Below are positions 1 through 64,000 of a stretch of 64,000 nt of DNA, one piece after another (position 1 is the stretch's first letter; each line of letters opens with the position of its first letter). Position numbers and translations under genes: made by a program. The notes beneath the pieces are model-generated. The model was not told where the DNA came from, ran no database searches, and saw only the letters and a program-made list of their open reading frames with translations. The stretch comes from Anaerocolumna aminovalerica (GTDB lineage Bacteria > Bacillota > Clostridia > Lachnospirales > Lachnospiraceae), in NCBI RefSeq assembly GCF_900115365.1, contig NZ_FOWD01000001.1, forward strand, positions 62,001 to 126,000, given 5' to 3'.

Positions 1-128
1 TAGAAAAAAGCGAAAATCTCATAAAAGCTGTAGAAAAAGACAGCATGCTGGAGGAAACGGATGAAAGAAAGGATACAGAAGCAAGTATTCTACAGGAAGA
101 GAATGAGAGAAAGGAGAGTGAAGAATAA
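1..128 (+). CDS. 3' end of an upstream gene (probably the first permease of a BMP-type ABC transporter), partial
   Basis: An open frame enters from the left edge and ends at TAA 126-128. The visible tail is about 41 codons, hydrophilic and rich in Glu and Lys, with no membrane segment. The stop overlaps the next start by one base (taATG), so the two genes are translationally coupled. In BMP/nucleoside ABC operons two permease genes normally sit in tandem, so this is probably the charged cytoplasmic tail of the first permease. That identity rests only on position. Confidence 0.5.
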   Translation, partial: EKSENLIKAVEKDSMLEETDERKDTEASILQEENERKESEE

Positions 129-1087
129 TGGATACTATAATTATTGATGGCTTATCCTTTGCTTTGCCTCTCTTTATTATGGCAATTGGAGGCATTTATA
201 GTGAAAAAAGCGGAATTACCAATCTGGCAATTGAAGGTTTGCAAGGCTTTGGTGCTTTTGTTGGAGCTCTGACAGTTGTTTTATTTTCCAAATTTGCAAA
301 TATGGAAGTGCAATCTTTATTCTATGTGGCGTTGATCTTTTCTATGTTAGGCGGAATGGTCTATTCCATGCTTCATGCACTTTTATGTATTAACTTTAAG
401 GCGAATCAGGTAATCAGCGGTGTTGTTATAAATATACTTGCTGCTGCGTTAACAGTATTCCTAACCACTCAGGTAAATAGTTTGATGTTTGGAGCAGTAT
501 CGGATAAATTCCAATTAGGAGTATCCAATCGATTTACTATTCCTGTTTTATCAAGTATACCTGTTATAGGAGCTATGTTTAAATCAATCTATCCCTTTGA
601 GATAGTGATTGTAGTGATTGCATTTATTGCATGGTATGTATTATACAAGACAAGATATGGACTACGGTTAAGAGCTTGTGGAGATAATCCTCATTCTGTA
701 GATGCTGCAGGTGTAGAAGTATCTAAGATAAGATTTAAGGCGGTAATGGTATCCGGTGCTTTATCAGGCCTTGGTGGTATGTGTTTTGCTTACTCCATCT
801 CTGCTAACTTCTCACCAAGTATTTATATGGGATATGGCTATCTTGCCATAGCAGCGTTAATTTTTGGAAACTGGAAGATACTTCCTACTTTAGGTGCCTG
901 CCTTCTATTTGGATTTGCAAAATCCGGCGGATATAAATTAGGACAGGTATTAGAATTACCAAGTACTTTTTCTGATTTGATTATGATACTACCATATGTT
1001 TTAACTTTATTACTGCTTATCTTTTTCTCAAAATCCAACCGTTCACCCAGAGCACTTGGTGAGATTTATGATAAAGGTAAGAGATAA
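128..1087 (+). CDS. ABC transporter permease, BMP/nucleoside (YufQ-like) family
   Basis: The 319-residue polytopic protein has about eight to nine hydrophobic helices. It shows the family signature near the N-terminus (EKSGITNLAIEG, residues 26-37) and the conserved cytoplasmic stretch RYGLRLRACGDNPHSVDAAG (about residues 178-197) typical of the second permease of nucleoside/simple-sugar importers that work with BMP lipoproteins. It starts on the last base of the upstream stop, so it belongs to an operon that begins outside the window. The likely cargo is nucleosides. A deaminase-type amidohydrolase 1.4 kb downstream fits purine salvage but is not clearly co-transcribed. Family is secure; substrate is inferred. 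Confidence 0.85.
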   Translation: MDTIIIDGLSFALPLFIMAIGGIYSEKSGITNLAIEGLQGFGAFVGALTVVLFSKFANMEVQSLFYVALIFSMLGGMVYSMLHALLCINFKANQVISGVVINILAAALTVFLTTQVNSLMFGAVSDKFQLGVSNRFTIPVLSSIPVIGAMFKSIYPFEIVIVVIAFIAWYVLYKTRYGLRLRACGDNPHSVDAAGVEVSKIRFKAVMVSGALSGLGGMCFAYSISANFSPSIYMGYGYLAIAALIFGNWKILPTLGACLLFGFAKSGGYKLGQVLELPSTFSDLIMILPYVLTLLLLIFFSKSNRSPRALGEIYDKGKR

Positions 1088-1257
1088 TTAATACTATCTA
1101 AAAATGTAATGAGGAATTTCAATCTTGCTTGTAATTCAATTGAGTGGATATAGGATTAGGGAACTGGCTTACGTTTATAGTATGGTAAAAACATAATTGT
1201 AATATAAAATTACGAAAGAAGAAAGTGATAGCTATGGGTTATCACAAGTAAAGAATT

Positions 1258-2436
1258 ATGAGAAAATGTATTAAAAGATTAGTTGCACTATATATTTGTT
1301 TTATTACAAGCTTTATGTTATCAGGTGAGGTACTGGCGGAAACAAATGTAACAGCAAAAGATATTAAAATGGTAAACAGTAACTATGCGGGAGCTTTTGT
1401 TCATGCTAACGGTATGGTTACCATGGCAGGTTCACCGGAAGTATTTGGCTTAGGAAAACCAAAGAAGTCAAGGGGTTATACAAGTAATACAGGAAATAGC
1501 AAAGACTGGGCTGTAATTGCAGCTAATGATAATAGTTTTTATGGAATTAAAAAAGATGGAACTATGTGGAGCTGGGGATTTAACGACGTTGGTCAATTAG
1601 GAGATGGAACAACAACAACCCGATATAAACCGGTTCAAATAGGAAAAGATATAAAGTGGAAAACTGTTTCTTCCAATTATGGTCATGCCGTTGCTATTAG
1701 TAAAGAAGGATATTTATATACCTGGGGAGCAAACTGGTCAGGTCAACTTGGCAATGGAACAACTAATAATTCAACTAAGCCTGTAAAAATAGGAAATGAT
1801 AACGACTGGGCAGAAGTATATGCAAGCAGTCACCATACCATCGCCTTTAAAAAAGATGGTTCTATGTGGGCATGGGGAGATGGCACTGTAGGCAGGTTAG
1901 GAAATGGTAAAGATAAAGTTATGCTGTACCCTATAAAAGTAGCTAAAAATATGGAGCATAAATCCGTTGCGGTAGGCTCTACTCATACATTAATAGTGAA
2001 GAAAGATGGATCTTTATGGGCCTTTGGCTATAATCTTTATGGACAGCTTGGTAATGGCACCAAAGACAATAAAAATAAGCCGACACGTATAGGAAAAAGT
2101 AAAGATTGGGTAGGAGTATATGCAACGGAATATATGAGTTTTGGAATTAAAAAGGATGGTTCGCTTTGGGCATGGGGTTATCTGGGTTATTTTCTGGATA
2201 TAGAAGATGATGTTACGAAACCTACTAGGGTTGGAAAAGATAACGATTGGGTTAGTGTATCAAACGGTTCTGGGGATGCCCGGTTTGTATATTTCCTGAA
2301 AAAAGATGGAACGGTTTATGGTTTTGGAAATAACGGTAACGATCAATTGTTGCTTGGACAAGAAGAAACAAGACATGAAACAGATTTAGTTAAGGTGAAT
2401 TATAACGTTAAGAAAAGAAAAGTGACATTAAAATAA
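1258..2436 (+). CDS. secreted RCC1-repeat (beta-propeller) protein
   Basis: The 392-residue protein has an N-terminal signal peptide (residues 1 to about 28: basic start, hydrophobic core, probable cleavage after VLA). It then carries about six to seven copies of the RCC1/ATS1 repeat, recognisable by the recurring W-x-W/F-G-x-N-x-x-G-Q-L-G-x-G-T core at about residues 108-124, 158-174, 208-220 and 258-274, with weaker copies towards the C-terminus. The expected fold is a seven-bladed propeller displayed outside the cell. There is no LPxTG or other anchor, so it is probably secreted. Binding partner and role are unknown. The ribosome binding site is weak. It stands alone between the transporter and the amidohydrolase. 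Confidence 0.8.
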   Translation: MRKCIKRLVALYICFITSFMLSGEVLAETNVTAKDIKMVNSNYAGAFVHANGMVTMAGSPEVFGLGKPKKSRGYTSNTGNSKDWAVIAANDNSFYGIKKDGTMWSWGFNDVGQLGDGTTTTRYKPVQIGKDIKWKTVSSNYGHAVAISKEGYLYTWGANWSGQLGNGTTNNSTKPVKIGNDNDWAEVYASSHHTIAFKKDGSMWAWGDGTVGRLGNGKDKVMLYPIKVAKNMEHKSVAVGSTHTLIVKKDGSLWAFGYNLYGQLGNGTKDNKNKPTRIGKSKDWVGVYATEYMSFGIKKDGSLWAWGYLGYFLDIEDDVTKPTRVGKDNDWVSVSNGSGDARFVYFLKKDGTVYGFGNNGNDQLLLGQEETRHETDLVKVNYNVKKRKVTLK

Positions 2437-2515
2437 TTAGAAATTGAATACTTAATATAATGTACTTGCCTATTCTTAACAAAAGAAAAGGAAGTATATA
2501 TTGAAAGGGGAAACC

Positions 2516-3811
2516 ATGAATACTAGATTTTATAATGCTAAAATTTTAACCATGGCAGGAGATTTTTCTATAATTGAAGGAGAACTCTGGGTTGAAGGAA
2601 ATCGTATCACCTATGTAGGCGAACCAAAGAAGGAAAATGGAAAGACATCATTACCTTACTTTGACAGAGAAATAGATGTAAAAGGAAACCTGATAATGCC
2701 AGGGTTTAAAAATGCACATACCCATTCGGCTATGACATTTTTAAGATCCTATGCAGATGATCTGCCTTTGCTTGACTGGCTGCATAAGCAGATATTCCCC
2801 ATGGAAGCAAAACTTACCGGTGAAGATATTTATCATCTTTCCAAGCTGGCTATACTGGAATACTTAACAAGTGGTATTACTGCTAATTTTGATATGTACT
2901 TTAGTCCGGAAGATGTTACCAGGGCTTCTATTGATATGGGATTTCGATCTGTATTATGTGCAGGAATCAGTGAATTCACAGGAAGTGCCGAAGAAAATCT
3001 TGAAAATCTGGAGAATTGGTATCATAAATACAATCATCACCATGACCTGATTAGTTACTGTATTGGTTTTCATGGAGAATATACAGCAGAAAGACCTTTG
3101 TTAGAAGGTATTGCGGCTCTTTCCAGAAAATATAAGGCACCGGTATACTCCCATAATTCAGAGACGAAAGCAGAAGTGGAGCAGTGTCTGAAGAAGAATG
3201 GGACAACACCTACTGTCTATTTGGATCAATTAGGTATGTTTGACCATGGCGGCGGAGGTTACCATTGTGTACATGTGACAGAAGAAGATTTAGCAGTATT
3301 TCAGAAACGTGGACTAACTGTTGTAACCAATCCAGGATCTAATTCCAAGCTTGCCAGTGGAATTGCTCCAATAACAAAAATGCTGAATATGGGCATTAAT
3401 ATTGCAATCGGTACCGATGGCCCTGCCAGCAATAACGGGTTGGATATGTTCCGTGAGATGTATCTGGTTACTGTGCTGCAAAAATTAAAAGAGGATGATG
3501 CAGCTGCGGCACCAGCAGATCAAGTGTTGTATATGGCTACCGCAGGAGGGGCAAAAGCCATGGGATTAAATGAAATGGATACCTTAGAGGCTGGCAAAAA
3601 GGCCGATTTAGTTATCCTTGATCTTCATCAGCCTAATATGCAGCCTATAAATAATATTACCAAAAACATAGTTTATAGTGGAAGCAAGCAGAATGTGAAG
3701 CTTACTATGGTAAATGGTAAGGTATTATATGAAGATAATCAATTTTATGTTGGAGAAGATGTAGAGAATATCTATAGGAAAGCAAATGAAATTATAAATC
3801 GCTTGAGATAA
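2516..3811 (+). CDS. amidohydrolase, TRZ/ATZ/SAH-MTA deaminase family
   Basis: A cytoplasmic metal-dependent hydrolase of the amidohydrolase superfamily, most like the 5-methylthioadenosine/S-adenosylhomocysteine/5'-deoxyadenosine deaminases. Metal-ligand motifs are visible: NAHTHSA (about residues 65-71), the GFHGEYTA His region, a conserved SHNSE segment, and GTDGPASNN near residue 303 carrying the metal-binding Asp. The C-terminal KADLVILDL strand is the usual composite beta-sandwich return. I start at ATG 2516 rather than the in-frame TTG at 2501, because an AAAGGGG ribosome binding site sits five bases before ATG 2516. The neighbouring nucleoside permease suggests purine nucleoside salvage. 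The exact substrate cannot be read from sequence. Confidence 0.8.
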   Translation: MNTRFYNAKILTMAGDFSIIEGELWVEGNRITYVGEPKKENGKTSLPYFDREIDVKGNLIMPGFKNAHTHSAMTFLRSYADDLPLLDWLHKQIFPMEAKLTGEDIYHLSKLAILEYLTSGITANFDMYFSPEDVTRASIDMGFRSVLCAGISEFTGSAEENLENLENWYHKYNHHHDLISYCIGFHGEYTAERPLLEGIAALSRKYKAPVYSHNSETKAEVEQCLKKNGTTPTVYLDQLGMFDHGGGGYHCVHVTEEDLAVFQKRGLTVVTNPGSNSKLASGIAPITKMLNMGINIAIGTDGPASNNGLDMFREMYLVTVLQKLKEDDAAAAPADQVLYMATAGGAKAMGLNEMDTLEAGKKADLVILDLHQPNMQPINNITKNIVYSGSKQNVKLTMVNGKVLYEDNQFYVGEDVENIYRKANEIINRLR

Positions 3812-3831
3812 TGAGAATATATGTGGCAAAC

Positions 3832-3872
3832 GGCTCTATGCTCCCACAAAGGGACCATAGGGCCTGTTTTCT
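3832..3872 (+). terminator. rho-independent terminator after the amidohydrolase gene
   Basis: Imperfect stem GGCtCTATGcTCCC / GGGAcCATAGgGCC around an ACAAA loop, followed by TGTTTT. It lies 20 bases after the amidohydrolase stop. Confidence 0.65.
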
Positions 3873-3958
3873 TGTTAGGAATATAGTTTTTGTTTTATTT
3901 AGTATGAAGATAGTTTTTCATAAATAGAATATAATAAAGAAACTGAAGGAATGTTTTT

Positions 3959-4531
3959 GTGAAGAAAAAAGGTTTTTTCCATTTATTTGGATTTAAAGGC
4001 GGAATTTCTATTATTTATTATATAACTTTGTTTGCATTATTATGGTATTTAATCATCCCTCGTACTTCCTTATTCTTTAGGAATGATATAGAAACGCCTT
4101 TAAGTGAAAGGCTCCATGTAAAAGATCTTGTACTGGTTAAAGGTGAAGTATTTAAACTTTATGTGGTAGGAATTAATAAAAGAGTAAGCTTCTCCTCAAC
4201 GGATATTAAAGTAGCTGATGTAAATATATTCGGAAAAGTATTTGCTTTTCGACCCGGAACAACTATTATTCGAGCAAAGCATGATGATGTAACTCTAAAG
4301 TGCAGAGTAAGAGTTATTGATTTGAATAAGAGGAAGCTAACCTTGAAAAAAGGAGAGACCTATAGATTAAAAGTAAAAGGTCCCATATTTAGAGTGAAGT
4401 GGAAAAGTGCTAATAAAAAGATTGCTACGGTAAGCCGGACAGGTAAAGTAAAAGGGGTATCAAAGGGGACTACAAAAATTATTGCAGAATGCAGTGGTAA
4501 AACTTTGATATGTGAAGTGAATGTGAAATAA
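3959..4531 (+). CDS. membrane-anchored protein with bacterial Ig-like (Big2-type) domain(s)
   Basis: The 190-residue protein starts at GTG 3959. It has one uncleaved hydrophobic segment (about residues 15-36), then an extracellular part with two tandem Ig-like halves. The second is the clearer one: from about residue 122 the pattern LTLKKGETYRLKV, W-K-S-x-x-x-x-I-A-T-V, G-x-V-K-G-V-S-K-G-T-T-K-I is the standard Big2 signature. The first half (about residues 55-115) repeats it in degenerate form, with VKGEVFKLYVVG and FSSTDIKVADVN. It probably acts in cell-wall or surface adhesion; no catalytic motif is seen. It is followed after about 100 bases by a D,D-carboxypeptidase gene. Confidence 0.65.
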   Translation: MKKKGFFHLFGFKGGISIIYYITLFALLWYLIIPRTSLFFRNDIETPLSERLHVKDLVLVKGEVFKLYVVGINKRVSFSSTDIKVADVNIFGKVFAFRPGTTIIRAKHDDVTLKCRVRVIDLNKRKLTLKKGETYRLKVKGPIFRVKWKSANKKIATVSRTGKVKGVSKGTTKIIAECSGKTLICEVNVK

Positions 4532-4600
4532 ATCCTTCTGAACAGGTCTAAAATTGGTATAAGTTGATTAAAATAGTAGTAAGCTTGTGCAATTAGAAAA

Positions 4601-4632
4601 GGCGCCAAAGCGCCGGAATCGAGGTTAAAGTG
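4601..4632 (+). promoter_or_regulatory. translation-start leader with a stem-loop, shared with a second gene at 29494
   Basis: A GGCGC-caaa-GCGCC stem-loop (4601-4614) is followed directly by ggaatcgaggttaaa and the GTG start at 4630. A near copy (stem-loop, then ggaattgaggttaag, then ATG) precedes the gene at 29522. The gaggt part is the likely ribosome binding site, so the hairpin sits immediately upstream of it. Confidence 0.4.
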
Positions 4633-5802
4633 AAGAGATTGTGCGCCCTATTTATAGGAATTATTTTACTAACGAATATTCGAATGCCTATGAAAGTATA
4701 TGCAGAACCGGAAAATAATCCCTTAGAAATTACATCAGATGCAGCAGTTTTAATAGAAGGCTCCACAGGGCAGATTATTTACGAGAAAAATAAAGATGAA
4801 AAGCTAAGACCGGCCAGTGTTACAAAAGTCATGACTTTATTATTAATCTTTGAGGCTATTGACAGTGGTAAGATAAAGCTGACAGATCAGGTTACTGTTA
4901 GTGAACATGCGGCCTCTATGGGAGGATCTCAAGTATATCTTGAGCCATTTGAAACACAGGATGTGAATACATTAATAAAATGCATCAGTATTGCCAGCGC
5001 AAATGATGCTTCCGTTGCTATGGCCGAAATGCTTGCAGGTTCTGAGGAATCCTTTGTTGCTATGATGAATGAACGGGCAAAGGAATTAGGTATGTTAAAT
5101 ACTAACTTTGTAAATGCCTGTGGACTGGATGAAGATAATCATTATACAACCGCTTATGATATTGCTTTAATGTCCAGGGAACTAATAACCAAACATCCTG
5201 AAATCAGTCAATATGCCACGGTTTGGATGGATACATTTGTACATACAACAAGGAAAGGGCAGACAGAATTTGGCTTGACTAACACCAATAAACTAATCAA
5301 ACAGTACAATGGTATTACCGGATTAAAAACCGGTTCTACTGGTTTGGCAAAGTATTGTTTATCCGCTACTGCTAAAAGAAATGGTATGGACATGATAGCA
5401 GTTATTTTGGCAGCCCCTTCAACCAAGGTTCGTTTTAGTGAAGCTGCCAAATTACTGGATTATGGTTTCGCTAATTGCAGCATATTCAAGGATAAAAATG
5501 AAGACCTTGCAGTAAATCCAATACCGGTAAAACAAGGTATTGCTGATAGTGTAGGGTATCGGGTTAAGGATGAATTCTCTTATGTATGTTTAAAAGGTAC
5601 CAATCCTGCTGATATTCAAAAAGAAATAACTATTGCGGAAAATATTGTGGCACCTATTGCGGAGAACTTTAAAGTCGGAGAAATTACCTATACCTTAAAC
5701 GGAAAAAAAATCGGATCCGTTGATATTGTGGCAGCAGAAACTGTAGAGAAAGCCAAATTTAAAGATTACTTTAATTTTGCCTTTAAAAAATTCTTGTTGT
5801 AG
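4630..5802 (+). CDS. D-alanyl-D-alanine carboxypeptidase (DacF/PBP5-like)
   Basis: The 390-residue penicillin-binding protein of the S11 serine peptidase family trims the terminal D-Ala of peptidoglycan pentapeptides outside the membrane. A signal peptide (residues 1-25, cleavage after VYA) is followed by the three catalytic motifs in order: S63-V-T-K66, S123-A-N125 and K233-T-G235. The C-terminal part (about residues 290-375) is the beta-rich PBP5-associated domain, and the last residues are a hydrophobic/basic membrane-anchoring tail. It starts at GTG 4630 behind GAGGT. A second member of the family lies at 49914. In spore formers such enzymes often have vegetative or sporulation-specific roles; which applies here is not visible. 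Confidence 0.88.
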   Translation: MKRLCALFIGIILLTNIRMPMKVYAEPENNPLEITSDAAVLIEGSTGQIIYEKNKDEKLRPASVTKVMTLLLIFEAIDSGKIKLTDQVTVSEHAASMGGSQVYLEPFETQDVNTLIKCISIASANDASVAMAEMLAGSEESFVAMMNERAKELGMLNTNFVNACGLDEDNHYTTAYDIALMSRELITKHPEISQYATVWMDTFVHTTRKGQTEFGLTNTNKLIKQYNGITGLKTGSTGLAKYCLSATAKRNGMDMIAVILAAPSTKVRFSEAAKLLDYGFANCSIFKDKNEDLAVNPIPVKQGIADSVGYRVKDEFSYVCLKGTNPADIQKEITIAENIVAPIAENFKVGEITYTLNGKKIGSVDIVAAETVEKAKFKDYFNFAFKKFLL

Positions 5803-5930
5803 TGACTCTAGACCTGATGAAAAGACTGTGTTAGAATAGAACATACATGCTATTCATATATAGGTAGTGCTGCTTTGGATAATTATATATGAAAGGCCAG
5901 TTGGAACAAAACGATACAAGAGGTGTCATT

Positions 5931-6044
5931 ATGAACAAAATTACTCATGAATGCCAATCAGAAGAGAGCTATGGTGGAAGTGTAATCAGAAAAAACCATA
6001 GGAATCATACTAAGCGTAAATTCAGCTCCGCTGAATTGGTTTGA
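5931..6044 (+). CDS. possible small peptide, 37 residues
   Basis: ATG 5931 is preceded by an AGAGGTG ribosome-binding-like sequence at a suitable distance and opens a 37-codon frame ending at TGA 6042-6044. The product is hydrophilic and basic towards the C-terminus (VIRKNHRNHTKRK), with no signal peptide or known motif. Its last codons run through the first hairpin of the element at 6019. It could equally be a chance frame, and nothing assigns a function. Confidence 0.25.
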   Translation: MNKITHECQSEESYGGSVIRKNHRNHTKRKFSSAELV

Positions 6045-6096
6045 AGAATCTCCGTTTAGTCTGTCAGAGATTCTTCACGATTCAGCCTCGCTGAAT
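6019..6096. repeat. three tandem stem-loops, outer two nearly identical
   Basis: Hairpin 1 (6019-6037) is AATTCAGC-tcc-GCTGAATT. Hairpin 2 (6043-6076) is a perfect 10-bp stem, GAAGAATCTC / GAGATTCTTC, with a 14-base loop. Hairpin 3 (6080-6096) is ATTCAGC-ctc-GCTGAAT. Hairpins 1 and 3 share the same stem and could also pair with each other. None is followed by a T-run, so this is not a simple terminator; a REP-like element or structured RNA is possible. Confidence 0.6.
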
Positions 6097-6148
6097 GTAT
6101 AGCAATGATTTGGCCTGTTCAGAATGACATGTATGATAGGAGCGGTAT

Positions 6149-7012
6149 ATGCTTATTTTTTACGTATTTCTAATTTTCTGTGTACTATTTTTTATCTATA
6201 TGTATTTGGAGAATTTTAACTTGCAAGTTACTGATTATAAAATATCATCAAGGCGTATTCCAAATGCATTTGATGATGTTTCTTTTGTTGTGCTTGCAGA
6301 TTTGCATAATAATAGTTTTGGAAGAAACAATGAAAGGCTGCTAAACAAAATCAACAAAGCTAATCCCAAATTTATTGTGATTGCTGGAGATTTAATAGTA
6401 GGTAAACAACAAGGTGACTATTCCGTCCCGCTAGCCTTATTGGAGAAGCTAACAAAACAATATCCGGTCTATTATGGTTTTGGAAATCATGAACAAAGAG
6501 TGGCGGAAGGGGGAGAGCACTATGATGAAAACTTTAATTTCTATATTCTCAAATTAAAAGAAATGGGTGTCCATCTTGTAAATAATGAGACTTATACTAT
6601 ATACCGAAAAGACAGCGGGATCAATATTACCTCTGTTGAAATAGGAAAAGAGTACTTTAAGAAGTTTAAGAAAATAAAGATGGAAACTGAATATTTGCAA
6701 AAATTAGTAGGAATTCCGGATAACAAATGTTATAATATATTGATTGCACATAATCCCATTTACTTTAGAACATATATAGATTGGGGTGCAGATTTAGTAC
6801 TTTCCGGTCATTTACATGGTGGAATTGCCCGGTTACCATGGATAGGGGGGGTAATTTCCCCTCAATATGAGTTATTTCCCAAATACGATGCAGGAGAATT
6901 TCATGAAAATGGACAAACTATGCTGGTTTCCAGAGGACTTGGTACTCATACTATAAAATTAAGAGCATTTAACCGGCCTGAATTAATGGTTGTTACTTTA
7001 AAAAGGCCGTAA
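6149..7012 (+). CDS. membrane-anchored metallophosphoesterase
   Basis: The 287-residue calcineurin-like phosphoesterase is of the YkuE/YaeI type. An N-terminal hydrophobic helix (about residues 2-20) is followed by the metal-binding motifs LADLHNNSFG (D-x-H), AGDLIVG, GNHE and, near the C-terminus, SGHLHGG. Related enzymes act at the membrane surface on lipid-linked or nucleotide phosphoesters; the substrate here is unknown. The start is ATG 6149 behind AGGAGCG. It lies 27 bases upstream of the degenerate protease gene and may be in the same transcript as scpAB. Confidence 0.82.
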   Translation: MLIFYVFLIFCVLFFIYMYLENFNLQVTDYKISSRRIPNAFDDVSFVVLADLHNNSFGRNNERLLNKINKANPKFIVIAGDLIVGKQQGDYSVPLALLEKLTKQYPVYYGFGNHEQRVAEGGEHYDENFNFYILKLKEMGVHLVNNETYTIYRKDSGINITSVEIGKEYFKKFKKIKMETEYLQKLVGIPDNKCYNILIAHNPIYFRTYIDWGADLVLSGHLHGGIARLPWIGGVISPQYELFPKYDAGEFHENGQTMLVSRGLGTHTIKLRAFNRPELMVVTLKRP

Positions 7013-7039
7013 AGTATATAACTATTTATTGGAGGTAAA

Positions 7040-7657
7040 ATGAAGACCCAACTAATTCGAATAGCAGCAGCTTTCATATCAGGCAGTTTAATTATGATTC
7101 TGCATGAATTTCCCAAAGCCATTCTTTTTTATATAATTAATCCATCAAAGGATAAGAAAGATAAAAATATTATATTTAAGTTGCATCACTATATAGATCC
7201 CATCGGTATAATATTCTGTATTACCAGTATGGCAGGTTTTTCAAAACCCTATATGTACCGTATTAAGGACAAAAAAACGAATTTTATATTAGGCATTGCC
7301 GGCTTTGCCAGTTTGGCATTGACTTTTATAATCAGTGTTCTTATTTTAAGATTTGGAATAGGTATGAATTCTGACTTTACTTACGATGCAAATATCGGAA
7401 CAACAGACCTTATATTACAATACATTATGGTTTATATGGCACTATTAAGCATTAGTATGTTCATAGTGAATTTGTTCCCTGTATCAACCTTTGATATGGG
7501 TCTTTGTATTGCAGGAAAATCACCAAATAAATTTTTCTCCATTATCCGTAATGATTATTTGATTAAAATGATTTTATTTTTTGCTATGATATTACAGATT
7601 ATTGCCAATATAAGTACTACTATATTAAGGATGCTGTTGTGGAGAGGAAATATATGA
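7040..7657 (+). CDS. degenerate site-2 protease (M50) homologue, probably not a peptidase
   Basis: The 205-residue integral membrane protein follows the M50/site-2-protease framework: an HE motif in the first helix (H22-E23-F-P-K26), a conserved HHYIDPIG segment (about residues 48-55), an AGFAS stretch where active members have AGP-x-x-N, and NLFPVSTFDMG (about residues 150-160) where they have NLLPIPPLDG. The second zinc-binding His of HExxH is Lys26 and the AGP-N motif is lost, so zinc peptidase activity is unlikely. It overlaps the scpA start (ATGA), behind a good GGAGG site of its own. An intact M50 gene next to scpAB is, to my knowledge, common in Clostridia. Family call is by motif alignment by eye. 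Confidence 0.6.
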   Translation: MKTQLIRIAAAFISGSLIMILHEFPKAILFYIINPSKDKKDKNIIFKLHHYIDPIGIIFCITSMAGFSKPYMYRIKDKKTNFILGIAGFASLALTFIISVLILRFGIGMNSDFTYDANIGTTDLILQYIMVYMALLSISMFIVNLFPVSTFDMGLCIAGKSPNKFFSIIRNDYLIKMILFFAMILQIIANISTTILRMLLWRGNI

Positions 7658-8433
7658 GTATTTCTGTGAAACTGGAAGCATTTGAAGGACCATTGGACTT
7701 ATTGCTTCATCTCATTGATAAAAACAAAGTAAATATTTATGATATTCCTATTGTAGAAATTGCGGATCAATACATGGAATATATTAATAACATGGAAGAT
7801 AAGGATTTGGATATTATGAGTGAATTTCTGGTAATGGCTGCTACCTTACTTAATATTAAATCCAAAATGTTGCTTCCAAAGGATGAAACTAAAGAAGAGG
7901 AAGAAGATCCTAGACAGGAATTAGTAGAACGTTTATTGGAATACAAGATGTTTAAATACATATCCGAAGAATTAAAGGATAAAGAGCTGGATGCTGCAAG
8001 GGTGTTCTTTAAGGAGCCTACTATTCCGGAAGAAATCGAAGGCTTTAAGGAAGAAATTGATACTGAAAGTTTGTTGGCTGACCTTACGTTAGCAAAATTA
8101 CATAAAATTTTTGAATCTGTAGTAAAGAAACAAACGGATAAAATTGACCCAATCCGTAGTAAATTCGGAAAAATTGAAAGAGAAGAGATTAATTTAACGG
8201 CTAAATTACTCTCTATCCAAGCCTATGGTCTAAAACACAGGAAATTCAGTTTTCGTAAACTTTTAGAAGCTCAGCCCACCAAGATGGAGATTATCGTAAC
8301 CTTCTTAGGTGTTTTAGAGCTGATGAAAATTGGACAAGTTATAATCCAACAGGACAATTTATTTGATGATATAACTGTAACATTTACAGGAGACACAATT
8401 GCAGAATTTGACGATAGGGTTGTACTTGAATAG
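7654..8433 (+). CDS. scpA: segregation and condensation protein A
   Basis: The 259-residue kleisin subunit of the SMC-ScpA-ScpB condensin organises and segregates the chromosome. The opening VKLEAFEGPLDLLLHLIDKNKVNIYDIPI is the classic ScpA N-terminus that contacts the SMC neck. An acidic linker (about residues 73-90) follows, and a C-terminal winged helix (about residues 180-250) contacts the SMC head. I start at ATG 7654, which overlaps the upstream stop and has GGAGAGG eight bases before it, not at the in-frame GTG 7639. scpB follows after about 94 bases. Confidence 0.95.
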   Translation: MSISVKLEAFEGPLDLLLHLIDKNKVNIYDIPIVEIADQYMEYINNMEDKDLDIMSEFLVMAATLLNIKSKMLLPKDETKEEEEDPRQELVERLLEYKMFKYISEELKDKELDAARVFFKEPTIPEEIEGFKEEIDTESLLADLTLAKLHKIFESVVKKQTDKIDPIRSKFGKIEREEINLTAKLLSIQAYGLKHRKFSFRKLLEAQPTKMEIIVTFLGVLELMKIGQVIIQQDNLFDDITVTFTGDTIAEFDDRVVLE

Positions 8434-8527
8434 ATATAATCAAAAGATGATTCAAGTGATTAATTATATATTATAAATCATATCAGGCACCTAAGATAAT
8501 ACATTTTTATGATATGTGGAGGAAAGT

Positions 8528-9097
8528 ATGAAACTTAAAAAAGTAGAAGCTGCCATAGAGGCTATCTTATTTACTATGGGTGAAGCGGTGGAAGTGGAAC
8601 GTATCGCAGCAGCCATAGAACATGATACAGATACCACTAAAAAAATTATTCGAAATATGATGGATCAATACGATTCTGAGGAAAGAGGCATTCAGATTAT
8701 TGAACTGGATGGAGCTTTTCAAATGTGTACCAAGCCGGAAATGTATGAATCCATTATTAAAATTACCCATATTCCCAAAAAACATGTCTTAACGGATGTA
8801 TTATTAGAAACTTTATCTATCATTGCCTATAAACAACCCATAACAAAGCAGGAAATTGAAGCCATCCGCGGCGTAAAATCAGACCATGCAGTAAATAAAT
8901 TAGTGGAATATAATCTGGTATGTGAGGTAGGAAGAATGGATGCGCCGGGAAGACCAATCCTATTCGGTACAACAGAAGAATTCCTTCGTAGTTTTGGTAT
9001 TCAGTCCTTGCAAGACTTGCCGGTAATCAATCCGGAAAAAGTGGAAGACTTTAAACTGGAGGCGGAGGAAGAAATTCAGCTAACTTTAGATATATAG
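8528..9097 (+). CDS. scpB: segregation and condensation protein B
   Basis: The 189-residue partner of ScpA forms dimers that bind the kleisin linker in the SMC complex. Two winged-helix units are recognisable: the first about residues 1-75 (KVEAAIEAILFTMGEAVE), the second about residues 90-165, with the family motif LETLSIIAYKQPITKQEIEAIRG and the later GRMDAPGRPILFGTTEEFL. The start is ATG 8528 behind GGAGGAAAG; the in-frame GTG 8516 lies upstream of that ribosome binding site. A terminator follows at 9179. Confidence 0.95.
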   Translation: MKLKKVEAAIEAILFTMGEAVEVERIAAAIEHDTDTTKKIIRNMMDQYDSEERGIQIIELDGAFQMCTKPEMYESIIKITHIPKKHVLTDVLLETLSIIAYKQPITKQEIEAIRGVKSDHAVNKLVEYNLVCEVGRMDAPGRPILFGTTEEFLRSFGIQSLQDLPVINPEKVEDFKLEAEEEIQLTLDI

Positions 9098-9178
9098 TGT
9101 GAACTGAAATAACCAAAAGAAATGCTACTCAGGATATGAATAGCTTCAAGGCTACATAATAAATTGAATAAGATAATA

Positions 9179-9236
9179 AAAACATCTATATGATACTTTC
9201 TTAAATGATTAGAGGGATTATATAGATGTTTTTTTA
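9179..9236 (+). terminator. terminator after scpB
   Basis: Inverted repeat AAACATCTATAT / ATATAGATGTTT with a roughly 32-base loop, followed by a run of T. It separates the scpAB transcript from the sugar operon. Confidence 0.75.
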
Positions 9237-9330
9237 AGGTAATGCATTACATTTAAAACGTAAGTTTCTCCGTTTCGAATCTAGTAAAAATATATGTAAA
9301 AAAAATACGTATAGTGGTAAAGATAATACG

Positions 9331-9360
9331 TTCAAAAAAGATACAAAAATTAACTATAAT
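9331..9360 (+). promoter_or_regulatory. possible sigma-A promoter of the sugar ABC/GH3 operon
   Basis: TTCAAA (9331-9336) and TATAAT (9355-9360) are 18 bases apart, about 30 bases upstream of the lipoprotein start. The -10 box is perfect and the -35 box weak, which suits an activator-dependent promoter such as one driven by the AraC-type response regulator at the operon end. Confidence 0.4.
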
Positions 9361-9391
9361 AGAATTACAAAAATGTATTGGAGGAATGGAA

Positions 9392-10720
9392 ATGAAAAAA
9401 AATCTCAAAAAATTACTGGTAATCTTAATTAGTACAACCATGGTTTTATCATTTTCAGCATGTGGTAATAAGAAAACGGATAAAGCCAAAGACGTAGGCA
9501 ATAATGCGGCTGCGGAAGGGGCCGCAGATGCAAAAAAGGAAGAGATTCAATTGACTCTCTGGAGTATTGCAACAGAAAGTGATGCTTTCAATAATGCTTA
9601 TACGAAAGCGATTGCCGACTATGAAGCAGCTCATCCAGGAATTAAAATAACACATGAAACATTTGAAAATGAATCATACAAAACTAAAATTAAATCATCG
9701 GTAGCAGCAAATGAACTTCCAGACCTATTCTATACATGGGGCGGTGGTTTTTCCAAATCATTCGTAGAATCGGGTAAAGTATTACCACTTGATCAATATT
9801 ATACAGATGAATTTAAAGCTCAGTTATCAACTGCTGCATTAAATAATGCAACTTATGATGGTAAACTATACGGTTCAACTTATACTACACCGGTATCTGC
9901 TTTGTTCTACAATAAAGCAATGTTTGATAAGTATAGTTTAAAGGCACCTACTACATGGGATGAATTTAAAACAGTATGTCAAACCTTCCTTGATAATGGA
10001 ATCACACCAATTGGCAGTAGTGTTAAAGATACTTGGGTACTTGCAATGACACATGATGCACTTACTTTAAAATCTGCTGGTCCAGAAAAAACAGCCAATG
10101 CTGTTACTAAAAATGGTGTAAGTTATAATGATCTAGATTTCTTAGCTTCTGCAGAGAAAATTAAAGAATTAGTAGATATGGGGGCATTTATTGAAGGTGC
10201 AACAGGTCTGTCTAACGATGAAGCAAGTGCTAATTTCTATAATGGCACAGTACCTATGTATATTACAGGAAGCTGGATGGGTGGTTCTATCTTAACAGAT
10301 GCTCCCAATCCAGATGACTTTGATGTAGCGCCTATTCCTGTTATTAATAGTGCAAATGCTAAAATCACAGATTTCATGGGTGGTGCAGCTGATACGATTA
10401 TGGTCAGCAACGGAACAAAATATCCAGATGTAGCTGGTAATGCGGTATTCGAATTAACTAAAAGTATTTCAAAATATGCTTATCTCGATGGAGCCGGTAT
10501 TGCAGCATGGCAAGTTGATTATGACGATAGCGCTGTAAATCCAATTACAAAGAAAGTTGCAGAATATGCATCTAACGCAACTTCATTCACATTATGGTTT
10601 GATACTTTAATGGATGCAAATGAAGCAGGTGAATATCTTGCATTATTACAAGAATTATATATTGGTAACTTAACACCTGAAGAATTTGTAGAAGCTATGG
10701 CTGCTCAATTAGAAGATTAA
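9392..10720 (+). CDS. sugar ABC transporter substrate-binding lipoprotein
   Basis: The 442-residue extracellular solute-binding protein (family 1, MalE/UgpB-like) opens with a lipoprotein signal peptide, with lipobox F-S-A-C24 followed by GNKK. The mature part begins with an Ala/Lys/Asp-rich linker, then QLTLWSIATES and the two-lobe fold, with family features such as FENESYKTKI and PDLFYTWGGGF. I start at ATG 9392, because GGAGGA ends six bases before it; the longer frame from GTG 9314 includes promoter sequence. It delivers an oligosaccharide to the two permeases directly downstream. The ligand is probably the substrate or product of the GH3 enzyme, so a xylo- or gluco-oligosaccharide (inference). 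Confidence 0.88.
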   Translation: MKKNLKKLLVILISTTMVLSFSACGNKKTDKAKDVGNNAAAEGAADAKKEEIQLTLWSIATESDAFNNAYTKAIADYEAAHPGIKITHETFENESYKTKIKSSVAANELPDLFYTWGGGFSKSFVESGKVLPLDQYYTDEFKAQLSTAALNNATYDGKLYGSTYTTPVSALFYNKAMFDKYSLKAPTTWDEFKTVCQTFLDNGITPIGSSVKDTWVLAMTHDALTLKSAGPEKTANAVTKNGVSYNDLDFLASAEKIKELVDMGAFIEGATGLSNDEASANFYNGTVPMYITGSWMGGSILTDAPNPDDFDVAPIPVINSANAKITDFMGGAADTIMVSNGTKYPDVAGNAVFELTKSISKYAYLDGAGIAAWQVDYDDSAVNPITKKVAEYASNATSFTLWFDTLMDANEAGEYLALLQELYIGNLTPEEFVEAMAAQLED

Positions 10721-10765
10721 AAGTAATATAATAATGTTAGTGCAAACTTACCGTGAGGAATTAGA

Positions 10766-11650
10766 ATGGAGAAAGTTAGACGTAATAAAATCGCAATATG
10801 TTTATTTATGTTTCCGGCTGTAGTGCTGTTTGCAACGATAATTATAATTCCAATATTTATGTCATCCTATTATAGCCTTCTTGACTGGGATGGGATAACA
10901 AAAGGAATATTTGTTGGGTTAGATAATTTTAAAGAGCTTTTTACAAGTAAATCTGCAGGCTTTCCAAAGACTATAGGAAATGCAATGTTATTAGCAGTTT
11001 TATCTACCTTTATACAATTACCAATCTCTCTCTTCTTTGCCATAATACTAGGCAAAGGAGTAAAGGGAGAGAAGTTTTATGTAGCAGTATTCTTTATTCC
11101 GGTTTTGATATCAACAACGGTAATTGGCCAATTATGGTTAAAGATCTACAATCCAGACTATGGAATTGTAAATGCAGGGCTTAGATTTTTGGGACTTGAT
11201 AATCTGACCCATGTATGGCTTGGAGAACAGGATACAGCGCTATTTGCAGTATTTATACCAATATTGTGGCAATATGTCGGATATCATATGTTACTTATGT
11301 ATGCGGGTGTGAAATCAATTTCCCCGGACCTTAGAGAAGCAGCTAAAATCGATGGGGCGACTGAATGGGGAATTGCAAGATTTATTACCATTCCTTTGTT
11401 AAAACCAATTATTAGAATCTGTGTTATATTTGCAGTAACAGGTTCACTAAAAGCATTTGACTTAATCTATGTATTAACCAATGGCGGACCTGCTCATGCA
11501 AGCGAAGTACCAAGTACATTAATGGTTTCAATGATATTTGGCAGAAATAGATATGGCTTTGGAAGTGCAATCGCAATTATGATTATCTTCCTATGTTTCT
11601 TCTTTGCCGTATTAATACGTAAATTATTTAGGACAGAAGAGGTGGATTAG
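10766..11650 (+). CDS. sugar ABC transporter permease (MalF/LacF-like)
   Basis: The 294-residue permease has six predicted helices and the cytoplasmic EAA loop EAAKIDGATEWGIARFITIPLLKP (about residues 191-214) that docks the ATPase. It sits 45 bases after the substrate-binding gene and 3 bases before the second permease. No ATPase is encoded in this operon, so a shared MsmK/UgpC-type ATPase elsewhere is expected, as is common for family-1 sugar importers in Clostridia. Confidence 0.9.
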   Translation: MEKVRRNKIAICLFMFPAVVLFATIIIIPIFMSSYYSLLDWDGITKGIFVGLDNFKELFTSKSAGFPKTIGNAMLLAVLSTFIQLPISLFFAIILGKGVKGEKFYVAVFFIPVLISTTVIGQLWLKIYNPDYGIVNAGLRFLGLDNLTHVWLGEQDTALFAVFIPILWQYVGYHMLLMYAGVKSISPDLREAAKIDGATEWGIARFITIPLLKPIIRICVIFAVTGSLKAFDLIYVLTNGGPAHASEVPSTLMVSMIFGRNRYGFGSAIAIMIIFLCFFFAVLIRKLFRTEEVD

Positions 11651-11653
11651 CTG

Positions 11654-12490
11654 ATGGAAACAAAAAAAATTAAAATAGGTAGTATAATTATTACAATTAT
11701 TTTAGTACTTTGGGCTGTTATTCAGTTATTCCCTCTTTATTGGATGTTTACCTTTTCTTTAAAGGATAATAGTGAAATATTTGGTGCAAATATAATTGGT
11801 CTTCCCCATAACTGGATTTGGGAGAACTATACAACGGCTTTAACAAAAGGTAATGTAGCTCGTTATTTCTTTAATAGCATAGTTGTAACAGGGTTAACAA
11901 TTGCCCTGACTACAGTTACTGCCTTAATGGCAACCTATGCATTAACAAGAATGGTGTGGAAGGGCAGAAAACTAGCAAACAACATCTTTATGCTTGGTCT
12001 TACGGTACCAATTCATGCAGCTATTTTACCTGTATTTATTATTTTACGGAATTTAAGGATGACGAATTCATACCAATCATTAATCATACCATATTCTGCA
12101 TTTGCACTTGCTATGGCGATTATGATTAGCAGTGGTTTTATAGAGAGTATACCAAAAGAATTGGAAGAAGCTGCTTGTATTGATGGTTGCGGTGTGTATG
12201 GTATATTTGGAAGAATTATATTACCACTTATGAAACCGGCCCTTGCAACAATTTCTATTTTTGTATTTTTACAAGCTTGGAATGAATTGATGTTTGCCGT
12301 TATATTTATTAGTGAATCAAAATTCAGAACATTATCTGTAGGTATACAGACACTTTCAGGCTCATATACAACAGACTGGGGACCAATTGGTGCAGCACTT
12401 GTAATTGCTACATTCCCTACTTTAGTTGTATATAGTTTAATGAGTGGTAAAATTCAGGAAAGTTTAGTTATGGGAGCAGTGAAAGGATAG
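11654..12490 (+). CDS. sugar ABC transporter permease (MalG/LacG-like)
   Basis: The 278-residue second permease has six predicted helices and the EAA loop EAACIDGCGVYGIFGRIILPLMKP (about residues 172-195). Its C-terminus, SLVMGAVKG, is the usual ending of MalG-type subunits. It is separated from the first permease by three bases and from the GH3 gene by eight, so all are one transcript. Confidence 0.9.
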   Translation: METKKIKIGSIIITIILVLWAVIQLFPLYWMFTFSLKDNSEIFGANIIGLPHNWIWENYTTALTKGNVARYFFNSIVVTGLTIALTTVTALMATYALTRMVWKGRKLANNIFMLGLTVPIHAAILPVFIILRNLRMTNSYQSLIIPYSAFALAMAIMISSGFIESIPKELEEAACIDGCGVYGIFGRIILPLMKPALATISIFVFLQAWNELMFAVIFISESKFRTLSVGIQTLSGSYTTDWGPIGAALVIATFPTLVVYSLMSGKIQESLVMGAVKG

Positions 12491-12498
12491 ATGGAAGA

Positions 12499-14607
12499 AT
12501 GTATTATCAAGAGGAGTTTAAGCAACAGGCAAAAGAAATTGTAGCAAAGATGACATTAGAAGAAAGAGCTGGTCAGCTCACCTATAATTCTCCTGCTATA
12601 AAGAGGCTCGGTATTCCGGCTTATAACTGGTGGAATGAAGCATTACACGGAGTAGCTCGTGCCGGAACAGCTACCAGCTTTCCTCAGGCGATTGGTCTGG
12701 CGGCAATTTTCGATGAGGATTTCTTAAGTAAGATAGCGGATACAATCGCTACAGAAGGAAGAGCAAAATATAATGAAAGTGCAAAACACGAAGACAGAGA
12801 TATCTATAAAGGTCTTACCTTTTGGTCTCCCAATATAAATATATTCAGAGATCCACGTTGGGGCCGGGGCCATGAAACTTATGGTGAGGACCCTTACCTT
12901 TCAAGCAGGTTAGGTGTGGCATTTATAAAAGGAATGCAAGGAGAAGGCAAATACTTAAAGGCAGCCGCCTGTGCAAAGCATTTTGCAGTACATAGTGGTC
13001 CAGAAGATCTGCGCCATGAGTTTGATGCCAGGGTGAATGAGAAAGATCTTTATGAAACTTACCTTCCAGCATTTGAAGCATGCGTAAAAGAAGCGCAAGT
13101 GGAGGCAGTTATGGGCGCTTATAATAGAACCAATGGGGAACCTTGCTGTGGAAGCCATACTTTATTAAAAGATATCCTTCGTGATAAATGGAAATTTGAT
13201 GGACATGTTGTATCGGATTGCTGGGCAATTAAAGATTTTCATATGCACCATCATGTAACAAGTACAGCGGAAGAATCTGTAGCTTTGGCCATGGATGCAG
13301 GATGCGATTTAAATTGTGGTAATATGTATCTATATGTGATGAAAGCATATAAAGATGGTCTTATTTGTGAAGAACAGATTACTCAGGCTGCAGAGAGATT
13401 ATTTACCACCAGATTTAAACTTGGCCTTTTCGAAAAAACTGAGTATGATGATATTCCATATGAAATGGTTGAATGTAAAGAACATAGGGAATTAGCAATT
13501 GAAGCAGCCAAAAAAAGTATTGTTATGCTAAAAAATGATGGAATTCTTCCAATTAATAAGAATTCTCTAAAAACCATCGGCGTAATTGGTCCAGGTGCAA
13601 ATAGCAGACTTGCTTTAAAAGGAAATTACTATGGAACATCTTCCAGATATATTACACTTCTTGAAGGAATTCAAGATGAATTAAAAGATGACGTAAGAGT
13701 TTTATTCTCCAAAGGTTGCGAACTGGTTAAAAGCAAAACAGAAACTCTTGCAATGGATCATGACCGTTTAATGGAAGCGATAACGGTAGCAGAACATTCT
13801 GATTTAATAATTCTATGTCTAGGACTTGATGAAACCATAGAGGGGGAAGAACTTGATGAAGGAAACAATAGTGGTTCAGGAGATAAAAAAGATTTAGAAC
13901 TTCCTGAAGTACAACAACGTCTTTTGGAGAAGATTACGAAACTTGGAAAACCAGTAGTTCTATGCCTTACTGCTGGCAGTGCAATTAATTTATCTTATGC
14001 AGATGAATATTGTAATGGTATATTACAGACATGGTATCCAGGTGCAGGTGGTGGAAAGGCCGTTGCCGAAATTCTTTTTGGTAAGTGTTCTCCATCAGGA
14101 AAGTTACCAGTAACTTTCTATCGTTCCCTTGAAAATATGCCTGAATTTACAGATTATGCCATGGCAAATAGAACTTACCGATATATGAAAGAAGAGGCTT
14201 TATATCCATTTGGCTATGGTTTGACTTATGGAAATGTGGTGTGTACTTTAGCTAAAATTGTTGAACCAGTTGTTCAAAATGAAGATATTAAGATACAGGT
14301 GAATGTAGAAAATAAAGGTGACTTTGGAACAGAAGAAGTAATTCAATGCTATATTAAAGATTTAGAATCAAAATATGCAGTTCCAAATTATAGTTTATGT
14401 GGTTTTAAGAGAATCAGATTAGAACCAAAGGAAAAGAAAACTATTAATATATCCATTCCTTTTAACTCATTAAAAGCAGTGAATGAGAATGGAGAAAAAA
14501 TATTGGATAGTAATCAGTATAATATCTATATTGGAATTAGCCAACCAGATGGACGAAGCAAGAAATTAACAGGCAATTCTCCTATAGAACTATCATTAAA
14601 ATTATAA
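12499..14607 (+). CDS. glycoside hydrolase family 3, beta-xylosidase/beta-glucosidase type
   Basis: The 702-residue enzyme has no signal peptide, so it acts in the cytoplasm on sugars brought in by the upstream transporter. The layout is a GH3 N-terminal barrel (about residues 35-300), an alpha/beta sandwich C-domain (about residues 340-560) and a fibronectin-III-like tail (about 600-690). The catalytic nucleophile is Asp240 in V-V-S-D240-C-W-A-I. The motifs RDPRWGRGHETYGEDP and KHFAVHSGPE are characteristic of the plant-BXL-like xylan beta-xylosidase branch. It could instead cleave beta-glucosides; xylosidase is my first choice. The ribosome binding site (GATGGAAG) is modest. Confidence 0.88.
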   Translation: MYYQEEFKQQAKEIVAKMTLEERAGQLTYNSPAIKRLGIPAYNWWNEALHGVARAGTATSFPQAIGLAAIFDEDFLSKIADTIATEGRAKYNESAKHEDRDIYKGLTFWSPNINIFRDPRWGRGHETYGEDPYLSSRLGVAFIKGMQGEGKYLKAAACAKHFAVHSGPEDLRHEFDARVNEKDLYETYLPAFEACVKEAQVEAVMGAYNRTNGEPCCGSHTLLKDILRDKWKFDGHVVSDCWAIKDFHMHHHVTSTAEESVALAMDAGCDLNCGNMYLYVMKAYKDGLICEEQITQAAERLFTTRFKLGLFEKTEYDDIPYEMVECKEHRELAIEAAKKSIVMLKNDGILPINKNSLKTIGVIGPGANSRLALKGNYYGTSSRYITLLEGIQDELKDDVRVLFSKGCELVKSKTETLAMDHDRLMEAITVAEHSDLIILCLGLDETIEGEELDEGNNSGSGDKKDLELPEVQQRLLEKITKLGKPVVLCLTAGSAINLSYADEYCNGILQTWYPGAGGGKAVAEILFGKCSPSGKLPVTFYRSLENMPEFTDYAMANRTYRYMKEEALYPFGYGLTYGNVVCTLAKIVEPVVQNEDIKIQVNVENKGDFGTEEVIQCYIKDLESKYAVPNYSLCGFKRIRLEPKEKKTINISIPFNSLKAVNENGEKILDSNQYNIYIGISQPDGRSKKLTGNSPIELSLKL

Positions 14608-14764
14608 TAATATTAGAAATTTACGAGATGTAATATATTTTGTATTTGATTAATAGAAAAGAGTTTCGCAAATTATTAAATAAAGTATGCCTCGAACTGT
14701 TCAAATAGAATTCCATTTGCTAAAATGTAATAAATGGGATCTATTTGCATGGGGGGGCAATCTA

Positions 14765-16495
14765 ATGAAAAAACATATGGTAAGAAGAATTAAAAACTGG
14801 TTTTCGTCTCAGAAATTAAAAGGAAAAGTCAGGTATTTATTTTTAGGTATTATAGGGTTATATATAACTTTATTTATCTTTATTTATATATTCTTTATTA
14901 GAAAAAGTATGTTGGATTATACATTGGAAAGTAATTATAATACAATGATCTCCATTGGAAATAATTTAAATAGTGAAATTAGCACTATAAATAGTATGAG
15001 TAAACTTCTAACTGCAGATAGTAACATTAATACCTATCTGTTAAAAGATAAACCTGGTACCAGGTATTCTCATAACGCCATTACTTCAATGTATGATATA
15101 ACGAATACTTTTAACTATGTAAGTTCTGTTTATTTATACCGACTGGATGGAAGATATGTACATATTACCAATGGAATTACCATAGTGAATCAGTATATAT
15201 TGGATGAGGAAGAATGGTTTAGAGAGATTGCCAATGCAAGAGGTGGTTATATTTTAGGTGTTAACGGAAGAGGAGCTTTTTTTCGTAAATCAGGTAAACC
15301 TCTCGTATCATTTATGCGTATTATAAATGATATTGAGACACAAGAACCGATTGGTTTAATGGTTATTAATTTATCAGATGAAATATTAAATGATTCGTAC
15401 AAAGATATGACCAGTAATGATAAACAATTTTATTACTATGATAAAAATTTGAAGTTAATTAATCAGATTATTGATTCGAAATTAGAAAGTGAAATTGTAA
15501 TAAACAATAAATTGTTTGATCAGAAAACCATTGGATCTCTATGGAATGAAAAAATTCTATCCTATTACCATATACCAAATACACCTTTTATTATTGCAGG
15601 TATTGAAAAGATGTCTTACATGCATATAATTCCATCAGAAGCAACATGGATCATTGTCTTATTGATAATGTTAACTATCATTTCCTTGATTCTGATTGGT
15701 CTTTTTATATCTGTATATATTACCACTCCAATTGAACGTTTAGTACAATCCATGGATATTGCGAAGAGAGGATGGCTAAGGAGGGTGAGTCTGAAGCTCC
15801 CTGATGATGAAATTGGACATTTAAAGAATAGTTACAATAATATGCTTGTAGCCATCAATCAATTAATTAATGAACTGTTAGAGAATGAAAAGTCTATGCA
15901 AAAAGCTGAGCTGGATGTTTTGCAGGAGCAAATTAAGCCTCATTTTCTTTATAATACACTAGATACCATTGCATATCTTGCCCTTAAGGAATCATCGGAG
16001 AAAGTATATGATTCCATTGAAACATTGGGTAATTTTTACCGGAGATTTTTAAGTAAAGGAAGTAAGGTAATTCCTATCAGAGAGGAAGTTGCTATTGTAA
16101 AAGACTATTTAAAATTACAAAAGCTTCGTTATGACGACATAATTCAGGACGAGTATGATCTTTGCGAAGATTTACTTGATGTACATGTTCCTAAATTAAT
16201 ACTGCAACCTCTTGTTGAAAATAGTATTTATCATGGGATTCGTTTGAAAGGAGAAAAGGGATTAATTAAAATTACTGTATGTCAAATAGATGATTTTATT
16301 CATATCGTAGTTTACGACAGTGGAGTTGGTATGAATAAAGAACAATTAAAGCAGATTATGCAGGATAATAACAAAAGTTTTGGTTTTAAAGGTACAATAG
16401 AAAGAATCAGGTATTATTATGGCAAGGAAGATGTTTTTGAGATCAAAAGTGAAGAAGGACTCTATACCCAGATTGATCTTAAAATTCCTTTATAG
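14765..16495 (+). CDS. sensor histidine kinase, YesM/LytS type
   Basis: The 576-residue membrane sensor has one transmembrane helix at about residues 25-47, an extracytoplasmic sensing region (about 48-290), a second helix (about 295-320), a HAMP linker, a His_kinase domain with QIKPHFLYNTLDTI (phospho-acceptor His393), and an HATPase domain ending with DSGVGM and GFKGTIERI. I start at ATG 14765, preceded by a run of seven G acting as ribosome binding site; the longer frame from 14687 lacks one. It is paired with the response regulator 11 bases downstream. Position after the GH3 gene suggests that it senses an extracellular oligosaccharide and controls this operon. Confidence 0.87.
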   Translation: MKKHMVRRIKNWFSSQKLKGKVRYLFLGIIGLYITLFIFIYIFFIRKSMLDYTLESNYNTMISIGNNLNSEISTINSMSKLLTADSNINTYLLKDKPGTRYSHNAITSMYDITNTFNYVSSVYLYRLDGRYVHITNGITIVNQYILDEEEWFREIANARGGYILGVNGRGAFFRKSGKPLVSFMRIINDIETQEPIGLMVINLSDEILNDSYKDMTSNDKQFYYYDKNLKLINQIIDSKLESEIVINNKLFDQKTIGSLWNEKILSYYHIPNTPFIIAGIEKMSYMHIIPSEATWIIVLLIMLTIISLILIGLFISVYITTPIERLVQSMDIAKRGWLRRVSLKLPDDEIGHLKNSYNNMLVAINQLINELLENEKSMQKAELDVLQEQIKPHFLYNTLDTIAYLALKESSEKVYDSIETLGNFYRRFLSKGSKVIPIREEVAIVKDYLKLQKLRYDDIIQDEYDLCEDLLDVHVPKLILQPLVENSIYHGIRLKGEKGLIKITVCQIDDFIHIVVYDSGVGMNKEQLKQIMQDNNKSFGFKGTIERIRYYYGKEDVFEIKSEEGLYTQIDLKIPL

Positions 16496-16506
16496 GGGGA
16501 TCAGGT

Positions 16507-17247
16507 ATGTGTAAAGTGATGATTATTGATGATGAAAGTGCAATTAGAAAGCTACTGAAGATCACATTGGAGAAAGAAGATTTAGGCCTTGACATTGTGG
16601 GTGAAGCGGCTAGTGGCATTGAAGCAATTAATACGATTGATAATTACAAACCAGATATTGCTTTTGTTGACATAAGAATGCCTTTTATGGACGGAATTGA
16701 ATTTAGTAAATTGGCAATTAAACGTTATCCCAGACTAAAAATTATTATTTTAACAGCTTTTAATGATTTTGAATATGCAAGAGATTGTATCGGAATTGGT
16801 GTATGTGAATATTTATTAAAACCAATAGCAAGAGAAGAAATCCGGGAAACTCTGACAAAGTTAATGAAAGAAATTAAAATGGAAAAAAAAGAGGAAGAAT
16901 GGGAAGAAGAAATAGAAGGCAGTAGTAATTCCATTGCAAAAATCAAGGAATATATAGTGATTAATTATCAGAATCCGGAAATTAATCTGTCATCCATCGC
17001 ACAACAATATGGTTTTAATCCAAGTTATTTAAGCCGTATGTTTAAAAACAAAACTGGAATCGGGCTAAACGACTTCTTAACTCAATACAGAATGGAAAAA
17101 GCAATAAGTTATGCCAAGAAGGGAAAACTTATGTATTTAACAGCAAAAGAGGTAGGAATCCCAGATCCGAATTATTTTAGTAAATGTTTTAAAAAGTATA
17201 CTGGTAAAATCTATTCTGACTATTCACGATCAAGCTTGTTTGAATAA
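16507..17247 (+). CDS. response regulator with AraC-type DNA-binding domain (short YesN type)
   Basis: The 246-residue protein has a receiver domain (residues 1 to about 120: acidic pocket D8-D9, phosphorylation site D55, conserved Lys in LLKPI near residue 107) and an AraC helix-turn-helix pair (about residues 145-242: LSSIAQQYGFNPSYLSRMFKNKTG and AKEVGIPDPNYFSKCFKKYTG). Most YesN proteins are roughly 350-540 residues and carry a long middle segment; here only a 20-25 residue Glu/Lys-rich linker joins the domains. It is likely the activator of the upstream sugar operon. It is the last gene before a strong terminator. Confidence 0.9.
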   Translation: MCKVMIIDDESAIRKLLKITLEKEDLGLDIVGEAASGIEAINTIDNYKPDIAFVDIRMPFMDGIEFSKLAIKRYPRLKIIILTAFNDFEYARDCIGIGVCEYLLKPIAREEIRETLTKLMKEIKMEKKEEEWEEEIEGSSNSIAKIKEYIVINYQNPEINLSSIAQQYGFNPSYLSRMFKNKTGIGLNDFLTQYRMEKAISYAKKGKLMYLTAKEVGIPDPNYFSKCFKKYTGKIYSDYSRSSLFE

Positions 17248-17641
17248 ATGTCCTATGTATATGGGAGCACTTCTTCCTTACCCTAAAGAGTTTGCGTACA
17301 GAATTAAATTTTAATTATTCCCATGTAGCTTAATTCGCCAGAAGCCCATTATTTAGAGGGCTTCTGGCGTTTTTAAAATTTCAGATTTTGGGTACCCATC
17401 AGTACATTAATCCTGTTTATCTCAAAAGTGCATTAATGCCTTTCTATTAGTTGTGGTTCAAAAATATCTTAAAACAATCCCAGTTTATTCTAATGCTAGC
17501 AAATAATATAATTCATTTTGGATATAATATGAAATAAGTTTACTAAAATAGATTTGATAAAAGATGCATTAATTCTGCATTTTAAAAGAGCTCAAGTAAT
17601 AAGTTAAGATTTTTATATTTTAATGATAAGGTGATGATAGA
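17248..17641. other. intergenic region before the germination receptor genes
   Basis: The 394-base gap contains the strong terminator at 17336-17374. Beyond it the sequence is very AT-rich, with scattered short inverted repeats such as the pair of TGCATT/AATGCA elements near 17565-17582. I could not identify a convincing sigma-G promoter for the ger genes, although one is expected, and saw no gene. Confidence 0.5.
17336..17374 (+). terminator. strong rho-independent terminator of the sugar operon
   Basis: Stem CGCCAGAAGCCC / GGGCTTCTGGCG (12 perfect base pairs), short loop, then TTTTT. Confidence 0.93.
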
Positions 17642-19180
17642 ATGAGCGTATTACATGATGAACAGAATAAAATTATAGCTCCCTTAACCAGAAATCTACA
17701 GGAAAATATTGATGCCGTGGATGTTCTGTTTAAAGATTGGGCTGATATCGTAAAACGAAAGCTGACTGTGGGAGGTAGCAATACAGTAGATATTTATTTT
17801 GTATATGTTGACAACATGGTTGATAAGGCTTTGTTGGAAGAAGATACATTATGGAATCTGATTCACTGGATGGATGATATGCCTGCCGAGAATCAATTTG
17901 ACTATATTAAGGATAAGGCTGTAATATCCGCAGATATTTCTGATGTATATACCTTGCACGAAGCTGTTAAATTTATAATGGGCGGAGATACCATTATATT
18001 TGTGGATGGCTATGATAAGGCACTAAAAGTTTCTAATAGACATATGGAAAACAGAGGTGTGCAAAAGGCAGAAAATGAAGTGGCAGTCAGGGGTTCCAAA
18101 GAAAGCTTTAGTGAGGCTCTTTTTATTAACAGGGTTCTTTTACGCCGCAGAATTAAGGATACAAATCTGAAGATAGTACAGACTACGGTAGGTACCCGAA
18201 CTCAGACAGAAGTGGCAATTGTTTATATAGAAGGAGTTGCAAAGCCGGAAGTGGTAGAAGAAATTCAACGAAGAATCAAAAATTTTGTTGTAGATGGAAT
18301 TTTTGACAGCGGTATGTTGGAACAATTAACAGAGAGAAATGTGTATTCACCATTTCCTGAATTTCAGGCAACGGAACGGCCGGATAAAGCTGCTTCTGGC
18401 CTGGTGGAGGGGAGAGTTGTACTGATAGTGGATAATTCCCCCATGGTACTTTTATTGCCAACCACTATGAATTCTTTTTTCCAGGCCTCCGATGATACTT
18501 ATTCCAGGTGGGAAGTAGCAACGATGATACGAATACTTCGTTTCCTTGGAGCATTTATTACGGTAGCCTTACCTGGACTTTATATAGCTGTGGTGAATTA
18601 TCAGCCAGAGCTTTTATCCTCTGCCTTAGCTCTGTCTTTTGCTGCCGCAAGGGAAGGGGTACCATTCTCTGTAGTATTTGAAGTGATATTAATGGAATTT
18701 GCATTTGAAATGCTGCTAGAGGCGGGAATCAGGCTTCCCGGGCCAATGGGAAGTACTCTTGGAATTGTAGGGGGCCTTGTTATAGGTGATGCGGCAGTCA
18801 GTGCTAATTTAGTAAGTCCTATGGTAGTCATTATTATTGCAATGACTGCTATTTCAGCATTTACAGTACCAAATGAAGCTTTTGCAGCCGCTTTTCGAGT
18901 GATTCGTTATCTAATTATTATATTGTCTGCTTTCTTAGGTTTATATGGCTTTGTGCTTGGGTTTATGATTTTGCTGATTCATCTGGCAGGGTTAAAAAGT
19001 TTTGGAATACCTTACTTACTTCCATTTGCAGCGTCTGGAATGGGAGGAAAGAGCGACGGACGGGATGCTATTATCAGATTCCCGTTAAACAAATTAACAG
19101 ACAGGCCTATTTATGCAAAAGACGATGCAAGAATAAGACTGGTTCGTAATCATGATGAAAAGAAAAAGCAAAAGCAGTAA
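17642..19180 (+). CDS. gerA: spore germination protein GerA/GerKA family (A subunit)
   Basis: The 512-residue A subunit of a nutrient germinant receptor sits in the inner membrane of the dormant spore. The N-terminal cytoplasmic domain (about residues 1-290) includes the family motif DGYDKALKVSNRHMENRGVQKAENEVAVRGSKESFSEAL region (about 120-160). The membrane domain follows, with GLYIAVVNYQPELL and LPGPMGSTLGIVGGLVIGDAAV (about 365-386). The start is ATG 17642 behind AAGGTGATG. It is followed after 65 bases by a fused B+C subunit, so the two genes encode a complete receptor. The germinant is unknown. Confidence 0.92.
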   Translation: MSVLHDEQNKIIAPLTRNLQENIDAVDVLFKDWADIVKRKLTVGGSNTVDIYFVYVDNMVDKALLEEDTLWNLIHWMDDMPAENQFDYIKDKAVISADISDVYTLHEAVKFIMGGDTIIFVDGYDKALKVSNRHMENRGVQKAENEVAVRGSKESFSEALFINRVLLRRRIKDTNLKIVQTTVGTRTQTEVAIVYIEGVAKPEVVEEIQRRIKNFVVDGIFDSGMLEQLTERNVYSPFPEFQATERPDKAASGLVEGRVVLIVDNSPMVLLLPTTMNSFFQASDDTYSRWEVATMIRILRFLGAFITVALPGLYIAVVNYQPELLSSALALSFAAAREGVPFSVVFEVILMEFAFEMLLEAGIRLPGPMGSTLGIVGGLVIGDAAVSANLVSPMVVIIIAMTAISAFTVPNEAFAAAFRVIRYLIIILSAFLGLYGFVLGFMILLIHLAGLKSFGIPYLLPFAASGMGGKSDGRDAIIRFPLNKLTDRPIYAKDDARIRLVRNHDEKKKQKQ

Positions 19181-19245
19181 GTCAGATAAGTTTTATTATA
19201 CTGACTTCTATTTATAAATGGTAGCTGAGAAAGGCATGGTGTAAC

Positions 19246-21474
19246 ATGTTTTCAGATAATGAAAAGATATCCTTAAGACAATTTAAACGAATTATCGTAT
19301 TTGATTTATTCAGTATATCAGGTTTGATCATTCCGAGAATAGCAGTTGAGTTTGCAGGAAGAGACGGATTTAGCGCTATTATTCTTGGAACCATCATTGC
19401 GTTGATATATGCAGCAATTATCATATTAATAACAAAAAAACTCAATGAAAATTTCATGGATTATTCCGTTCATAATGCAGGGCGGTTTATTACCTTTATT
19501 ATTGGGACACTTTATATAATAAAGCTGTTTGCCTGCTGTGTATTTGCCGCCAGATTATTTGGAGAGGTTATTAACGAAACATTGTTGGTGGATACAGATC
19601 CGCGGATTATTATTATTTTGCTTTTATTGATATCTGCTTATGCGGCCTCCAAAGGTTTTGAAGTAAGGGCAAGAATTGTAGAAGTATTATATTTTATTGT
19701 CATCGTGCCGCTATTAATTTTCTTAATATTAGGTCTAAGAGATGCTGATATATCAAATCTCATGCCTATATTTACGGAAAGACCTTTGGATATAGTTAAA
19801 GGCGGTTATGCTGTATTTTTAACCTTCAGTTTACTGGAACTTATCTTATTCACTGCACCTTTCATAGAAGTTAATAAAACCAATGTAAGTAAAGAAAGAA
19901 GTATATTTTCTTATGTAGTGCAAGCTTTGATAATAGGCGGAATAATGGATTTGCTTCTGTTCGTGATTACCGTCGGTATTCTTGGAATGGAGGGAACAAA
20001 AGAAAAGATTTGGTCAACTTTTTCCATCATTCAATTAATTAAACTGCCTGGCGGAGTTATTCAAAGACATGATGCTTTGATTATATCCTTATGGATGTTT
20101 AGTATATTTACAATAATCAGTGGATTCATCTATTACATCAGTTATATATCCAAGAAGATATTTCATGTCTCCACACAGAATTATTTAATTATACCAATAA
20201 TTTTACTTGTCTTTGGAGCTTCAGTAATACCTATGGATGTAGAAAAAAATTATGAGTATTTTGGAAAATACATGATGTTTATAGGAATTCCTCAATCCAT
20301 CCTGTTACCTTTATTTATACTTTTAATCGGTAAATTAAGAAAAATAAGTAATGCCAAAGCAGTAGCAAGATCGGTTCTTATCCTGGCAACCTTATTTACA
20401 ACCCTATCTTTGACCGGCTGCGGAGATATGACGGAGATTGAGGATAGAAATTTTGTTCAGGCTATGGGAATTGATCTGGAGGGTGAGGAAATTAAGGTTT
20501 ATTATGTTATGCCGGATTTGGAAGCAATAACTGGACAGTCTACAAAAGATTCAGAGAAGCTGCTTATTGAACTAAAAGGTAAGGATTTTTTTGAAATAGA
20601 AGAAAAGTATCAATTGCAATCATCAAAACGTCTGGATTTTAGGCATATAAAAGCTATTGTGCTTGGTAAAGATATGGCAGTAAATAGCAAGGAATTAGAC
20701 AAATTGCTGTTTTATATTGAAAATAAATATGAACTGGCAAGAAATACTTTAGTTTTTTTAGGAGAAACAGATGCAAAAGAGATTATTTCGCTAAATAGCA
20801 GCGTTTCTGGTGGAATCGGCCAATATCTTGAACGGCTTTACCGGATTAATCTTATTAATATTGGTAAAAAAGAAGTAAGCATAGGAGATTTAATATATGG
20901 GAAAAACAGTGATAATCTTATAATTAAGGTACCTATTTTGAAACCCCATGAAAAATCTGTTGAAAATATTGGACTGGCAGTATTTAATAAAAGTAAATTA
21001 GTGCATGAATTAAGTGAGAAAGAATCGGATTATATTAATATAGCCAGCGGATACGGGAAAAATATCCGCATATATATTAATGACGAGGAAGAGAAAGAAC
21101 CGGAATATGTGGTCAGAATCATCAATGTTTCCAGAAGTGCAGAATTCTTCTGGGATAATGGCATACCTAGGATGACTTTTAAAGTTAGTGGAAGTGGTTT
21201 GGTAGAAAAGGGCATTAAAGATACAGCGAATAATTATCCAGCTGCTAATGACAAACATATTCATGAAATTCAAAATCTGTGTAATAAGCAAATCACGGAG
21301 AAAATCACGAAATTATTTGATAATATTATGAAAGAAAAAAATATAGACATTATTAACCTTTATCGTATGACCAGTCACAAGAATAAGAATATGTGGCTTG
21401 AGTATGAGGAAAAGACAGAACAGTTCATTCAGGATTTGGAATATACAGTTGAGGCAGATATAAAGTTAAAGTAA
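19246..21474 (+). CDS. fused spore germination permease GerAB and lipoprotein GerAC
   Basis: The 742-residue single frame combines two receptor subunits that are normally separate genes. Residues 1 to about 365 are a GerAB-type permease of the amino acid transporter superfamily (about ten helices). Residues about 372-391 are an additional hydrophobic helix ending in lipobox L389-T-G-C392, followed by GDMTEIEDRNFVQAMGID, the standard start of a mature GerAC lipoprotein; the rest is a GerAC domain ending near VEADIKLK. No stop or internal start with a ribosome binding site separates the parts. With both termini of a ten-helix GerAB in the cytosol, the extra helix would place the GerAC part outside. 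The lipobox could be cleaved to release it, or act as an uncleaved helix. Confidence 0.88.
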   Translation: MFSDNEKISLRQFKRIIVFDLFSISGLIIPRIAVEFAGRDGFSAIILGTIIALIYAAIIILITKKLNENFMDYSVHNAGRFITFIIGTLYIIKLFACCVFAARLFGEVINETLLVDTDPRIIIILLLLISAYAASKGFEVRARIVEVLYFIVIVPLLIFLILGLRDADISNLMPIFTERPLDIVKGGYAVFLTFSLLELILFTAPFIEVNKTNVSKERSIFSYVVQALIIGGIMDLLLFVITVGILGMEGTKEKIWSTFSIIQLIKLPGGVIQRHDALIISLWMFSIFTIISGFIYYISYISKKIFHVSTQNYLIIPIILLVFGASVIPMDVEKNYEYFGKYMMFIGIPQSILLPLFILLIGKLRKISNAKAVARSVLILATLFTTLSLTGCGDMTEIEDRNFVQAMGIDLEGEEIKVYYVMPDLEAITGQSTKDSEKLLIELKGKDFFEIEEKYQLQSSKRLDFRHIKAIVLGKDMAVNSKELDKLLFYIENKYELARNTLVFLGETDAKEIISLNSSVSGGIGQYLERLYRINLINIGKKEVSIGDLIYGKNSDNLIIKVPILKPHEKSVENIGLAVFNKSKLVHELSEKESDYINIASGYGKNIRIYINDEEEKEPEYVVRIINVSRSAEFFWDNGIPRMTFKVSGSGLVEKGIKDTANNYPAANDKHIHEIQNLCNKQITEKITKLFDNIMKEKNIDIINLYRMTSHKNKNMWLEYEEKTEQFIQDLEYTVEADIKLK

Positions 21475-21490
21475 TAATTAAATATTTTTG

Positions 21491-21549
21491 GAAAGACTGC
21501 CATAATTTAATGACAATAAATAATTTGAATTATGGTAGTCTTTTATTTT
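21491..21549 (+). terminator. terminator after the ger genes
   Basis: Inverted repeat AAGACTGCCATAATT / AATTATGGTAGTCTT around a 22-base AT-rich loop, followed by TTATTTT. Confidence 0.8.
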
Positions 21550-21623
21550 GATTTATTGTATAATAATGGTACGTATTCTTACAGATGAGTAAAGAACGGA
21601 CATCAATATTGGAGGTAAGGAGT

Positions 21624-22262
21624 ATGAAGTTTAAATATATAGATATGGAAAGCTGGAACCGGAAAGATCATTTCCATTTTTTTAGCCAATTTAGTTATCC
21701 TCATTTTAATATTTGTGCTAATCTGGATATTACGAATTATTTTAAGTATATAAAAGAGCATGATATTCCTTTTTTTCTGTCTATGACGTATCTAGCCAGT
21801 AAAACAGCAAATGGAATTCCGGAATTCCGACAGAGAATAAGAGAGGGTAAAGTGATAGAACATGAGATTGTTAAACCAGCCTTTACGGTTATGACTGAAA
21901 GCAAATTATTCAGCTTTTGTACTACTGATTACATAGATGATTTTTCCATGTTTAAGGACTGTGCTATGGAAGCTATGGAAAAAGTGAAGAATAATATTAT
22001 TATTGAAGACGAGCCTGGTGAGGATGATTTATTGTATATTACCAGTATACCTTGGATTTCATTTACCAGTATGGAACATCCGATACAGATGAATCCGGTG
22101 GACAGTATCCCAAGGCTTACTTGGGGCAAGTACTTTGAAGAGAACGGCAGAATGAAGCTTCCTTTCTCAGTACAGATGCATCATGCATTGGCAGATGGAT
22201 TGCATGTAGGGGAATATTACAATATGCTGCAAGAAATATTGGAAGATCCTGATTTTATTTGA
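21624..22262 (+). CDS. chloramphenicol acetyltransferase-like protein (CatA fold)
   Basis: The 212-residue CoA-dependent acyltransferase is of the trimeric CAT family. It opens with MKFKYIDMESWNRKDHFHFF, a standard CAT N-terminus, and carries the active-site signature Q-M-H-H-A-L-A-D-G-L-H with catalytic His at residues 186-187. It may acetylate chloramphenicol or another hydroxylated acceptor. Leu replaces the usual Phe/Tyr in DG[FY]H, as in many chromosomal CAT homologues, so resistance is not certain. The start is ATG 21624 behind GGAGGTAAGGAG; the longer frame to 21585 lacks support. Confidence 0.83.
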   Translation: MKFKYIDMESWNRKDHFHFFSQFSYPHFNICANLDITNYFKYIKEHDIPFFLSMTYLASKTANGIPEFRQRIREGKVIEHEIVKPAFTVMTESKLFSFCTTDYIDDFSMFKDCAMEAMEKVKNNIIIEDEPGEDDLLYITSIPWISFTSMEHPIQMNPVDSIPRLTWGKYFEENGRMKLPFSVQMHHALADGLHVGEYYNMLQEILEDPDFI

Positions 22263-22368
22263 AACCTGGCAACAAAAGATATAAGATTATTATAAGTTAT
22301 TTTGAAACAGAATATATAAAGATAAGTTTAATGATAATTTAACGGTGGAATTAAAAGAGGAGATCATT

Positions 22369-22551
22369 ATGAATAAAAGAATAGTATTACTGGCAGGACT
22401 TATTATATTTGGGGTATATATGGTCATAGATAAATTTATTACACCAATAGCGCTATGGATTTCAGTACCCTTACTTATCATTTCAATTGTGATGATTTTA
22501 TATGGAGGATTAAAGCCAAAAGATAGTATAGATAAGGAAAAAGAAACCTGA
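22369..22551 (+). CDS. small membrane protein, two predicted helices
   Basis: The 60-residue protein consists of two hydrophobic helices (about residues 4-20 and 25-46) and a short charged tail (KPKDSIDKEKET). The start is ATG 22369 with AAAGAGGAG six bases upstream; the in-frame GTG 22345 lies before that site. No family was recognised. Confidence 0.6.
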   Translation: MNKRIVLLAGLIIFGVYMVIDKFITPIALWISVPLLIISIVMILYGGLKPKDSIDKEKET

Positions 22552-22576
22552 TATAAAGAATCTGATATAAAAGAAT

Positions 22577-22597
22577 AATCTGCATCTGCTGCAGATT
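22577..22597. repeat. intercistronic hairpin
   Basis: AATCTGCA-tctgc-TGCAGATT, a perfect 8-bp stem directly between two small membrane-protein genes. It has no following T-run, so it may stabilise or process the transcript. Confidence 0.45.
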
Positions 22598-22619
22598 ATA
22601 TATAGTTTAGGAGGCTTAT

Positions 22620-23174
22620 ATGACTGGTCCTATTTCACCAATGGAATATGTATGGGGTATGTTATTTGTTTTTATTATTATCTGTTCCTTTAGTTTTGGG
22701 AAAAATAAAACATTAAGAACAGGTTATTTAATATTATCCTTTCTTGTGGTGATATCCGGACTTGTGGTGATTATCACGTTAAAATCAACCTTAAAAATTG
22801 CACTTAATAGGCCACATTATGAAGCATCTTCTGTAGAATGGCTTGTAGGAAAATATGATGAAGTATTTAAAATAACTATGATGGCATTGTTAATTATGTT
22901 TATAATTTTAATGCTTTTATTGTTTATATTTATAAAGACAAGGAAATATGGTTTATTGAATATGTTTTCAGGCCTTGTAATATTTGCAAAAGTAATTATC
23001 TTTATAATGGGATTCTATTTATCTTTGGAATCGATTAATAAAGTTTTCGATTTAGGCTCTTATATAGCGGCGTTGACTATTTCTGAAATAGCCATATTGC
23101 ATATTCTGCTAATTGTTAAAAATATATTTGTGAATATAAAGGTAAGGGAAAAAAAGGAGTTACTATATGATTGA
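22620..23174 (+). CDS. uncharacterised polytopic membrane protein
   Basis: The 184-residue protein has about five hydrophobic helices (roughly residues 9-24, 33-53, 78-102, 112-132 and 140-168) and a basic C-terminus. The start is ATG 22620 behind a perfect AGGAGG. Its end overlaps the following MscS gene by 8 bases, so the two are translationally coupled and may work together at the membrane. I do not recognise the family. Confidence 0.7.
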   Translation: MTGPISPMEYVWGMLFVFIIICSFSFGKNKTLRTGYLILSFLVVISGLVVIITLKSTLKIALNRPHYEASSVEWLVGKYDEVFKITMMALLIMFIILMLLLFIFIKTRKYGLLNMFSGLVIFAKVIIFIMGFYLSLESINKVFDLGSYIAALTISEIAILHILLIVKNIFVNIKVREKKELLYD

Positions 23175-23979
23175 GAAATTCTTACAGAACGATAATGTGG
23201 ATGCCATTTATACAAGCATAATTATACTTGTATCAGTGTTTGTTTTGAATAAATTGAATAAAGTTTTATTTAGAAGTATTTTAAAAAGACATAATAAAAT
23301 ACATCTAAAATTTACTCGTTCTGTTATTACAGTATTAATTTATATTGCAGGTATACTAGCAATCTATAGAGAGTTTTTCCCCGAATCAAACTTTATGAAT
23401 ACATTTATTACCAGTTCCGGTATAATTGTTGCTGTAGCAATATTTGCGGCACAAGAAAGTCTAAATGATATTCTAAGTGGAATAATGCTTTCCTGGAGCC
23501 GGCCTTTTGAGGTGGGAGAACGTGTACAGATTCTGGGATTAAAGATTACAGGTATTGTAGAGGATATTACTGTTCGGCATACTATTATCAGAACTTTTAA
23601 TAATTCCAAAATTGTAATTCCAAACAGTGTTATGAATAAACAGATGATAGAAAATAACAGCAGTCAGGACAGCAGAGCAGGTAATTTCTTAGATGTAGTA
23701 ATAAGTTATGAATCGGATCTGAATAAAGCTATTAGTATATTGGAAGAATTGGTTTCCTCTCATGAACTGGTATTAATTACGGAACAGACTCCCGTTGCAG
23801 TTACGATTCGGGATCTGACAGACAATGGTGTGGCTTTAAGAGTACAGGTTTGGACAAAGGAAGTAGGAGAGAATTTCAGGACTTGCAGTGATTTAAGAAA
23901 GAGTATATTAGAGAAGTTTAAGGAAAATAATATTGAGATACCATATAAGCAAGTAGAAGTAATTAATAAAAACGGTTGA
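23167..23979 (+). CDS. mechanosensitive ion channel, MscS family
   Basis: The 270-residue protein has three N-terminal helices (about residues 15-30, 48-63, 75-100), the last being the pore-lining helix that runs into QESLNDILSGIMLSWSRPFEVGERV. The beta domain follows with GIVEDITVRHTIIRTFNNSKIVIPNSVM, and then the alpha/beta C-terminal vestibule. It should open under membrane tension to release solutes on osmotic downshift. Length and layout are standard for small MscS channels. Confidence 0.9.
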   Translation: MIEKFLQNDNVDAIYTSIIILVSVFVLNKLNKVLFRSILKRHNKIHLKFTRSVITVLIYIAGILAIYREFFPESNFMNTFITSSGIIVAVAIFAAQESLNDILSGIMLSWSRPFEVGERVQILGLKITGIVEDITVRHTIIRTFNNSKIVIPNSVMNKQMIENNSSQDSRAGNFLDVVISYESDLNKAISILEELVSSHELVLITEQTPVAVTIRDLTDNGVALRVQVWTKEVGENFRTCSDLRKSILEKFKENNIEIPYKQVEVINKNG

Positions 23980-24255
23980 AAATGGATAATGTTACATGAA
24001 ATATAAGAATGGTATAGATGTCTTGTACGCTACAGAGTTTAACCAGGGTATTATCATTACATGGATCGTTTGGGACTGGCTCTCGCTTTTTCAATTTTGC
24101 AAACGTATTTAGAATTCAGAAAAGAAAATAGTATTAATCAATAAATAGTAAAAATGAATTTAAATAAAATTAATAATTAGGATGTAACATACTATTATAG
24201 AATTAATTTATACAAGCTGGTAACTAAATTAAGAAAGGAATAAGTGTAAAAACCT

Positions 24256-25683
24256 ATGAAAGTAAAATCAAGTCAATACTTAGATCAAGTTAAACCACTA
24301 TTAAAAGAATTGTTAAATAGTCTGCTGGAGGAGTATTCCTATGCTTCTATTTTAGCAACAGATTCCAAAGGAAAAAATTATGCCGTATCCAAAAGCGGTA
24401 CCGTAATTAAGGAGGACAGCTTATTAAGCGGCCGGGGTTTTGTTGCCAAGGTATATGATGGCAATAGTTATGGAGAATATTCGTTTAATGAAATTACAGA
24501 AGGATCCATAGAGGATATTTTATATAATATTAAGTTCAGCCTAATACCCTTGAAGGAATCTTTGCCGAAAGGTATTACAGAAAGCGGGTATGGAGAGCTT
24601 CTTGACGAACCAGATGTGTTCAAAGAGAGTACAGAATACATACAGAATCCGGAAGAGCTGGGAGATGAAAAAATTGTTACCTTCATAACCAAGCTTAGTG
24701 AAGAAGGGAAACAATTTGATGATAAGATTTTAGACTGTATTGTTCGTTGTAATTATCAGCAATATCATAAGCTATTCTTATCTAGGAATAAAGATATGGA
24801 ACAAAATGTTCTATGGACAACCGGCAGTATCATTGTTATGGCTTCCCGGGGAGAAGAAATAAAACATTATTTTAAGGGCTATTCCAATCTTGGCGGAACA
24901 GAATTATTGGAAGAAATGAAAGATGATATCCAATCCGTTGCACAGAATACACTTGAACTTTTAGAAAGTGAGCCCATTAAGCCCGGTGAATACGATTGTA
25001 TCTGTACACCTGAGGTTACCGGTATGATTGTACATGAAGCCTTCGGACATGGTGTGGAAATGGACATGTTCGTAAAGAAACGTGCGTTAGCTGAAAAATA
25101 CATTGGAGAATATGTGGCTTCGACCTTAATTACCATGCATGATGGTGCTGCAGTAAGAGAAGCAGCTACCTATTTCTTTGATGATGAGGGTGTACCGGCG
25201 CAGGATACAGTTATTATCGAAAAAGGAATTTTAAAACGGGGTATCAGTGACAGTCAATCTGCAATGTATCTAAATACTAAGCCAACTGGTAACGGCAGAA
25301 GGGAAAGTTATGAAAGAAAAGCCTATACCCGAATGACCAATACTTATTTTGAAGCCGGCAAGGATAAATTAGAAGATATGATTGCTTCCATTCAGTACGG
25401 TTTCTTATTAGAAAATGCCAGCAGCGGCATGGAGGATCCAAAAAACTGGGGCATTCAGTGTATGGTTAATATAGCAAGAGAAATAAAAGAGGGTAAATTA
25501 ACCGGCAAGATTTATTCACCTATTGTTATGACAGGATATGTTCCTGATTTATTAAAGTCAATCTCCATGATATCCGATACCATGGAACTTTCAGGCGGTG
25601 GTTTCTGTGGAAAAGGCTATAAAGAATGGGTGAAAGTATCCGATGGAGGCCCATACATAAAAGCAAGGATTCGTCTCGGCTAA
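24256..25683 (+). CDS. tldD: metalloprotease, TldD family
   Basis: The 475-residue TldD/PmbA-family peptidase carries the zinc-binding motif H260-E-A-F-G-H265 (HExxxH) followed by G and E/D residues. The C-terminal region has the family's Gly-rich ending LSGGGFCGKG. In E. coli and archaea, TldD with TldE forms a heterodimeric protease that degrades unfolded peptides or matures ribosomal peptides. A TldE-like gene follows after about 190 bases, so the pair probably acts together in the cytoplasm. Targets are unknown; no peptide-natural-product precursor was seen nearby. Confidence 0.85.
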   Translation: MKVKSSQYLDQVKPLLKELLNSLLEEYSYASILATDSKGKNYAVSKSGTVIKEDSLLSGRGFVAKVYDGNSYGEYSFNEITEGSIEDILYNIKFSLIPLKESLPKGITESGYGELLDEPDVFKESTEYIQNPEELGDEKIVTFITKLSEEGKQFDDKILDCIVRCNYQQYHKLFLSRNKDMEQNVLWTTGSIIVMASRGEEIKHYFKGYSNLGGTELLEEMKDDIQSVAQNTLELLESEPIKPGEYDCICTPEVTGMIVHEAFGHGVEMDMFVKKRALAEKYIGEYVASTLITMHDGAAVREAATYFFDDEGVPAQDTVIIEKGILKRGISDSQSAMYLNTKPTGNGRRESYERKAYTRMTNTYFEAGKDKLEDMIASIQYGFLLENASSGMEDPKNWGIQCMVNIAREIKEGKLTGKIYSPIVMTGYVPDLLKSISMISDTMELSGGGFCGKGYKEWVKVSDGGPYIKARIRLG

Positions 25684-25871
25684 AATTATAGTTCTCGGTT
25701 AGATATCAAGTCAAATATAGGGGTAAATATATAATAAATATATATAACTTTGAAAGAGATTTACACATGAAAGTATATTACTATTTTATCTTAATTGATC
25801 ATGAAAGAATTTGGCTCAATTAATTGACTGACTTAATAGATAAAAAGAAAATAAAATTAAGAAAAGGACTG

Positions 25872-27155
25872 GTGAAAACCTTGATCAATAGAATATTATC
25901 AGCATTAAATCAAAATAATATATCCACCTACCTGATTCATGAAGACATACAGGAAACCGTGGAACTATTCTTTATAAAAAAGAATTTAGATATGAGAAGA
26001 CAAAAGGAAGTACATCATTATACCTTAACGGTATACAAAGATTTTGAAATAGAAGGAACTAAAATGCGTGGTTCCTCTACGGTAGGAATATATGCAGGCA
26101 TGACGGACGAAGAGATTGCTACAAAGGTAAAGGATGCTTATTTTGCAGCTTCTTTTGTTAATAATCCATATTATGAATTGCCATCCGGTGAGAAGGAAGA
26201 GTGTGTTAGATTGGAAAGTTCTTTAGCTTCAGGATCTTTGGCAGATGCAGCTGGAAAGATGGCAGAAGCTTTATTTTCAGAGGATACTTTACAGGATACT
26301 TTTATTAATTCTGCGGAATTATTTGTGGAAAAGATTATAAATCGTATTATTAATTCCAATGGTGTTAATGTCAGTTTCGAAAAATATATGGCAAAAGGTG
26401 AATATGTTGTACAGTGTGTTACACCTCAAGATGTAGAAACTTATCAGGATTTTGCTTATGAAAATCTGGATGCACAGGCACTTAAAGACAAGGTAAAACA
26501 AACACTGGAAATAACAAAAGCAAGAGCACAGGCAGCTACAGCACCTGGGGCAGGAGAGTATAATGTTATTCTTTCTGGAAAGCATGTAGGTATAATATGC
26601 AGTTATTATTTAAATCGTGCTAACGCAAGCATGATCTATCCTAAATATTCAAACTACGCAATAGGTAACAATATTCAAGGTCAGGATGTGAATGGCGAAT
26701 TATTAAATATTACTTTAAAAGCCAAAGCACCTTATAGTAATGAGGGTATTCCTATGATTGACCGGCCTCTTATTACGGATGGTGTATTGCAGACCATTCA
26801 TGGCAGCAGCCGTTTTGCTTATTATTTAGGTATTGAACCAACAGGTGATTACCATAGTATTGCCCTTCCTTCCGGCACTAAAACTTTTGAAGAGATGAAG
26901 TCAGGTAAGTATCTTTATGTATTGAACTTCTCTGATTTCCAAATGGATGACCTATCCGGACATTTTGCTGGGGAAATCCGTCTTGCCCTTTTGTGTGATG
27001 GAGAAACTATAACTCCTGTTACAGGAGGTTCCATTAACGGAAATTTATTGGAGGCACAGAAGAATTTAACCTTTTCAAAGGAGATGCAAAAAGAAATTAA
27101 CTTTGAAGGGCCATATGCCATACGTTTAGAGAATGTAAGTGTAGCAGGGGCTTAA
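25872..27155 (+). CDS. TldE/PmbA-like subunit of a TldD/E-type protease
   Basis: The roughly 427-residue PmbA/TldE-type protein lacks the HExxxH zinc motif, as expected of the non-metal subunit. Recognisable parts are the N-terminal mixed alpha/beta region, SSTVGIYAGMTDEEIATKV, and the C-terminal GGSINGNLLEAQKNLTFSKEM. Start choice is uncertain: the frame is open from TTG 25824, which has no ribosome binding site, whereas GTG 25872 follows AAAAGGACT and gives a typical N-terminus (MKTLINRILSALNQNN). It likely forms a heterodimer with the upstream TldD. Confidence 0.78.
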   Translation: MKTLINRILSALNQNNISTYLIHEDIQETVELFFIKKNLDMRRQKEVHHYTLTVYKDFEIEGTKMRGSSTVGIYAGMTDEEIATKVKDAYFAASFVNNPYYELPSGEKEECVRLESSLASGSLADAAGKMAEALFSEDTLQDTFINSAELFVEKIINRIINSNGVNVSFEKYMAKGEYVVQCVTPQDVETYQDFAYENLDAQALKDKVKQTLEITKARAQAATAPGAGEYNVILSGKHVGIICSYYLNRANASMIYPKYSNYAIGNNIQGQDVNGELLNITLKAKAPYSNEGIPMIDRPLITDGVLQTIHGSSRFAYYLGIEPTGDYHSIALPSGTKTFEEMKSGKYLYVLNFSDFQMDDLSGHFAGEIRLALLCDGETITPVTGGSINGNLLEAQKNLTFSKEMQKEINFEGPYAIRLENVSVAGA

Positions 27156-27233
27156 TGGAACGTTAAATTTTATAGTATGTTTTAAAAGTATATTTTATAG
27201 GCAGCAGTTATTGAGCGTAAGGAAGGAATCACC

Positions 27234-27824
27234 ATGGCAAAACTATATTTTAAGTACGGTTGTATGAATAGCAGTAAATCAGCAAATTTACTAATGATTA
27301 AGCACAATTATGAAGAACAGGGATTTAGAGTAGCATTATTAAAACCCTCTCTGGATGACAGAGAAGGAAAAGCAGTTATTAAATCACGCATTGGGTTAGA
27401 AGCAAAGTGTGGTTTGGTTAGTCCTGGAAGCTCTATAAATAATTATTATGATGCAAATGCAACGGATGTATTAATGATTGATGAAGCTCAATTCTTAACG
27501 GAAAAACAAGTAGATGAGCTTTATAAAATATCATTTGATATTCCGGTAATATGTTTTGGATTGTTAATAGATTATTCACAGCATTTATTTGAAGGGAGCA
27601 AGCGACTGATTGAGCTATCAGAGAGTATTCATGAAATAAAAACCGTATGTCAGTGTGGAGCAAGAGCCAATTACAATGGCAGATTCGATAGTGAAGGAAA
27701 CCTGATCACTTCCGGTGAGCAAATAGTTATCGGTGGCAATGAGAGGTACAAAGCATTGTGTAAAAAATGCTATGAAAGTCTGAAAAACCAGGCACTGGAA
27801 AAAAGGAAATATTTATCGAAGTAA
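27234..27824 (+). CDS. tdk: thymidine kinase
   Basis: The 196-residue type-II thymidine kinase phosphorylates thymidine to dTMP in nucleotide salvage. The P-loop YGCMNSSKSA (about residues 8-17) is followed by MIDEAQFL (about 81-88) with the catalytic Glu, and a C-terminal zinc site made of C-Q-C and C-K-K-C. The P-loop has SSKS where many members have SGKS/T. The thymidine-contacting lasso region (YNGRFDSEGNLI...GGNERYKALC) is intact. Confidence 0.92.
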   Translation: MAKLYFKYGCMNSSKSANLLMIKHNYEEQGFRVALLKPSLDDREGKAVIKSRIGLEAKCGLVSPGSSINNYYDANATDVLMIDEAQFLTEKQVDELYKISFDIPVICFGLLIDYSQHLFEGSKRLIELSESIHEIKTVCQCGARANYNGRFDSEGNLITSGEQIVIGGNERYKALCKKCYESLKNQALEKRKYLSK

Positions 27825-28153
27825 TCTAGTAGCCAGTCACGAACTGCAGAGAGTGGAAAAAATAGAAAAAGGGATGGGAATTCAAAACTAAACTATCAAG
27901 ACAATAGTACATGTCATTCTAAAGTAAATTTATATAAAGCATAATCGTTGAAGAAGTATGATAGATTAGGATTCTTCCGGTTAATAAAGCTTTTTCAAAT
28001 TTACTTTAGAGTGGCATTATTTTTTCATAATTATGCAGATCCTGTGGCTGTATAGTGCTCTGATTTCACTTTTTAAAAAGGATTGATTAATTTAGCCCAT
28101 AGTATATAATAGATTTAATAGTTTTTTTGAATGTTTAAGAGGAGAGAGGATAT
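27825..28153. other. intergenic region with a large palindromic element
   Basis: The 329-base gap contains the 107-nt palindrome at 27911-28017. No additional gene or clear promoter box was recognised. Confidence 0.5.
27911..28017. repeat. 107-nt element with 21-bp terminal inverted repeats
   Basis: The ends pair over 21 bases with two mismatches: ATGtCAtTCTAAAGTAAATT on the left (27911 onward) against the complement of AATTTACTTTAGAGTGGCAT on the right (ending 28017). The roughly 65-base loop holds a further GAAGAA/TTCTTC pair. TTATTTTTT follows, so it could be an unusually large terminator for tdk. Otherwise it could be a MITE-like insertion, although no target-site duplication is obvious. 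Confidence 0.65.
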
Positions 28154-29011
28154 ATGAATAATATTAAAGTTATAGCAGACAGTACCTGTGATTTATCTAA
28201 GGACTTATTGGAACGGTACGATATTAGTATAATACCCTTGTGTATTAATATGGACGATAGAAGTTATAAAGATGGAATTGACATTGCACCGGAAGATATA
28301 TTTGCGTGGTCAGATAAGACCGGCAACACCCCTAAAACAGCAGCTCCGGTTTTAAATGATGCCATCGAATTTATAAAGCCATATGTTGAAGCAAATAAAG
28401 ACATTATATTCATAGGTATTTCAGAGGATATGTCATCCACCTGCAATGTAATGCGATTAGCAGGAGAGTTCTATAACTATCATCATAAAATATATAGTAT
28501 TAATTCCAAAAGCTTATCAACTGGAATCGGATTCCAGGTATTAAAAGCTGCAACTATGGCTGAGGAAGGTTATTCTGCTGAAGAAATTGTTCACTATATT
28601 TCAGATGTTATGAGAGATAAAGTGAAAGCAAGCTTTATAGTGGATACTTTAATATATCTGGCCCGTGGAGGCAGATGTTCAACTGTAACAGCATTGATTG
28701 GTAATACATTAAAGTTAAAACCTATGATTGTAGTATCCGAAGGAAAGATGTCTGTAGGGAAAAAATATAGAGGCAGTCATAAAGCCGTACTTTTAAAATA
28801 TGCCAAAGATTTGAAAGAAAATTTATTAAGTGCAGATACTGATAGAGTGTTTATAACGCACTCCGGATGTGAGGATGAAGTTGTTGAAGAACTATACGAT
28901 TTTTTAAAAGGTCTGAACGTATTTAAAGAAATTACAGTAACCCGTGCCGGAGGCGTAATTACAAGTCATTGCGGACCTAAAACATTAGGTATTTTATATG
29001 TTACCAAATAA
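28154..29011 (+). CDS. DegV family protein (fatty-acid binding)
   Basis: The 285-residue cytoplasmic DegV/FakB-fold protein is expected to bind a fatty acid. The N-terminal domain opens with IKVIADSTCDLSKDLL and has the TAAPVLNDAIEF segment and GISEDMSSTCN; the C-terminal domain carries the lipid-pocket features IYLARGGRCSTVTALIGNTLKLKPMI. In Firmicutes some members supply fatty acids to the FakA kinase for phospholipid synthesis. No fakA is present here. The start is ATG 28154 behind AGGAGAGAGG. Confidence 0.88.
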   Translation: MNNIKVIADSTCDLSKDLLERYDISIIPLCINMDDRSYKDGIDIAPEDIFAWSDKTGNTPKTAAPVLNDAIEFIKPYVEANKDIIFIGISEDMSSTCNVMRLAGEFYNYHHKIYSINSKSLSTGIGFQVLKAATMAEEGYSAEEIVHYISDVMRDKVKASFIVDTLIYLARGGRCSTVTALIGNTLKLKPMIVVSEGKMSVGKKYRGSHKAVLLKYAKDLKENLLSADTDRVFITHSGCEDEVVEELYDFLKGLNVFKEITVTRAGGVITSHCGPKTLGILYVTK

Positions 29012-29031
29012 GTATTTAGACAGGAGCGTTT

Positions 29032-29412
29032 ATGAAAACAACAAATGAAGTAGTATTGTTATATAATATTAACCCTGAGAAACTGAATAAAATAAGATTT
29101 GTTCTGGTTCGGATGGGAGTCAGAAATAAAATAATTACAAAAGATATGTATTTACAAACAATCGGTTCTCTTGCCGGAATAAAAGGCTTTGAAAAGAATC
29201 AGGAAGATTATACAGGAGAAGGCTTTACTGATGAAATGCTGGTGATGAGAGGTTTTACCAGCAAACGTATTGATGAATTATTGAGATTATTTAGAAATAA
29301 TAATATTGAAAAAATACCTTTAAAAGCAATTCTAACGGAACATAATATACAGTGGAATTCACTGGAGTTATATAAAGAATTAAAGGAAGAACATGAAGCA
29401 ATGAAGGGCTGA
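29032..29412 (+). CDS. DUF3783-type protein
   Basis: The 126-residue soluble protein begins with a short alpha/beta unit (NEVVLLYNINPEKLNKIRFVLVRMGV) and includes the motif EMLVMRGFTSKRIDELLRLFR (about residues 65-85) found in DUF3783 proteins of Clostridia. Function is unknown. It follows the DegV gene by 20 bases and is probably co-transcribed. Confidence 0.65.
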   Translation: MKTTNEVVLLYNINPEKLNKIRFVLVRMGVRNKIITKDMYLQTIGSLAGIKGFEKNQEDYTGEGFTDEMLVMRGFTSKRIDELLRLFRNNNIEKIPLKAILTEHNIQWNSLELYKELKEEHEAMKG

Positions 29413-29455
29413 TTAATGTGGAGAGATTGTAAAAACTAGTTCTTACAACCGCTGC

Positions 29456-29474
29456 TATGTGCACGGAGCACATA
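29456..29474. repeat. hairpin upstream of the DUF6054-like gene
   Basis: TATGTGC-acgga-GCACATA, a perfect 7-bp stem, 48 bases upstream of the next start and without a T-run. Confidence 0.4.
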
Positions 29475-29493
29475 TTTACTGCCCTTATTAAAA

Positions 29494-29524
29494 AGCACGA
29501 AATGCTGGAATTGAGGTTAAGATG
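29494..29524 (+). promoter_or_regulatory. translation-start leader similar to the one at 4601
   Basis: A small stem-loop AGCA-cgaaa-TGCT is followed by ggaattgaggttaag and ATG 29522. The last 15 bases differ from the leader at 4615-4629 by only one substitution plus one inserted A, and both follow a hairpin directly. Confidence 0.4.
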
Positions 29525-29860
29525 GGACAAACATTTATGGTATCAATATCCATTCAGGAGGCAGCAGAAATTATCTATGATGAGGTTGTGGGCGGCAGTA
29601 TTACCGGAGAATTAATTGATAAATATGAGATTGAGGATGGAAGGACTTTAAAGTGTATGGTTCAGGTGTTTGAAAAACATTACTACCGTGCCGGAAACCG
29701 TTTAACATTAACGGTTGTCCTAGATAATTTAGAGGGTAATACAAGAGTACATTATTCAAGCGGCGGCGGGGGAGAAGGATTATTTCGATTCGACTGGGGA
29801 GCAGCGGAAGATTTTGCAGATATTGTACTGGACGCATTAGAAGAATACAGAATAAACTGA
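29522..29860 (+). CDS. DUF6054-like small protein
   Basis: The 112-residue soluble protein has the pattern VFEKHYYRAGNRLTLTVVLDNLEGNTRVHYSSGGGGEG and FDWGAAEDFAD, which I associate with the uncharacterised DUF6054 family of Firmicutes. It is predicted to be mostly beta strand with a Gly-rich loop at about residues 80-86. No catalytic motif was identified. It is 12 bases upstream of the aldo/keto reductase gene and probably shares its transcript. Confidence 0.6.
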   Translation: MGQTFMVSISIQEAAEIIYDEVVGGSITGELIDKYEIEDGRTLKCMVQVFEKHYYRAGNRLTLTVVLDNLEGNTRVHYSSGGGGEGLFRFDWGAAEDFADIVLDALEEYRIN

Positions 29861-29872
29861 AAGGAAATTAAT

Positions 29873-30760
29873 ATGAATAATACTTGTACTAATTTATCTT
29901 CAACATTAGATTTGTCAAATGGAGTTAAAATCCCATGCATTGGATTCGGAACATGGAAAATGCCTGACGAGGTAGTGGAGGATGCGGTAAGTAATGCCAT
30001 TACTTGCGGTTATCGACATATTGATACTGCTGCAGCTTATTTTAATGAGGCTGGAGTTGGTAAAGGTATCAAAAAATCTGGTATCAGAAGAGAAGAACTT
30101 TTTGTAACCAGTAAGCTTCCCAATGCACACCATGGTTATGAAAATACCTTGGCTTCATTTCATGAGTCATTAAAACGTTTGGATTTGGACTATCTTGATT
30201 TATATTTGATTCACTGGCCGGTAGTTGAAGAACATAAAGATTGTTATGAAGAAGATATTATTGAGACCTGGCAGGCTTTTGAAAAATTATATGAAGAGGG
30301 AAAAATAAGAGCCATTGGTGTAAGTAATTTTATGATTGAACATTTGGAAATATTGATAAAGAATTCCAAGATAAAACCAATGGTTAATCAAATTCAGTTA
30401 AATCCACAATGTACGGAAGACAAACTACTTGCGTATTGCAGGGAAAATAATATTTGTGTGGAAGGCTGGAGCCCGTTAATTCAAGGAAAGGCGTTTGAAA
30501 GAGAAATATTACAGGATATGGCCAGAAAGTATAATAAAACCATTGCCCAGATTTGTGTACGTTTTGTATTCCAACTTGGTGCGATTCCCATTCCAAAATC
30601 AGCAAATCCGGACAGAATTATAAACAATGGAGATGTATTTGATTTTGAAATCTCTGAGGAAGATATGAAAGCAATTGCATCCTTAAATGTATATGGAAGA
30701 ATAGGTGACCAACCCAATGTTCCAAGAAAGTTCCAAAATGCCGGATTTAAAATATCATAA
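29873..30760 (+). CDS. aldo/keto reductase
   Basis: The 295-residue NADPH-dependent carbonyl reductase belongs to the AKR superfamily. The catalytic tetrad is complete: Asp51 and Tyr56 in RHIDTAAAYFNE, Lys81 in FVTSKLPN and His114 in LYLIHWPV. The C-terminal cofactor-binding stretch IPIPKSANPDRIINN is present. It resembles the 2,5-diketo-gluconate reductase/YvgN group. The substrate is not predictable. Confidence 0.92.
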   Translation: MNNTCTNLSSTLDLSNGVKIPCIGFGTWKMPDEVVEDAVSNAITCGYRHIDTAAAYFNEAGVGKGIKKSGIRREELFVTSKLPNAHHGYENTLASFHESLKRLDLDYLDLYLIHWPVVEEHKDCYEEDIIETWQAFEKLYEEGKIRAIGVSNFMIEHLEILIKNSKIKPMVNQIQLNPQCTEDKLLAYCRENNICVEGWSPLIQGKAFEREILQDMARKYNKTIAQICVRFVFQLGAIPIPKSANPDRIINNGDVFDFEISEEDMKAIASLNVYGRIGDQPNVPRKFQNAGFKIS

Positions 30761-30961
30761 GATAATACCAATCCTGCTTTGCTGTTTCGTTTTTGAGGTC
30801 TATAACGGATTCGTATAGGTAATGAGCTGATTTTAGAATTATTCCATTTTAGAAAAATATTATAAATACTTAATAGTAAAACCATTGTTTAATCTTATAA
30901 TTCTTAGTAAAATAAATGTTAATTACTATGAATAGAGTAAACATGAAAGGACTTAAGGAAT

Positions 30962-31363
30962 ATGAATTTTAATAATAGATTTCGTAATTTTATGATGGGA
31001 AGATACGGAGTGGATCAACTTAATAAATTTTTACTTGGTCTTGGCTTAATCATAATGATTATCTCTATGTTCTTTCCTAATATTATTACTTATAACTTGG
31101 CCCTTATCTTAATAATTATATGTTATTTTCGAATGTTTTCCAGAAATCATGCCAAACGATATAAGGAAAATAATATATATTTAGATTATAAGAACCGCTT
31201 TTTAAGTATCTTTAAAAAACTAAAGTATAATTCGGAGCAAAGAAGAAAATATCATATTTATAAATGTCCAACTTGTTCCCAGAAAATACGTATTCCAAAA
31301 GGAAAGGGTAAAATCTGTATTACATGTCCAAAATGTCATGCGGAGTTTATACGAAGAAGTTAA
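30962..31363 (+). CDS. small membrane protein with zinc-ribbon C-terminus
   Basis: The 133-residue protein has two adjacent hydrophobic helices (about residues 24-42 and 45-60), a basic linker and a C-terminal zinc ribbon with C-P-T-C and C-P-K-C knuckles (about residues 101-128). The start is ATG 30962. The family is seen in Lachnospiraceae-type genomes but its role is unknown. Confidence 0.7.
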   Translation: MNFNNRFRNFMMGRYGVDQLNKFLLGLGLIIMIISMFFPNIITYNLALILIIICYFRMFSRNHAKRYKENNIYLDYKNRFLSIFKKLKYNSEQRRKYHIYKCPTCSQKIRIPKGKGKICITCPKCHAEFIRRS

Positions 31364-31723
31364 TATTTATAGAACGGAACGGTTAGCATTAATCTTCGTT
31401 AGAAATAGATAAAACCTATGCAAAACCGTATAAATTAAAGAGTATAAACATGTTTTATTTGATTTTTTACACATTTCTTTAAGGCATCTTAGATAATAAA
31501 TACAATAAAAGCCATCAAATACCATAGATAGTTATAGTTAGATATCTTACTATGGTTTTGATGGCTTTATTAATTTCATTAATTAACTCAGTTATTTTTT
31601 AATGCTTCTGCTTGTTCTGTTATAATCTTATAATCCTCATTTGAATTAGAATAGGAATACCTTTCATATTTATGATATAATGGCAAATACAAAAATAAAA
31701 TTTTAATAATGGAGTGATAGAAA
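31364..31723. other. intergenic region before nth
   Basis: The 360-base gap has one clear feature, the terminator-like repeat at 31506-31572. The rest is AT-rich with no gene; a promoter for the endonuclease gene is presumably at about 31640-31690 but no consensus boxes stand out. Confidence 0.5.
31506..31572. terminator. terminator-like inverted repeat
   Basis: Long stem ATAAAGCCATCAAA-ACCATAG pairing with CTATGGT-TTTGATGGCTTTAT over about 20 bases with small irregularities, symmetrical enough to work in both directions. Confidence 0.7.
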
Positions 31724-32371
31724 ATGACAAAAGAATCAGTAAAGCATATATTGGAAACCTTGGACAAAGAGTACGGAACTACTAAAGAGGGCTTTCTTCA
31801 TTCTAAGGATTGGCAGCTATTGCTTGCCATTATGCTTAGTGCACAAAGTACGGACAAGCAGGTAGAAGAAATACTGCCAAAATTGTGGGAGAGATTTCCC
31901 ACCATTGAATCCATAGCAGATGCACCTTTAGAAGACATTGAGGAACATATTAAATCCGTCGGTTTGTATAAAAACAAAGCAAAGAATATGAAAAATTGCT
32001 GTAATCAAATCCTTGCAGAACATGGCGGCAAAGTGCCAGTCAATATAGATGAGCTGGTGAATTTGTCCGGTGTGGGAAGAAAAACAGCTACCTTATTTTT
32101 AGCGGATGCCTACGGGATACCAGGGGTGACGGTGGATACCCACGTGATGCGTATTACACAGCGCCTCGGCTGGGTACAGGGAAAAAATCCGGTACAAATA
32201 GAAAAGGAATTAATGGAACTGCTTCCGAAAGAATATTGGAACCGTATTAATTTTCAATTGATTTATCATGGAAGAAGTATTTGTACTGCAAGGAAATCTA
32301 ATTGCGGTTCCTGTACTTTAAATCCATGGTGTGAGAAGAAAGGGACTGATTTTTACTGTAATAAAAAGTAA
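31724..32371 (+). CDS. nth: endonuclease III
   Basis: The 215-residue DNA glycosylase/AP lyase removes oxidised pyrimidines in base excision repair. The helix-hairpin-helix LSGVGRKTA contains catalytic Lys120 and VDTHV contains catalytic Asp138, the same numbering as E. coli Nth. The C-terminal iron-sulfur motif is complete (C-x6-C-x2-C-x5-C, CTARKSNCGSCTLNPWC). The start is ATG 31724 behind GGAGTG. Confidence 0.96.
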   Translation: MTKESVKHILETLDKEYGTTKEGFLHSKDWQLLLAIMLSAQSTDKQVEEILPKLWERFPTIESIADAPLEDIEEHIKSVGLYKNKAKNMKNCCNQILAEHGGKVPVNIDELVNLSGVGRKTATLFLADAYGIPGVTVDTHVMRITQRLGWVQGKNPVQIEKELMELLPKEYWNRINFQLIYHGRSICTARKSNCGSCTLNPWCEKKGTDFYCNKK

Positions 32372-32408
32372 TTGTAACAAAAAATATGCTTTTTCGACAA
32401 TTTTTTTA

Positions 32409-32437
32409 TTGACAAATTACAAAAATAGCAATATGAT
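32409..32437 (+). promoter_or_regulatory. sigma-A promoter of the lacI-type gene
   Basis: TTGACA (32409-32414), a 17-base spacer and TATGAT (32432-32437). Near-consensus boxes with ideal spacing. Confidence 0.85.
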
Positions 32438-32442
32438 TAAGA

Positions 32443-32460
32443 TGTGTTAACGATACCACA
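32443..32460. promoter_or_regulatory. LacI-family operator overlapping the transcription start
   Basis: TGTGTTAACGATACCACA is a pseudo-palindrome with 14 of 18 positions symmetrical and a central CG, the hallmark of LacI/GalR-family operators. It begins 5 bases after the -10 box, so binding should block transcription and autoregulate the repressor. Confidence 0.72.
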
Positions 32461-32474
32461 TAGGGGAAAATAAT

Positions 32475-33455
32475 ATGGCAACGATTAAAGAAGTAGCAAA
32501 GCTGGCAGGGGTTGGAACGTCTACTGTAACAAGGTATTTTAAAGAAGGTAGCTATATCAGCGAAGAAGCAAAAGAAAAGATTAAAAAGGCATGTGAGGAG
32601 CTTAACTACTTTCCCAATGCAATTGCAAGGGCAATGAAATCAAATAAAAGCTATACTATCGGACTTATGATACCTACCATCACCAATCCGTTTTTTACAG
32701 AATTAGTAGAAACAATAGAACAAAATTTTATGAAAGCAGGTTACAAAACCGTTCTATGCAATACCAACGGTAATATTGAGCTGGAAAAGAACTATTTAAA
32801 AATGGCAATATCCAGTTGTTTTGACGGAATTATTTTTATTACCGGCTCTTCCAAATTTGAAGATCTGGAATCCAATATTCCCACTTTAACACTGGACAGA
32901 AAAAGCTCAAAGCCTAATTCTAATATAACCATAATCAGCGATCACAGGCAGGGAGCGGTTATTGGCAGCAAGCATCTTATTGACTGCGGCTGCAATAAAA
33001 TTTTGTATCTATCAGGAGGTGATAACATCCCATCTAAAGAAAGGCAGGCAGCTTTTGAAGAAGTTATGAAGGAATACGGCATTGTCTATGAAGTAAAGGA
33101 ATGGGACATTATAACAGAGGATGAAAAAGAAGGGTTGCTAAATAAGGGTTTTGATGGTGTATTTGCTTGGAACGACATTACGGCAATTGAACTTTTAAAC
33201 TATCTTTATAAAAAAAACAAGAAAGTTCCGGAAGAAATTCAGATCTTAGGATTTGATAATATAAAAATGTCGGAATGGGTACACCCTAAACTAACAACTG
33301 TAAGCCAGCCTGTGAGAAGGCTTGGGGAAGAAGCCTTTCGATGTATGATAGGATTAATAGAACAAAAGATTAGTCCGCCTTTTGAAATTATATTGGAGAA
33401 TACACTGGTAATCAGAGAAACAACAAAAGGGTTTCATGATAATAAAAAAGAATAA
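32475..33455 (+). CDS. LacI family transcriptional regulator
   Basis: The 326-residue repressor has an N-terminal helix-turn-helix and hinge (residues 2 to about 60: TIKEVAKLAGVGTSTVTRYF, then a hinge helix near NAIARAMKSNKSYTIGLMIP) and a periplasmic-binding-protein-like sensor domain. It is directly upstream of a nucleoside-type transporter and catabolic operon on the same strand, so the probable effector is a ribosylated compound or its breakdown product. The operator in front of its own gene suggests autoregulation. Confidence 0.93.
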   Translation: MATIKEVAKLAGVGTSTVTRYFKEGSYISEEAKEKIKKACEELNYFPNAIARAMKSNKSYTIGLMIPTITNPFFTELVETIEQNFMKAGYKTVLCNTNGNIELEKNYLKMAISSCFDGIIFITGSSKFEDLESNIPTLTLDRKSSKPNSNITIISDHRQGAVIGSKHLIDCGCNKILYLSGGDNIPSKERQAAFEEVMKEYGIVYEVKEWDIITEDEKEGLLNKGFDGVFAWNDITAIELLNYLYKKNKKVPEEIQILGFDNIKMSEWVHPKLTTVSQPVRRLGEEAFRCMIGLIEQKISPPFEIILENTLVIRETTKGFHDNKKE

Positions 33456-33718
33456 AGCTATAAAGAAAGTACTTATTTAACTCCAAATGAAAATGAACTG
33501 CAAGGGTATATGAGAAACCTGACAAGGATGTTTTGCTCCTGACCCAAACAAAATTATGAGTGCAGGTAAGGACTAGCTTATTTTCATAACGGAGAACCGT
33601 TTGTACATTGTAAAGCAGAAACTATTCAAGTAGTGGAAACTACAGGAGCAGGATATGCTTTTAATGGAGCATTGGAGCACAGCGCAATGCCAGATATAAA
33701 TACACTAGGAGGAATATT
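33456..33718 (+). pseudogene. decayed ribokinase (PfkB family) C-terminal fragment
   Basis: Reading in the frame of the upstream repressor gives two well-preserved ribokinase signatures interrupted by stops. TYLTPNENELQ (33471 onward) matches the ribokinase substrate-domain motif TPNE-x-E. AYFHNGEPF and VVETTGAGYAFNGAL (33576-33671) match the catalytic V-D-T-T-G-A-G-D-A-F-N-G-A-L motif. TGA (33540) and TAA (33567) break the frame, the spacing between motifs is too short, the first roughly 185 residues are missing, and the catalytic Asp of GAGD is Tyr. So it is non-functional. A ribokinase would have fitted a nucleoside-hydrolase pathway. Confidence 0.75.
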
Positions 33719-34801
33719 ATGAAAAAAATCATTGTATTAATGGCAACTATGGCTATGGTTATTGGATTAATGGCCGGTTGCAGCAAAAAAGCCGGTTCTG
33801 GAGAATTCAGTGCAGCACTTTTAATACCATACCAAGGAGATCAATCCTTTTATGACTTAGCGGTAGAAGGTATGAAACAAGTGGAAAAAAATGCAAAAGG
33901 TGTTACTACTAAAATTATTGAAATAGGTACTGACGAATCAAAATGGAAATCTTACTTTATTGATGCGGCAGAAGAAGGTTATGATGTAATTCTTAGCTGT
34001 AACTGGCAGATAACTCCTTATATGAATGAGGTTGCGGCAGAATATCCGGAACAAAAATTCATTAACTTTGATATTGAAACTGCTTCAGAATTAGACAATG
34101 TATATTCTATGTTCTACTCCACCAATGAAATTGGTTTCCTATGCGGTGCAGTTGCAGCAGCATCCACTACTTCCACTATGGAATTAGCAGATGAAAACGC
34201 AACCATCGGATTTATCGGCGGTATGGATATCCCTGGAATTAATGACTTCATGGTTGGATATGTGGAAGGTGCAAAATATGTAAATCCTGATATTAAGGTA
34301 GCGGTATCCTATGTTGGAGGCTTCCAGGACGTGGCAACAGCGAAAGAAATTGCCTTAAACCAATACAAATCCGGTATTGATGTTATCTTTGCTTGTGCAG
34401 GTAATGCAGGTAACGGTGTAATTGATGCAGCCAATGAATTAAATAAATATGTAATTGGTGTAGACAGCGATCAAGCTATGCTTTATGCAAAAACAGATGA
34501 AGCCAAAGCTTCCAAAATCATTACTTCCGGCTTTAAAACCATCGATCAAACTATTTTATCATCTGTGGAAAAAGCTCAAAAAGGTGAATTGGAATGGGGT
34601 ACTCATGTTCAATACGGTATTAAGGAAAATGGTATCGGTATTGCCAGAAATGAATTCTATAATAAAGCGCTTACTGATGATGTAAAAGCCAAGGTAGACG
34701 ATGCGGAAAAAGCTTTAAAAGATGGAAAGGTAACTATTCCTACTGCATTTGATATGGATGAAAAGGCCGTTCGTGATTTTAGAGAAAGCGTACAGCCATA
34801 A
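33719..34801 (+). CDS. BMP family ABC transporter substrate-binding lipoprotein
   Basis: The 360-residue basic membrane protein family (PnrA/Med-like) nucleoside-binding lipoprotein has a signal peptide with lipobox M-A-G-C21. Family features are LLIPYQGDQSFYDLAVEGM, EIGFLCGAVAAASTTS, GFIGGMDIPGINDFMVGYVEGAKYVNPDI and FACAGNAGNGVIDAA. It captures purine or related nucleosides outside the cell and passes them to the ATPase/permease genes that follow. The start is ATG 33719 behind AGGAGGA. A hairpin after the gene probably lets this subunit be made in excess. Confidence 0.93.
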   Translation: MKKIIVLMATMAMVIGLMAGCSKKAGSGEFSAALLIPYQGDQSFYDLAVEGMKQVEKNAKGVTTKIIEIGTDESKWKSYFIDAAEEGYDVILSCNWQITPYMNEVAAEYPEQKFINFDIETASELDNVYSMFYSTNEIGFLCGAVAAASTTSTMELADENATIGFIGGMDIPGINDFMVGYVEGAKYVNPDIKVAVSYVGGFQDVATAKEIALNQYKSGIDVIFACAGNAGNGVIDAANELNKYVIGVDSDQAMLYAKTDEAKASKIITSGFKTIDQTILSSVEKAQKGELEWGTHVQYGIKENGIGIARNEFYNKALTDDVKAKVDDAEKALKDGKVTIPTAFDMDEKAVRDFRESVQP

Positions 34802-34847
34802 AACTAAAATAGATATTCTATTTTATGTTGAAATAAATAATTCTAAT

Positions 34848-34879
34848 AGGGTCTGTTAAATTACTAGCAGACCCTTTTT
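34848..34879 (+). terminator. intra-operon terminator/attenuator after the BMP gene
   Basis: AGGGTCTG-n12-CAGACCCT followed by TTTT. It lies between the lipoprotein and ATPase genes, so partial termination would raise lipoprotein levels over the membrane components. Confidence 0.7.
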
Positions 34880-34951
34880 ATAGGATATAGGCGAGGTTTA
34901 TTACGGGAAACCCGCTCTTATATTTACCATCTTAGGTCGGAGGTTGATGGA

Positions 34952-36523
34952 ATGAGCAACAGCTATATTTTAGAACTTAGAGATATTAAAAAAGTATATG
35001 ATAACGGAGTAGTAGCAAATAAAGGAATCTCCATAGGCTTTCGTGAAGGTGAGATACATGCCATTGTAGGAGAAAACGGGGCAGGTAAATCAACATTGAT
35101 GAAGATTATATTCGGACTGGAAAAACCCACACAGGGAGCTATTTATTATAAGGGAAAAGAAATGAATTTTACCTCTCCCTTAGATTCTATTGCTGTTGGG
35201 ATCGGTATGGTACATCAGCATTTTATGCTGGTTCCCTCTTTTACCGTATTACAAAATATTGTTTTAGGAGATGAGCCCACAAAATTTAGTTTTATTAATT
35301 CAAAAGCCAGTAAGAAAAAAGCAGAAGAGCTGGCAAAGCAGTATAATTTTCAGCTTTCTATGGATGAAAAAGTAAGTGATTTAAGTGTTGGAATGAAACA
35401 GAAAGTGGAAATCTTAAAATTACTGTATAAAGGTGCAAAGGTATTAATTTTAGATGAACCGACGGCGGTTCTTACTCCACAGGAAACAGAGCAGCTGTTT
35501 GTTGAGCTTAAAAAATTTAAAGAAAACGGACATACTATAATTTTTATATCCCATAAGCTTGGGGAAGTAAAGCAAATCAGTGATAGAATATCTGTAATCC
35601 GAAAGGGTGAATTAATTTCAACTCATAATACCAGGGATGTGGATACAGAAACCATATCTGAGCTTATGATCGGCAGAAAAGTGGAGTATGAATACAGCGG
35701 TATAAAACAGGAAATTAAAAGCAAGAAAGTAGCTTTAACCATAGATAATATAACCTATACTCAAAACGGAATCCCTTTGTTAAAAGATTTATCCCTAAAA
35801 ACCAAAACCGGCGAAATACTTGGTGTGGTAGGAGTTGAGGGAAACGGACAGTCAGAGCTTGTGGATGTTTTGTTTGGTTATAAAAGGGCTGAAAAAGGAA
35901 GAATTCTGATTCAGGATATGGAAATCAGTAATTTTAGAATTAAAGAAATACGGGAACGGGCAAAGGTTGCCTACATACCGGAAGACCGTATGAGGCAGGG
36001 AATTGCAGCCAGTGCAAGTATTAAGGAAAATATAATTGCCAGCTATTATGACAGGGAAGAATTAAACCATAAATTTATGATGAATCATAAAGCCATTACT
36101 AAAGTAAGTGATCAATTGGTGAAAGACTTTAATGTGCTTTGCCAGTCTTCCGATACGGAAATTCAGTCCTTATCAGGAGGAAATATTCAAAAGGTAGTGG
36201 TAGCAAGGGAATATAATGCCAATCCTGAATTTCTAATTGCAGAGCAGCCAACCAGAGGCGTGGATATCGGTTCTGCAAGATTTATTCATGAAAAATTAAT
36301 TGAGCTTAGAAATAAAAATAAATCAATTCTTTTATTCAGTGCGGATTTAGGTGAAGCCTTAGCAGTCAGCGATAAGATTATTGTTATGTATTCCGGTGAA
36401 ATTGTGGCTTACTTTGATAATCTAGCCGATCTGACAGAAAAAGAATTAGGTTTTTATATGCTTGGAGTAAAACGACAGTCTCCAGAAGAAATCAGGAGGT
36501 TAATGGATGAAAAGATTAACTAG
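34952..36523 (+). CDS. nucleoside ABC transporter ATPase (YufO-like, two ABC domains)
   Basis: The 523-residue double ATPase is of the simple-sugar/nucleoside importer class. Domain 1 (about residues 5-245) has Walker A GENGAGKST, signature LSVGMKQKVEI and Walker B VLILDEPTAVL. Domain 2 (about residues 260-505) has the degenerate Walker A VGVEGNGQSELV normal for the second half, plus LSGGNIQKVVVAREY and FLIAEQPTRGVD. It powers the two permeases downstream and overlaps the next gene by 17 bases. Confidence 0.95.
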   Translation: MSNSYILELRDIKKVYDNGVVANKGISIGFREGEIHAIVGENGAGKSTLMKIIFGLEKPTQGAIYYKGKEMNFTSPLDSIAVGIGMVHQHFMLVPSFTVLQNIVLGDEPTKFSFINSKASKKKAEELAKQYNFQLSMDEKVSDLSVGMKQKVEILKLLYKGAKVLILDEPTAVLTPQETEQLFVELKKFKENGHTIIFISHKLGEVKQISDRISVIRKGELISTHNTRDVDTETISELMIGRKVEYEYSGIKQEIKSKKVALTIDNITYTQNGIPLLKDLSLKTKTGEILGVVGVEGNGQSELVDVLFGYKRAEKGRILIQDMEISNFRIKEIRERAKVAYIPEDRMRQGIAASASIKENIIASYYDREELNHKFMMNHKAITKVSDQLVKDFNVLCQSSDTEIQSLSGGNIQKVVVAREYNANPEFLIAEQPTRGVDIGSARFIHEKLIELRNKNKSILLFSADLGEALAVSDKIIVMYSGEIVAYFDNLADLTEKELGFYMLGVKRQSPEEIRRLMDEKIN

Positions 36524-37565
36524 CCAAACCAAAAATGAAGTCATACAAATATTGTCTGCTGTTGTTATTGCCTTACTTGTCACTTTGCTTGTTCTATTTG
36601 CAACCAGTGAAGAACCCCTGTATGCATTTACAAGATTAATTACAGCTCCTATGACAAAATTAAGATATTTCGGCAATGTACTTGAACTTATGGTACCTCT
36701 TGCCTTTGCAGGACTATCTGCTTCCCTGTTATTTAGAAGCGGATTGTTTAATATGGGTGGAGAAGGTATCTTTTATATGTCCGGTATTGTAGCTACGGTT
36801 TTGGCTACAAGGCCAATGGGCGGAAGTATTGTTCATTCTGCCATAGTTATTCTCGCAGCTTCCGTGGTAGGAGGATGCATTGCCTGTATTTCTGGCTTTT
36901 TTAAAGCCAAATATAATGCCAGTGAACTGGTAACCTCCTTAATGTTAAATACCATTCTTTTTGGTATCGGTTTTTACATTCTAAAGACAAGGCTTAAGGA
37001 TATGGCGGTTACAGGTGTAGCTTCCAAAGAATTTTTAGATACTGCAAAGCTGACTCAGATTATACCGAAAACAGGAGTAACAACAGGATTTATTATACTT
37101 ATTATAGTAACTGCAATTATATGGTTTATCTCCAATAAAACCAAGCTGGGCTATACCATTAAAATTACAGGTATTAATAAAGATTTTGCTAAATATTCCG
37201 GTATGAGCTTTTTTGCATTAACCATCATAGTTCATTTTATGTCTGGATTTATTGCGGGAATGGGATCTTCCATTCATTTGCTCAGTATGTATGACCGGTT
37301 TACATGGTCTTCTTTGCCCGGATACGGATTTGACGGCTGTTTGGTAGCCATGCTTGGGAAAAACCGTCCCCTTGGGGCTATTGTAGCGGCCTTCGGCTTA
37401 AGCTACCTTAGAACCGGATCCAATATTATGGCAAGAAGCACCGATATACCGGTGGAAATGGTTGCAATTGTGGAGATGATACTGGTTCTGTTAATTACAG
37501 CGGATTTCATAATTAATTACTTAAAGCGCAAAAAGGCAATGGCAGGAGGGATTGTAAATGAATAA
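36507..37565 (+). CDS. nucleoside ABC transporter permease 1 (YufP-like)
   Basis: The 352-residue polytopic permease has about nine helices. The conserved region FNMGGEGIFYMSGI (about residues 91-104) and the cytoplasmic loop TKLGYTIKITGINKDFAKYSGM (about 212-233) mark it as the first permease of BMP-dependent importers. It overlaps both the ATPase gene and the second permease gene. Confidence 0.93.
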   Translation: MKRLTSQTKNEVIQILSAVVIALLVTLLVLFATSEEPLYAFTRLITAPMTKLRYFGNVLELMVPLAFAGLSASLLFRSGLFNMGGEGIFYMSGIVATVLATRPMGGSIVHSAIVILAASVVGGCIACISGFFKAKYNASELVTSLMLNTILFGIGFYILKTRLKDMAVTGVASKEFLDTAKLTQIIPKTGVTTGFIILIIVTAIIWFISNKTKLGYTIKITGINKDFAKYSGMSFFALTIIVHFMSGFIAGMGSSIHLLSMYDRFTWSSLPGYGFDGCLVAMLGKNRPLGAIVAAFGLSYLRTGSNIMARSTDIPVEMVAIVEMILVLLITADFIINYLKRKKAMAGGIVNE

Positions 37566-38469
37566 TATTTTAGCACTTTTATTAACCCCTGCATTTGGCT
37601 ATGCAGTGCTTCGTGTAACCACTCCAATCCTTTATGCAGCTCTGGGAAATGTAATATCCAGTAAGGCAGGAGTAAGTAATATAGCTATGGAAGGAACCAT
37701 GCTTACCTCTTCTTTAGTAGGAGTTTTGGCATCTGCCTATACAGGCAGTGCATTTATAGGGCTTTTAGCTGCTTTAGTAGTGGGAATACTATTTAGTGCT
37801 TTTATGGCATATTTGAATCTGTATCTTGGAACTAATGTAATTATGGCAGGTATTGCGCTGAATTTATTTGCCAGTAAGTTTACAGTATATATCCTTTATA
37901 TGCTTACAGGACAAAAGGGGAACTCTGCTTCTTTAGCAAGTAAACAGATTCCTTCTGTGGACATACCTGTAATAAAAAATATTCCCGTTTTAGGAGAAAT
38001 TATTTCTGGACATAATATTTTGGTCTATGTGGCCCTTCTTTCCATTATAGTGATTTATATTATGTTAAATAAAACTAAATTAGGAACTCATATAAAAGCT
38101 GTGGGAGAAAGCCCTCATGCAGCAGCTTCTGTGGGTATTAACGTAAAACGTGTAAGATTTTTATCCCTTTGTCTTAGCGGATTGCTTGCCGGTTTTGGCG
38201 GAGCTTATATGTCCATGGGGTACCTTTCCATGTTTACAAGAGATATGATAGCAGGCAGGGGATGGATTGCCATTGCAGCAGGAGCTATGGGGCGTTCCAT
38301 GGTAATTCCTACTACCATTACTTCCTTTTTATTCGGTATTTTCAGTGCCATAGGAAATGTATTGCAGCTTCAGAACATTCCTTCTGAGTTAGTTACTACA
38401 CTTCCTTATGTAGCAGTATTTATTGGTATTATAGTGTATTCCATTCGTAAAACGAAAGAGGATAAATAG
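37558..38469 (+). CDS. nucleoside ABC transporter permease 2 (YufQ-like)
   Basis: The 303-residue permease has about eight helices. The family motif SSKAGVSNIAMEGTML (about residues 34-49) and the cytoplasmic loop KLGTHIKAVGESPHAAASVG (about 177-196) correspond to the protein at 128-1087, which is its paralogue from a second system. The nucleoside hydrolase gene starts on the very next base after its stop. Confidence 0.93.
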   Translation: MNNILALLLTPAFGYAVLRVTTPILYAALGNVISSKAGVSNIAMEGTMLTSSLVGVLASAYTGSAFIGLLAALVVGILFSAFMAYLNLYLGTNVIMAGIALNLFASKFTVYILYMLTGQKGNSASLASKQIPSVDIPVIKNIPVLGEIISGHNILVYVALLSIIVIYIMLNKTKLGTHIKAVGESPHAAASVGINVKRVRFLSLCLSGLLAGFGGAYMSMGYLSMFTRDMIAGRGWIAIAAGAMGRSMVIPTTITSFLFGIFSAIGNVLQLQNIPSELVTTLPYVAVFIGIIVYSIRKTKEDK

Positions 38470-39402
38470 ATGAAACATATAATTATTGATTGTGATCCCG
38501 GGCATGATGATGCTATGGCTATTATGTTTGCTTTAGCTAATCCTGAATTTTTTAATTGTTTAGGCATTACTACTGTGGGAGGAAACCAAACCTTAGATAA
38601 AGTAAGTGAAAATGCCCTTAAAATATTAACGGTAATAAATAAAAAAATTCCTGTAGCCAAAGGTGCAAGTGAACCTTTAATAGAGCCTTTAAGAGTGGCT
38701 CCCGAAGCCCATGGCGACAGCGGAATGGACGGTCCAATTGTAGAAGAAATTACTATTGGATATGAAAATCAGAACGGAATTGAATTCTTAAGAGATAAAC
38801 TTATGGAATCTCAGGAAAAGGTCACCATAGCAGCCCTTGGACCTTTGACAAATATTGCCCTGCTGTTAAAAACTTATCCTGAGGTAAAAGAAAAAATAGA
38901 AGCCATTGCCCTAATGGGGGGAAGCTATTCTTCCGGCAATGCAACAGCAAGCGCAGAATTTAATTTTTATATTGATCCTCATGCGGCATATATGGTATTT
39001 CATTCCGGTCTGCCCATTATACAGGCAGGTACGGAAGTAAGTGCTGCTGCAAGTATACTTCACAGCGAAATAGAAGAATTTAAAAACAAAGGAAAAGTCA
39101 GCAGCTTTGTATATGATCTTCTGGGGTTCTACTCCAAATTTTCCAAAGGACTGAACCAGGATAGAAGTCCTGTTTTTGATGCATGTCCTGTTATGTATTT
39201 AATGTACCCGGAGATATTTACTGCAAAGGAACTGTATGTGGATATTGAACTGGAGGGTACTTTAACCAAAGGTATGAGTGTAACAGATAAGCGTATCTGG
39301 TATGATATGCCAAAGCCCAATACAACTGTATTAATGGATGTAGACAGGGAGGAGTTTGTAAGACACCTAAAGGAAGCAGTTTTTCGATTGGATTCCATGT
39401 AG
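38470..39402 (+). CDS. nucleoside hydrolase (inosine/uridine-preferring type)
   Basis: The 310-residue enzyme splits the N-glycosidic bond of ribonucleosides to give base plus ribose. The calcium-binding signature D7-C-D9-P-G-H-D-D14 is intact, and the conserved AALGPLTNIALLL, IALMGGSY and EFNFYIDPHAA segments follow. It is cytoplasmic and directly coupled to the transporter, so imported nucleoside is its probable substrate. It would release ribose, for which no intact ribokinase remains in the operon. Confidence 0.93.
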   Translation: MKHIIIDCDPGHDDAMAIMFALANPEFFNCLGITTVGGNQTLDKVSENALKILTVINKKIPVAKGASEPLIEPLRVAPEAHGDSGMDGPIVEEITIGYENQNGIEFLRDKLMESQEKVTIAALGPLTNIALLLKTYPEVKEKIEAIALMGGSYSSGNATASAEFNFYIDPHAAYMVFHSGLPIIQAGTEVSAAASILHSEIEEFKNKGKVSSFVYDLLGFYSKFSKGLNQDRSPVFDACPVMYLMYPEIFTAKELYVDIELEGTLTKGMSVTDKRIWYDMPKPNTTVLMDVDREEFVRHLKEAVFRLDSM

Positions 39403-39419
39403 GAATAGAAAGGAATACT

Positions 39420-40700
39420 ATGATAGAGTCATGTAAAGCAGAAGTGCTGTCTATTTTAGAAGAAAACAGGGAATGTATTTATAAGATCGGTGAAGATTTA
39501 TTCAATCACCCGGAATTGGGTTTTTTTGAAAAGTACACAGAAGATTGTATCTGTAAATATTTAGATGAATTAGGTATTCCCTATACCAATCATATTGCTC
39601 TTCATGGAGTAAAAGTTACCTTAGGAGGGAATACAGGCTATCATATAGGGGTAGTGGCAGACATGGATGCTTTATTAACCAGCATGGATGGAGTTATGGC
39701 ACCTTTTCATTCCTGTGGTCACAGCATTCAAATTGCGGTTCTTTTAAACTTGATTACAGCCTTTCATAAAAGTGAAGTATTGGAAAAATTTACAGGTCGT
39801 GTCAGCTTTATATTCGCACCAGCAGAAGAATTTATTGATATTGATTCCAGAGAAGAACTAATACAGGCAGGAAAAATAAAGTTTTATTCCGGTAAGCAGA
39901 ATATGATATACGAAGGAATTTTTGATGATGTGGATATGGTGTTATCCTGCCATGTAATGGGAAAGGATGAAAGAAATCCCCATGGGTTGTTTGATATTAA
40001 CTCTACCTTGGCAGGATTTATACGTAAGGAAGTTATTTTTAGAGGATTGGCAGCACATGCGGGGGTAATTCCCCATTTGGGTAAAAATGCATTGCAGGCG
40101 GCAACTCTTTCTTTAACAGCCATTCAAATGTTAAAAGATACTTTCTCCACAGAATCCGGCGCAAGAGTATACCCTATCTTAAAAGAAGGGGGAAAAACAG
40201 CCAATATTATCTGCGATTATGCGGTTATGGAGACTTATATCAGAGCAAATACAGAAAAGGATCTGTTAGAGATTAACAGGCAGGTGAACCACGCCATTAC
40301 TCACTGTGCCAAAGCGTTGGAAACCACCTGTGAAATCCTTGATGTAAACGGATATCTGCCCCTAAATCAAAGCAAAAAAGTAAATGACGTTGTGTATTCC
40401 AATATGCTTGACTTATGCAATGAAGATGAAATTATTCAAAATGTGGTATCGGGAGCTTCCGGTGATATAGGCGATATTAGCTTTTTATTACCTACGATTC
40501 AATTTGGATTTTCCGGTATTTATGGAAATGTACACAGCAATCAGTTTGAAATTGTAGATAAAAAACATGTGTATGAAGATACTGCCTATGTATTGGCAGG
40601 AACGATTCTTGATATATTAAGCAAAGAAGAACTTCAAATAAAAGAAGAAAAGAAATTAGAGAAAAAAGAATTTTATCTAAAGCATTGGCTTAAGATTTAA
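39420..40700 (+). CDS. M20-family amidohydrolase (HipO/AbgB-like)
   Basis: The 426-residue zinc-dependent amidase belongs to the peptidase M20D group, which removes N-acyl or amide-linked groups from amino acids and aromatic amides. Metal-binding landmarks are VVADMDALL (about residues 79-87), HSCGHSIQIAVLL (about 99-111), APAEEF (catalytic Glu pair) and LSCHVMG. A dimerisation domain lies between about residues 195 and 320. In this operon it may cleave an amide on the imported compound (inference). The start is ATG 39420, 17 bases after the hydrolase stop. Confidence 0.85.
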   Translation: MIESCKAEVLSILEENRECIYKIGEDLFNHPELGFFEKYTEDCICKYLDELGIPYTNHIALHGVKVTLGGNTGYHIGVVADMDALLTSMDGVMAPFHSCGHSIQIAVLLNLITAFHKSEVLEKFTGRVSFIFAPAEEFIDIDSREELIQAGKIKFYSGKQNMIYEGIFDDVDMVLSCHVMGKDERNPHGLFDINSTLAGFIRKEVIFRGLAAHAGVIPHLGKNALQAATLSLTAIQMLKDTFSTESGARVYPILKEGGKTANIICDYAVMETYIRANTEKDLLEINRQVNHAITHCAKALETTCEILDVNGYLPLNQSKKVNDVVYSNMLDLCNEDEIIQNVVSGASGDIGDISFLLPTIQFGFSGIYGNVHSNQFEIVDKKHVYEDTAYVLAGTILDILSKEELQIKEEKKLEKKEFYLKHWLKI

Positions 40701-40720
40701 ATCATGGAAGGAGGCGTGGA

Positions 40721-42874
40721 ATGGTTCCTAATTATATTGAAAAAACCTATGCCGGCTGGCTTGGCAAGGTGATTGGCATTCGTATGGGAGCACCTATTGA
40801 GGGATATTCCAAAGAAAAAATAGAGCAGCTTTATGGAAAGCATATCACCGATTATTTAGTGGATTATAATGACTTTGCTTGTGATGATGACAGTAATGGT
40901 CCCCTCTTTTTTGTCAGAGCCTTGGAACATTACAGCCAAGTTTCTCCCAAAGAAATGGGCTATACTTTTTTAAATTATATTGCCAATGAGCATGGATTTT
41001 TTTGGTGGGGCAATGAATTATCCACAGAACATACCGCTTATAAAAACCTGTTAAAAGGTATAGAAGCCCCTGAGTCAGGCAGTATAGCCGTCAACGGGCA
41101 GGAACTGGCAGAGCAAATCGGCGGTCAGATTTTCATTGACGGTTTTGGATTTTTAGCTCCGGGAAATCCCAGTGTTGCAAGTGACCTTGCAGAACACAGC
41201 GCAAGAGTAACCCATGATTTGGAAGGGGTGTACGGAGGTAGATTTATTGCTGCCTGTATTTCTCTGGCATATACCCATACAGATATTATTGAAATTATAA
41301 AAGAAGCCCTAAAGGAAATTCCGGAGGATTCTACTTATAAAGAGGTAGTGGAGCGCATGCTTTTATGTAAGGAAGAAGGCTGCTCTTCAGAAGAAGCTTT
41401 CTTAGTCTTAAAAAACGAATATTGGTCTGACCGGTATAAAGGCGTATGTCATATGATACCCAATGGAGGTATTATAGCCCTGTCTTTAATTTATGGCGGC
41501 GGTGATTTTTTTAAGACTATGGAATTGGTTAATTTATGCGGTTTTGATACGGATTGTAATGCCGGTAATGTAGGAGCTATTATGGGTGTGTTAACGGGAA
41601 TACAAAGTGAGGAAAATCCATTGGGTATACCGAAACGTTTTATTACACCTATTAAGGATATTATGCTGGCTTCCAGTATGGTGGGAAGTCTTAATATCTC
41701 CACTCTTTCAGAAAATACACTGCTGTTTTGCAAACTAGGATATGAAATAGCAGGGGAAGAGATGCCTGCTATGTTTAAAGAATATGAAAGAAAATTGTCT
41801 CAGGAGCAAACAAGAATTTCTCATTTTGAATTTATGGATGCCCTTCATGGATTTCGTATTAAAGGTGATTATAAAAACAGTGAGGTATTCTTGCAAAATA
41901 CGGATGAGGCGGCTTTTGAAGGAAAGCGCAGCCTTAAAATAATGATTAATAATCTTCATCCTAACAATACTGTATCTGTGTATCAAAAAAGCTACTATGA
42001 GCCAAAAGATCTTCATGACGCCAGATACGAACCTACCTTTAGCCCCATTGTATATCCGGGGGATGAAGTTAAGGGATATCTCTATTTAAAAACGGATCAA
42101 AAACTAAAGGCAAAGCTATACTGCTATGATGCAGGCAATGATAAGATACTGCAATTTGGTGAAGTTCTGTTGGATTCTCCCGGCTGGAAAGAAATAAAGG
42201 GAAGAATTCCTGCTGCTTTAAACGGTCTGGTAAAAGAAGTGGGAATACAGATAGTATCCTTAAACCAAGAGGACACTTTCTTTGGTGAACAGGTAGTAGT
42301 ATACCTGGATGAGTTTACTATAAAAGCTAATCCATCTTATTCCATGATCATGGCTGATATACCGGTGGATGATTATTCTTTGCATAGTGTAGTTCAAAAA
42401 GAAGTGCAGGGTTTTACAAAATATAATAAGCACCTTAATAACATCAAGTGGCAGGAAGACGGAATACTTCTTACAGGTGAGGAGCATATTCTAACCGGTG
42501 ATTATTACTGGAGAAATTATACCTGTCGTCTGACCTTTGCCCTTTATGAGGGAGCAGGAGATTTATTCATTCGAAATCAGGGAAATTTACGTTCTTATTT
42601 TGTAAGGATGGAAAAAGACGGCATTAAGGTTGGAAGTATCTTTGAAAGAAAGGAAGAAATTCTTTTAACGGTACCTTATTCCATAGAATATAAGAAAGAA
42701 TATACCTTAGATGTTACTGTGCAGGATAATGTGATATCGTTAGAAATAGAAGGAAATCGATATAGCTGTAAAGACCCTAAAGAAAGATATTTACATGGGG
42801 GCATAGGAATGAAGGCAGCTTTAAATAGCAGTATCCGTTTCATACAATACGGGGTTCAAGGAGTGAATTTATGA
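40721..42874 (+). CDS. ADP-ribosylglycohydrolase-fold enzyme with two C-terminal beta-sandwich domains
   Basis: The 717-residue protein has an ADP-ribosylglycohydrolase fold at residues 1 to about 345: opening YAGWLGKVIGIRMGAPIEG, the first metal site C-D55-D56-D57-S58 in the position of the usual T-D-D-T, a TH-DLEGVYGGRFIAA helix, and the second site G-F-D276-T-D278-C-N-A-G-N-V-G. Residues about 365-555 look like a carbohydrate-binding-type beta sandwich and about 560-717 like a concanavalin/DUF1080-type sandwich. There is no signal peptide. The family hydrolyses N- or O-ribosyl bonds and some members act on small ribosylated molecules. Its place in a nucleoside operon points to a small-molecule glycosidic substrate. 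It overlaps the MBL gene (ATGA). Confidence 0.82.
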   Translation: MVPNYIEKTYAGWLGKVIGIRMGAPIEGYSKEKIEQLYGKHITDYLVDYNDFACDDDSNGPLFFVRALEHYSQVSPKEMGYTFLNYIANEHGFFWWGNELSTEHTAYKNLLKGIEAPESGSIAVNGQELAEQIGGQIFIDGFGFLAPGNPSVASDLAEHSARVTHDLEGVYGGRFIAACISLAYTHTDIIEIIKEALKEIPEDSTYKEVVERMLLCKEEGCSSEEAFLVLKNEYWSDRYKGVCHMIPNGGIIALSLIYGGGDFFKTMELVNLCGFDTDCNAGNVGAIMGVLTGIQSEENPLGIPKRFITPIKDIMLASSMVGSLNISTLSENTLLFCKLGYEIAGEEMPAMFKEYERKLSQEQTRISHFEFMDALHGFRIKGDYKNSEVFLQNTDEAAFEGKRSLKIMINNLHPNNTVSVYQKSYYEPKDLHDARYEPTFSPIVYPGDEVKGYLYLKTDQKLKAKLYCYDAGNDKILQFGEVLLDSPGWKEIKGRIPAALNGLVKEVGIQIVSLNQEDTFFGEQVVVYLDEFTIKANPSYSMIMADIPVDDYSLHSVVQKEVQGFTKYNKHLNNIKWQEDGILLTGEEHILTGDYYWRNYTCRLTFALYEGAGDLFIRNQGNLRSYFVRMEKDGIKVGSIFERKEEILLTVPYSIEYKKEYTLDVTVQDNVISLEIEGNRYSCKDPKERYLHGGIGMKAALNSSIRFIQYGVQGVNL

Positions 42875-43683
42875 AACTAAAAGTTTTAGTTGATAATAAT
42901 ACCTATATTGATGAGTACTATTTAGGTGAGCCGGCAGTTTCTTATTATTTAGAGGATGGGGATAAAAGGATTTTATTTGATACGGGATATTCCGATGTAT
43001 TTATAAAAAACGCAGCAAGTATGGATATTGATTTAGCAAAACTTCATTATCTGGTATTGTCCCACGGTCATAATGACCATACAGGAGGTCTGTCCCACCT
43101 TCTTAAAGAGTATGAAAACAATGAAGATCTGACTATAATCGCCCATCCCCATACCTTTGAAGAGAAAAGGATGGATGATATTCTTATTTCCTCTCCCCTT
43201 TCTTTAGAGGAAATAGGTAAAAATAACAGGGTAGTTACAACCAGAACACCTTTTTATATTACGGAGAAACTAATATTTCTTGGTGAAATACCAAGAGTTA
43301 TGGATTATGAGGCAAAGGCTCCCGTTGGTATAAGAAACTCTGAAGAGGGACTTGTAGAAGACTATGTATTGGATGATTCTGCCCTTGTTTTTACTGGAGA
43401 AGAAGGGATTTATATTATTACAGGATGTTCACATGCAGGGATTTGTAACATTATTGAGTATAGTAAAAAGGTAACTAAAAAAGATAAGGTAGCAGGTATT
43501 ATCGGAGGTTTTCATTTATTTGATGTAAATGAACAAGTGGAAAAGACAAGGGAATATTTAAAGAAACAGAACATCCCTTATCTTTATCCCTGCCATTGTA
43601 CATCCTTTAAAGTGAAGGCAAGTTTTTTACAAGACCTGAACATAGAGGAAACAGGTGTGGGATTAGTTCTTGAATGGATATGA
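42871..43683 (+). CDS. MBL-fold metallo-hydrolase (COG1237-like)
   Basis: The 270-residue metallo-beta-lactamase-fold protein has the metal site H65-G-H67-N-D69-H70, a FDTGYS segment upstream and ITGCSHAGICNIIEY near residue 190, features of the group related to the ribofuranosyl-aminobenzene 5'-phosphate-dependent dihydropterin synthases. Members bind phosphoribosyl-like or aromatic ligands, but many are functionally unassigned. It is translationally coupled to the ADP-ribosylglycohydrolase-like gene and is the last gene of the operon. Confidence 0.85.
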   Translation: MKLKVLVDNNTYIDEYYLGEPAVSYYLEDGDKRILFDTGYSDVFIKNAASMDIDLAKLHYLVLSHGHNDHTGGLSHLLKEYENNEDLTIIAHPHTFEEKRMDDILISSPLSLEEIGKNNRVVTTRTPFYITEKLIFLGEIPRVMDYEAKAPVGIRNSEEGLVEDYVLDDSALVFTGEEGIYIITGCSHAGICNIIEYSKKVTKKDKVAGIIGGFHLFDVNEQVEKTREYLKKQNIPYLYPCHCTSFKVKASFLQDLNIEETGVGLVLEWI

Positions 43684-43691
43684 TATCGATG

Positions 43692-43755
43692 ATCAATCCG
43701 TCAAAGCTGTTAAAATTATATCTACCACCGGACACTATTAATGAAACGGATTGAT
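43692..43755. repeat. 10-bp inverted repeat pair after the MBL gene
   Basis: ATCAATCCGT (43692-43701) and ACGGATTGAT (43746-43755) are perfect reverse complements 44 bases apart, directly after the operon end. They could be a long-loop terminator stem or the ends of a lost element. Confidence 0.5.
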
Positions 43756-43778
43756 AGTATCAAATGGTTTGACTATCA
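43752..43778 (+). terminator. hairpin after the nucleoside operon
   Basis: TGATAGTaTCAAA-tgg-TTTGACTATCA, an 11-bp stem with a two-base bulge. It has no good T-run, so it may be a processing or stabilising hairpin rather than a true terminator. Confidence 0.4.
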
Positions 43779-43785
43779 GGCCCTT

Positions 43786-43906
43786 CATCTAGTTAATTCT
43801 TAGGATGTCCTTATTTTCTAAACGAATTCTCATAGGTCGAATGTCACTACGTGCATATAAGTTTCAACAGGTATATTATTTTCTTTCATTCATTCTCTAA
43901 CCTCCA
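43786..43906 (-). pseudogene. short frameshifted coding relic
   Basis: On the minus strand a GGAGG precedes ATG at about 43892, but the frame stops after five codons. Sequence continuing in other frames (ENNIPVETYMHVVTF, then RPMRIRLENKDILRIN) looks protein-like, as if a small gene had suffered two frameshifts. The family was not recognised; it may be chance. Confidence 0.25.
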
Positions 43907-43908
43907 TT

Positions 43909-43953
43909 AAAAAAACGTTTGTACTGTTATTTAGGCAGAACAGACGTTTTTTT
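43909..43953. terminator. terminator hairpin, possibly bidirectional
   Basis: A-run plus ACGTTTGT-x-CTG pairing with CAG-x-ACAGACGT and a T-run on the other side. The flanking A7/T7 makes it plausible in both directions. Confidence 0.7.
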
Positions 43954-44214
43954 ATTTAACATAATATAAAATTATTGGAAGAACTGTATGATTCAAGGAA
44001 TCCGGAACATAATAGTTAGATATGGAATCTTTTTATGAGATCCTTCGCCTTAAGGCCCGGAAAAACATTTTCCAAAGACATAGAATAACATTTATTTAAG
44101 TCTTAGAATGATATTTTATTAAGGCCAGATTACAATAATCTTAAGGTTTAGAAAGATATAACGGGACTTTTATAGCAGTCATAAAGAGAAGCAGGAAGAG
44201 GAGAAACTAAGATT

Positions 44215-47200
44215 ATGAATCCTTATAAAATTGGTTTAGACATTGGATCAACAACGGTAAAAATAGTGGTTCTTAATGAGGACAATAACATTATCTATAG
44301 TGAATATAAAAGACATTTATCAGATATTAAAAGTACTATAATCAGTATTATGAATTCATGTTATGAAATATTAGGTGACATTCATTGTACGATTAATATT
44401 ACAGGTTCGGGCGGACTGTCTGTTTCTAATTGGTTAAATATAAACTTTGAACAGGAAGTGATTGCTTGTACCAAGGCAACAAAAACTATGATACCTGAGA
44501 CGGATGTTGTAATAGAGCTAGGTGGAGAAGATGCAAAGATTACCTACTTAGCCGGCGGAATAGAACAACGGATGAATAACAGCTGTGCAGGCGGTACAGG
44601 AGCATTCATAGATCAGATGGCGGTACTATTGAATACAGATGCATCGGGATTAAATAAGTATGCTAAAAAACATAAAGTCATTTATCCAATTGCCTCAAGA
44701 TGCGGTGTATTTGCAAAAACAGATGTACAGCCTTTATTAAATGATGGTGCTAATAAATCCGACATAGCTGCTTCCATACTTCAGGCAGTTGTAAATCAGA
44801 CTATAGGGGGACTGGCTTGCGGTAAGCCCATTCGGGGAAAGATAGCTTTTTTAGGAGGCCCTCTTTACTTCTTATCTGAACTTAGAGAAAGATTTAGAGA
44901 AAGCTTGGGACTGACAGAAGATGATGTAATTATACCGGAGAACTCTATATATTATCCGGCTATTGGCGCGGCTTTGTTATCTGGTGAAAAGATAGAGAGA
45001 AGCTCTTACAATCCTTCTACAAGAACCATGCCTGAAAATGAAGAAAATGAAAAAGGCAGAGACACAGGGGAAAGGGATAAAGCCAATGAAAAAATAAATT
45101 TTAGCTTATTAAAACACAATCAAATATTTTCTTTAAAAGAAATTATAGATAAGATCTGGCTTATTGCGGATATTAAGGATGATGATGTGAGAAAGCTTCC
45201 GCCCTTATTTGAAAATGAAGCCCAGTACGAACAATTTAGAACAAGGCATGACAAAGCTACAGTAAAAAAGCAAAAGCTATCGGAATATAAAGGTAAAAGC
45301 TATCTGGGAATCGACGCTGGCTCTACTACAACTAAAGTTGTACTAATCGGACAAAAAGGGGAACTTCTGTACACTTATTATGGAAGCAACGAAGGAGACC
45401 CCATTCAAAAAGTGGTTAAGGTTTTAAAAGAATTATTTCAAATTCTCCCCCAAGGTGTAACCATTGCTAAAAGTACTGTTACCGGTTATGGAGAAAATCT
45501 TTTGAAGGCAGCATTTCATGTAGACATTGGGGAAATAGAAACCATTGCACATTATAAAGCAGCGGAACATTTTCTTCCCGGTGTGGATTTCATCTTGGAT
45601 ATTGGCGGACAAGATATGAAATGCTTACGTATTAAAAATGGTACTATTGACAGCATTCTGCTTAACGAGGCATGTTCCTCCGGTTGCGGCTCCTTTATTG
45701 AAGGGTTTGCCAATTCCTTGAATATGAAAGTAGAAGACTTTGCAAAGGAAGGAATATTTGCAAAAGCTCCGGTAGATTTGGGAACAAAGTGTACCGTATT
45801 TATGAATTCTAAAGTAAAACAGGCACAGAAGGAAGGGGCAGAGGTTGGTGATATATCGGCGGGACTGTCCTATTCGGTTATTAAGAATGCACTATTTAAA
45901 GTAATAAAAATACGTGATGAAAAAGACATGGGCGAAAATATCATTGTACAGGGAGGAACCTTTTATAATGATTCGGTTCTGCGGAGTTTTGAACTGATAT
46001 CCGGACGGGAAGTTATAAGACCTGATATAGCAGGTCTTATGGGGGCCTTTGGAGCAGCGCTCATTGCAAGAGAAAGATATCAGGAGGGGGATGAATCAAC
46101 TCTTTTACAAGGAGAGACCCTATCAAATTTTTCAGGCAATACCTCATACAATCGTTGTGCTAAATGCGGAAATCACTGCCTGCTTACCGTAAATGCATTT
46201 TCCAACGGGGAAACTTTTATAACGGGTAACCGGTGCGAAAGAGGACTTGGTTTAGAGGAAGATAAACTCTCTAAGATGCCAAACCTTTATGCCTTCAAAT
46301 ATAACAGAACCTTTGACTATAAGCCTATACCTATAGAAAAGGCAAAACGTGGAGCTATAGGAATTCCAAGAGTCTTGAATATGTATGATAATTATCCCTT
46401 TTGGTTCACACTGCTGACGGAATTGGGTTTTCGAGTGGTGGTATCTGCTCAGTCAAGCAAGAAATTATACGAAAAAGGACTGGAAACTATTCCTTCTGAG
46501 GCGGTATGTTATCCCGCCAAATTAAGCCACGGTCATATTATTAATTTACTTGAAAAGGGAATTACCACTATATTTTATCCCTCTATTGTATATGAGAAGA
46601 AAGAATATAAGAATGTGGACAACCATTTTAATTGTCCTATTGTTATCTCTTATGCGGAAGTTGTAAGGAATAATATAGACCGGTTAAAGGAAATTAAATT
46701 TATTGCTCCCTTCTTATCTTTGGATAATGATTCTTTGCTGGTTCGCAGAATTTATGAAGAATTCAAAGAGTATCAGGTTACCTTAGAAGAAGCAAAAAAA
46801 GCGGTAAGGGAAGCCAGAAAAGAGTTGGAGCGGTATAAAAGGGACATTCAGAAAAAAGGAGAAGAAGTACTTCATTTTTTAAGGAAGCATAATAAAAAAG
46901 GTATTGTGTTATGTGGAAAGCCCTATCATGTGGATTCAGAGATCAATCATGGAATACCTCAGCTTATAACATCCTTTGACCTGGCAGTATTAACAGAAGA
47001 CAGTATATCCCATCTGAAAAATTGCAATCAGGAATTGCGTGTGGTGGATCAGTGGGCATATAACTCCAGATTATACCGTGCAGCTGCTTTGGTTGCTCAG
47101 GAAGACTGCCTGGATCTGATACAGCTAAATTCCTTTGGCTGCGGCCTGGACTCCGTAACCAGTGACCAAATAGCAGAAATCCTTGCCTCTGGGGGGAAAA

Positions 47201-48558
47201 TGTATACCATGTTAAAAATTGATGAGGGAAATAATTTAGGTGCAGCCAAAATAAGAATTCGTTCTTTGAAAGCTGCCATAGAAGAAAGAGAAAGAAAAGC
47301 ATACCAGGCGAAAAAGCTGAAAATTACTTATGACTACCCAATATTCACAAAAGATAAGAGAAAGACGAATACCATATTGGCACCCCAGATGGCCCCTATT
47401 CATTTTGAATTAGTACAAGAAGCGGTAAGGGCAAGCAAATATCATTTGGAAATATTACCGGAAGTTGATCAGGCTGCTTTAGACATGGGATTAAAGTATG
47501 TAAATAACGATGCTTGTTATCCTGCCATCCTTTTGGTGGGACAGATTATCCAAGGATTAAAGTCAGGTAAATACGATATCAATCATACTTCTGTTATGAT
47601 AACTCAGACAGGAGGGGGATGCAGGGCAACTAATTATATGGCATTTTTAAAACTGGGGCTGAAGCAGGCGGGATTTGAAAATGTTCCGTTAATATCCCTG
47701 AATGCAGTAGGACTTGGGGAACAGCCGGGATTTAAGATAAGTCCGGGGATGTTAAACAAATTAATTATGGCAGTTTTGTATGGTGATTTATTTATGCGTG
47801 TTATATACGGAACAAGACCTTACGAAAAAGTTCCCGGTTCCACAGAAGCTTTGTATAAAGAATGGAATGAGAAGGCAAAAGAAAATTTAAGAAATGGAGA
47901 CAGAAAGACCTTTCATAAGAATGTTAAAGCAATTATCAGTGAGTTTGACCAGCTTGAGGTAATAAATATTAAGAAGCCAAAGGTGGCAATTGTGGGAGAA
48001 ATCCTGGCTAAATACCATCCTGTTGCTAATAATGGAATTATCCGGGCATTAGAAGAAGGCGGTGCAGAAGTTGTGCTACCAGATCTATTAGATTTCTTCT
48101 TTTATTCTCTCTATAATTCCGATTTTCAACACAAATATCTTGGAGGAACCAGGTTAAAAAAAGATTTTGGTAAAATAGGGATTGCGTATTTAAGTTATTA
48201 CCGAAAGGTAATGAAAGCGGAACTGGAGAAGAGTAAGAGGTTTATGGCACCTTCTTCTATTCACCAGTTGGCAGAACTGGCTACTTCTGTATTATCTTTG
48301 GGAAATCATACAGGAGAAGGGTGGCTTATTACCGCAGAGATGATGGAGTGTATGGAGAATGGAATAAACAATATTCTTTGTGTCCAGCCATTGGCTTGCC
48401 TGCCCAATCACATAACCGGCCGGGGCATGTTTAAATCAGTAAAAGAAAAGTATCCGAATGCCAATATTATGCCCATTGATTATGATCCCGGAATCTCAAA
48501 TGTAAACCAGCTGAATCGGATTAAATTAATGTTATCGGTGGCACAGAAGGAAATGTAA
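44215..48558 (+). CDS. 2-hydroxyacyl-CoA dehydratase activase-type protein, 1447 residues
   Basis: The very large cytoplasmic protein is built from two ASKHA-type activase domains and two dehydratase-related domains. Activase 1 covers about residues 4-255, with DIGSTTVK and C124-A-G-G-T-G-A-F. Activase 2 covers about 365-625, with DAGSTTTK and C487-S-S-G-C-G-S-F, and is followed by a four-Cys knot (CAKCGNHC...NRCERG, about 643-674). A DUF2229-like domain spans about 690-905 and a C-terminal COG3581-like domain about 1010-1430. Homologues of this length occur as single genes in Clostridia. By analogy it could couple ATP hydrolysis to low-potential electron transfer, with Fe-S clusters bound by the Cys motifs. 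No classical dehydratase alpha/beta genes are adjacent, so the reaction is unknown. Confidence 0.85.
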   Translation: MNPYKIGLDIGSTTVKIVVLNEDNNIIYSEYKRHLSDIKSTIISIMNSCYEILGDIHCTINITGSGGLSVSNWLNINFEQEVIACTKATKTMIPETDVVIELGGEDAKITYLAGGIEQRMNNSCAGGTGAFIDQMAVLLNTDASGLNKYAKKHKVIYPIASRCGVFAKTDVQPLLNDGANKSDIAASILQAVVNQTIGGLACGKPIRGKIAFLGGPLYFLSELRERFRESLGLTEDDVIIPENSIYYPAIGAALLSGEKIERSSYNPSTRTMPENEENEKGRDTGERDKANEKINFSLLKHNQIFSLKEIIDKIWLIADIKDDDVRKLPPLFENEAQYEQFRTRHDKATVKKQKLSEYKGKSYLGIDAGSTTTKVVLIGQKGELLYTYYGSNEGDPIQKVVKVLKELFQILPQGVTIAKSTVTGYGENLLKAAFHVDIGEIETIAHYKAAEHFLPGVDFILDIGGQDMKCLRIKNGTIDSILLNEACSSGCGSFIEGFANSLNMKVEDFAKEGIFAKAPVDLGTKCTVFMNSKVKQAQKEGAEVGDISAGLSYSVIKNALFKVIKIRDEKDMGENIIVQGGTFYNDSVLRSFELISGREVIRPDIAGLMGAFGAALIARERYQEGDESTLLQGETLSNFSGNTSYNRCAKCGNHCLLTVNAFSNGETFITGNRCERGLGLEEDKLSKMPNLYAFKYNRTFDYKPIPIEKAKRGAIGIPRVLNMYDNYPFWFTLLTELGFRVVVSAQSSKKLYEKGLETIPSEAVCYPAKLSHGHIINLLEKGITTIFYPSIVYEKKEYKNVDNHFNCPIVISYAEVVRNNIDRLKEIKFIAPFLSLDNDSLLVRRIYEEFKEYQVTLEEAKKAVREARKELERYKRDIQKKGEEVLHFLRKHNKKGIVLCGKPYHVDSEINHGIPQLITSFDLAVLTEDSISHLKNCNQELRVVDQWAYNSRLYRAAALVAQEDCLDLIQLNSFGCGLDSVTSDQIAEILASGGKMYTMLKIDEGNNLGAAKIRIRSLKAAIEERERKAYQAKKLKITYDYPIFTKDKRKTNTILAPQMAPIHFELVQEAVRASKYHLEILPEVDQAALDMGLKYVNNDACYPAILLVGQIIQGLKSGKYDINHTSVMITQTGGGCRATNYMAFLKLGLKQAGFENVPLISLNAVGLGEQPGFKISPGMLNKLIMAVLYGDLFMRVIYGTRPYEKVPGSTEALYKEWNEKAKENLRNGDRKTFHKNVKAIISEFDQLEVINIKKPKVAIVGEILAKYHPVANNGIIRALEEGGAEVVLPDLLDFFFYSLYNSDFQHKYLGGTRLKKDFGKIGIAYLSYYRKVMKAELEKSKRFMAPSSIHQLAELATSVLSLGNHTGEGWLITAEMMECMENGINNILCVQPLACLPNHITGRGMFKSVKEKYPNANIMPIDYDPGISNVNQLNRIKLMLSVAQKEM

Positions 48559-48605
48559 GTAATACTAAATTATTATATGGATTTAATTAATGGAAGAAAA
48601 ATATT

Positions 48606-48651
48606 AGGATGCTTCGACATTTTTAAAGAAATGCTGAAGCATCCTGTTTTC
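48606..48651 (+). terminator. terminator after the activase gene
   Basis: AGGATGCTTC / GAAGCATCCT, a perfect 10-bp stem with a 21-base loop, followed by GTTTTC. Confidence 0.8.
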
Positions 48652-48807
48652 TAAAGTCCTGTCAGTTGGCTAAATAGAGTAATTTGATTGTTGTTTTACT
48701 TATGTTAAAGCATATAGTAGGATATTCCTGCTAATTATAGTATAATAAATCTAATCATTATAGTAAAACCAATACATGAATTTAATAAAATAGTATAGGA
48801 GATTTCC

Positions 48808-49668
48808 ATGTTAGATAAAATATTAAAAATAGCAAAAGAAGATTTTCGAATTCGCGGTGTCTTTCTAAACGGTTCCCGGGCAGATTCTGATGCAACAAAG
48901 GATGAATACTGTGATTATGATATTGTGTATCTGGTGGAAAACATACAATCTTTTACCAATGATAAAGAATGGTATAAAGTCTTTGGTGAAATCCTAATTA
49001 TGCAGACTCCGGATGATTGGTATAATGAACCCTATGATTACAGCGGAAAGGAAAATTTTCATTATCTGATGCAATTTACAGACGGTAACCGAATTGATCT
49101 GACTTTGGTGGATACCGGGAACATAACTTGGGTAAGGGATAATAAAGAACCGAGAAAGATATTGCTAAATAAAGATAATCGGGAGGAATTATATGATATA
49201 ACTTCAACTTCAATATACAACATAACGCCACCTGGTGAAAAAGAATTTCATGATTGCTGTAATGAATTTTGGTGGTTATCACTTTATGTTGCAAAGGGAT
49301 TATGCCGTGAAGAGTTCCTGTATGCCAAAATACATATGGAAGATTATCAAATGCCTATGTTACTTAAAATGTTAAATTGGAGTATAGCAATGGATCATGA
49401 TTTTTCTATATCTACAGGAAAATGTTCCAAATATCTAAAAAGATTTTTAAGTAAAGAAGAAATGCAGAATTTTATGGCTCTCTTTCCAGAGGGCGGTTAT
49501 GAAGCCATTTGGGAAAAGTTATTCCTGCAATATGATTTTTTCAATAAAGTAGCTGTAAAAGTGGCCGAGTATTTTGGTTGGAAATATGATACCACGGAAT
49601 TTCAAAAAGTTATAGATTACGCAAGAGAAATGAAGACAAATGTAACCGGAAGGGAGATTCTATTTTAA
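48808..49668 (+). CDS. aminoglycoside 6-adenylyltransferase-like nucleotidyltransferase (ANT(6)/AadE family)
   Basis: The 286-residue protein matches the length and motifs of streptomycin 6-adenylyltransferases: nucleotidyltransferase core NGSRAD (about residues 21-26) and C-D36-Y-D38-I, FTDGNRIDLTLV (about 92-103) with the third carboxylate, and the C-terminal helical region with KIHMEDYQMPMLLKMLNW. It would AMP-modify streptomycin-type aminoglycosides. Many chromosomal members are not tested for resistance. It stands alone behind its own ribosome binding site (AGGAGAT). Confidence 0.88.
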   Translation: MLDKILKIAKEDFRIRGVFLNGSRADSDATKDEYCDYDIVYLVENIQSFTNDKEWYKVFGEILIMQTPDDWYNEPYDYSGKENFHYLMQFTDGNRIDLTLVDTGNITWVRDNKEPRKILLNKDNREELYDITSTSIYNITPPGEKEFHDCCNEFWWLSLYVAKGLCREEFLYAKIHMEDYQMPMLLKMLNWSIAMDHDFSISTGKCSKYLKRFLSKEEMQNFMALFPEGGYEAIWEKLFLQYDFFNKVAVKVAEYFGWKYDTTEFQKVIDYAREMKTNVTGREILF

Positions 49669-49913
49669 AATCTCCCAAAACATATTATTATACTAAAAAA
49701 TGATAGAACGCCATAATTGAACATAGGTGTCTGGGTGTAATTGTGGGATTTCCTTCCAGACTTTCATAACATAGCAGGAGAGATATATTCAAGAATTTTT
49801 ACCGATGAATTTCCAGAGTAATTTAGAAATAAAAATAACCTTATATTTTCTAAGCATATTATTCTAAAATATTTATAAAATAAAAATAAGTATATATAAT
49901 AGGGTAACATGCT

Positions 49914-51197
49914 TTGAAAAAGAAAATTCTTCCCATAGTAGTTACAATGTTTATTCTATATTTTGCCTCATTCACTCATTATAAAGCGTTGGGCAATAAA
50001 CTGGACCAGGAATATAAAAACATACAGAACCAAGTAAAAGCAGAAGAAGTAAAGATAAAAGGAATAGATGATAAGAATATTACAGTAAAGGATTCTAAAG
50101 ATACAGTTCCTGAGTCTACTCCTGTAGAATATCCTAACATGAAATTACATGCCATAGGCTCTGCCTTAATGGATGCAGACAGCGGCAGGGTTTTGTATGA
50201 GAAAAAGGGAAATGATCCATTGCCTATGGCCAGTACTACCAAAATAATGACTTGCATAGTCGCACTAGAAAAGGGGAATCTGGAGGATGTTGTAACAGTT
50301 TCAAAATATGCTTCCACCAGGCCGGCGGTTAAACTTGGTATCAGGGAAGGGGAGCAGTACATATTAAAGGATTTATTATATTCCCTTATGTTGGAATCTC
50401 ATAATGATGTGGCGGTAGCCATTGCAGAACACATAGGAGGTTCCGTACAGGGCTTTGCAAAAATGATGAATGATAAGGCAAAAGAAATAGGCTGTAAAAA
50501 TACCCATTTTGTAACACCCAATGGGTTAGATGCAAATGGGCACTATACTACGGCAGTAGAATTATCAAAAATAGCTAGTTATGCTATAAAAAATGAACAA
50601 TTTATTAAGATTACTAACGAACCTATATGGAACTTTAGTGAAGTGAAGACGGGAAGAAAATTTGCGGTAAGCAATAAGGATAGATTTTTATACATATTTG
50701 AAGGTGCTATAGGTGTAAAGACCGGATTTACAGGGAAAGCTGGTTATTGCTTTGTAGGTGCAGTGAAAAGGAATAATAAGACACTTGTTTCTGCAGTATT
50801 GGGAAGCGGCTGGCCTCCAAATAAGAGCTATAAGTGGAGTGATACCACCAAATTAATGAATTATGGCTTAGATAATTTTGATTATAAAACTATATTTGAA
50901 GGTACAGATGATTTTCAAACCATTATGGTGGAGAATGGAATAGAAAGCACTACCGATACTTATGTGGAAGGGGATTTAGGTCTTCTGGTAAGTAAAAGTG
51001 ACAAGATTGACTATACTTATGATATGCCCGAAGTGGTAAAAGCACCAATTTATAAAGGAAGTGCGGTAGGATATATTAATATCTGGATTAATGGAGAAAT
51101 ATATACCAAATTCCCTATCAGAGTTTCAAAAACAGTAGCAGAGAGAGATTTTAATTACTGTTTGGATCAGATTATGAAGATGTACAAATTAAAATAA
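49914..51197 (+). CDS. D-alanyl-D-alanine carboxypeptidase (second copy)
   Basis: The 427-residue S11-family penicillin-binding protein has an N-terminal hydrophobic signal/anchor (residues 5-20), a charged spacer of about 60 residues, then catalytic motifs S107-T-T-K110, S162-H-N164 and K269-T-G271. The C-terminal beta domain (about 320-410) follows. The only plausible start is TTG 49914 with AGGGT upstream, so translation may be weak. It differs from the copy at 4630 by its long N-terminal spacer and SHN rather than SAN. It stands alone and is closed by a hairpin at 51289. Confidence 0.88.
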   Translation: MKKKILPIVVTMFILYFASFTHYKALGNKLDQEYKNIQNQVKAEEVKIKGIDDKNITVKDSKDTVPESTPVEYPNMKLHAIGSALMDADSGRVLYEKKGNDPLPMASTTKIMTCIVALEKGNLEDVVTVSKYASTRPAVKLGIREGEQYILKDLLYSLMLESHNDVAVAIAEHIGGSVQGFAKMMNDKAKEIGCKNTHFVTPNGLDANGHYTTAVELSKIASYAIKNEQFIKITNEPIWNFSEVKTGRKFAVSNKDRFLYIFEGAIGVKTGFTGKAGYCFVGAVKRNNKTLVSAVLGSGWPPNKSYKWSDTTKLMNYGLDNFDYKTIFEGTDDFQTIMVENGIESTTDTYVEGDLGLLVSKSDKIDYTYDMPEVVKAPIYKGSAVGYINIWINGEIYTKFPIRVSKTVAERDFNYCLDQIMKMYKLK

Positions 51198-51519
51198 AAA
51201 AGGAATTACTACAAATGAATTATGTGGTGAAATATGTATAAAGCTATAAGGAAGTCTTATTATAACAACCTCATTGCTTATTCAGCAGTGGAAGTTCATA
51301 ATGGACTTCTTTTTATCTTATAGAATTTCCCTAGTAAAAAAATCTCTCAACATTTCAAATTAATTAGTAAAATATGTTTCTTTAAAAGTAAAGAAAGCAG
51401 TATTACGGTTATGTTTCAGAATTAGATTATAATAATTGAAATTAGGGCTTACAATTATTATAATGAACATAATGAGTAATATATAAAATATAGAATAGAA
51501 AAAAGAGGAGAATAACCAA
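51198..51519. other. intergenic region before the FetAB-like genes
   Basis: The 322-base gap contains a terminator hairpin (51289-51314). The remaining sequence is AT-rich, with no gene and no clear promoter consensus. Confidence 0.5.
51289..51314 (+). terminator. short terminator after the carboxypeptidase gene
   Basis: GAAGT-n9-ACTTC stem followed by TTTTTAT. The stem is short, so efficiency is uncertain. Confidence 0.5.
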
Positions 51520-52152
51520 TTGGACGGGATTCTATTTGAAACAAAGAATTTAAGCTTTAATCAGATAATTAAATATAAAGATATTCAGATCAAAGAAGGA
51601 AAAGTAAGCTTTATCGTTGGAAAAAGCGGTTCCGGTAAATCCACCTTATTAAAATTATTTAACGGTACCTTACCTCCAAGCAATGGAACCATATATTATC
51701 ATGACCGGGATATTTCTCAAATGGACACCATTACTTTGCGGAAAGAAGTACTGCTGATCAGCCAGGCTGTTTATTTATTCGATGGCTGTATTGAAGATAA
51801 TTTTAAAGAATTCTATCGTTACCGTGATATGCCTGCCCCTTCTGAGGAAGTTATGAAAGAATTTCTAAAATTATGTTGCATACCCTTTTCTTTGGATAAA
51901 GATTGTACCACTATGTCAGGGGGTGAAAAGCAGAGGGTATACATTGCTATCTATTTATCTTTCCTGCCAAAGGTTATTATGCTGGATGAACCAACTTCTG
52001 CTTTAGATAAAGAAAATAGTAATGATGTAATAGAGAATCTTATAGCATTTGCAAAAGATAAAGGAATCACAGTAATTATAGTAAGCCATGATCCTAAAAT
52101 AACAGATAAATTTGCAGAAGAAATTATTTTAATAGAAAGGGGTGTGGACTAA
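51520..52152 (+). CDS. fetA: ABC transporter ATPase, FetA/YbbL type
   Basis: The 210-residue single-domain ATPase has Walker A GKSGSGKST (residues 34-42), Q-loop SQAVYLFDG, signature MSGGEKQR and Walker B VIMLDEPTSALD. It overlaps by one base the membrane gene of the YbbM/FetB family, which fixes the system: in E. coli FetAB exports iron and gives oxidative-stress resistance. It starts at TTG 51520 behind AGAGGAG. The actual metal or cargo here is inferred from the family. Confidence 0.8.
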   Translation: MDGILFETKNLSFNQIIKYKDIQIKEGKVSFIVGKSGSGKSTLLKLFNGTLPPSNGTIYYHDRDISQMDTITLRKEVLLISQAVYLFDGCIEDNFKEFYRYRDMPAPSEEVMKEFLKLCCIPFSLDKDCTTMSGGEKQRVYIAIYLSFLPKVIMLDEPTSALDKENSNDVIENLIAFAKDKGITVIIVSHDPKITDKFAEEIILIERGVD

Positions 52153-52925
52153 TGCAGGGAGCTGTTCAGTTAAATATTTTACAATTCAGTTTGGTTTATC
52201 TGCTGCTTATCATAGTACTAGCTATCATGAAAAAGTCCAGGATAAATCAAAGCAGATTCCTGATCATAGCCAGTTTGAGAATGACAGTACAGTTGGTTCT
52301 GGCGGGTCTAATCCTGACTTATATCTTTAAGAATCCACATCCTGTTTTTGTTGTCTTTTATATTATAGCCATGGTTGCATTCTCCATAAAGAGGGTTATT
52401 AATAAGAATAAAGGATTGAATTCCAAATTTAAATGGGCTGTTTCCATATCCCTTGCAGGTTCAGGGATATTCATCCTTTCTTATTTTGTTATAGTGGTAG
52501 TTGGTAAAAGTATATTCAATCCTCAATATACCATTCCCTTAGCCGGTATGATTATGGGTAATTCTATGACAGGTGTAACACTGGGGCTTAAAACCTTTAA
52601 TGAAAATATCCGGTCCCAGAGAACAAAAATAGAAACTCTTTTAAATCTGGGGGCAACCCCTAAAAAGATACTTCTTCCATATGTAAATGATGCTGTTGAA
52701 ACAGCTTTACTACCAACCATGAACTCAATGGTTGGGATGGGAATCGTATCATTGCCTGGAATGATGACTGGCCAGATTTTATCCGGTACACTTCCCACCA
52801 CTGCTATTTTATATCAGATATCCATTATGATTGCCATATGTACCTCTGTTTGTTTAACCGTATTCTGTTCTTTACATTTTGGCTATAAAACTTTATATAA
52901 TAGCAGAAATCAAATTAATTTCTAG
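52152..52925 (+). CDS. fetB: ABC exporter membrane protein, FetB/YbbM (UPF0014) family
   Basis: The 257-residue polytopic protein has about seven helices and the UPF0014 hallmarks: FLIIASLRMTVQLVLAGLILTYIF (about residues 36-59), PLAGMIMGNSMTGVTLGL (about 131-148), LNLGATPKKI, and SLPGMMTGQILSGTLPTTAILYQI (about 199-222). With the upstream ATPase it forms a two-gene exporter, probably for iron or another metal. Confidence 0.88.
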   Translation: MQGAVQLNILQFSLVYLLLIIVLAIMKKSRINQSRFLIIASLRMTVQLVLAGLILTYIFKNPHPVFVVFYIIAMVAFSIKRVINKNKGLNSKFKWAVSISLAGSGIFILSYFVIVVVGKSIFNPQYTIPLAGMIMGNSMTGVTLGLKTFNENIRSQRTKIETLLNLGATPKKILLPYVNDAVETALLPTMNSMVGMGIVSLPGMMTGQILSGTLPTTAILYQISIMIAICTSVCLTVFCSLHFGYKTLYNSRNQINF

Positions 52926-52987
52926 TGAGAGCTATATTTTTTACTTGCAATTTACCGTAATAGTGATAAATCTTACAGGAGGAATTT

Positions 52988-53686
52988 ATGGAAGAAAAAG
53001 AGTTACAGAAAAAGTCCTATACCAAAGTAGTTGATTATATTAAACATCAGATTATGGCGGGTCAGCTAAAAACAGGTGATAAACTGCCTGCTGAGAGAGA
53101 GCTATCTGAAACATTGGGAGTCAGCCGTAATTCCGTACGTGAAGCGGTCCGTACTTTAGATATTATGGGGGTAATATCCAGCCAGCATGGTGCCGGTAAT
53201 TATGTCCAAGGAAACTTTGAAAATAATTTGGTAGAGTCTATGTCAATGATGTTCTTACTGAATCAGATTAATTATGAGCAAATCAGCCAATTAAGACTTG
53301 GACTGGAAATGCAAGCGTTAATGTTAGCCATAGACCATATAACAGAACCGGAGCTAAAGCAGATGGAGCAGATTATATCCCAACTGGAGAACGTAACAGA
53401 AGAAAATAATGTGATTCTGGATAAAAAACTACATTACAGTATCGCCGTGGCATCTAAAAATGTACTGATTCTAAACATACTGCAAGCTTTGTCCACCATA
53501 GTGGATCAGTTTATTCTGGATTTAAGAAGAGAAATATTAAGCAGTGAAGACAGCAGGGATGGCTTATATGAAGCCCATAAGGGAATGGTGAAGAGTCTGC
53601 TGACAAAAGACAAGGAACTGGGCAGAAAATCAATATATAAACACTTTGCATTAATTGATGATAAGTTAAAGAAATTTGGTAAGTAA
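52988..53686 (+). CDS. GntR/FadR-family transcriptional regulator (lactate-operon type)
   Basis: The 232-residue protein has an N-terminal winged helix (about residues 8-75, with GDKLPAERELSETLGVSRNSVREAVRTLDIMGVI) and an all-helical FCD ligand-binding domain. It sits just upstream of the lactate dehydrogenase/Etf genes, which have two TGGTA-N-TACCA sites matching operators of this subfamily (LldR/GlcC). It is therefore probably the lactate- or 2-hydroxyacid-responsive regulator. The start is ATG 52988 behind AGGAGGA. Confidence 0.88.
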   Translation: MEEKELQKKSYTKVVDYIKHQIMAGQLKTGDKLPAERELSETLGVSRNSVREAVRTLDIMGVISSQHGAGNYVQGNFENNLVESMSMMFLLNQINYEQISQLRLGLEMQALMLAIDHITEPELKQMEQIISQLENVTEENNVILDKKLHYSIAVASKNVLILNILQALSTIVDQFILDLRREILSSEDSRDGLYEAHKGMVKSLLTKDKELGRKSIYKHFALIDDKLKKFGK

Positions 53687-53703
53687 GAATTTATAATTCT
53701 TAC
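53683..53703 (+). repeat. perfect hairpin at the regulator's stop codon
   Basis: GTAAGAATT-tat-AATTCTTAC, a 9-bp stem overlapping the stop codon and with no T-run directly after it. Confidence 0.45.
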
Positions 53704-53828
53704 ATATTGAAAGAAGAATTATCATATCCGGATTACTGATTGAATCGGAAGGGTTTTTTATTATTATGTAATATGAATAAAGATGATATGAAAAATTCAA
53801 TAAATATTGTATATTTACCAGTAGCTTA

Positions 53829-53857
53829 TTGACGCATTATTAAATTAATTATATAAT
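53829..53857 (+). promoter_or_regulatory. sigma-A promoter of the lactate dehydrogenase/Etf operon
   Basis: TTGACG (53829-53834), a 17-base spacer and TATAAT (53852-53857). Confidence 0.85.
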
Positions 53858-53869
53858 AAGAATAACAAG

Positions 53870-53880
53870 TGGTACTACCA
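53870..53880. promoter_or_regulatory. GntR/FadR-type operator 1
   Basis: TGGTACTACCA, a perfect palindrome around a central base, starting 13 bases after the -10 box. It is of the TGGT-N3-ACCA type used by FadR-subfamily regulators. Confidence 0.8.
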
Positions 53881-53910
53881 ATTAGCTGCCACTTTATATT
53901 TTACTATAAG

Positions 53911-53921
53911 TGGTAGTACCA
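53911..53921. promoter_or_regulatory. GntR/FadR-type operator 2
   Basis: TGGTAGTACCA, differing from site 1 only at the central base, with the same AAG/AATT flanks. Its centre is 41 bases from site 1 (about four helical turns), and it lies just before the ribosome binding site. Confidence 0.8.
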
Positions 53922-53941
53922 ATTTTGAAAGGAGTAGATCT

Positions 53942-54730
53942 GTGAATATTTTAGTTTGTATTAAACAAGTTCCTGAAACCAACAAAGTTGAAGTGGATCC
54001 CGTTACCGGTGTACTAAAAAGAAATGGTGTAAGCTCTAAGATGAATCCTTATGATTTATATGCAATTGAAACTGCGCTAAGGATTCGTGAAGAAAAAGGA
54101 GGTACCATAACCGTTGTAACTATGGGACCTAATCAGGCTATTAGTATTATAAGGGAAGCTTTCTCTATGGGAGCTGATAAAGGAGCAATTATTTCAGACC
54201 GGAAATTTGGCGGAGCTGACGTGTTGGCAACCAGTTATACCATATCACAAGGGATTAAAAAATTAGGTCAGTTTGATTTAATCCTTTGCGGTAAACAAAC
54301 AACAGATGGAGATACAGCACAAGTAGGGCCAGAAGTAGCAGAATTGCTGCAGATTCCAAGTGTCTCCAATGTGTGTAAAATAAAAGAAATAGCAGATAAT
54401 TCTATTGTTGTGGAAATGGATATGACCGAGGACATAGAAATAGCCAAAGTTACATTTCCTTGTCTTTTATCAGTGGATAAAGATATATTTACCCCAAGGC
54501 TGCCTTCCTATTTGAAAAAGCAAGCCTCCAAAGACCGTGAAATCACAGTTATTACTTTTGATGATCTGGAGGACAAGAATGAAAAACATTATGGACTAAA
54601 TGGCTCGCCAACACAAGTACAGCGCATCTTCCCACCAGAAGTGAATTCCGGTCAGGTAATATGGAAAGGCAATGGTTCAGAACTGGCTAACCGGCTTTAC
54701 GATAAACTGGAAGAATTAAAACTGGTATAG
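53942..54730 (+). CDS. lctB: electron transfer flavoprotein beta subunit of lactate dehydrogenase complex
   Basis: The 262-residue EtfB protein opens with MNILVCIKQVPETNKVEVDP and has LCGKQTTDGDTAQVGPEVAELL (about residues 117-138). It pairs with the EtfA encoded 13 bases downstream. Next to an FAD-dependent lactate/glycolate dehydrogenase, it matches the electron-confurcating LDH-Etf complex first described in Acetobacterium woodii, in which lactate oxidation by NAD+ is driven by ferredoxin oxidation. It starts at GTG 53942 behind AAAGGAG. Glycolate or another 2-hydroxyacid is an alternative substrate. Confidence 0.85.
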   Translation: MNILVCIKQVPETNKVEVDPVTGVLKRNGVSSKMNPYDLYAIETALRIREEKGGTITVVTMGPNQAISIIREAFSMGADKGAIISDRKFGGADVLATSYTISQGIKKLGQFDLILCGKQTTDGDTAQVGPEVAELLQIPSVSNVCKIKEIADNSIVVEMDMTEDIEIAKVTFPCLLSVDKDIFTPRLPSYLKKQASKDREITVITFDDLEDKNEKHYGLNGSPTQVQRIFPPEVNSGQVIWKGNGSELANRLYDKLEELKLV

Positions 54731-54743
54731 GAGGAGTAAGAAC

Positions 54744-55934
54744 ATGGCTAAACTTATTATTAATCAAAGTAAAATTGATAATATAAAAGAATTTATCAGC
54801 ATCTGTCCTTTTGGTGCTTTAGAAGAAGCAGAGGGGGAAGTCAGAGTAAATGCTGCCTGTAAGATGTGTAAATTGTGTGTGAAAAAAGGACCGGAAGGTG
54901 CTGCAACTTATGTGGAAGAGAAGGTAGAAGCAGTAGATAAATCTTTATGGAAAGGTATCGCTGTTTATGTGGACCATATAGATGGGGACATTCATCCTGT
55001 TACTTATGAATTAATCGGTAAAGCAAAAGAACTTGCCAGTAAGATTCATCATCCTGTGTATGCCATTATGATGGGAAGTAATATAAAAGAGAAATGTAAG
55101 GAACTTCTTCATTATGGCATTGATAAAATATTTGTATATGATTTTAAAGAGTTAGACCGTTTTAAGATAGAGCCTTATACGGCAGTTTTTAAAGATTTTA
55201 TTGAAAATATTAAACCAACGGCTATCTTAGTAGGTGCAACTACCGTAGGCCGTCAGCTAGCACCTCGGGTAGCGGCAAGGCTTCAAACTGGTCTAACAGC
55301 AGATTGTACAATACTGGATATGAATGAGGATACTGACCTGATACAAATCCGCCCTGCTTTTGGCGGTAACATAATGGCACAGATCTTAACTCCAAACCAC
55401 AGGCCACAGATGGCAACCGTACGTTATAAAGTTATGGATGCTCCCAAGAGAAAAAAAGAGGAATCCGGTGAAATCCTATTCTGCAATATAGATTCCAAAT
55501 TATTAAAAAACAATGTAGAAGTACTGGATATCATAAAGAAAGAAAAAGAAGAATTTATTGAAGGAGCCGATGTACTGGTGGTTGCAGGCCGTGGTGTGAA
55601 AAAGGAAGAAGATATTGCCATGCTTGAAGAACTTGCTGATTTATTGGGAGGTCAGATTGCTTGTACCAGACCGATGGCTGAAGCCGGATGGATGGAAGCA
55701 AAACGACAAATCGGATTAAGTGGAAGAACAGTCCGGCCAAAACTTATTATCACCTGTGGTGTATCCGGTGCCATTCAGTTTGTGGCAGGTATGAATCATT
55801 CCGAACATATTATAGCTATTAATAAAGATGAGAAAGCTCCAATCTTTAAAGTAGCAAATGACTGTTTGGTAGGAGATTTATATGAAATCATACCAGAATT
55901 AATTGATAAATTAAAGGCAAATAAGGGGGCTTAA
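54744..55934 (+). CDS. lctC: electron transfer flavoprotein alpha subunit with N-terminal FeS domain
   Basis: The 396-residue EtfA protein has a ferredoxin-like extension at about residues 1-60, with C21 in ICPFGAL and C39-x2-C42-x2-C45, enough for one [4Fe-4S] cluster. The Etf alpha domain then ends with the FAD signature [26 protein letters not shown] and [24 protein letters not shown]. The extra cluster is typical of bifurcating Etf proteins in lactate dehydrogenase complexes and would take electrons to or from ferredoxin. Confidence 0.87.
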
Positions 55935-55936
55935 CT

Positions 55937-57340
55937 GTGAATTATAAAAGATTGGATCAAACAGATATAGAATACATAGAAAGTATTATTGGAGACAAAG
56001 AACGTGTACTCTATGGTGAAAATATCAATGAAGAATACAGCCACGACGAATTAAGTGGTACGGAAAGTTACCCGGATGTAGTGGTAAGGGTAACCTCAGC
56101 AGAAGAAGTTGCTGCAATTATGAAGTACGCTTATGAGCGTAGGATTCCCGTAACTCCCCGTGGGGCAGGAACCGGCCTGGTAGGCTCTTCTGTAGCCATG
56201 GAACATGGTATTATGTTAGAAACTGGTTTAATGAATCATGTACTGGAACTGGACGAAGATAATCTTACTATCACTGTAGAGCCAGGCGTATTATTAATGG
56301 ACCTGGCAGCTTACGTAGAAGAGAGAGATTTATTTTATCCCCCGGATCCAGGGGAAAAGTCCGCAACCATAGGTGGTAATATCAGCACCAATGCAGGTGG
56401 AATGAGAGCGGTTAAATACGGAGTTACCAGGGATTATGTCCGTGGACTTGAAGTAGTATTGCCCAATGGAGATATTACAACCTTTGGCGGAAAGGTTGTA
56501 AAAAACAGTACCGGCTATGCTTTAAAGGATTTAATGGTAGGTTCCGAAGGAACACTTGGAATTATTACGAAAGCAGTATTAAAATTATTACCCTTGCCTC
56601 AAAAAGCCATCAGTTTATTAATACCATATCCAAGTTTGGAGCAGGCCATAAGAACCGTACCATTAATTATAAAATCAAAGTCCATTCCCACCGCTATTGA
56701 GTTTATGCAGCGGGAAGTAATCATGGATGCAGAAAAATATTTGGGTAAAAAATTCCCTGATAATTCTGCCGATGCCTATCTGTTATTAAAATTTGATGGC
56801 AATTCTGTAGAAGAAATAGAAAAAGCCTATGAAGGAATAGCGCAAATCTGTTTAGAACAAGGAGCAATAGATATTCTAATTTCCGATACGGAAGAGAGAG
56901 AAGAATCTATTTGGAAGGCAAGAGGTGCATTCTTAGAGGCTATTAAAGGCTCCACTACTTATATGGATGAAGTGGATGTTGTTGTTCCGAGAAGCTCTGT
57001 GAATGAGATGGTGGAATATATTCATAACCTTCATGAAAAAGTAGATATCCGGATTAAAAGTTTTGGTCATGCAGGAGATGGCAATCTCCACGCCTATATC
57101 TTAAAGGATGATTTAAGCAACGAAGAATGGGAGCAGAAGATGAAAGCGGCTATGGATAACATTTATGAAAAAGCCAGGGAATTAAATGGCCAGGTATCCG
57201 GTGAACATGGAATCGGATATGCGAAAAAATCTTATCTTTTAGAATCCATGGATCCGGTGGTAGTAGAAATCATGAGAGGAATTAAGAAAGCTTTTGATCC
57301 GAAGAATATTTTAAATCCACATAAGGTATTTGAAAATTAA
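55937..57340 (+). CDS. lctD: FAD-linked lactate/glycolate dehydrogenase (LctD/GlcD-like)
   Basis: The 467-residue enzyme of the vanillyl-alcohol oxidase/GlcD family has a PCMH-type FAD-binding domain (about residues 40-220) with [15 protein letters not shown] and [28 protein letters not shown]. The C-terminal FAD-oxidase domain has [15 protein letters not shown] and [14 protein letters not shown]. It oxidises lactate (or glycolate) and passes electrons to the Etf pair encoded upstream. The gene starts 3 bases after the EtfA stop. No lactate permease or racemase follows in this window. Confidence 0.88.
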
Positions 57341-57364
57341 TAATACAGGTTATAAATTAAAGAG

Positions 57365-57407
57365 AATCCTGCAAGGGCGGCGGAGCTGTTTATACCTTTG
57401 CAGGATT
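57365..57407. terminator. hairpin between convergent genes
   Basis: AATCCTGCAAGG / CC(T)TTGCAGGATT, an approximately 12-bp stem just after the lactate dehydrogenase gene. It faces the minus-strand lipoprotein gene, so it may serve both directions. Confidence 0.65.
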
Positions 57408-57569
57408 GTACTTTCTGTACAGCTATGTACGTCTTTCTTTTGAGCTAAATCTGTAACTGCATCCAGTGAAAGTTTGCTTTTTTCACTTCTAAAAAATTGC
57501 CATTCCCTATTTATCATAACAATAATTCCGTCATCGTAAAAGGCATATTCCGAACCTATGCAGCCAAAA

Positions 57570-58028
57570 TTACTTTGTCCATTTTGGGATGGAGCTTCTA
57601 GAGGATTCCAATTCACTTTCATCAAATGGGACTGTTGGATTTAAAACCTCGTACCATTCATCACCGATTAGTATATGACAATCATTTTCTCCGTTAATGA
57701 TGTATGAAAAATCCGTATAATTGTTACCCATGTTGAAACTATAAACTTCCCCGCCATCAACATCTCCCGGTGATGAACCGTCTTTATAAACTTTGTGTTT
57801 CATAGACAGATTGGAAGCCCATATTTTTAGTTTTTCTAATGCAGTACCCTCAATGGTGTAATCAGATTCGTTACCACTAAGGATATGATTCACGGTTACT
57901 TCTGTGACTTCTTCAGGAATTAAGGTATTAGGATTCTTCCCGGACTGATTAGCTTTGTTACAAGCTACAAGGAAAAAACAGACTGATAATACAATAGTAA
58001 GTAAAAAGATTATATTATACTTTTTCAT
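57570..58028 (-). CDS. uncharacterised lipoprotein
   Basis: The 152-residue minus-strand protein has a lipoprotein signal peptide ending in lipobox F-L-V-A-C23. The mature part carries a VTEVTVNHILSGNESDYTIEG segment, a YSFNMGNNYTDFSYIINGENDCHILIGDEWYEVLNP strand pattern and a charged end. The general look is of small secreted beta-rich lipoproteins of Lachnospiraceae-like bacteria; no function known. A good AGGAG precedes the start on the minus strand. It is the only convincing minus-strand gene of the window. Confidence 0.72.
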   Translation of the reverse strand: MKKYNIIFLLTIVLSVCFFLVACNKANQSGKNPNTLIPEEVTEVTVNHILSGNESDYTIEGTALEKLKIWASNLSMKHKVYKDGSSPGDVDGGEVYSFNMGNNYTDFSYIINGENDCHILIGDEWYEVLNPTVPFDESELESSRSSIPKWTK

Positions 58029-58330
58029 ATTGATACTCCTTTAATCATTTGATACTTAATTTATATATGATTTGGAACACATTACTTAAAATCTACATTC
58101 AACAGCATTAATGTTATTTTAAAAGAAGCATAAATATAGCGGTAGTCAATCCAAATATTTAACCCAGTTCATTAACATTAACTTTCCACAATCTTAAATT
58201 CATAAATTACAATAATAGTAACTTAAGCATCTAATGCCATTATACAGTATTTGGCATGAAAAGGTAAAGAATAATTAAAGATGCATTGCAACTAACAGCT
58301 TAAAAATTACCAATAAAAAATTAATTTCTA

Positions 58331-58359
58331 TTGACAACAAAATATGTAAATGCTATAAT
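58331..58359 (+). promoter_or_regulatory. consensus sigma-A promoter of the disaccharide ABC/GH65 operon
   Basis: TTGACA (58331-58336), a 17-base spacer and TATAAT (58354-58359): perfect consensus boxes and spacing. Confidence 0.92.
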
Positions 58360-58362
58360 AGG

Positions 58363-58374
58363 TTTAACGTTAAA
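58363..58374. promoter_or_regulatory. LacI-type operator 1
   Basis: TTTAACGTTAAA, a perfect 12-base palindrome with central CG, 3 bases after the -10 box and so over the transcription start. Confidence 0.78.
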
Positions 58375-58404
58375 TGAACAATACACGAAAAAAGTACAGG
58401 TTTA

Positions 58405-58418
58405 GTTTAACGTAAAAC
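58405..58418. promoter_or_regulatory. LacI-type operator 2
   Basis: GTTTAACGTAAAAC, a near-perfect palindrome sharing the TTTAACGT core with operator 1. The centres are 43 bases apart, about four helical turns, so cooperative binding or looping is possible. Confidence 0.75.
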
Positions 58419-58453
58419 TATATAATATTCTTTTATAAGGAAGGGGAAAATTT

Positions 58454-59929
58454 ATGAAAAAAGCAAAAAAACTTATTGGCTTACTGTTATGTTTTTTGCT
58501 GACCGTTACTATGCTGCTGGGCTGCAAGAAGGATAATAAAGTAGATGAAACTAATGCCGAACAAACAACACCTCCCACAACAGATACAGTTAATCCCACT
58601 CAGGCAGCGGCCACAGAAGGTCCTGTTGAAAAGATTCAGTTAAAACTTGGTATTTGGCCGGAAGATACTTTAACAGATGATATTAAAGTTCATGAAGGTT
58701 ATGTAAAGACTTTAAACAACAAAAATCCAAACATTGAGGTAGTACCTGCTTATTACAAATATGCAACAGATACTTTTGTTTCACTTGCAGAGTCAGGTAA
58801 TCTGCCCACTATTTTCGAAACATGGTATACGGAACCTCAGAAATTAATTAACGGCGGTTTTGTAGCAGATATTACCGATGAATTAAAAGCAAGAGGTTGG
58901 GATACAGCAATGAACCCTTCCATTCGCGAATTGTTATCAAAAGACGGAAGAATTTATGGAATTCCACGTGATGGATATGCACTTGGACTTATGGTTAATA
59001 TTGAGCTTTTTGAAGAAGCTGGTTTAGTAGATGAGAATGGATACCCCCAATATCCAAAGACATGGGAAGAACTTGCTCAGATAGGAAAAACCATTAAAGA
59101 TAAGACAGGTCAGGCAGGCCTTTGCCTTTTAGCAAAAGATAATGCAGGTGGCTGGCATTTTAGCAATATTGCCTGGGATTTTGGAGCAACCTTAACCCTT
59201 GTTAAAGATGATAAATTTATAGCAAATGTAAATACTCCGGAAGCCATTGCGGCAATGGAATTTGTAAAGTCTTTAAAATGGGAATATGATATTCTTACTC
59301 CTGATCCTACTAATGAAGACTGGTCAACTGGTTTTGCAAACTTAGGAACCGGTACGGCTGCCATGTACATAGCCGCAAATGATGCGGTGAACCAACCTAC
59401 CCAGGTAAACGAACTTCCTGCTGAAAAACTTGCTTTAATACCTCTTCCGGCAGGTCCTGGCGGACAGTATTCCTTATCCGGCGGTACTCCATATATGTTC
59501 TCAAAAGATGCTACACCGGAACAGATAAATGCTGCCCTTGATTATCTTGAAATTATGGGTAAAGCACCTGTAGCAACTGAAGACGCCATTGCAGGTATGA
59601 AGGCTGATAATCAGAATAAAATTGATAATAATGTTCCCGTTATTCCCCGTTTTCCTTGTTGGGTAGATGAAAAAGTCCTTGCAGCAGAAAAGGCAGTAAC
59701 GGAAGAATATAGTAATGTTGACATGAACCTGTACAATGATTATTTTGCCATATTAAAGAAAGAGGGTAATCTTCGCCTGGAAGAACCGGGATCCGCACAG
59801 GATTTGTATGCTGAACTTACCAAAGTCCTCCAAGCAGTTATTACAGATAAGAATGCAGATGTTGCGTCTCTTATGAAGACTGCAAATGACAACTATCAGA
59901 AACTTTTGGATGAGACGGTAAATAAATAG
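58454..59929 (+). CDS. sugar ABC transporter substrate-binding lipoprotein
   Basis: The 491-residue family-1 solute-binding protein has lipobox L-L-G-C24, a Thr/Pro/Ala-rich linker to about residue 56, then KIQLKLGIWPEDTLTDDIKVHEGYV and the two-lobe fold. Motifs include FETWYTEPQKLINGGFVADITDELKARGWD and SLSGGTPYMFSKDATPEQINAA. It brings a disaccharide or oligosaccharide to the two permeases downstream; the adjacent GH65 phosphorylase suggests an alpha-linked glucose disaccharide such as kojibiose, maltose, nigerose or trehalose. Confidence 0.9.
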   Translation: MKKAKKLIGLLLCFLLTVTMLLGCKKDNKVDETNAEQTTPPTTDTVNPTQAAATEGPVEKIQLKLGIWPEDTLTDDIKVHEGYVKTLNNKNPNIEVVPAYYKYATDTFVSLAESGNLPTIFETWYTEPQKLINGGFVADITDELKARGWDTAMNPSIRELLSKDGRIYGIPRDGYALGLMVNIELFEEAGLVDENGYPQYPKTWEELAQIGKTIKDKTGQAGLCLLAKDNAGGWHFSNIAWDFGATLTLVKDDKFIANVNTPEAIAAMEFVKSLKWEYDILTPDPTNEDWSTGFANLGTGTAAMYIAANDAVNQPTQVNELPAEKLALIPLPAGPGGQYSLSGGTPYMFSKDATPEQINAALDYLEIMGKAPVATEDAIAGMKADNQNKIDNNVPVIPRFPCWVDEKVLAAEKAVTEEYSNVDMNLYNDYFAILKKEGNLRLEEPGSAQDLYAELTKVLQAVITDKNADVASLMKTANDNYQKLLDETVNK

Positions 59930-59938
59930 ATTATAAAG

Positions 59939-59970
59939 TTGATGGGGATCTTTTTTAAGATGCCCATCAA
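59939..59970 (+). repeat. intercistronic hairpin after the binding-protein gene
   Basis: TTGATGGGgATC-tttttta-a-GATgCCCATCAA, a 12-bp stem with one mismatch and no T-run. It probably stabilises the upstream binding-protein mRNA or reduces read-through into the permease genes. Confidence 0.65.
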
Positions 59971-60044
59971 TTCTGAATAGCAGCTAATTGTTTATCGGTG
60001 GTATTTTCTATACAGACAAGTAAAAGCTAAGGAGGACAGATAAG

Positions 60045-60956
60045 GTGGCTGGAAGAAATAAGTACAGGGCAAATAACAAAACAGTGACAGGAATAAAACG
60101 AAAAGATGCGGTAGGATGGCTTATCATGCTTCCCACTATTATATTATTTGCATTTTTTGTGTGGGAGCCATTGTTAGAAAGCATTCGGCTTTCTCTTTAT
60201 ACGGCAAAAGGAATTCGCCTGGAAAGGTTTGTTGGGTTTGAAAATTATATCAGGGTTTTAAAGCATCCGGATTTTCTTGCTGCCTTTTCTAATACGTTTA
60301 CATACATATTTTGGTCTCTTGCAATTGGTTTTTTTATACCTATGATTTTGGCGGTTCTTATAACAGAGACAACTCATTTCAAAAGTTTTTTCAGAGTGGG
60401 CATATATTTTCCCAATATCATGCCGGGACTGGCTACCGTTCTTATGTGGGGATTCTTTTTCCGCCCTGGAAGTACAGGCGTGTTAAATATTATACTGGGC
60501 AAGATTGGTATTGAGCCTCAGGTCTGGCTTACCAATGCGAAATGGACTATTCCCCTTATTGTAATTATTATGACATGGAAAGGTGCGGGTTCTACTGCAT
60601 TAATTTATATGGCAGGGATCTCCAACATCAATCCTGAATTATATGAAGCGGCTACCATAGATGGTGCAGGTATACTTAGCAGGATACGTTATATTATTTT
60701 ACCCGGTATTTTCTCTCTGGCAAAGACCCTTCTTATCTTACAAATTATATCCGTGTTCCAGATTATTTACGAACCGCTCGTTATGACAAATGGAGGACCT
60801 AATAACGCCAGTATCTCCATCATGCATCTGGTTTACAATTATGCTTTTAGAGATTTTAATTATCCAATGGCAGCTGCTTTGTCTGTTATGATGGGCATTG
60901 TATTAATTATATTAAGCGGATTATATTTTAAGATAACTGCTTCTAAAGAAGCTTAG
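60045..60956 (+). CDS. sugar ABC transporter permease (MalF-like)
   Basis: The 303-residue permease has six helices, with basic cytoplasmic N-terminus and EAA loop EAATIDGAGILSRIRYIILPGI (about residues 204-225). It starts at GTG 60045 behind AAGGAGGAC. The second permease follows after 13 bases. No ATPase gene is present, so it probably shares a general sugar ATPase encoded elsewhere. Confidence 0.9.
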   Translation: MAGRNKYRANNKTVTGIKRKDAVGWLIMLPTIILFAFFVWEPLLESIRLSLYTAKGIRLERFVGFENYIRVLKHPDFLAAFSNTFTYIFWSLAIGFFIPMILAVLITETTHFKSFFRVGIYFPNIMPGLATVLMWGFFFRPGSTGVLNIILGKIGIEPQVWLTNAKWTIPLIVIIMTWKGAGSTALIYMAGISNINPELYEAATIDGAGILSRIRYIILPGIFSLAKTLLILQIISVFQIIYEPLVMTNGGPNNASISIMHLVYNYAFRDFNYPMAAALSVMMGIVLIILSGLYFKITASKEA

Positions 60957-60969
60957 GGGGGGTGATTCC

Positions 60970-61848
60970 ATGTTTTTTGATAATTACAGAAAAAAAGAAG
61001 ACGGAGCAGTTCGCTTTTATGACCTGCATTCCAAACGTACCAAAATACTACTTATTATAATTTACCTAATATGTCTGGCTGTCATTATAGTGTCTCTCTT
61101 TCCGCCTATTTGGGTATTCCTTGCAAGCTTTAAGGATATTAAAGAGTTTCGGAGAAGTGCCACCATATTGCCTTCACAGTTTGATTTTAGCGTATATGCA
61201 AAGACCTGGAATGACTTGAAATTCGCCAAGTTTTACATAAATTCTTTTATATCTGTTGCAGGAAGTGTTTTATCTGCGGTTATATTTAACGGATTATTAG
61301 CTTATGTACTTGGTGTTATCAAACCCAAGGGACATAAAGTCATATATGGACTTGTTATGTGGAGTTTATTGATTCCGTCAACCACCAGCGTTGTTGCATT
61401 GTTCATTAATATTAACAGAATCGGAATCAATCAGTCTTTCTTACCGCTTTGGCTTTCTTTTGGTGCCAATGCATTTTATGTAGTATTATTTAAACAATTT
61501 TTTGAGCGGCTGCCAAAGGAATTAGTTGAAGCAGCCAAATTAGACGGTTGCGGTTATTTGAAAACTTTTACTAATATTATTCTTCCGCTGTCAAAGTCCA
61601 TTGTTATGGTGGTAGTTATATTTGCTGTAAATGCCGCCTGGTCAGATTTCCTCCTGCCCTATCTGGTATTGAACGGCTCAGGAAAGGAAACGGTTATGGT
61701 ACGGTTGTTTATGTTTCGAACATCCAATGCAACGGACGTAGAAGTATTAAGAGCAGTAGCATTTTCAATAATACCGCCGGTCATATTATTTACTATTTTT
61801 CAGAAACAAATAACAGAAGGTGCATCAGCAGGAGCATTAAAGGGGTAG
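60970..61848 (+). CDS. sugar ABC transporter permease (MalG-like)
   Basis: The 292-residue second permease has six helices, with EAA loop EAAKLDGCGYLKTFTNIILPLSKS (about residues 184-207) and the typical C-terminal ITEGASAGALKG. It directly precedes the GH65 gene (3 bases). Confidence 0.9.
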   Translation: MFFDNYRKKEDGAVRFYDLHSKRTKILLIIIYLICLAVIIVSLFPPIWVFLASFKDIKEFRRSATILPSQFDFSVYAKTWNDLKFAKFYINSFISVAGSVLSAVIFNGLLAYVLGVIKPKGHKVIYGLVMWSLLIPSTTSVVALFININRIGINQSFLPLWLSFGANAFYVVLFKQFFERLPKELVEAAKLDGCGYLKTFTNIILPLSKSIVMVVVIFAVNAAWSDFLLPYLVLNGSGKETVMVRLFMFRTSNATDVEVLRAVAFSIIPPVILFTIFQKQITEGASAGALKG

Positions 61849-61851
61849 AGC

Positions 61852-64000
61852 ATGGCAAAATCAGCAGATATTTATTATAAAATACATCCATGGAAGATTA
61901 TAGAAGAAGGCTTTCGCAAAGAGTACGCCATGGTGTCCGAATCCGTATTTTCGTTGGGAAATGAATATATGGGAACCAGAGGAAACTTTGAAGAAGGGTA
62001 TTCAGGTGACAGCCTTACGGGAAATTATTTTAACGGAATTTACGAAGCCGCAGATTTAGAAAAATCCTCTTATAAAGGAATGATAGATAAAACCGAATTC
62101 ATTGTTAATTCAGCAAATTGGCTATATACCAGAATCCAGGCAGATAATGAGATTGTTGATTTATACACCTGTAAATTTAAAGATTATGTAAGAATACTGG
62201 ATTTAAAAAAAGGTATCCTGACCAGATCTTATATATGGGTCTTAGAAAATGGAAAAGAAATAAAACTTGAGTTTGAACGGTTTTTATCCATGAAGGATGC
62301 GGAAATAGCCGCCCAAAAAATCACATTAACACCTCTTAATTTTTCGGGTGATATTATTCTTTATTCCGGTATTGACTTTGGGCTGATACATCACATGACC
62401 GGTAAGAATATGTGGAATATTGCAGGTTCTACAGCAGATAATGACAGTATCAGTATGCTTGGGGATACCATATCCACAGACCAGTCGGTTCTTGTAAGCT
62501 GTCGGTTTCAGGTAGATTGCAGGGAATGGTCTGACATTGAAGAAGAGAAAAAACTGGTAAGAAGATTTGTACTTTCCGGAGAACAAGGCAAGTCCATAGA
62601 GTTTATTAAAATCATAAGGAATCTTACCAGAAAAGATATAAAGGAAGAAGAGAAAGAGAATTTTAAAACGAAATGGGGAAAAAACCAAGAAGTTTTACAT
62701 TCTTTATCTTACCAGAAATTAAGGGAAGATACGATTAACTGGTGGAAGAGAACCTGGCAGGATTCTGATATCGTAATAGAAGGGGATGGATTAAATCAGC
62801 AGGGCATTCGGTTTTGTATCTTTCAGATGCATCAGACCTATCACGGCGCGGATAAAGGAACCATTATTGGTGCCAAAGGGTTGACCGGTGAAGCATACAG
62901 TGGAAATACCTTTTGGGATACAGAGGCTTATTGCCTGCCCTTTTATATATTTAATAATACAGAGGCTGCAAGGCATCTTCTGGAGTTTCGTTATCTGACA
63001 CTTGAGGAAGCTATGGAAAGAGCAAAAACCTTGGATTGCAAAGGTGCTTTTTATCCTATTGCTACTATTACGGGAAGAGAGTGCTGTTCCTTATGGCAGC
63101 ATGCAAGCCTCCAGCTTCAGGCTTCCACAGCCGTTGCATATGGTTTCTGGCATTATGAGAATATTACGGAAGATGAAGAATTTATATTTGAAAATGGGCT
63201 TTCTATTCTGATTGAAGTCAGCAGGATGCTTGCTTCCAGAGGTGATTGGAATAAAGATAGGACCCGTTATGGATTTTACGGGGTCATGGGACCGGATGAA
63301 TTTCAGATGATGGTAAACAATAATTGCTATACCAATTATCTAGGTAAGAAAACAATAGAATATACTCTTTCTGTTTTAAAGCGGTATTCCAATAAAAATC
63401 CAGATGGATATGAGAAAATTATTAAGAAACACTGCCTTTTAGCAGAGGAAATAGAGGAATTTCATAATATAGCAAAACATATGTATATTCCTTATCAGGA
63501 AGAAACAGGTATCTTTGAACAGCATGAAGGGTATTTTAATCTTCCCCATGTGGATATTGATAAAATACCTATAGAAGAATTTCCTTTGTATCATCATTGG
63601 ACCTATGACAGGATATACCGAAATGACATGTTAAAACAGCCGGACGTTCTTATGATGATGTTGTTGTATAACAGTGATTTTACAAAAGAGCAGTTAAAAA
63701 GCAATTATGAGTATTATGAACCCAGATGTATCCATGAAAGTTCACTTTCACCTTCCGTACACTCCATTCTTGCTTCTCAGCTACAAAAAGAGGAAGAAGC
63801 ATATAAATTTTTTGGATTTGCAACAAGAATGGATCTTGACAATTATAATCGGAATACAGGAGAAGGATTGCATACCACCTCCATTGCCGCAGCTTGGATG
63901 AATATTGTTTATGGTTTCGGAGGAATGAGGTCGGATGGAAAACTGCTTTCCTTTGCTCCATCCCTGCCTAAAGAGTGGGAAGGATATGCTTTCAAAATAC
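61852..64000 (+). CDS. glycoside hydrolase family 65 phosphorylase (kojibiose/maltose/trehalose type), 3' end outside window
   Basis: The frame from ATG 61852 (AAAGGGG before it) stays open to the window end: 716 codons of an expected 750-780. It is a GH65 inverting disaccharide phosphorylase that splits an alpha-glucoside with phosphate to glucose plus beta-glucose 1-phosphate. The N-terminal beta-sandwich opens WKIIEEGFRKEY...ESVFSLGNEYMGTRGNFEE. The (alpha/alpha)6 barrel has FWDTEAYCLPF (residues 354-364) and GPDE483FQMMVNNNCYTNY, where Glu483 fits the position of the general acid of maltose phosphorylases, and later HESSLSPSVHS. It is cytoplasmic. Which linkage it cuts cannot be read. Confidence 0.9.
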   Translation, partial: MAKSADIYYKIHPWKIIEEGFRKEYAMVSESVFSLGNEYMGTRGNFEEGYSGDSLTGNYFNGIYEAADLEKSSYKGMIDKTEFIVNSANWLYTRIQADNEIVDLYTCKFKDYVRILDLKKGILTRSYIWVLENGKEIKLEFERFLSMKDAEIAAQKITLTPLNFSGDIILYSGIDFGLIHHMTGKNMWNIAGSTADNDSISMLGDTISTDQSVLVSCRFQVDCREWSDIEEEKKLVRRFVLSGEQGKSIEFIKIIRNLTRKDIKEEEKENFKTKWGKNQEVLHSLSYQKLREDTINWWKRTWQDSDIVIEGDGLNQQGIRFCIFQMHQTYHGADKGTIIGAKGLTGEAYSGNTFWDTEAYCLPFYIFNNTEAARHLLEFRYLTLEEAMERAKTLDCKGAFYPIATITGRECCSLWQHASLQLQASTAVAYGFWHYENITEDEEFIFENGLSILIEVSRMLASRGDWNKDRTRYGFYGVMGPDEFQMMVNNNCYTNYLGKKTIEYTLSVLKRYSNKNPDGYEKIIKKHCLLAEEIEEFHNIAKHMYIPYQEETGIFEQHEGYFNLPHVDIDKIPIEEFPLYHHWTYDRIYRNDMLKQPDVLMMMLLYNSDFTKEQLKSNYEYYEPRCIHESSLSPSVHSILASQLQKEEEAYKFFGFATRMDLDNYNRNTGEGLHTTSIAAAWMNIVYGFGGMRSDGKLLSFAPSLPKEWEGYAFKI

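Follow-up and report, generated by a model that had tools for sequence, protein, structure and literature searches.

Receptors of the GerA type are normally built from separate subunits, among them GerAB, a membrane protein with both ends in the cytoplasm, and GerAC, a lipoprotein of the outer surface. In Anaerocolumna aminovalerica the two are encoded by a single gene, and this locus raises the question of how one polypeptide can provide both. The gene is located in the window, by which we mean the whole analysed stretch of 64,000 nucleotides (contig NZ_FOWD01000001.1, positions 62,001 to 126,000); coordinates below are window positions, and all features of the locus lie on the plus strand. 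Judging from sequence, the gene product is probably a receptor polyprotein that is lipidated by Lgt and cut by LspA before Cys392, supplying the B and C subunits in a 1:1 ratio.

The fused gerAB-gerAC gene (19246..21474, +) is one open frame with an ATG start and zero internal stops. It comprises 742 codons plus stop and encodes a predicted precursor of 742 amino acids and 84.4 kDa. The gene lies downstream of gerAA (17642..19180, +), the first gene of a presumed operon, with a gap of 65 bases between the end of gerAA at 19180 and the fused start. The receptor A subunit encoded by gerAA has 512 residues and matches Pfam GerA (PF03323) at residues 29-489 with an E-value of 4.8e-167. With gerA, gerB and gerC found together, the locus has the composition of a GerA-type receptor operon. 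The profiles GerA, Spore_permease (GerAB) and Spore_GerAC have one match each genome-wide, all at the 17642-21474 locus, so that any Ger-type receptor used by the strain is this one. Directly 3' of the fused gene we observed a gene of the chloramphenicol acetyltransferase family (PF00302; window 21585-22262).

According to the original prediction, a single 742-codon frame joins a GerAB-like permease to a complete GerAC-like lipoprotein, and the open reading frame, Pfam and NCBIfam agree in this. The GerAB part (residues 1-366; 19246..20343, +) has an APC-type permease fold, as indicated by TIGR00912, the AlphaFold2 helices and Foldseek. TIGR00912 (endospore germination permease family) covers residues 6-366 with 172.2 bits, over the cut-off of 139.55, and Spore_permease (PF03845) covers residues 7-330 with an E-value of 2.3e-45 and 155.3 bits (cut-off 23.4). 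Both a family match over the curated cut-off and an APC-superfamily fold, the marks of a GerA-type receptor B subunit, are thus present. The junction (residues 367-391; 20344..20418, +) contains an n-region, a hydrophobic signal helix (AlphaFold2 helix 370-388) and the lipobox residues L-T-G read from the sequence. It is followed by the lipobox cysteine Cys392 (TGC; 20419..20421, +), at which Lgt is predicted to attach lipid and with which mature GerAC would begin once LspA has cut.

The remainder is GerAC. Its N-terminal domain (residues 394-557; 20425..20916, +) matches Pfam PF25198 (Spore_GerAC_N; E 5e-29, 101.8 bits against a cut-off of 27), and its C-terminal domain (residues 576-741; 20971..21468, +) matches PF05504 (Spore_GerAC; E 5.8e-19, 69.3 bits against 23.6). 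The latter domain also shares in a profile match to the GerBC crystal structure 3n54, which runs across profile positions 393-721. TIGR02887 aligns at residues 377-741 over nearly its whole profile and reaches 160.7 bits, 2.55 under its cut-off of 163.25. Spore_GerAC domains over the curated cut-off, together with a GerBC fold, identify this part as a GerA-type receptor C subunit. Unlike a typical C subunit, it is not encoded on its own with a lipoprotein signal peptide at the N-terminus; the signal helix and lipobox are internal, at about residues 371-392.

The AlphaFold2 model of the window protein (mean pLDDT 82.5, pTM 0.51) places the helix 370-388 before a low-confidence junction (residues 389-396, pLDDT <50), after which GerAC begins. 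Searched with Foldseek, the whole protein finds GerBC (3n54) at rank 1 with a TM-score of 0.70 by target, APC transporters coming next; the GerAB part finds AdiC, ApcT, 6f34 and 5oqt with probability 1.00. Of these, the transporter entries 6f34 and 5oqt were also matched by profile search (E about 7e-4), while single-sequence search at E 0.01 found no relative of solved structure.

At the junction, a positive stretch from K363 to R375 leads into a short hydrophobic helix and L-T-G-C392, the sequence reading ...GKLRKISNAKAVARSVLILATLFTTLSLTG-C392-GDMTEIED with the Cys codon TGC at 20419-20421. K371 and R375 supply the charges of the n-region, and the spacing of 16 residues from R375 to C392 equals the median of 78 fusions. 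The hydrophobic helix and L-T-G-C392 had been pointed out at the outset; they prove to be a preserved lipoprotein signal helix and not an arbitrary hydrophobic link, with lipobox residues and helix length resembling those of free GerAC.

Next, we examined how widely the fused frame occurs. In 11 of 15 genomes of the same genus (Anaerocolumna, Lachnospiraceae), the window's own counted, a full-length match in one open frame was found; evidently the frame is real and kept. The ten matches besides the window's own are 47-56% identical, and five of the eleven fused genomes are single-contig assemblies. One further genome (G009) has a partial fused gene that meets a contig end and is without the TM9-TM10 stretch, and a match to the fused gene is absent from G007 (75% complete) and G014 (81% complete). 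In G003, the fused gene is broken within GerAC. This genome, Anaerocolumna sedimenticola NZ_CP048000 (L014/L017/L102), is complete; the break lies at about residue 544 and the junction is intact.

Named close relatives are mostly Anaerocolumna as well, and strains MB42-C2 and AGMB13025 of this genus have the fusion in their genomes. In the family sample, at least 86 of 397 genomes gave a match, single-frame and two-gene forms counted together. Samples of the order, class and phylum (392, 391 and 398 genomes) contain fusions in further families, the occurrences being lower bounds, with few candidates scored per genome.

The set of fused proteins was assembled from stop-to-stop frames of the fetched loci, scored with profiles from the two halves of alignment A1. 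Eighty-five distinct frames matched both halves; 83 were left after removal of two truncated copies (L002, L017), and L165, which fell outside the GerAC profile match, was added by eye to make 84. The Cys counts omit L002, L017 and exact duplicates and, among free GerAC, the downstream fragment of the broken L014. Three incomplete genes were kept among the 84: L157, identical in protein to L068 and interrupted within GerAB; L014, interrupted within GerAC; and L015, which a contig end cuts off. The 84 distinct fused proteins come from six coded families (f1, f5, f16, f64, f101 and f127), three of them (L105, L106, L107) from named records only; the loci are a non-random sample, from which a fusion frequency is not derivable. 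At a number of loci, both fused ones of about 500-620 aa (e.g. L022, L023, L056, L065) and separate ones (e.g. L034, L036), GerAC is short and little is matched beyond its N-terminal domain; some members of the family can apparently do without the C-terminal domain.

The fusion is not a single case: 84 fusions were collected, and parsimony on the GerAB tree points to many gains or losses of the fused state. A quick tree of GerAB domains, with 83 fused rows among 189, requires a minimum of 28 fused/separate changes, gain and loss not being distinguishable in such counts; 17 changes fall on branches with SH-aLRT of at least 95. Shuffling the labels gave a mean of 43 changes and a minimum of 33. 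L068, the upstream piece of a broken fusion, was not counted as separate in the 28 and 17, and L114, which runs off its contig, was; its removal could lower each tree count by at most 1. Fused and separate rows of the tree set number 54 and 39 in family f1, 19 and 3 in f5 (one of the 3 being a piece of a broken fusion) and 3 and 6 in f64. A single fused clade was rejected (p-AU 1.2e-11) when all 28 fused rows of a hand-picked subset of 56 rows were forced together.

Stop readthrough was considered for separate pairs as well. In 15 of them B and C share one frame with a single stop between, a set enriched by deliberate fetching of long open frames; several have an ATG or a possible TTG at or soon after the stop, and the idea was rejected in favour of ordinary separate genes. 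At another locus (L136, in genome G291), the order is reversed: a gerC-like gene immediately precedes gerB, only one stop separates the two within a shared frame, and the GerAC encoded there is without the lipobox Cys.

Conservation of the lipobox Cys in other GerAB-GerAC proteins had been proposed as a check of the junction, and the answer is affirmative. The Cys is present in 78 of 84 fusions; among 100 distinct free GerAC ORFs taken at these loci, 96 have it, so that the two groups do not differ (Fisher p 0.52; L029, L121, L136 and L151 are the free ones without it). The loci were selected independently of Cys, though the search profile A1 contains it. In a first alignment of 26 fused proteins, 11 of the 885 columns were invariant, that of C392 among them. 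When the 564 columns in which 60 or more of the 84 rows are filled are ranked, it comes 6th, tied with three others at 78/84, and the next-best Cys column reaches 33%. The Cys codon varies in the fusions (48 TGC, 30 TGT), which indicates that selection, and not recent common ancestry alone, maintains the residue.

The surroundings of the cysteine are those of a lipoprotein, too. In 77 of 78 cases the residue at -1 is G, A or S; the one deviation (L091) comes from an off-by-one pick in C-G-C. The stretch leading up to the Cys, free of charged and strongly polar residues, has a median of 16 residues in fusions versus 14 in free GerAC and is signal-peptide-like. The lipobox of the fusions is therefore constrained as in a free lipoprotein, and we show that, at the level of sequence, the internal lipobox is kept as strictly as the terminal one, through repeated fusions. 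The window's genome contains two LspA-like and two Lgt-like matches over the cut-off (L231, L232, L234, L235); one LspA-like match has a stop within the matched stretch.

The topology, lipidation, cleavage and stoichiometric benefit that we infer for the window protein would be as follows. GerAB would insert by ten helices with its C-terminus in the cytoplasm. From the predicted helices and the established topology, the GerAC signal helix would form the next, outward crossing, and GerAC would be exposed on the outside of the inner membrane of the spore. Lgt would add diacylglycerol to Cys392, and LspA would cut between Gly391 and Cys392. The first product (residues 1-391, 43.9 kDa) would be GerAB with the spent signal helix as its eleventh helix, and the second (residues 392-742, 40.5 kDa without lipid) a lipid-anchored GerAC. 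B and C would be made 1:1 and already adjacent, before assembly with GerAA, the benefit being equal amounts and immediate proximity of the two.

Published work bears on several of these steps. According to excerpts of a review, the B. subtilis C subunit is acylated by GerF (Lgt), and loss of gerF impairs or slows nutrient germination (PMC11841064). The same excerpts suggest that acylation may shield C subunits from LspA, which counts against cleavage, and that GerK is little affected by Cys loss (PMC11841064). In the portions available of another paper, GerAB is required for stability of A and C, and contacts of GerAC with GerAB and GerAA are predicted from co-variation (PMC8617281).

A conserved Cys calls for no more than lipidation; cleavage usually follows and is here predicted at an internal site. 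The low model confidence at the junction and the topology of one fusion, L085, also weigh against the proposed processing. If Lgt modified Cys392 and LspA stayed idle there, a single chain with an eleventh helix and a lipid would result, and the conserved Cys would be accounted for equally well. Fusions that have lost the Cys, described below, suggest that a joined chain is tolerated. We nevertheless regard such a lipidated, uncut protein as rather unlikely: the helix is no longer than that of an ordinary signal peptide, a small residue at -1, found in nearly all fusions, is usually read as a protease-side constraint, and LspA is encoded in the genome.

The Cys-less fusions differ from most others at the end of GerAB. 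Helices from the start of TM8 to GerAC were counted with a simple hydropathy window and odd cases were mended by eye, since this procedure missed one helix of four in L030, L033, L125, L212 and L224 and hit TM8 twice in L019, L015 and L086. In 73 fusions TM9, TM10 and a further helix follow, and the Cys is kept in 73 of 73. Ten fusions have a single helix after TM8; the Cys is kept in four of them (L015, L087, L129, L153) and lost in six (L086, L088, L090, L147, L148 and L150, from genomes G195, G028, G352, G231, G253 and G322), so that all losses fall in this class (Fisher p 6e-7 for ten single-helix vs 73 three-helix fusions, independence being overstated by related rows). Cys-less fusions occur in at least two places of the GerAB tree. 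The AlphaFold2 model of one, L090, has TM8, then one helix (297-332) at pLDDT <50, then GerAC.

The original prediction had also offered an eleventh helix as an uncleaved tether; in that case the lipobox would be a relic. For the six Cys-less relatives, 6 of 84 fusions, this is the likelier fate, and the low-confidence single helix in the L090 model is in keeping with it. As an explanation of the window gene we find it improbable, since a relic would decay, yet every fusion with a full GerAB end retains the Cys across repeated fusions. Judged from their sequences, the six suggest that a receptor could function with B and C joined for good as well; since they lack the Cys, separation of B and C is not essential everywhere.

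The number of predicted crossings after TM8 is odd in 83 of 84 fusions, which, given the usual GerAB start, places GerAC outside in these 83. The exception is L085 (genome G720), with two helices after TM8, the Cys kept and, in its junction, a GTG with a ribosome-site-like motif; it may make two overlapping in-frame products. A strict parity rule is broken by this case, and the altered cases represent perhaps six independent changes, so that the pattern is suggestive only.

Such start codons raise another explanation, namely that GerAC is also made alone from a start within the junction. A few relatives have a GTG, TTG or ATG together with a ribosome-site-like motif there, L085 and L007 being the most convincing. 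In the window gene, by contrast, no in-frame ATG or GTG occurs between M344 and C392; the sole in-frame TTG of this stretch is codon 389, within the lipobox and too late for a signal peptide. Rare start codons (e.g. CTG, ATT) are present and could conceivably be used. Among the ribosome-site motifs searched for in this stretch one AGGA only was found, at codon 345, and the other two frames contain many stops there. For the window gene we consider an internal start very improbable. An artefact of sequencing or assembly joining two genes, for which the frame break of G003 could be cited as a sign that the locus can be broken, is ruled out, practically with certainty, by recurrence: the genus alone has the fusion in 11 of 15 genomes, including five single-contig assemblies, and the whole set comprises 84 proteins.

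Cleavage at the internal lipobox remains our preferred reading for the window protein. More widely, it may be, on a roughly balanced judgement, that spore-formers have repeatedly made B and C as a polyprotein matured at the internal lipobox by Lgt and LspA, with the B:C ratio fixed by translation. A few lineages would then have joined the two permanently by a rebuilt GerAB end, with one helix after TM8 and the Cys gone, GerAC still being outside.

The locus shares with the GerA receptors of B. subtilis (GerAA, GerAB, GerAC) the three subunits, the order A-B-C, a B subunit of APC fold and a lipobox-bearing C subunit of GerBC fold. There the subunits are three proteins, whereas here a single polypeptide comprises B and C and its lipobox is internal. 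A parallel to such an arrangement is the cytochrome b/c1 polyprotein encoded by Bradyrhizobium fbcH, which is cut post-translationally into two subunits of one complex. In both cases a polytopic membrane protein comes first and is continued by the signal peptide that belongs to its partner on the outer face; a haem protein and signal peptidase I are involved in fbcH, a lipobox and probably signal peptidase II here.

Rearrangement of Ger subunit genes is documented in clostridia. The sections available of a study of C. botulinum describe ger clusters gerABCB, gerCA with divergent gerB, and gerACxBBB (PMC5083711). Such clusters resemble our locus in that subunit genes are freely rearranged and differ from it in that the order or number of separate genes is altered; the words "fused" and "fusion" have zero occurrences in the text seen of that paper. 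In the excerpts of PMC8617281, the heteromeric amino-acid transporters SLC7/SLC3 are likened to GerAB/GerAC. There too an APC-fold transporter has an outer-face partner as a cap, but the chains are separate, while here they are one gene product.

In the published literature searched, with most subscription journals beyond its reach, we found no report of a GerAB-GerAC fusion, nor anything of use on internal lipoboxes or on fbcH. The fusion is a new, recurrent variant of GerA-type receptors. To our knowledge, cleavage at an internal lipobox lies beyond the known repertoire of signal peptidase II; if true, the internal cut would extend the known activity of this enzyme.

The finding also matters for annotation, since a search for a separate gerAC can overlook a fused gene. 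A 2026 study, in the parts accessible, left gerAC undetected in Anaerostipes species (PMC12888040), and this non-detection could be owing to fusion.

For the receptor itself, assembly is debated, a pentamer or a hexamer of A-B-C trimers being discussed in the review excerpts (PMC11841064), and crystal structures are stated, in the portion available of a further paper, to cover the C subunit and the hydrophilic domain of A only (PMC13170314). A natural B-C fusion offers a covalently fixed pair for structural work, and it is independent evidence for a 1:1 pair of B and C within one protomer.
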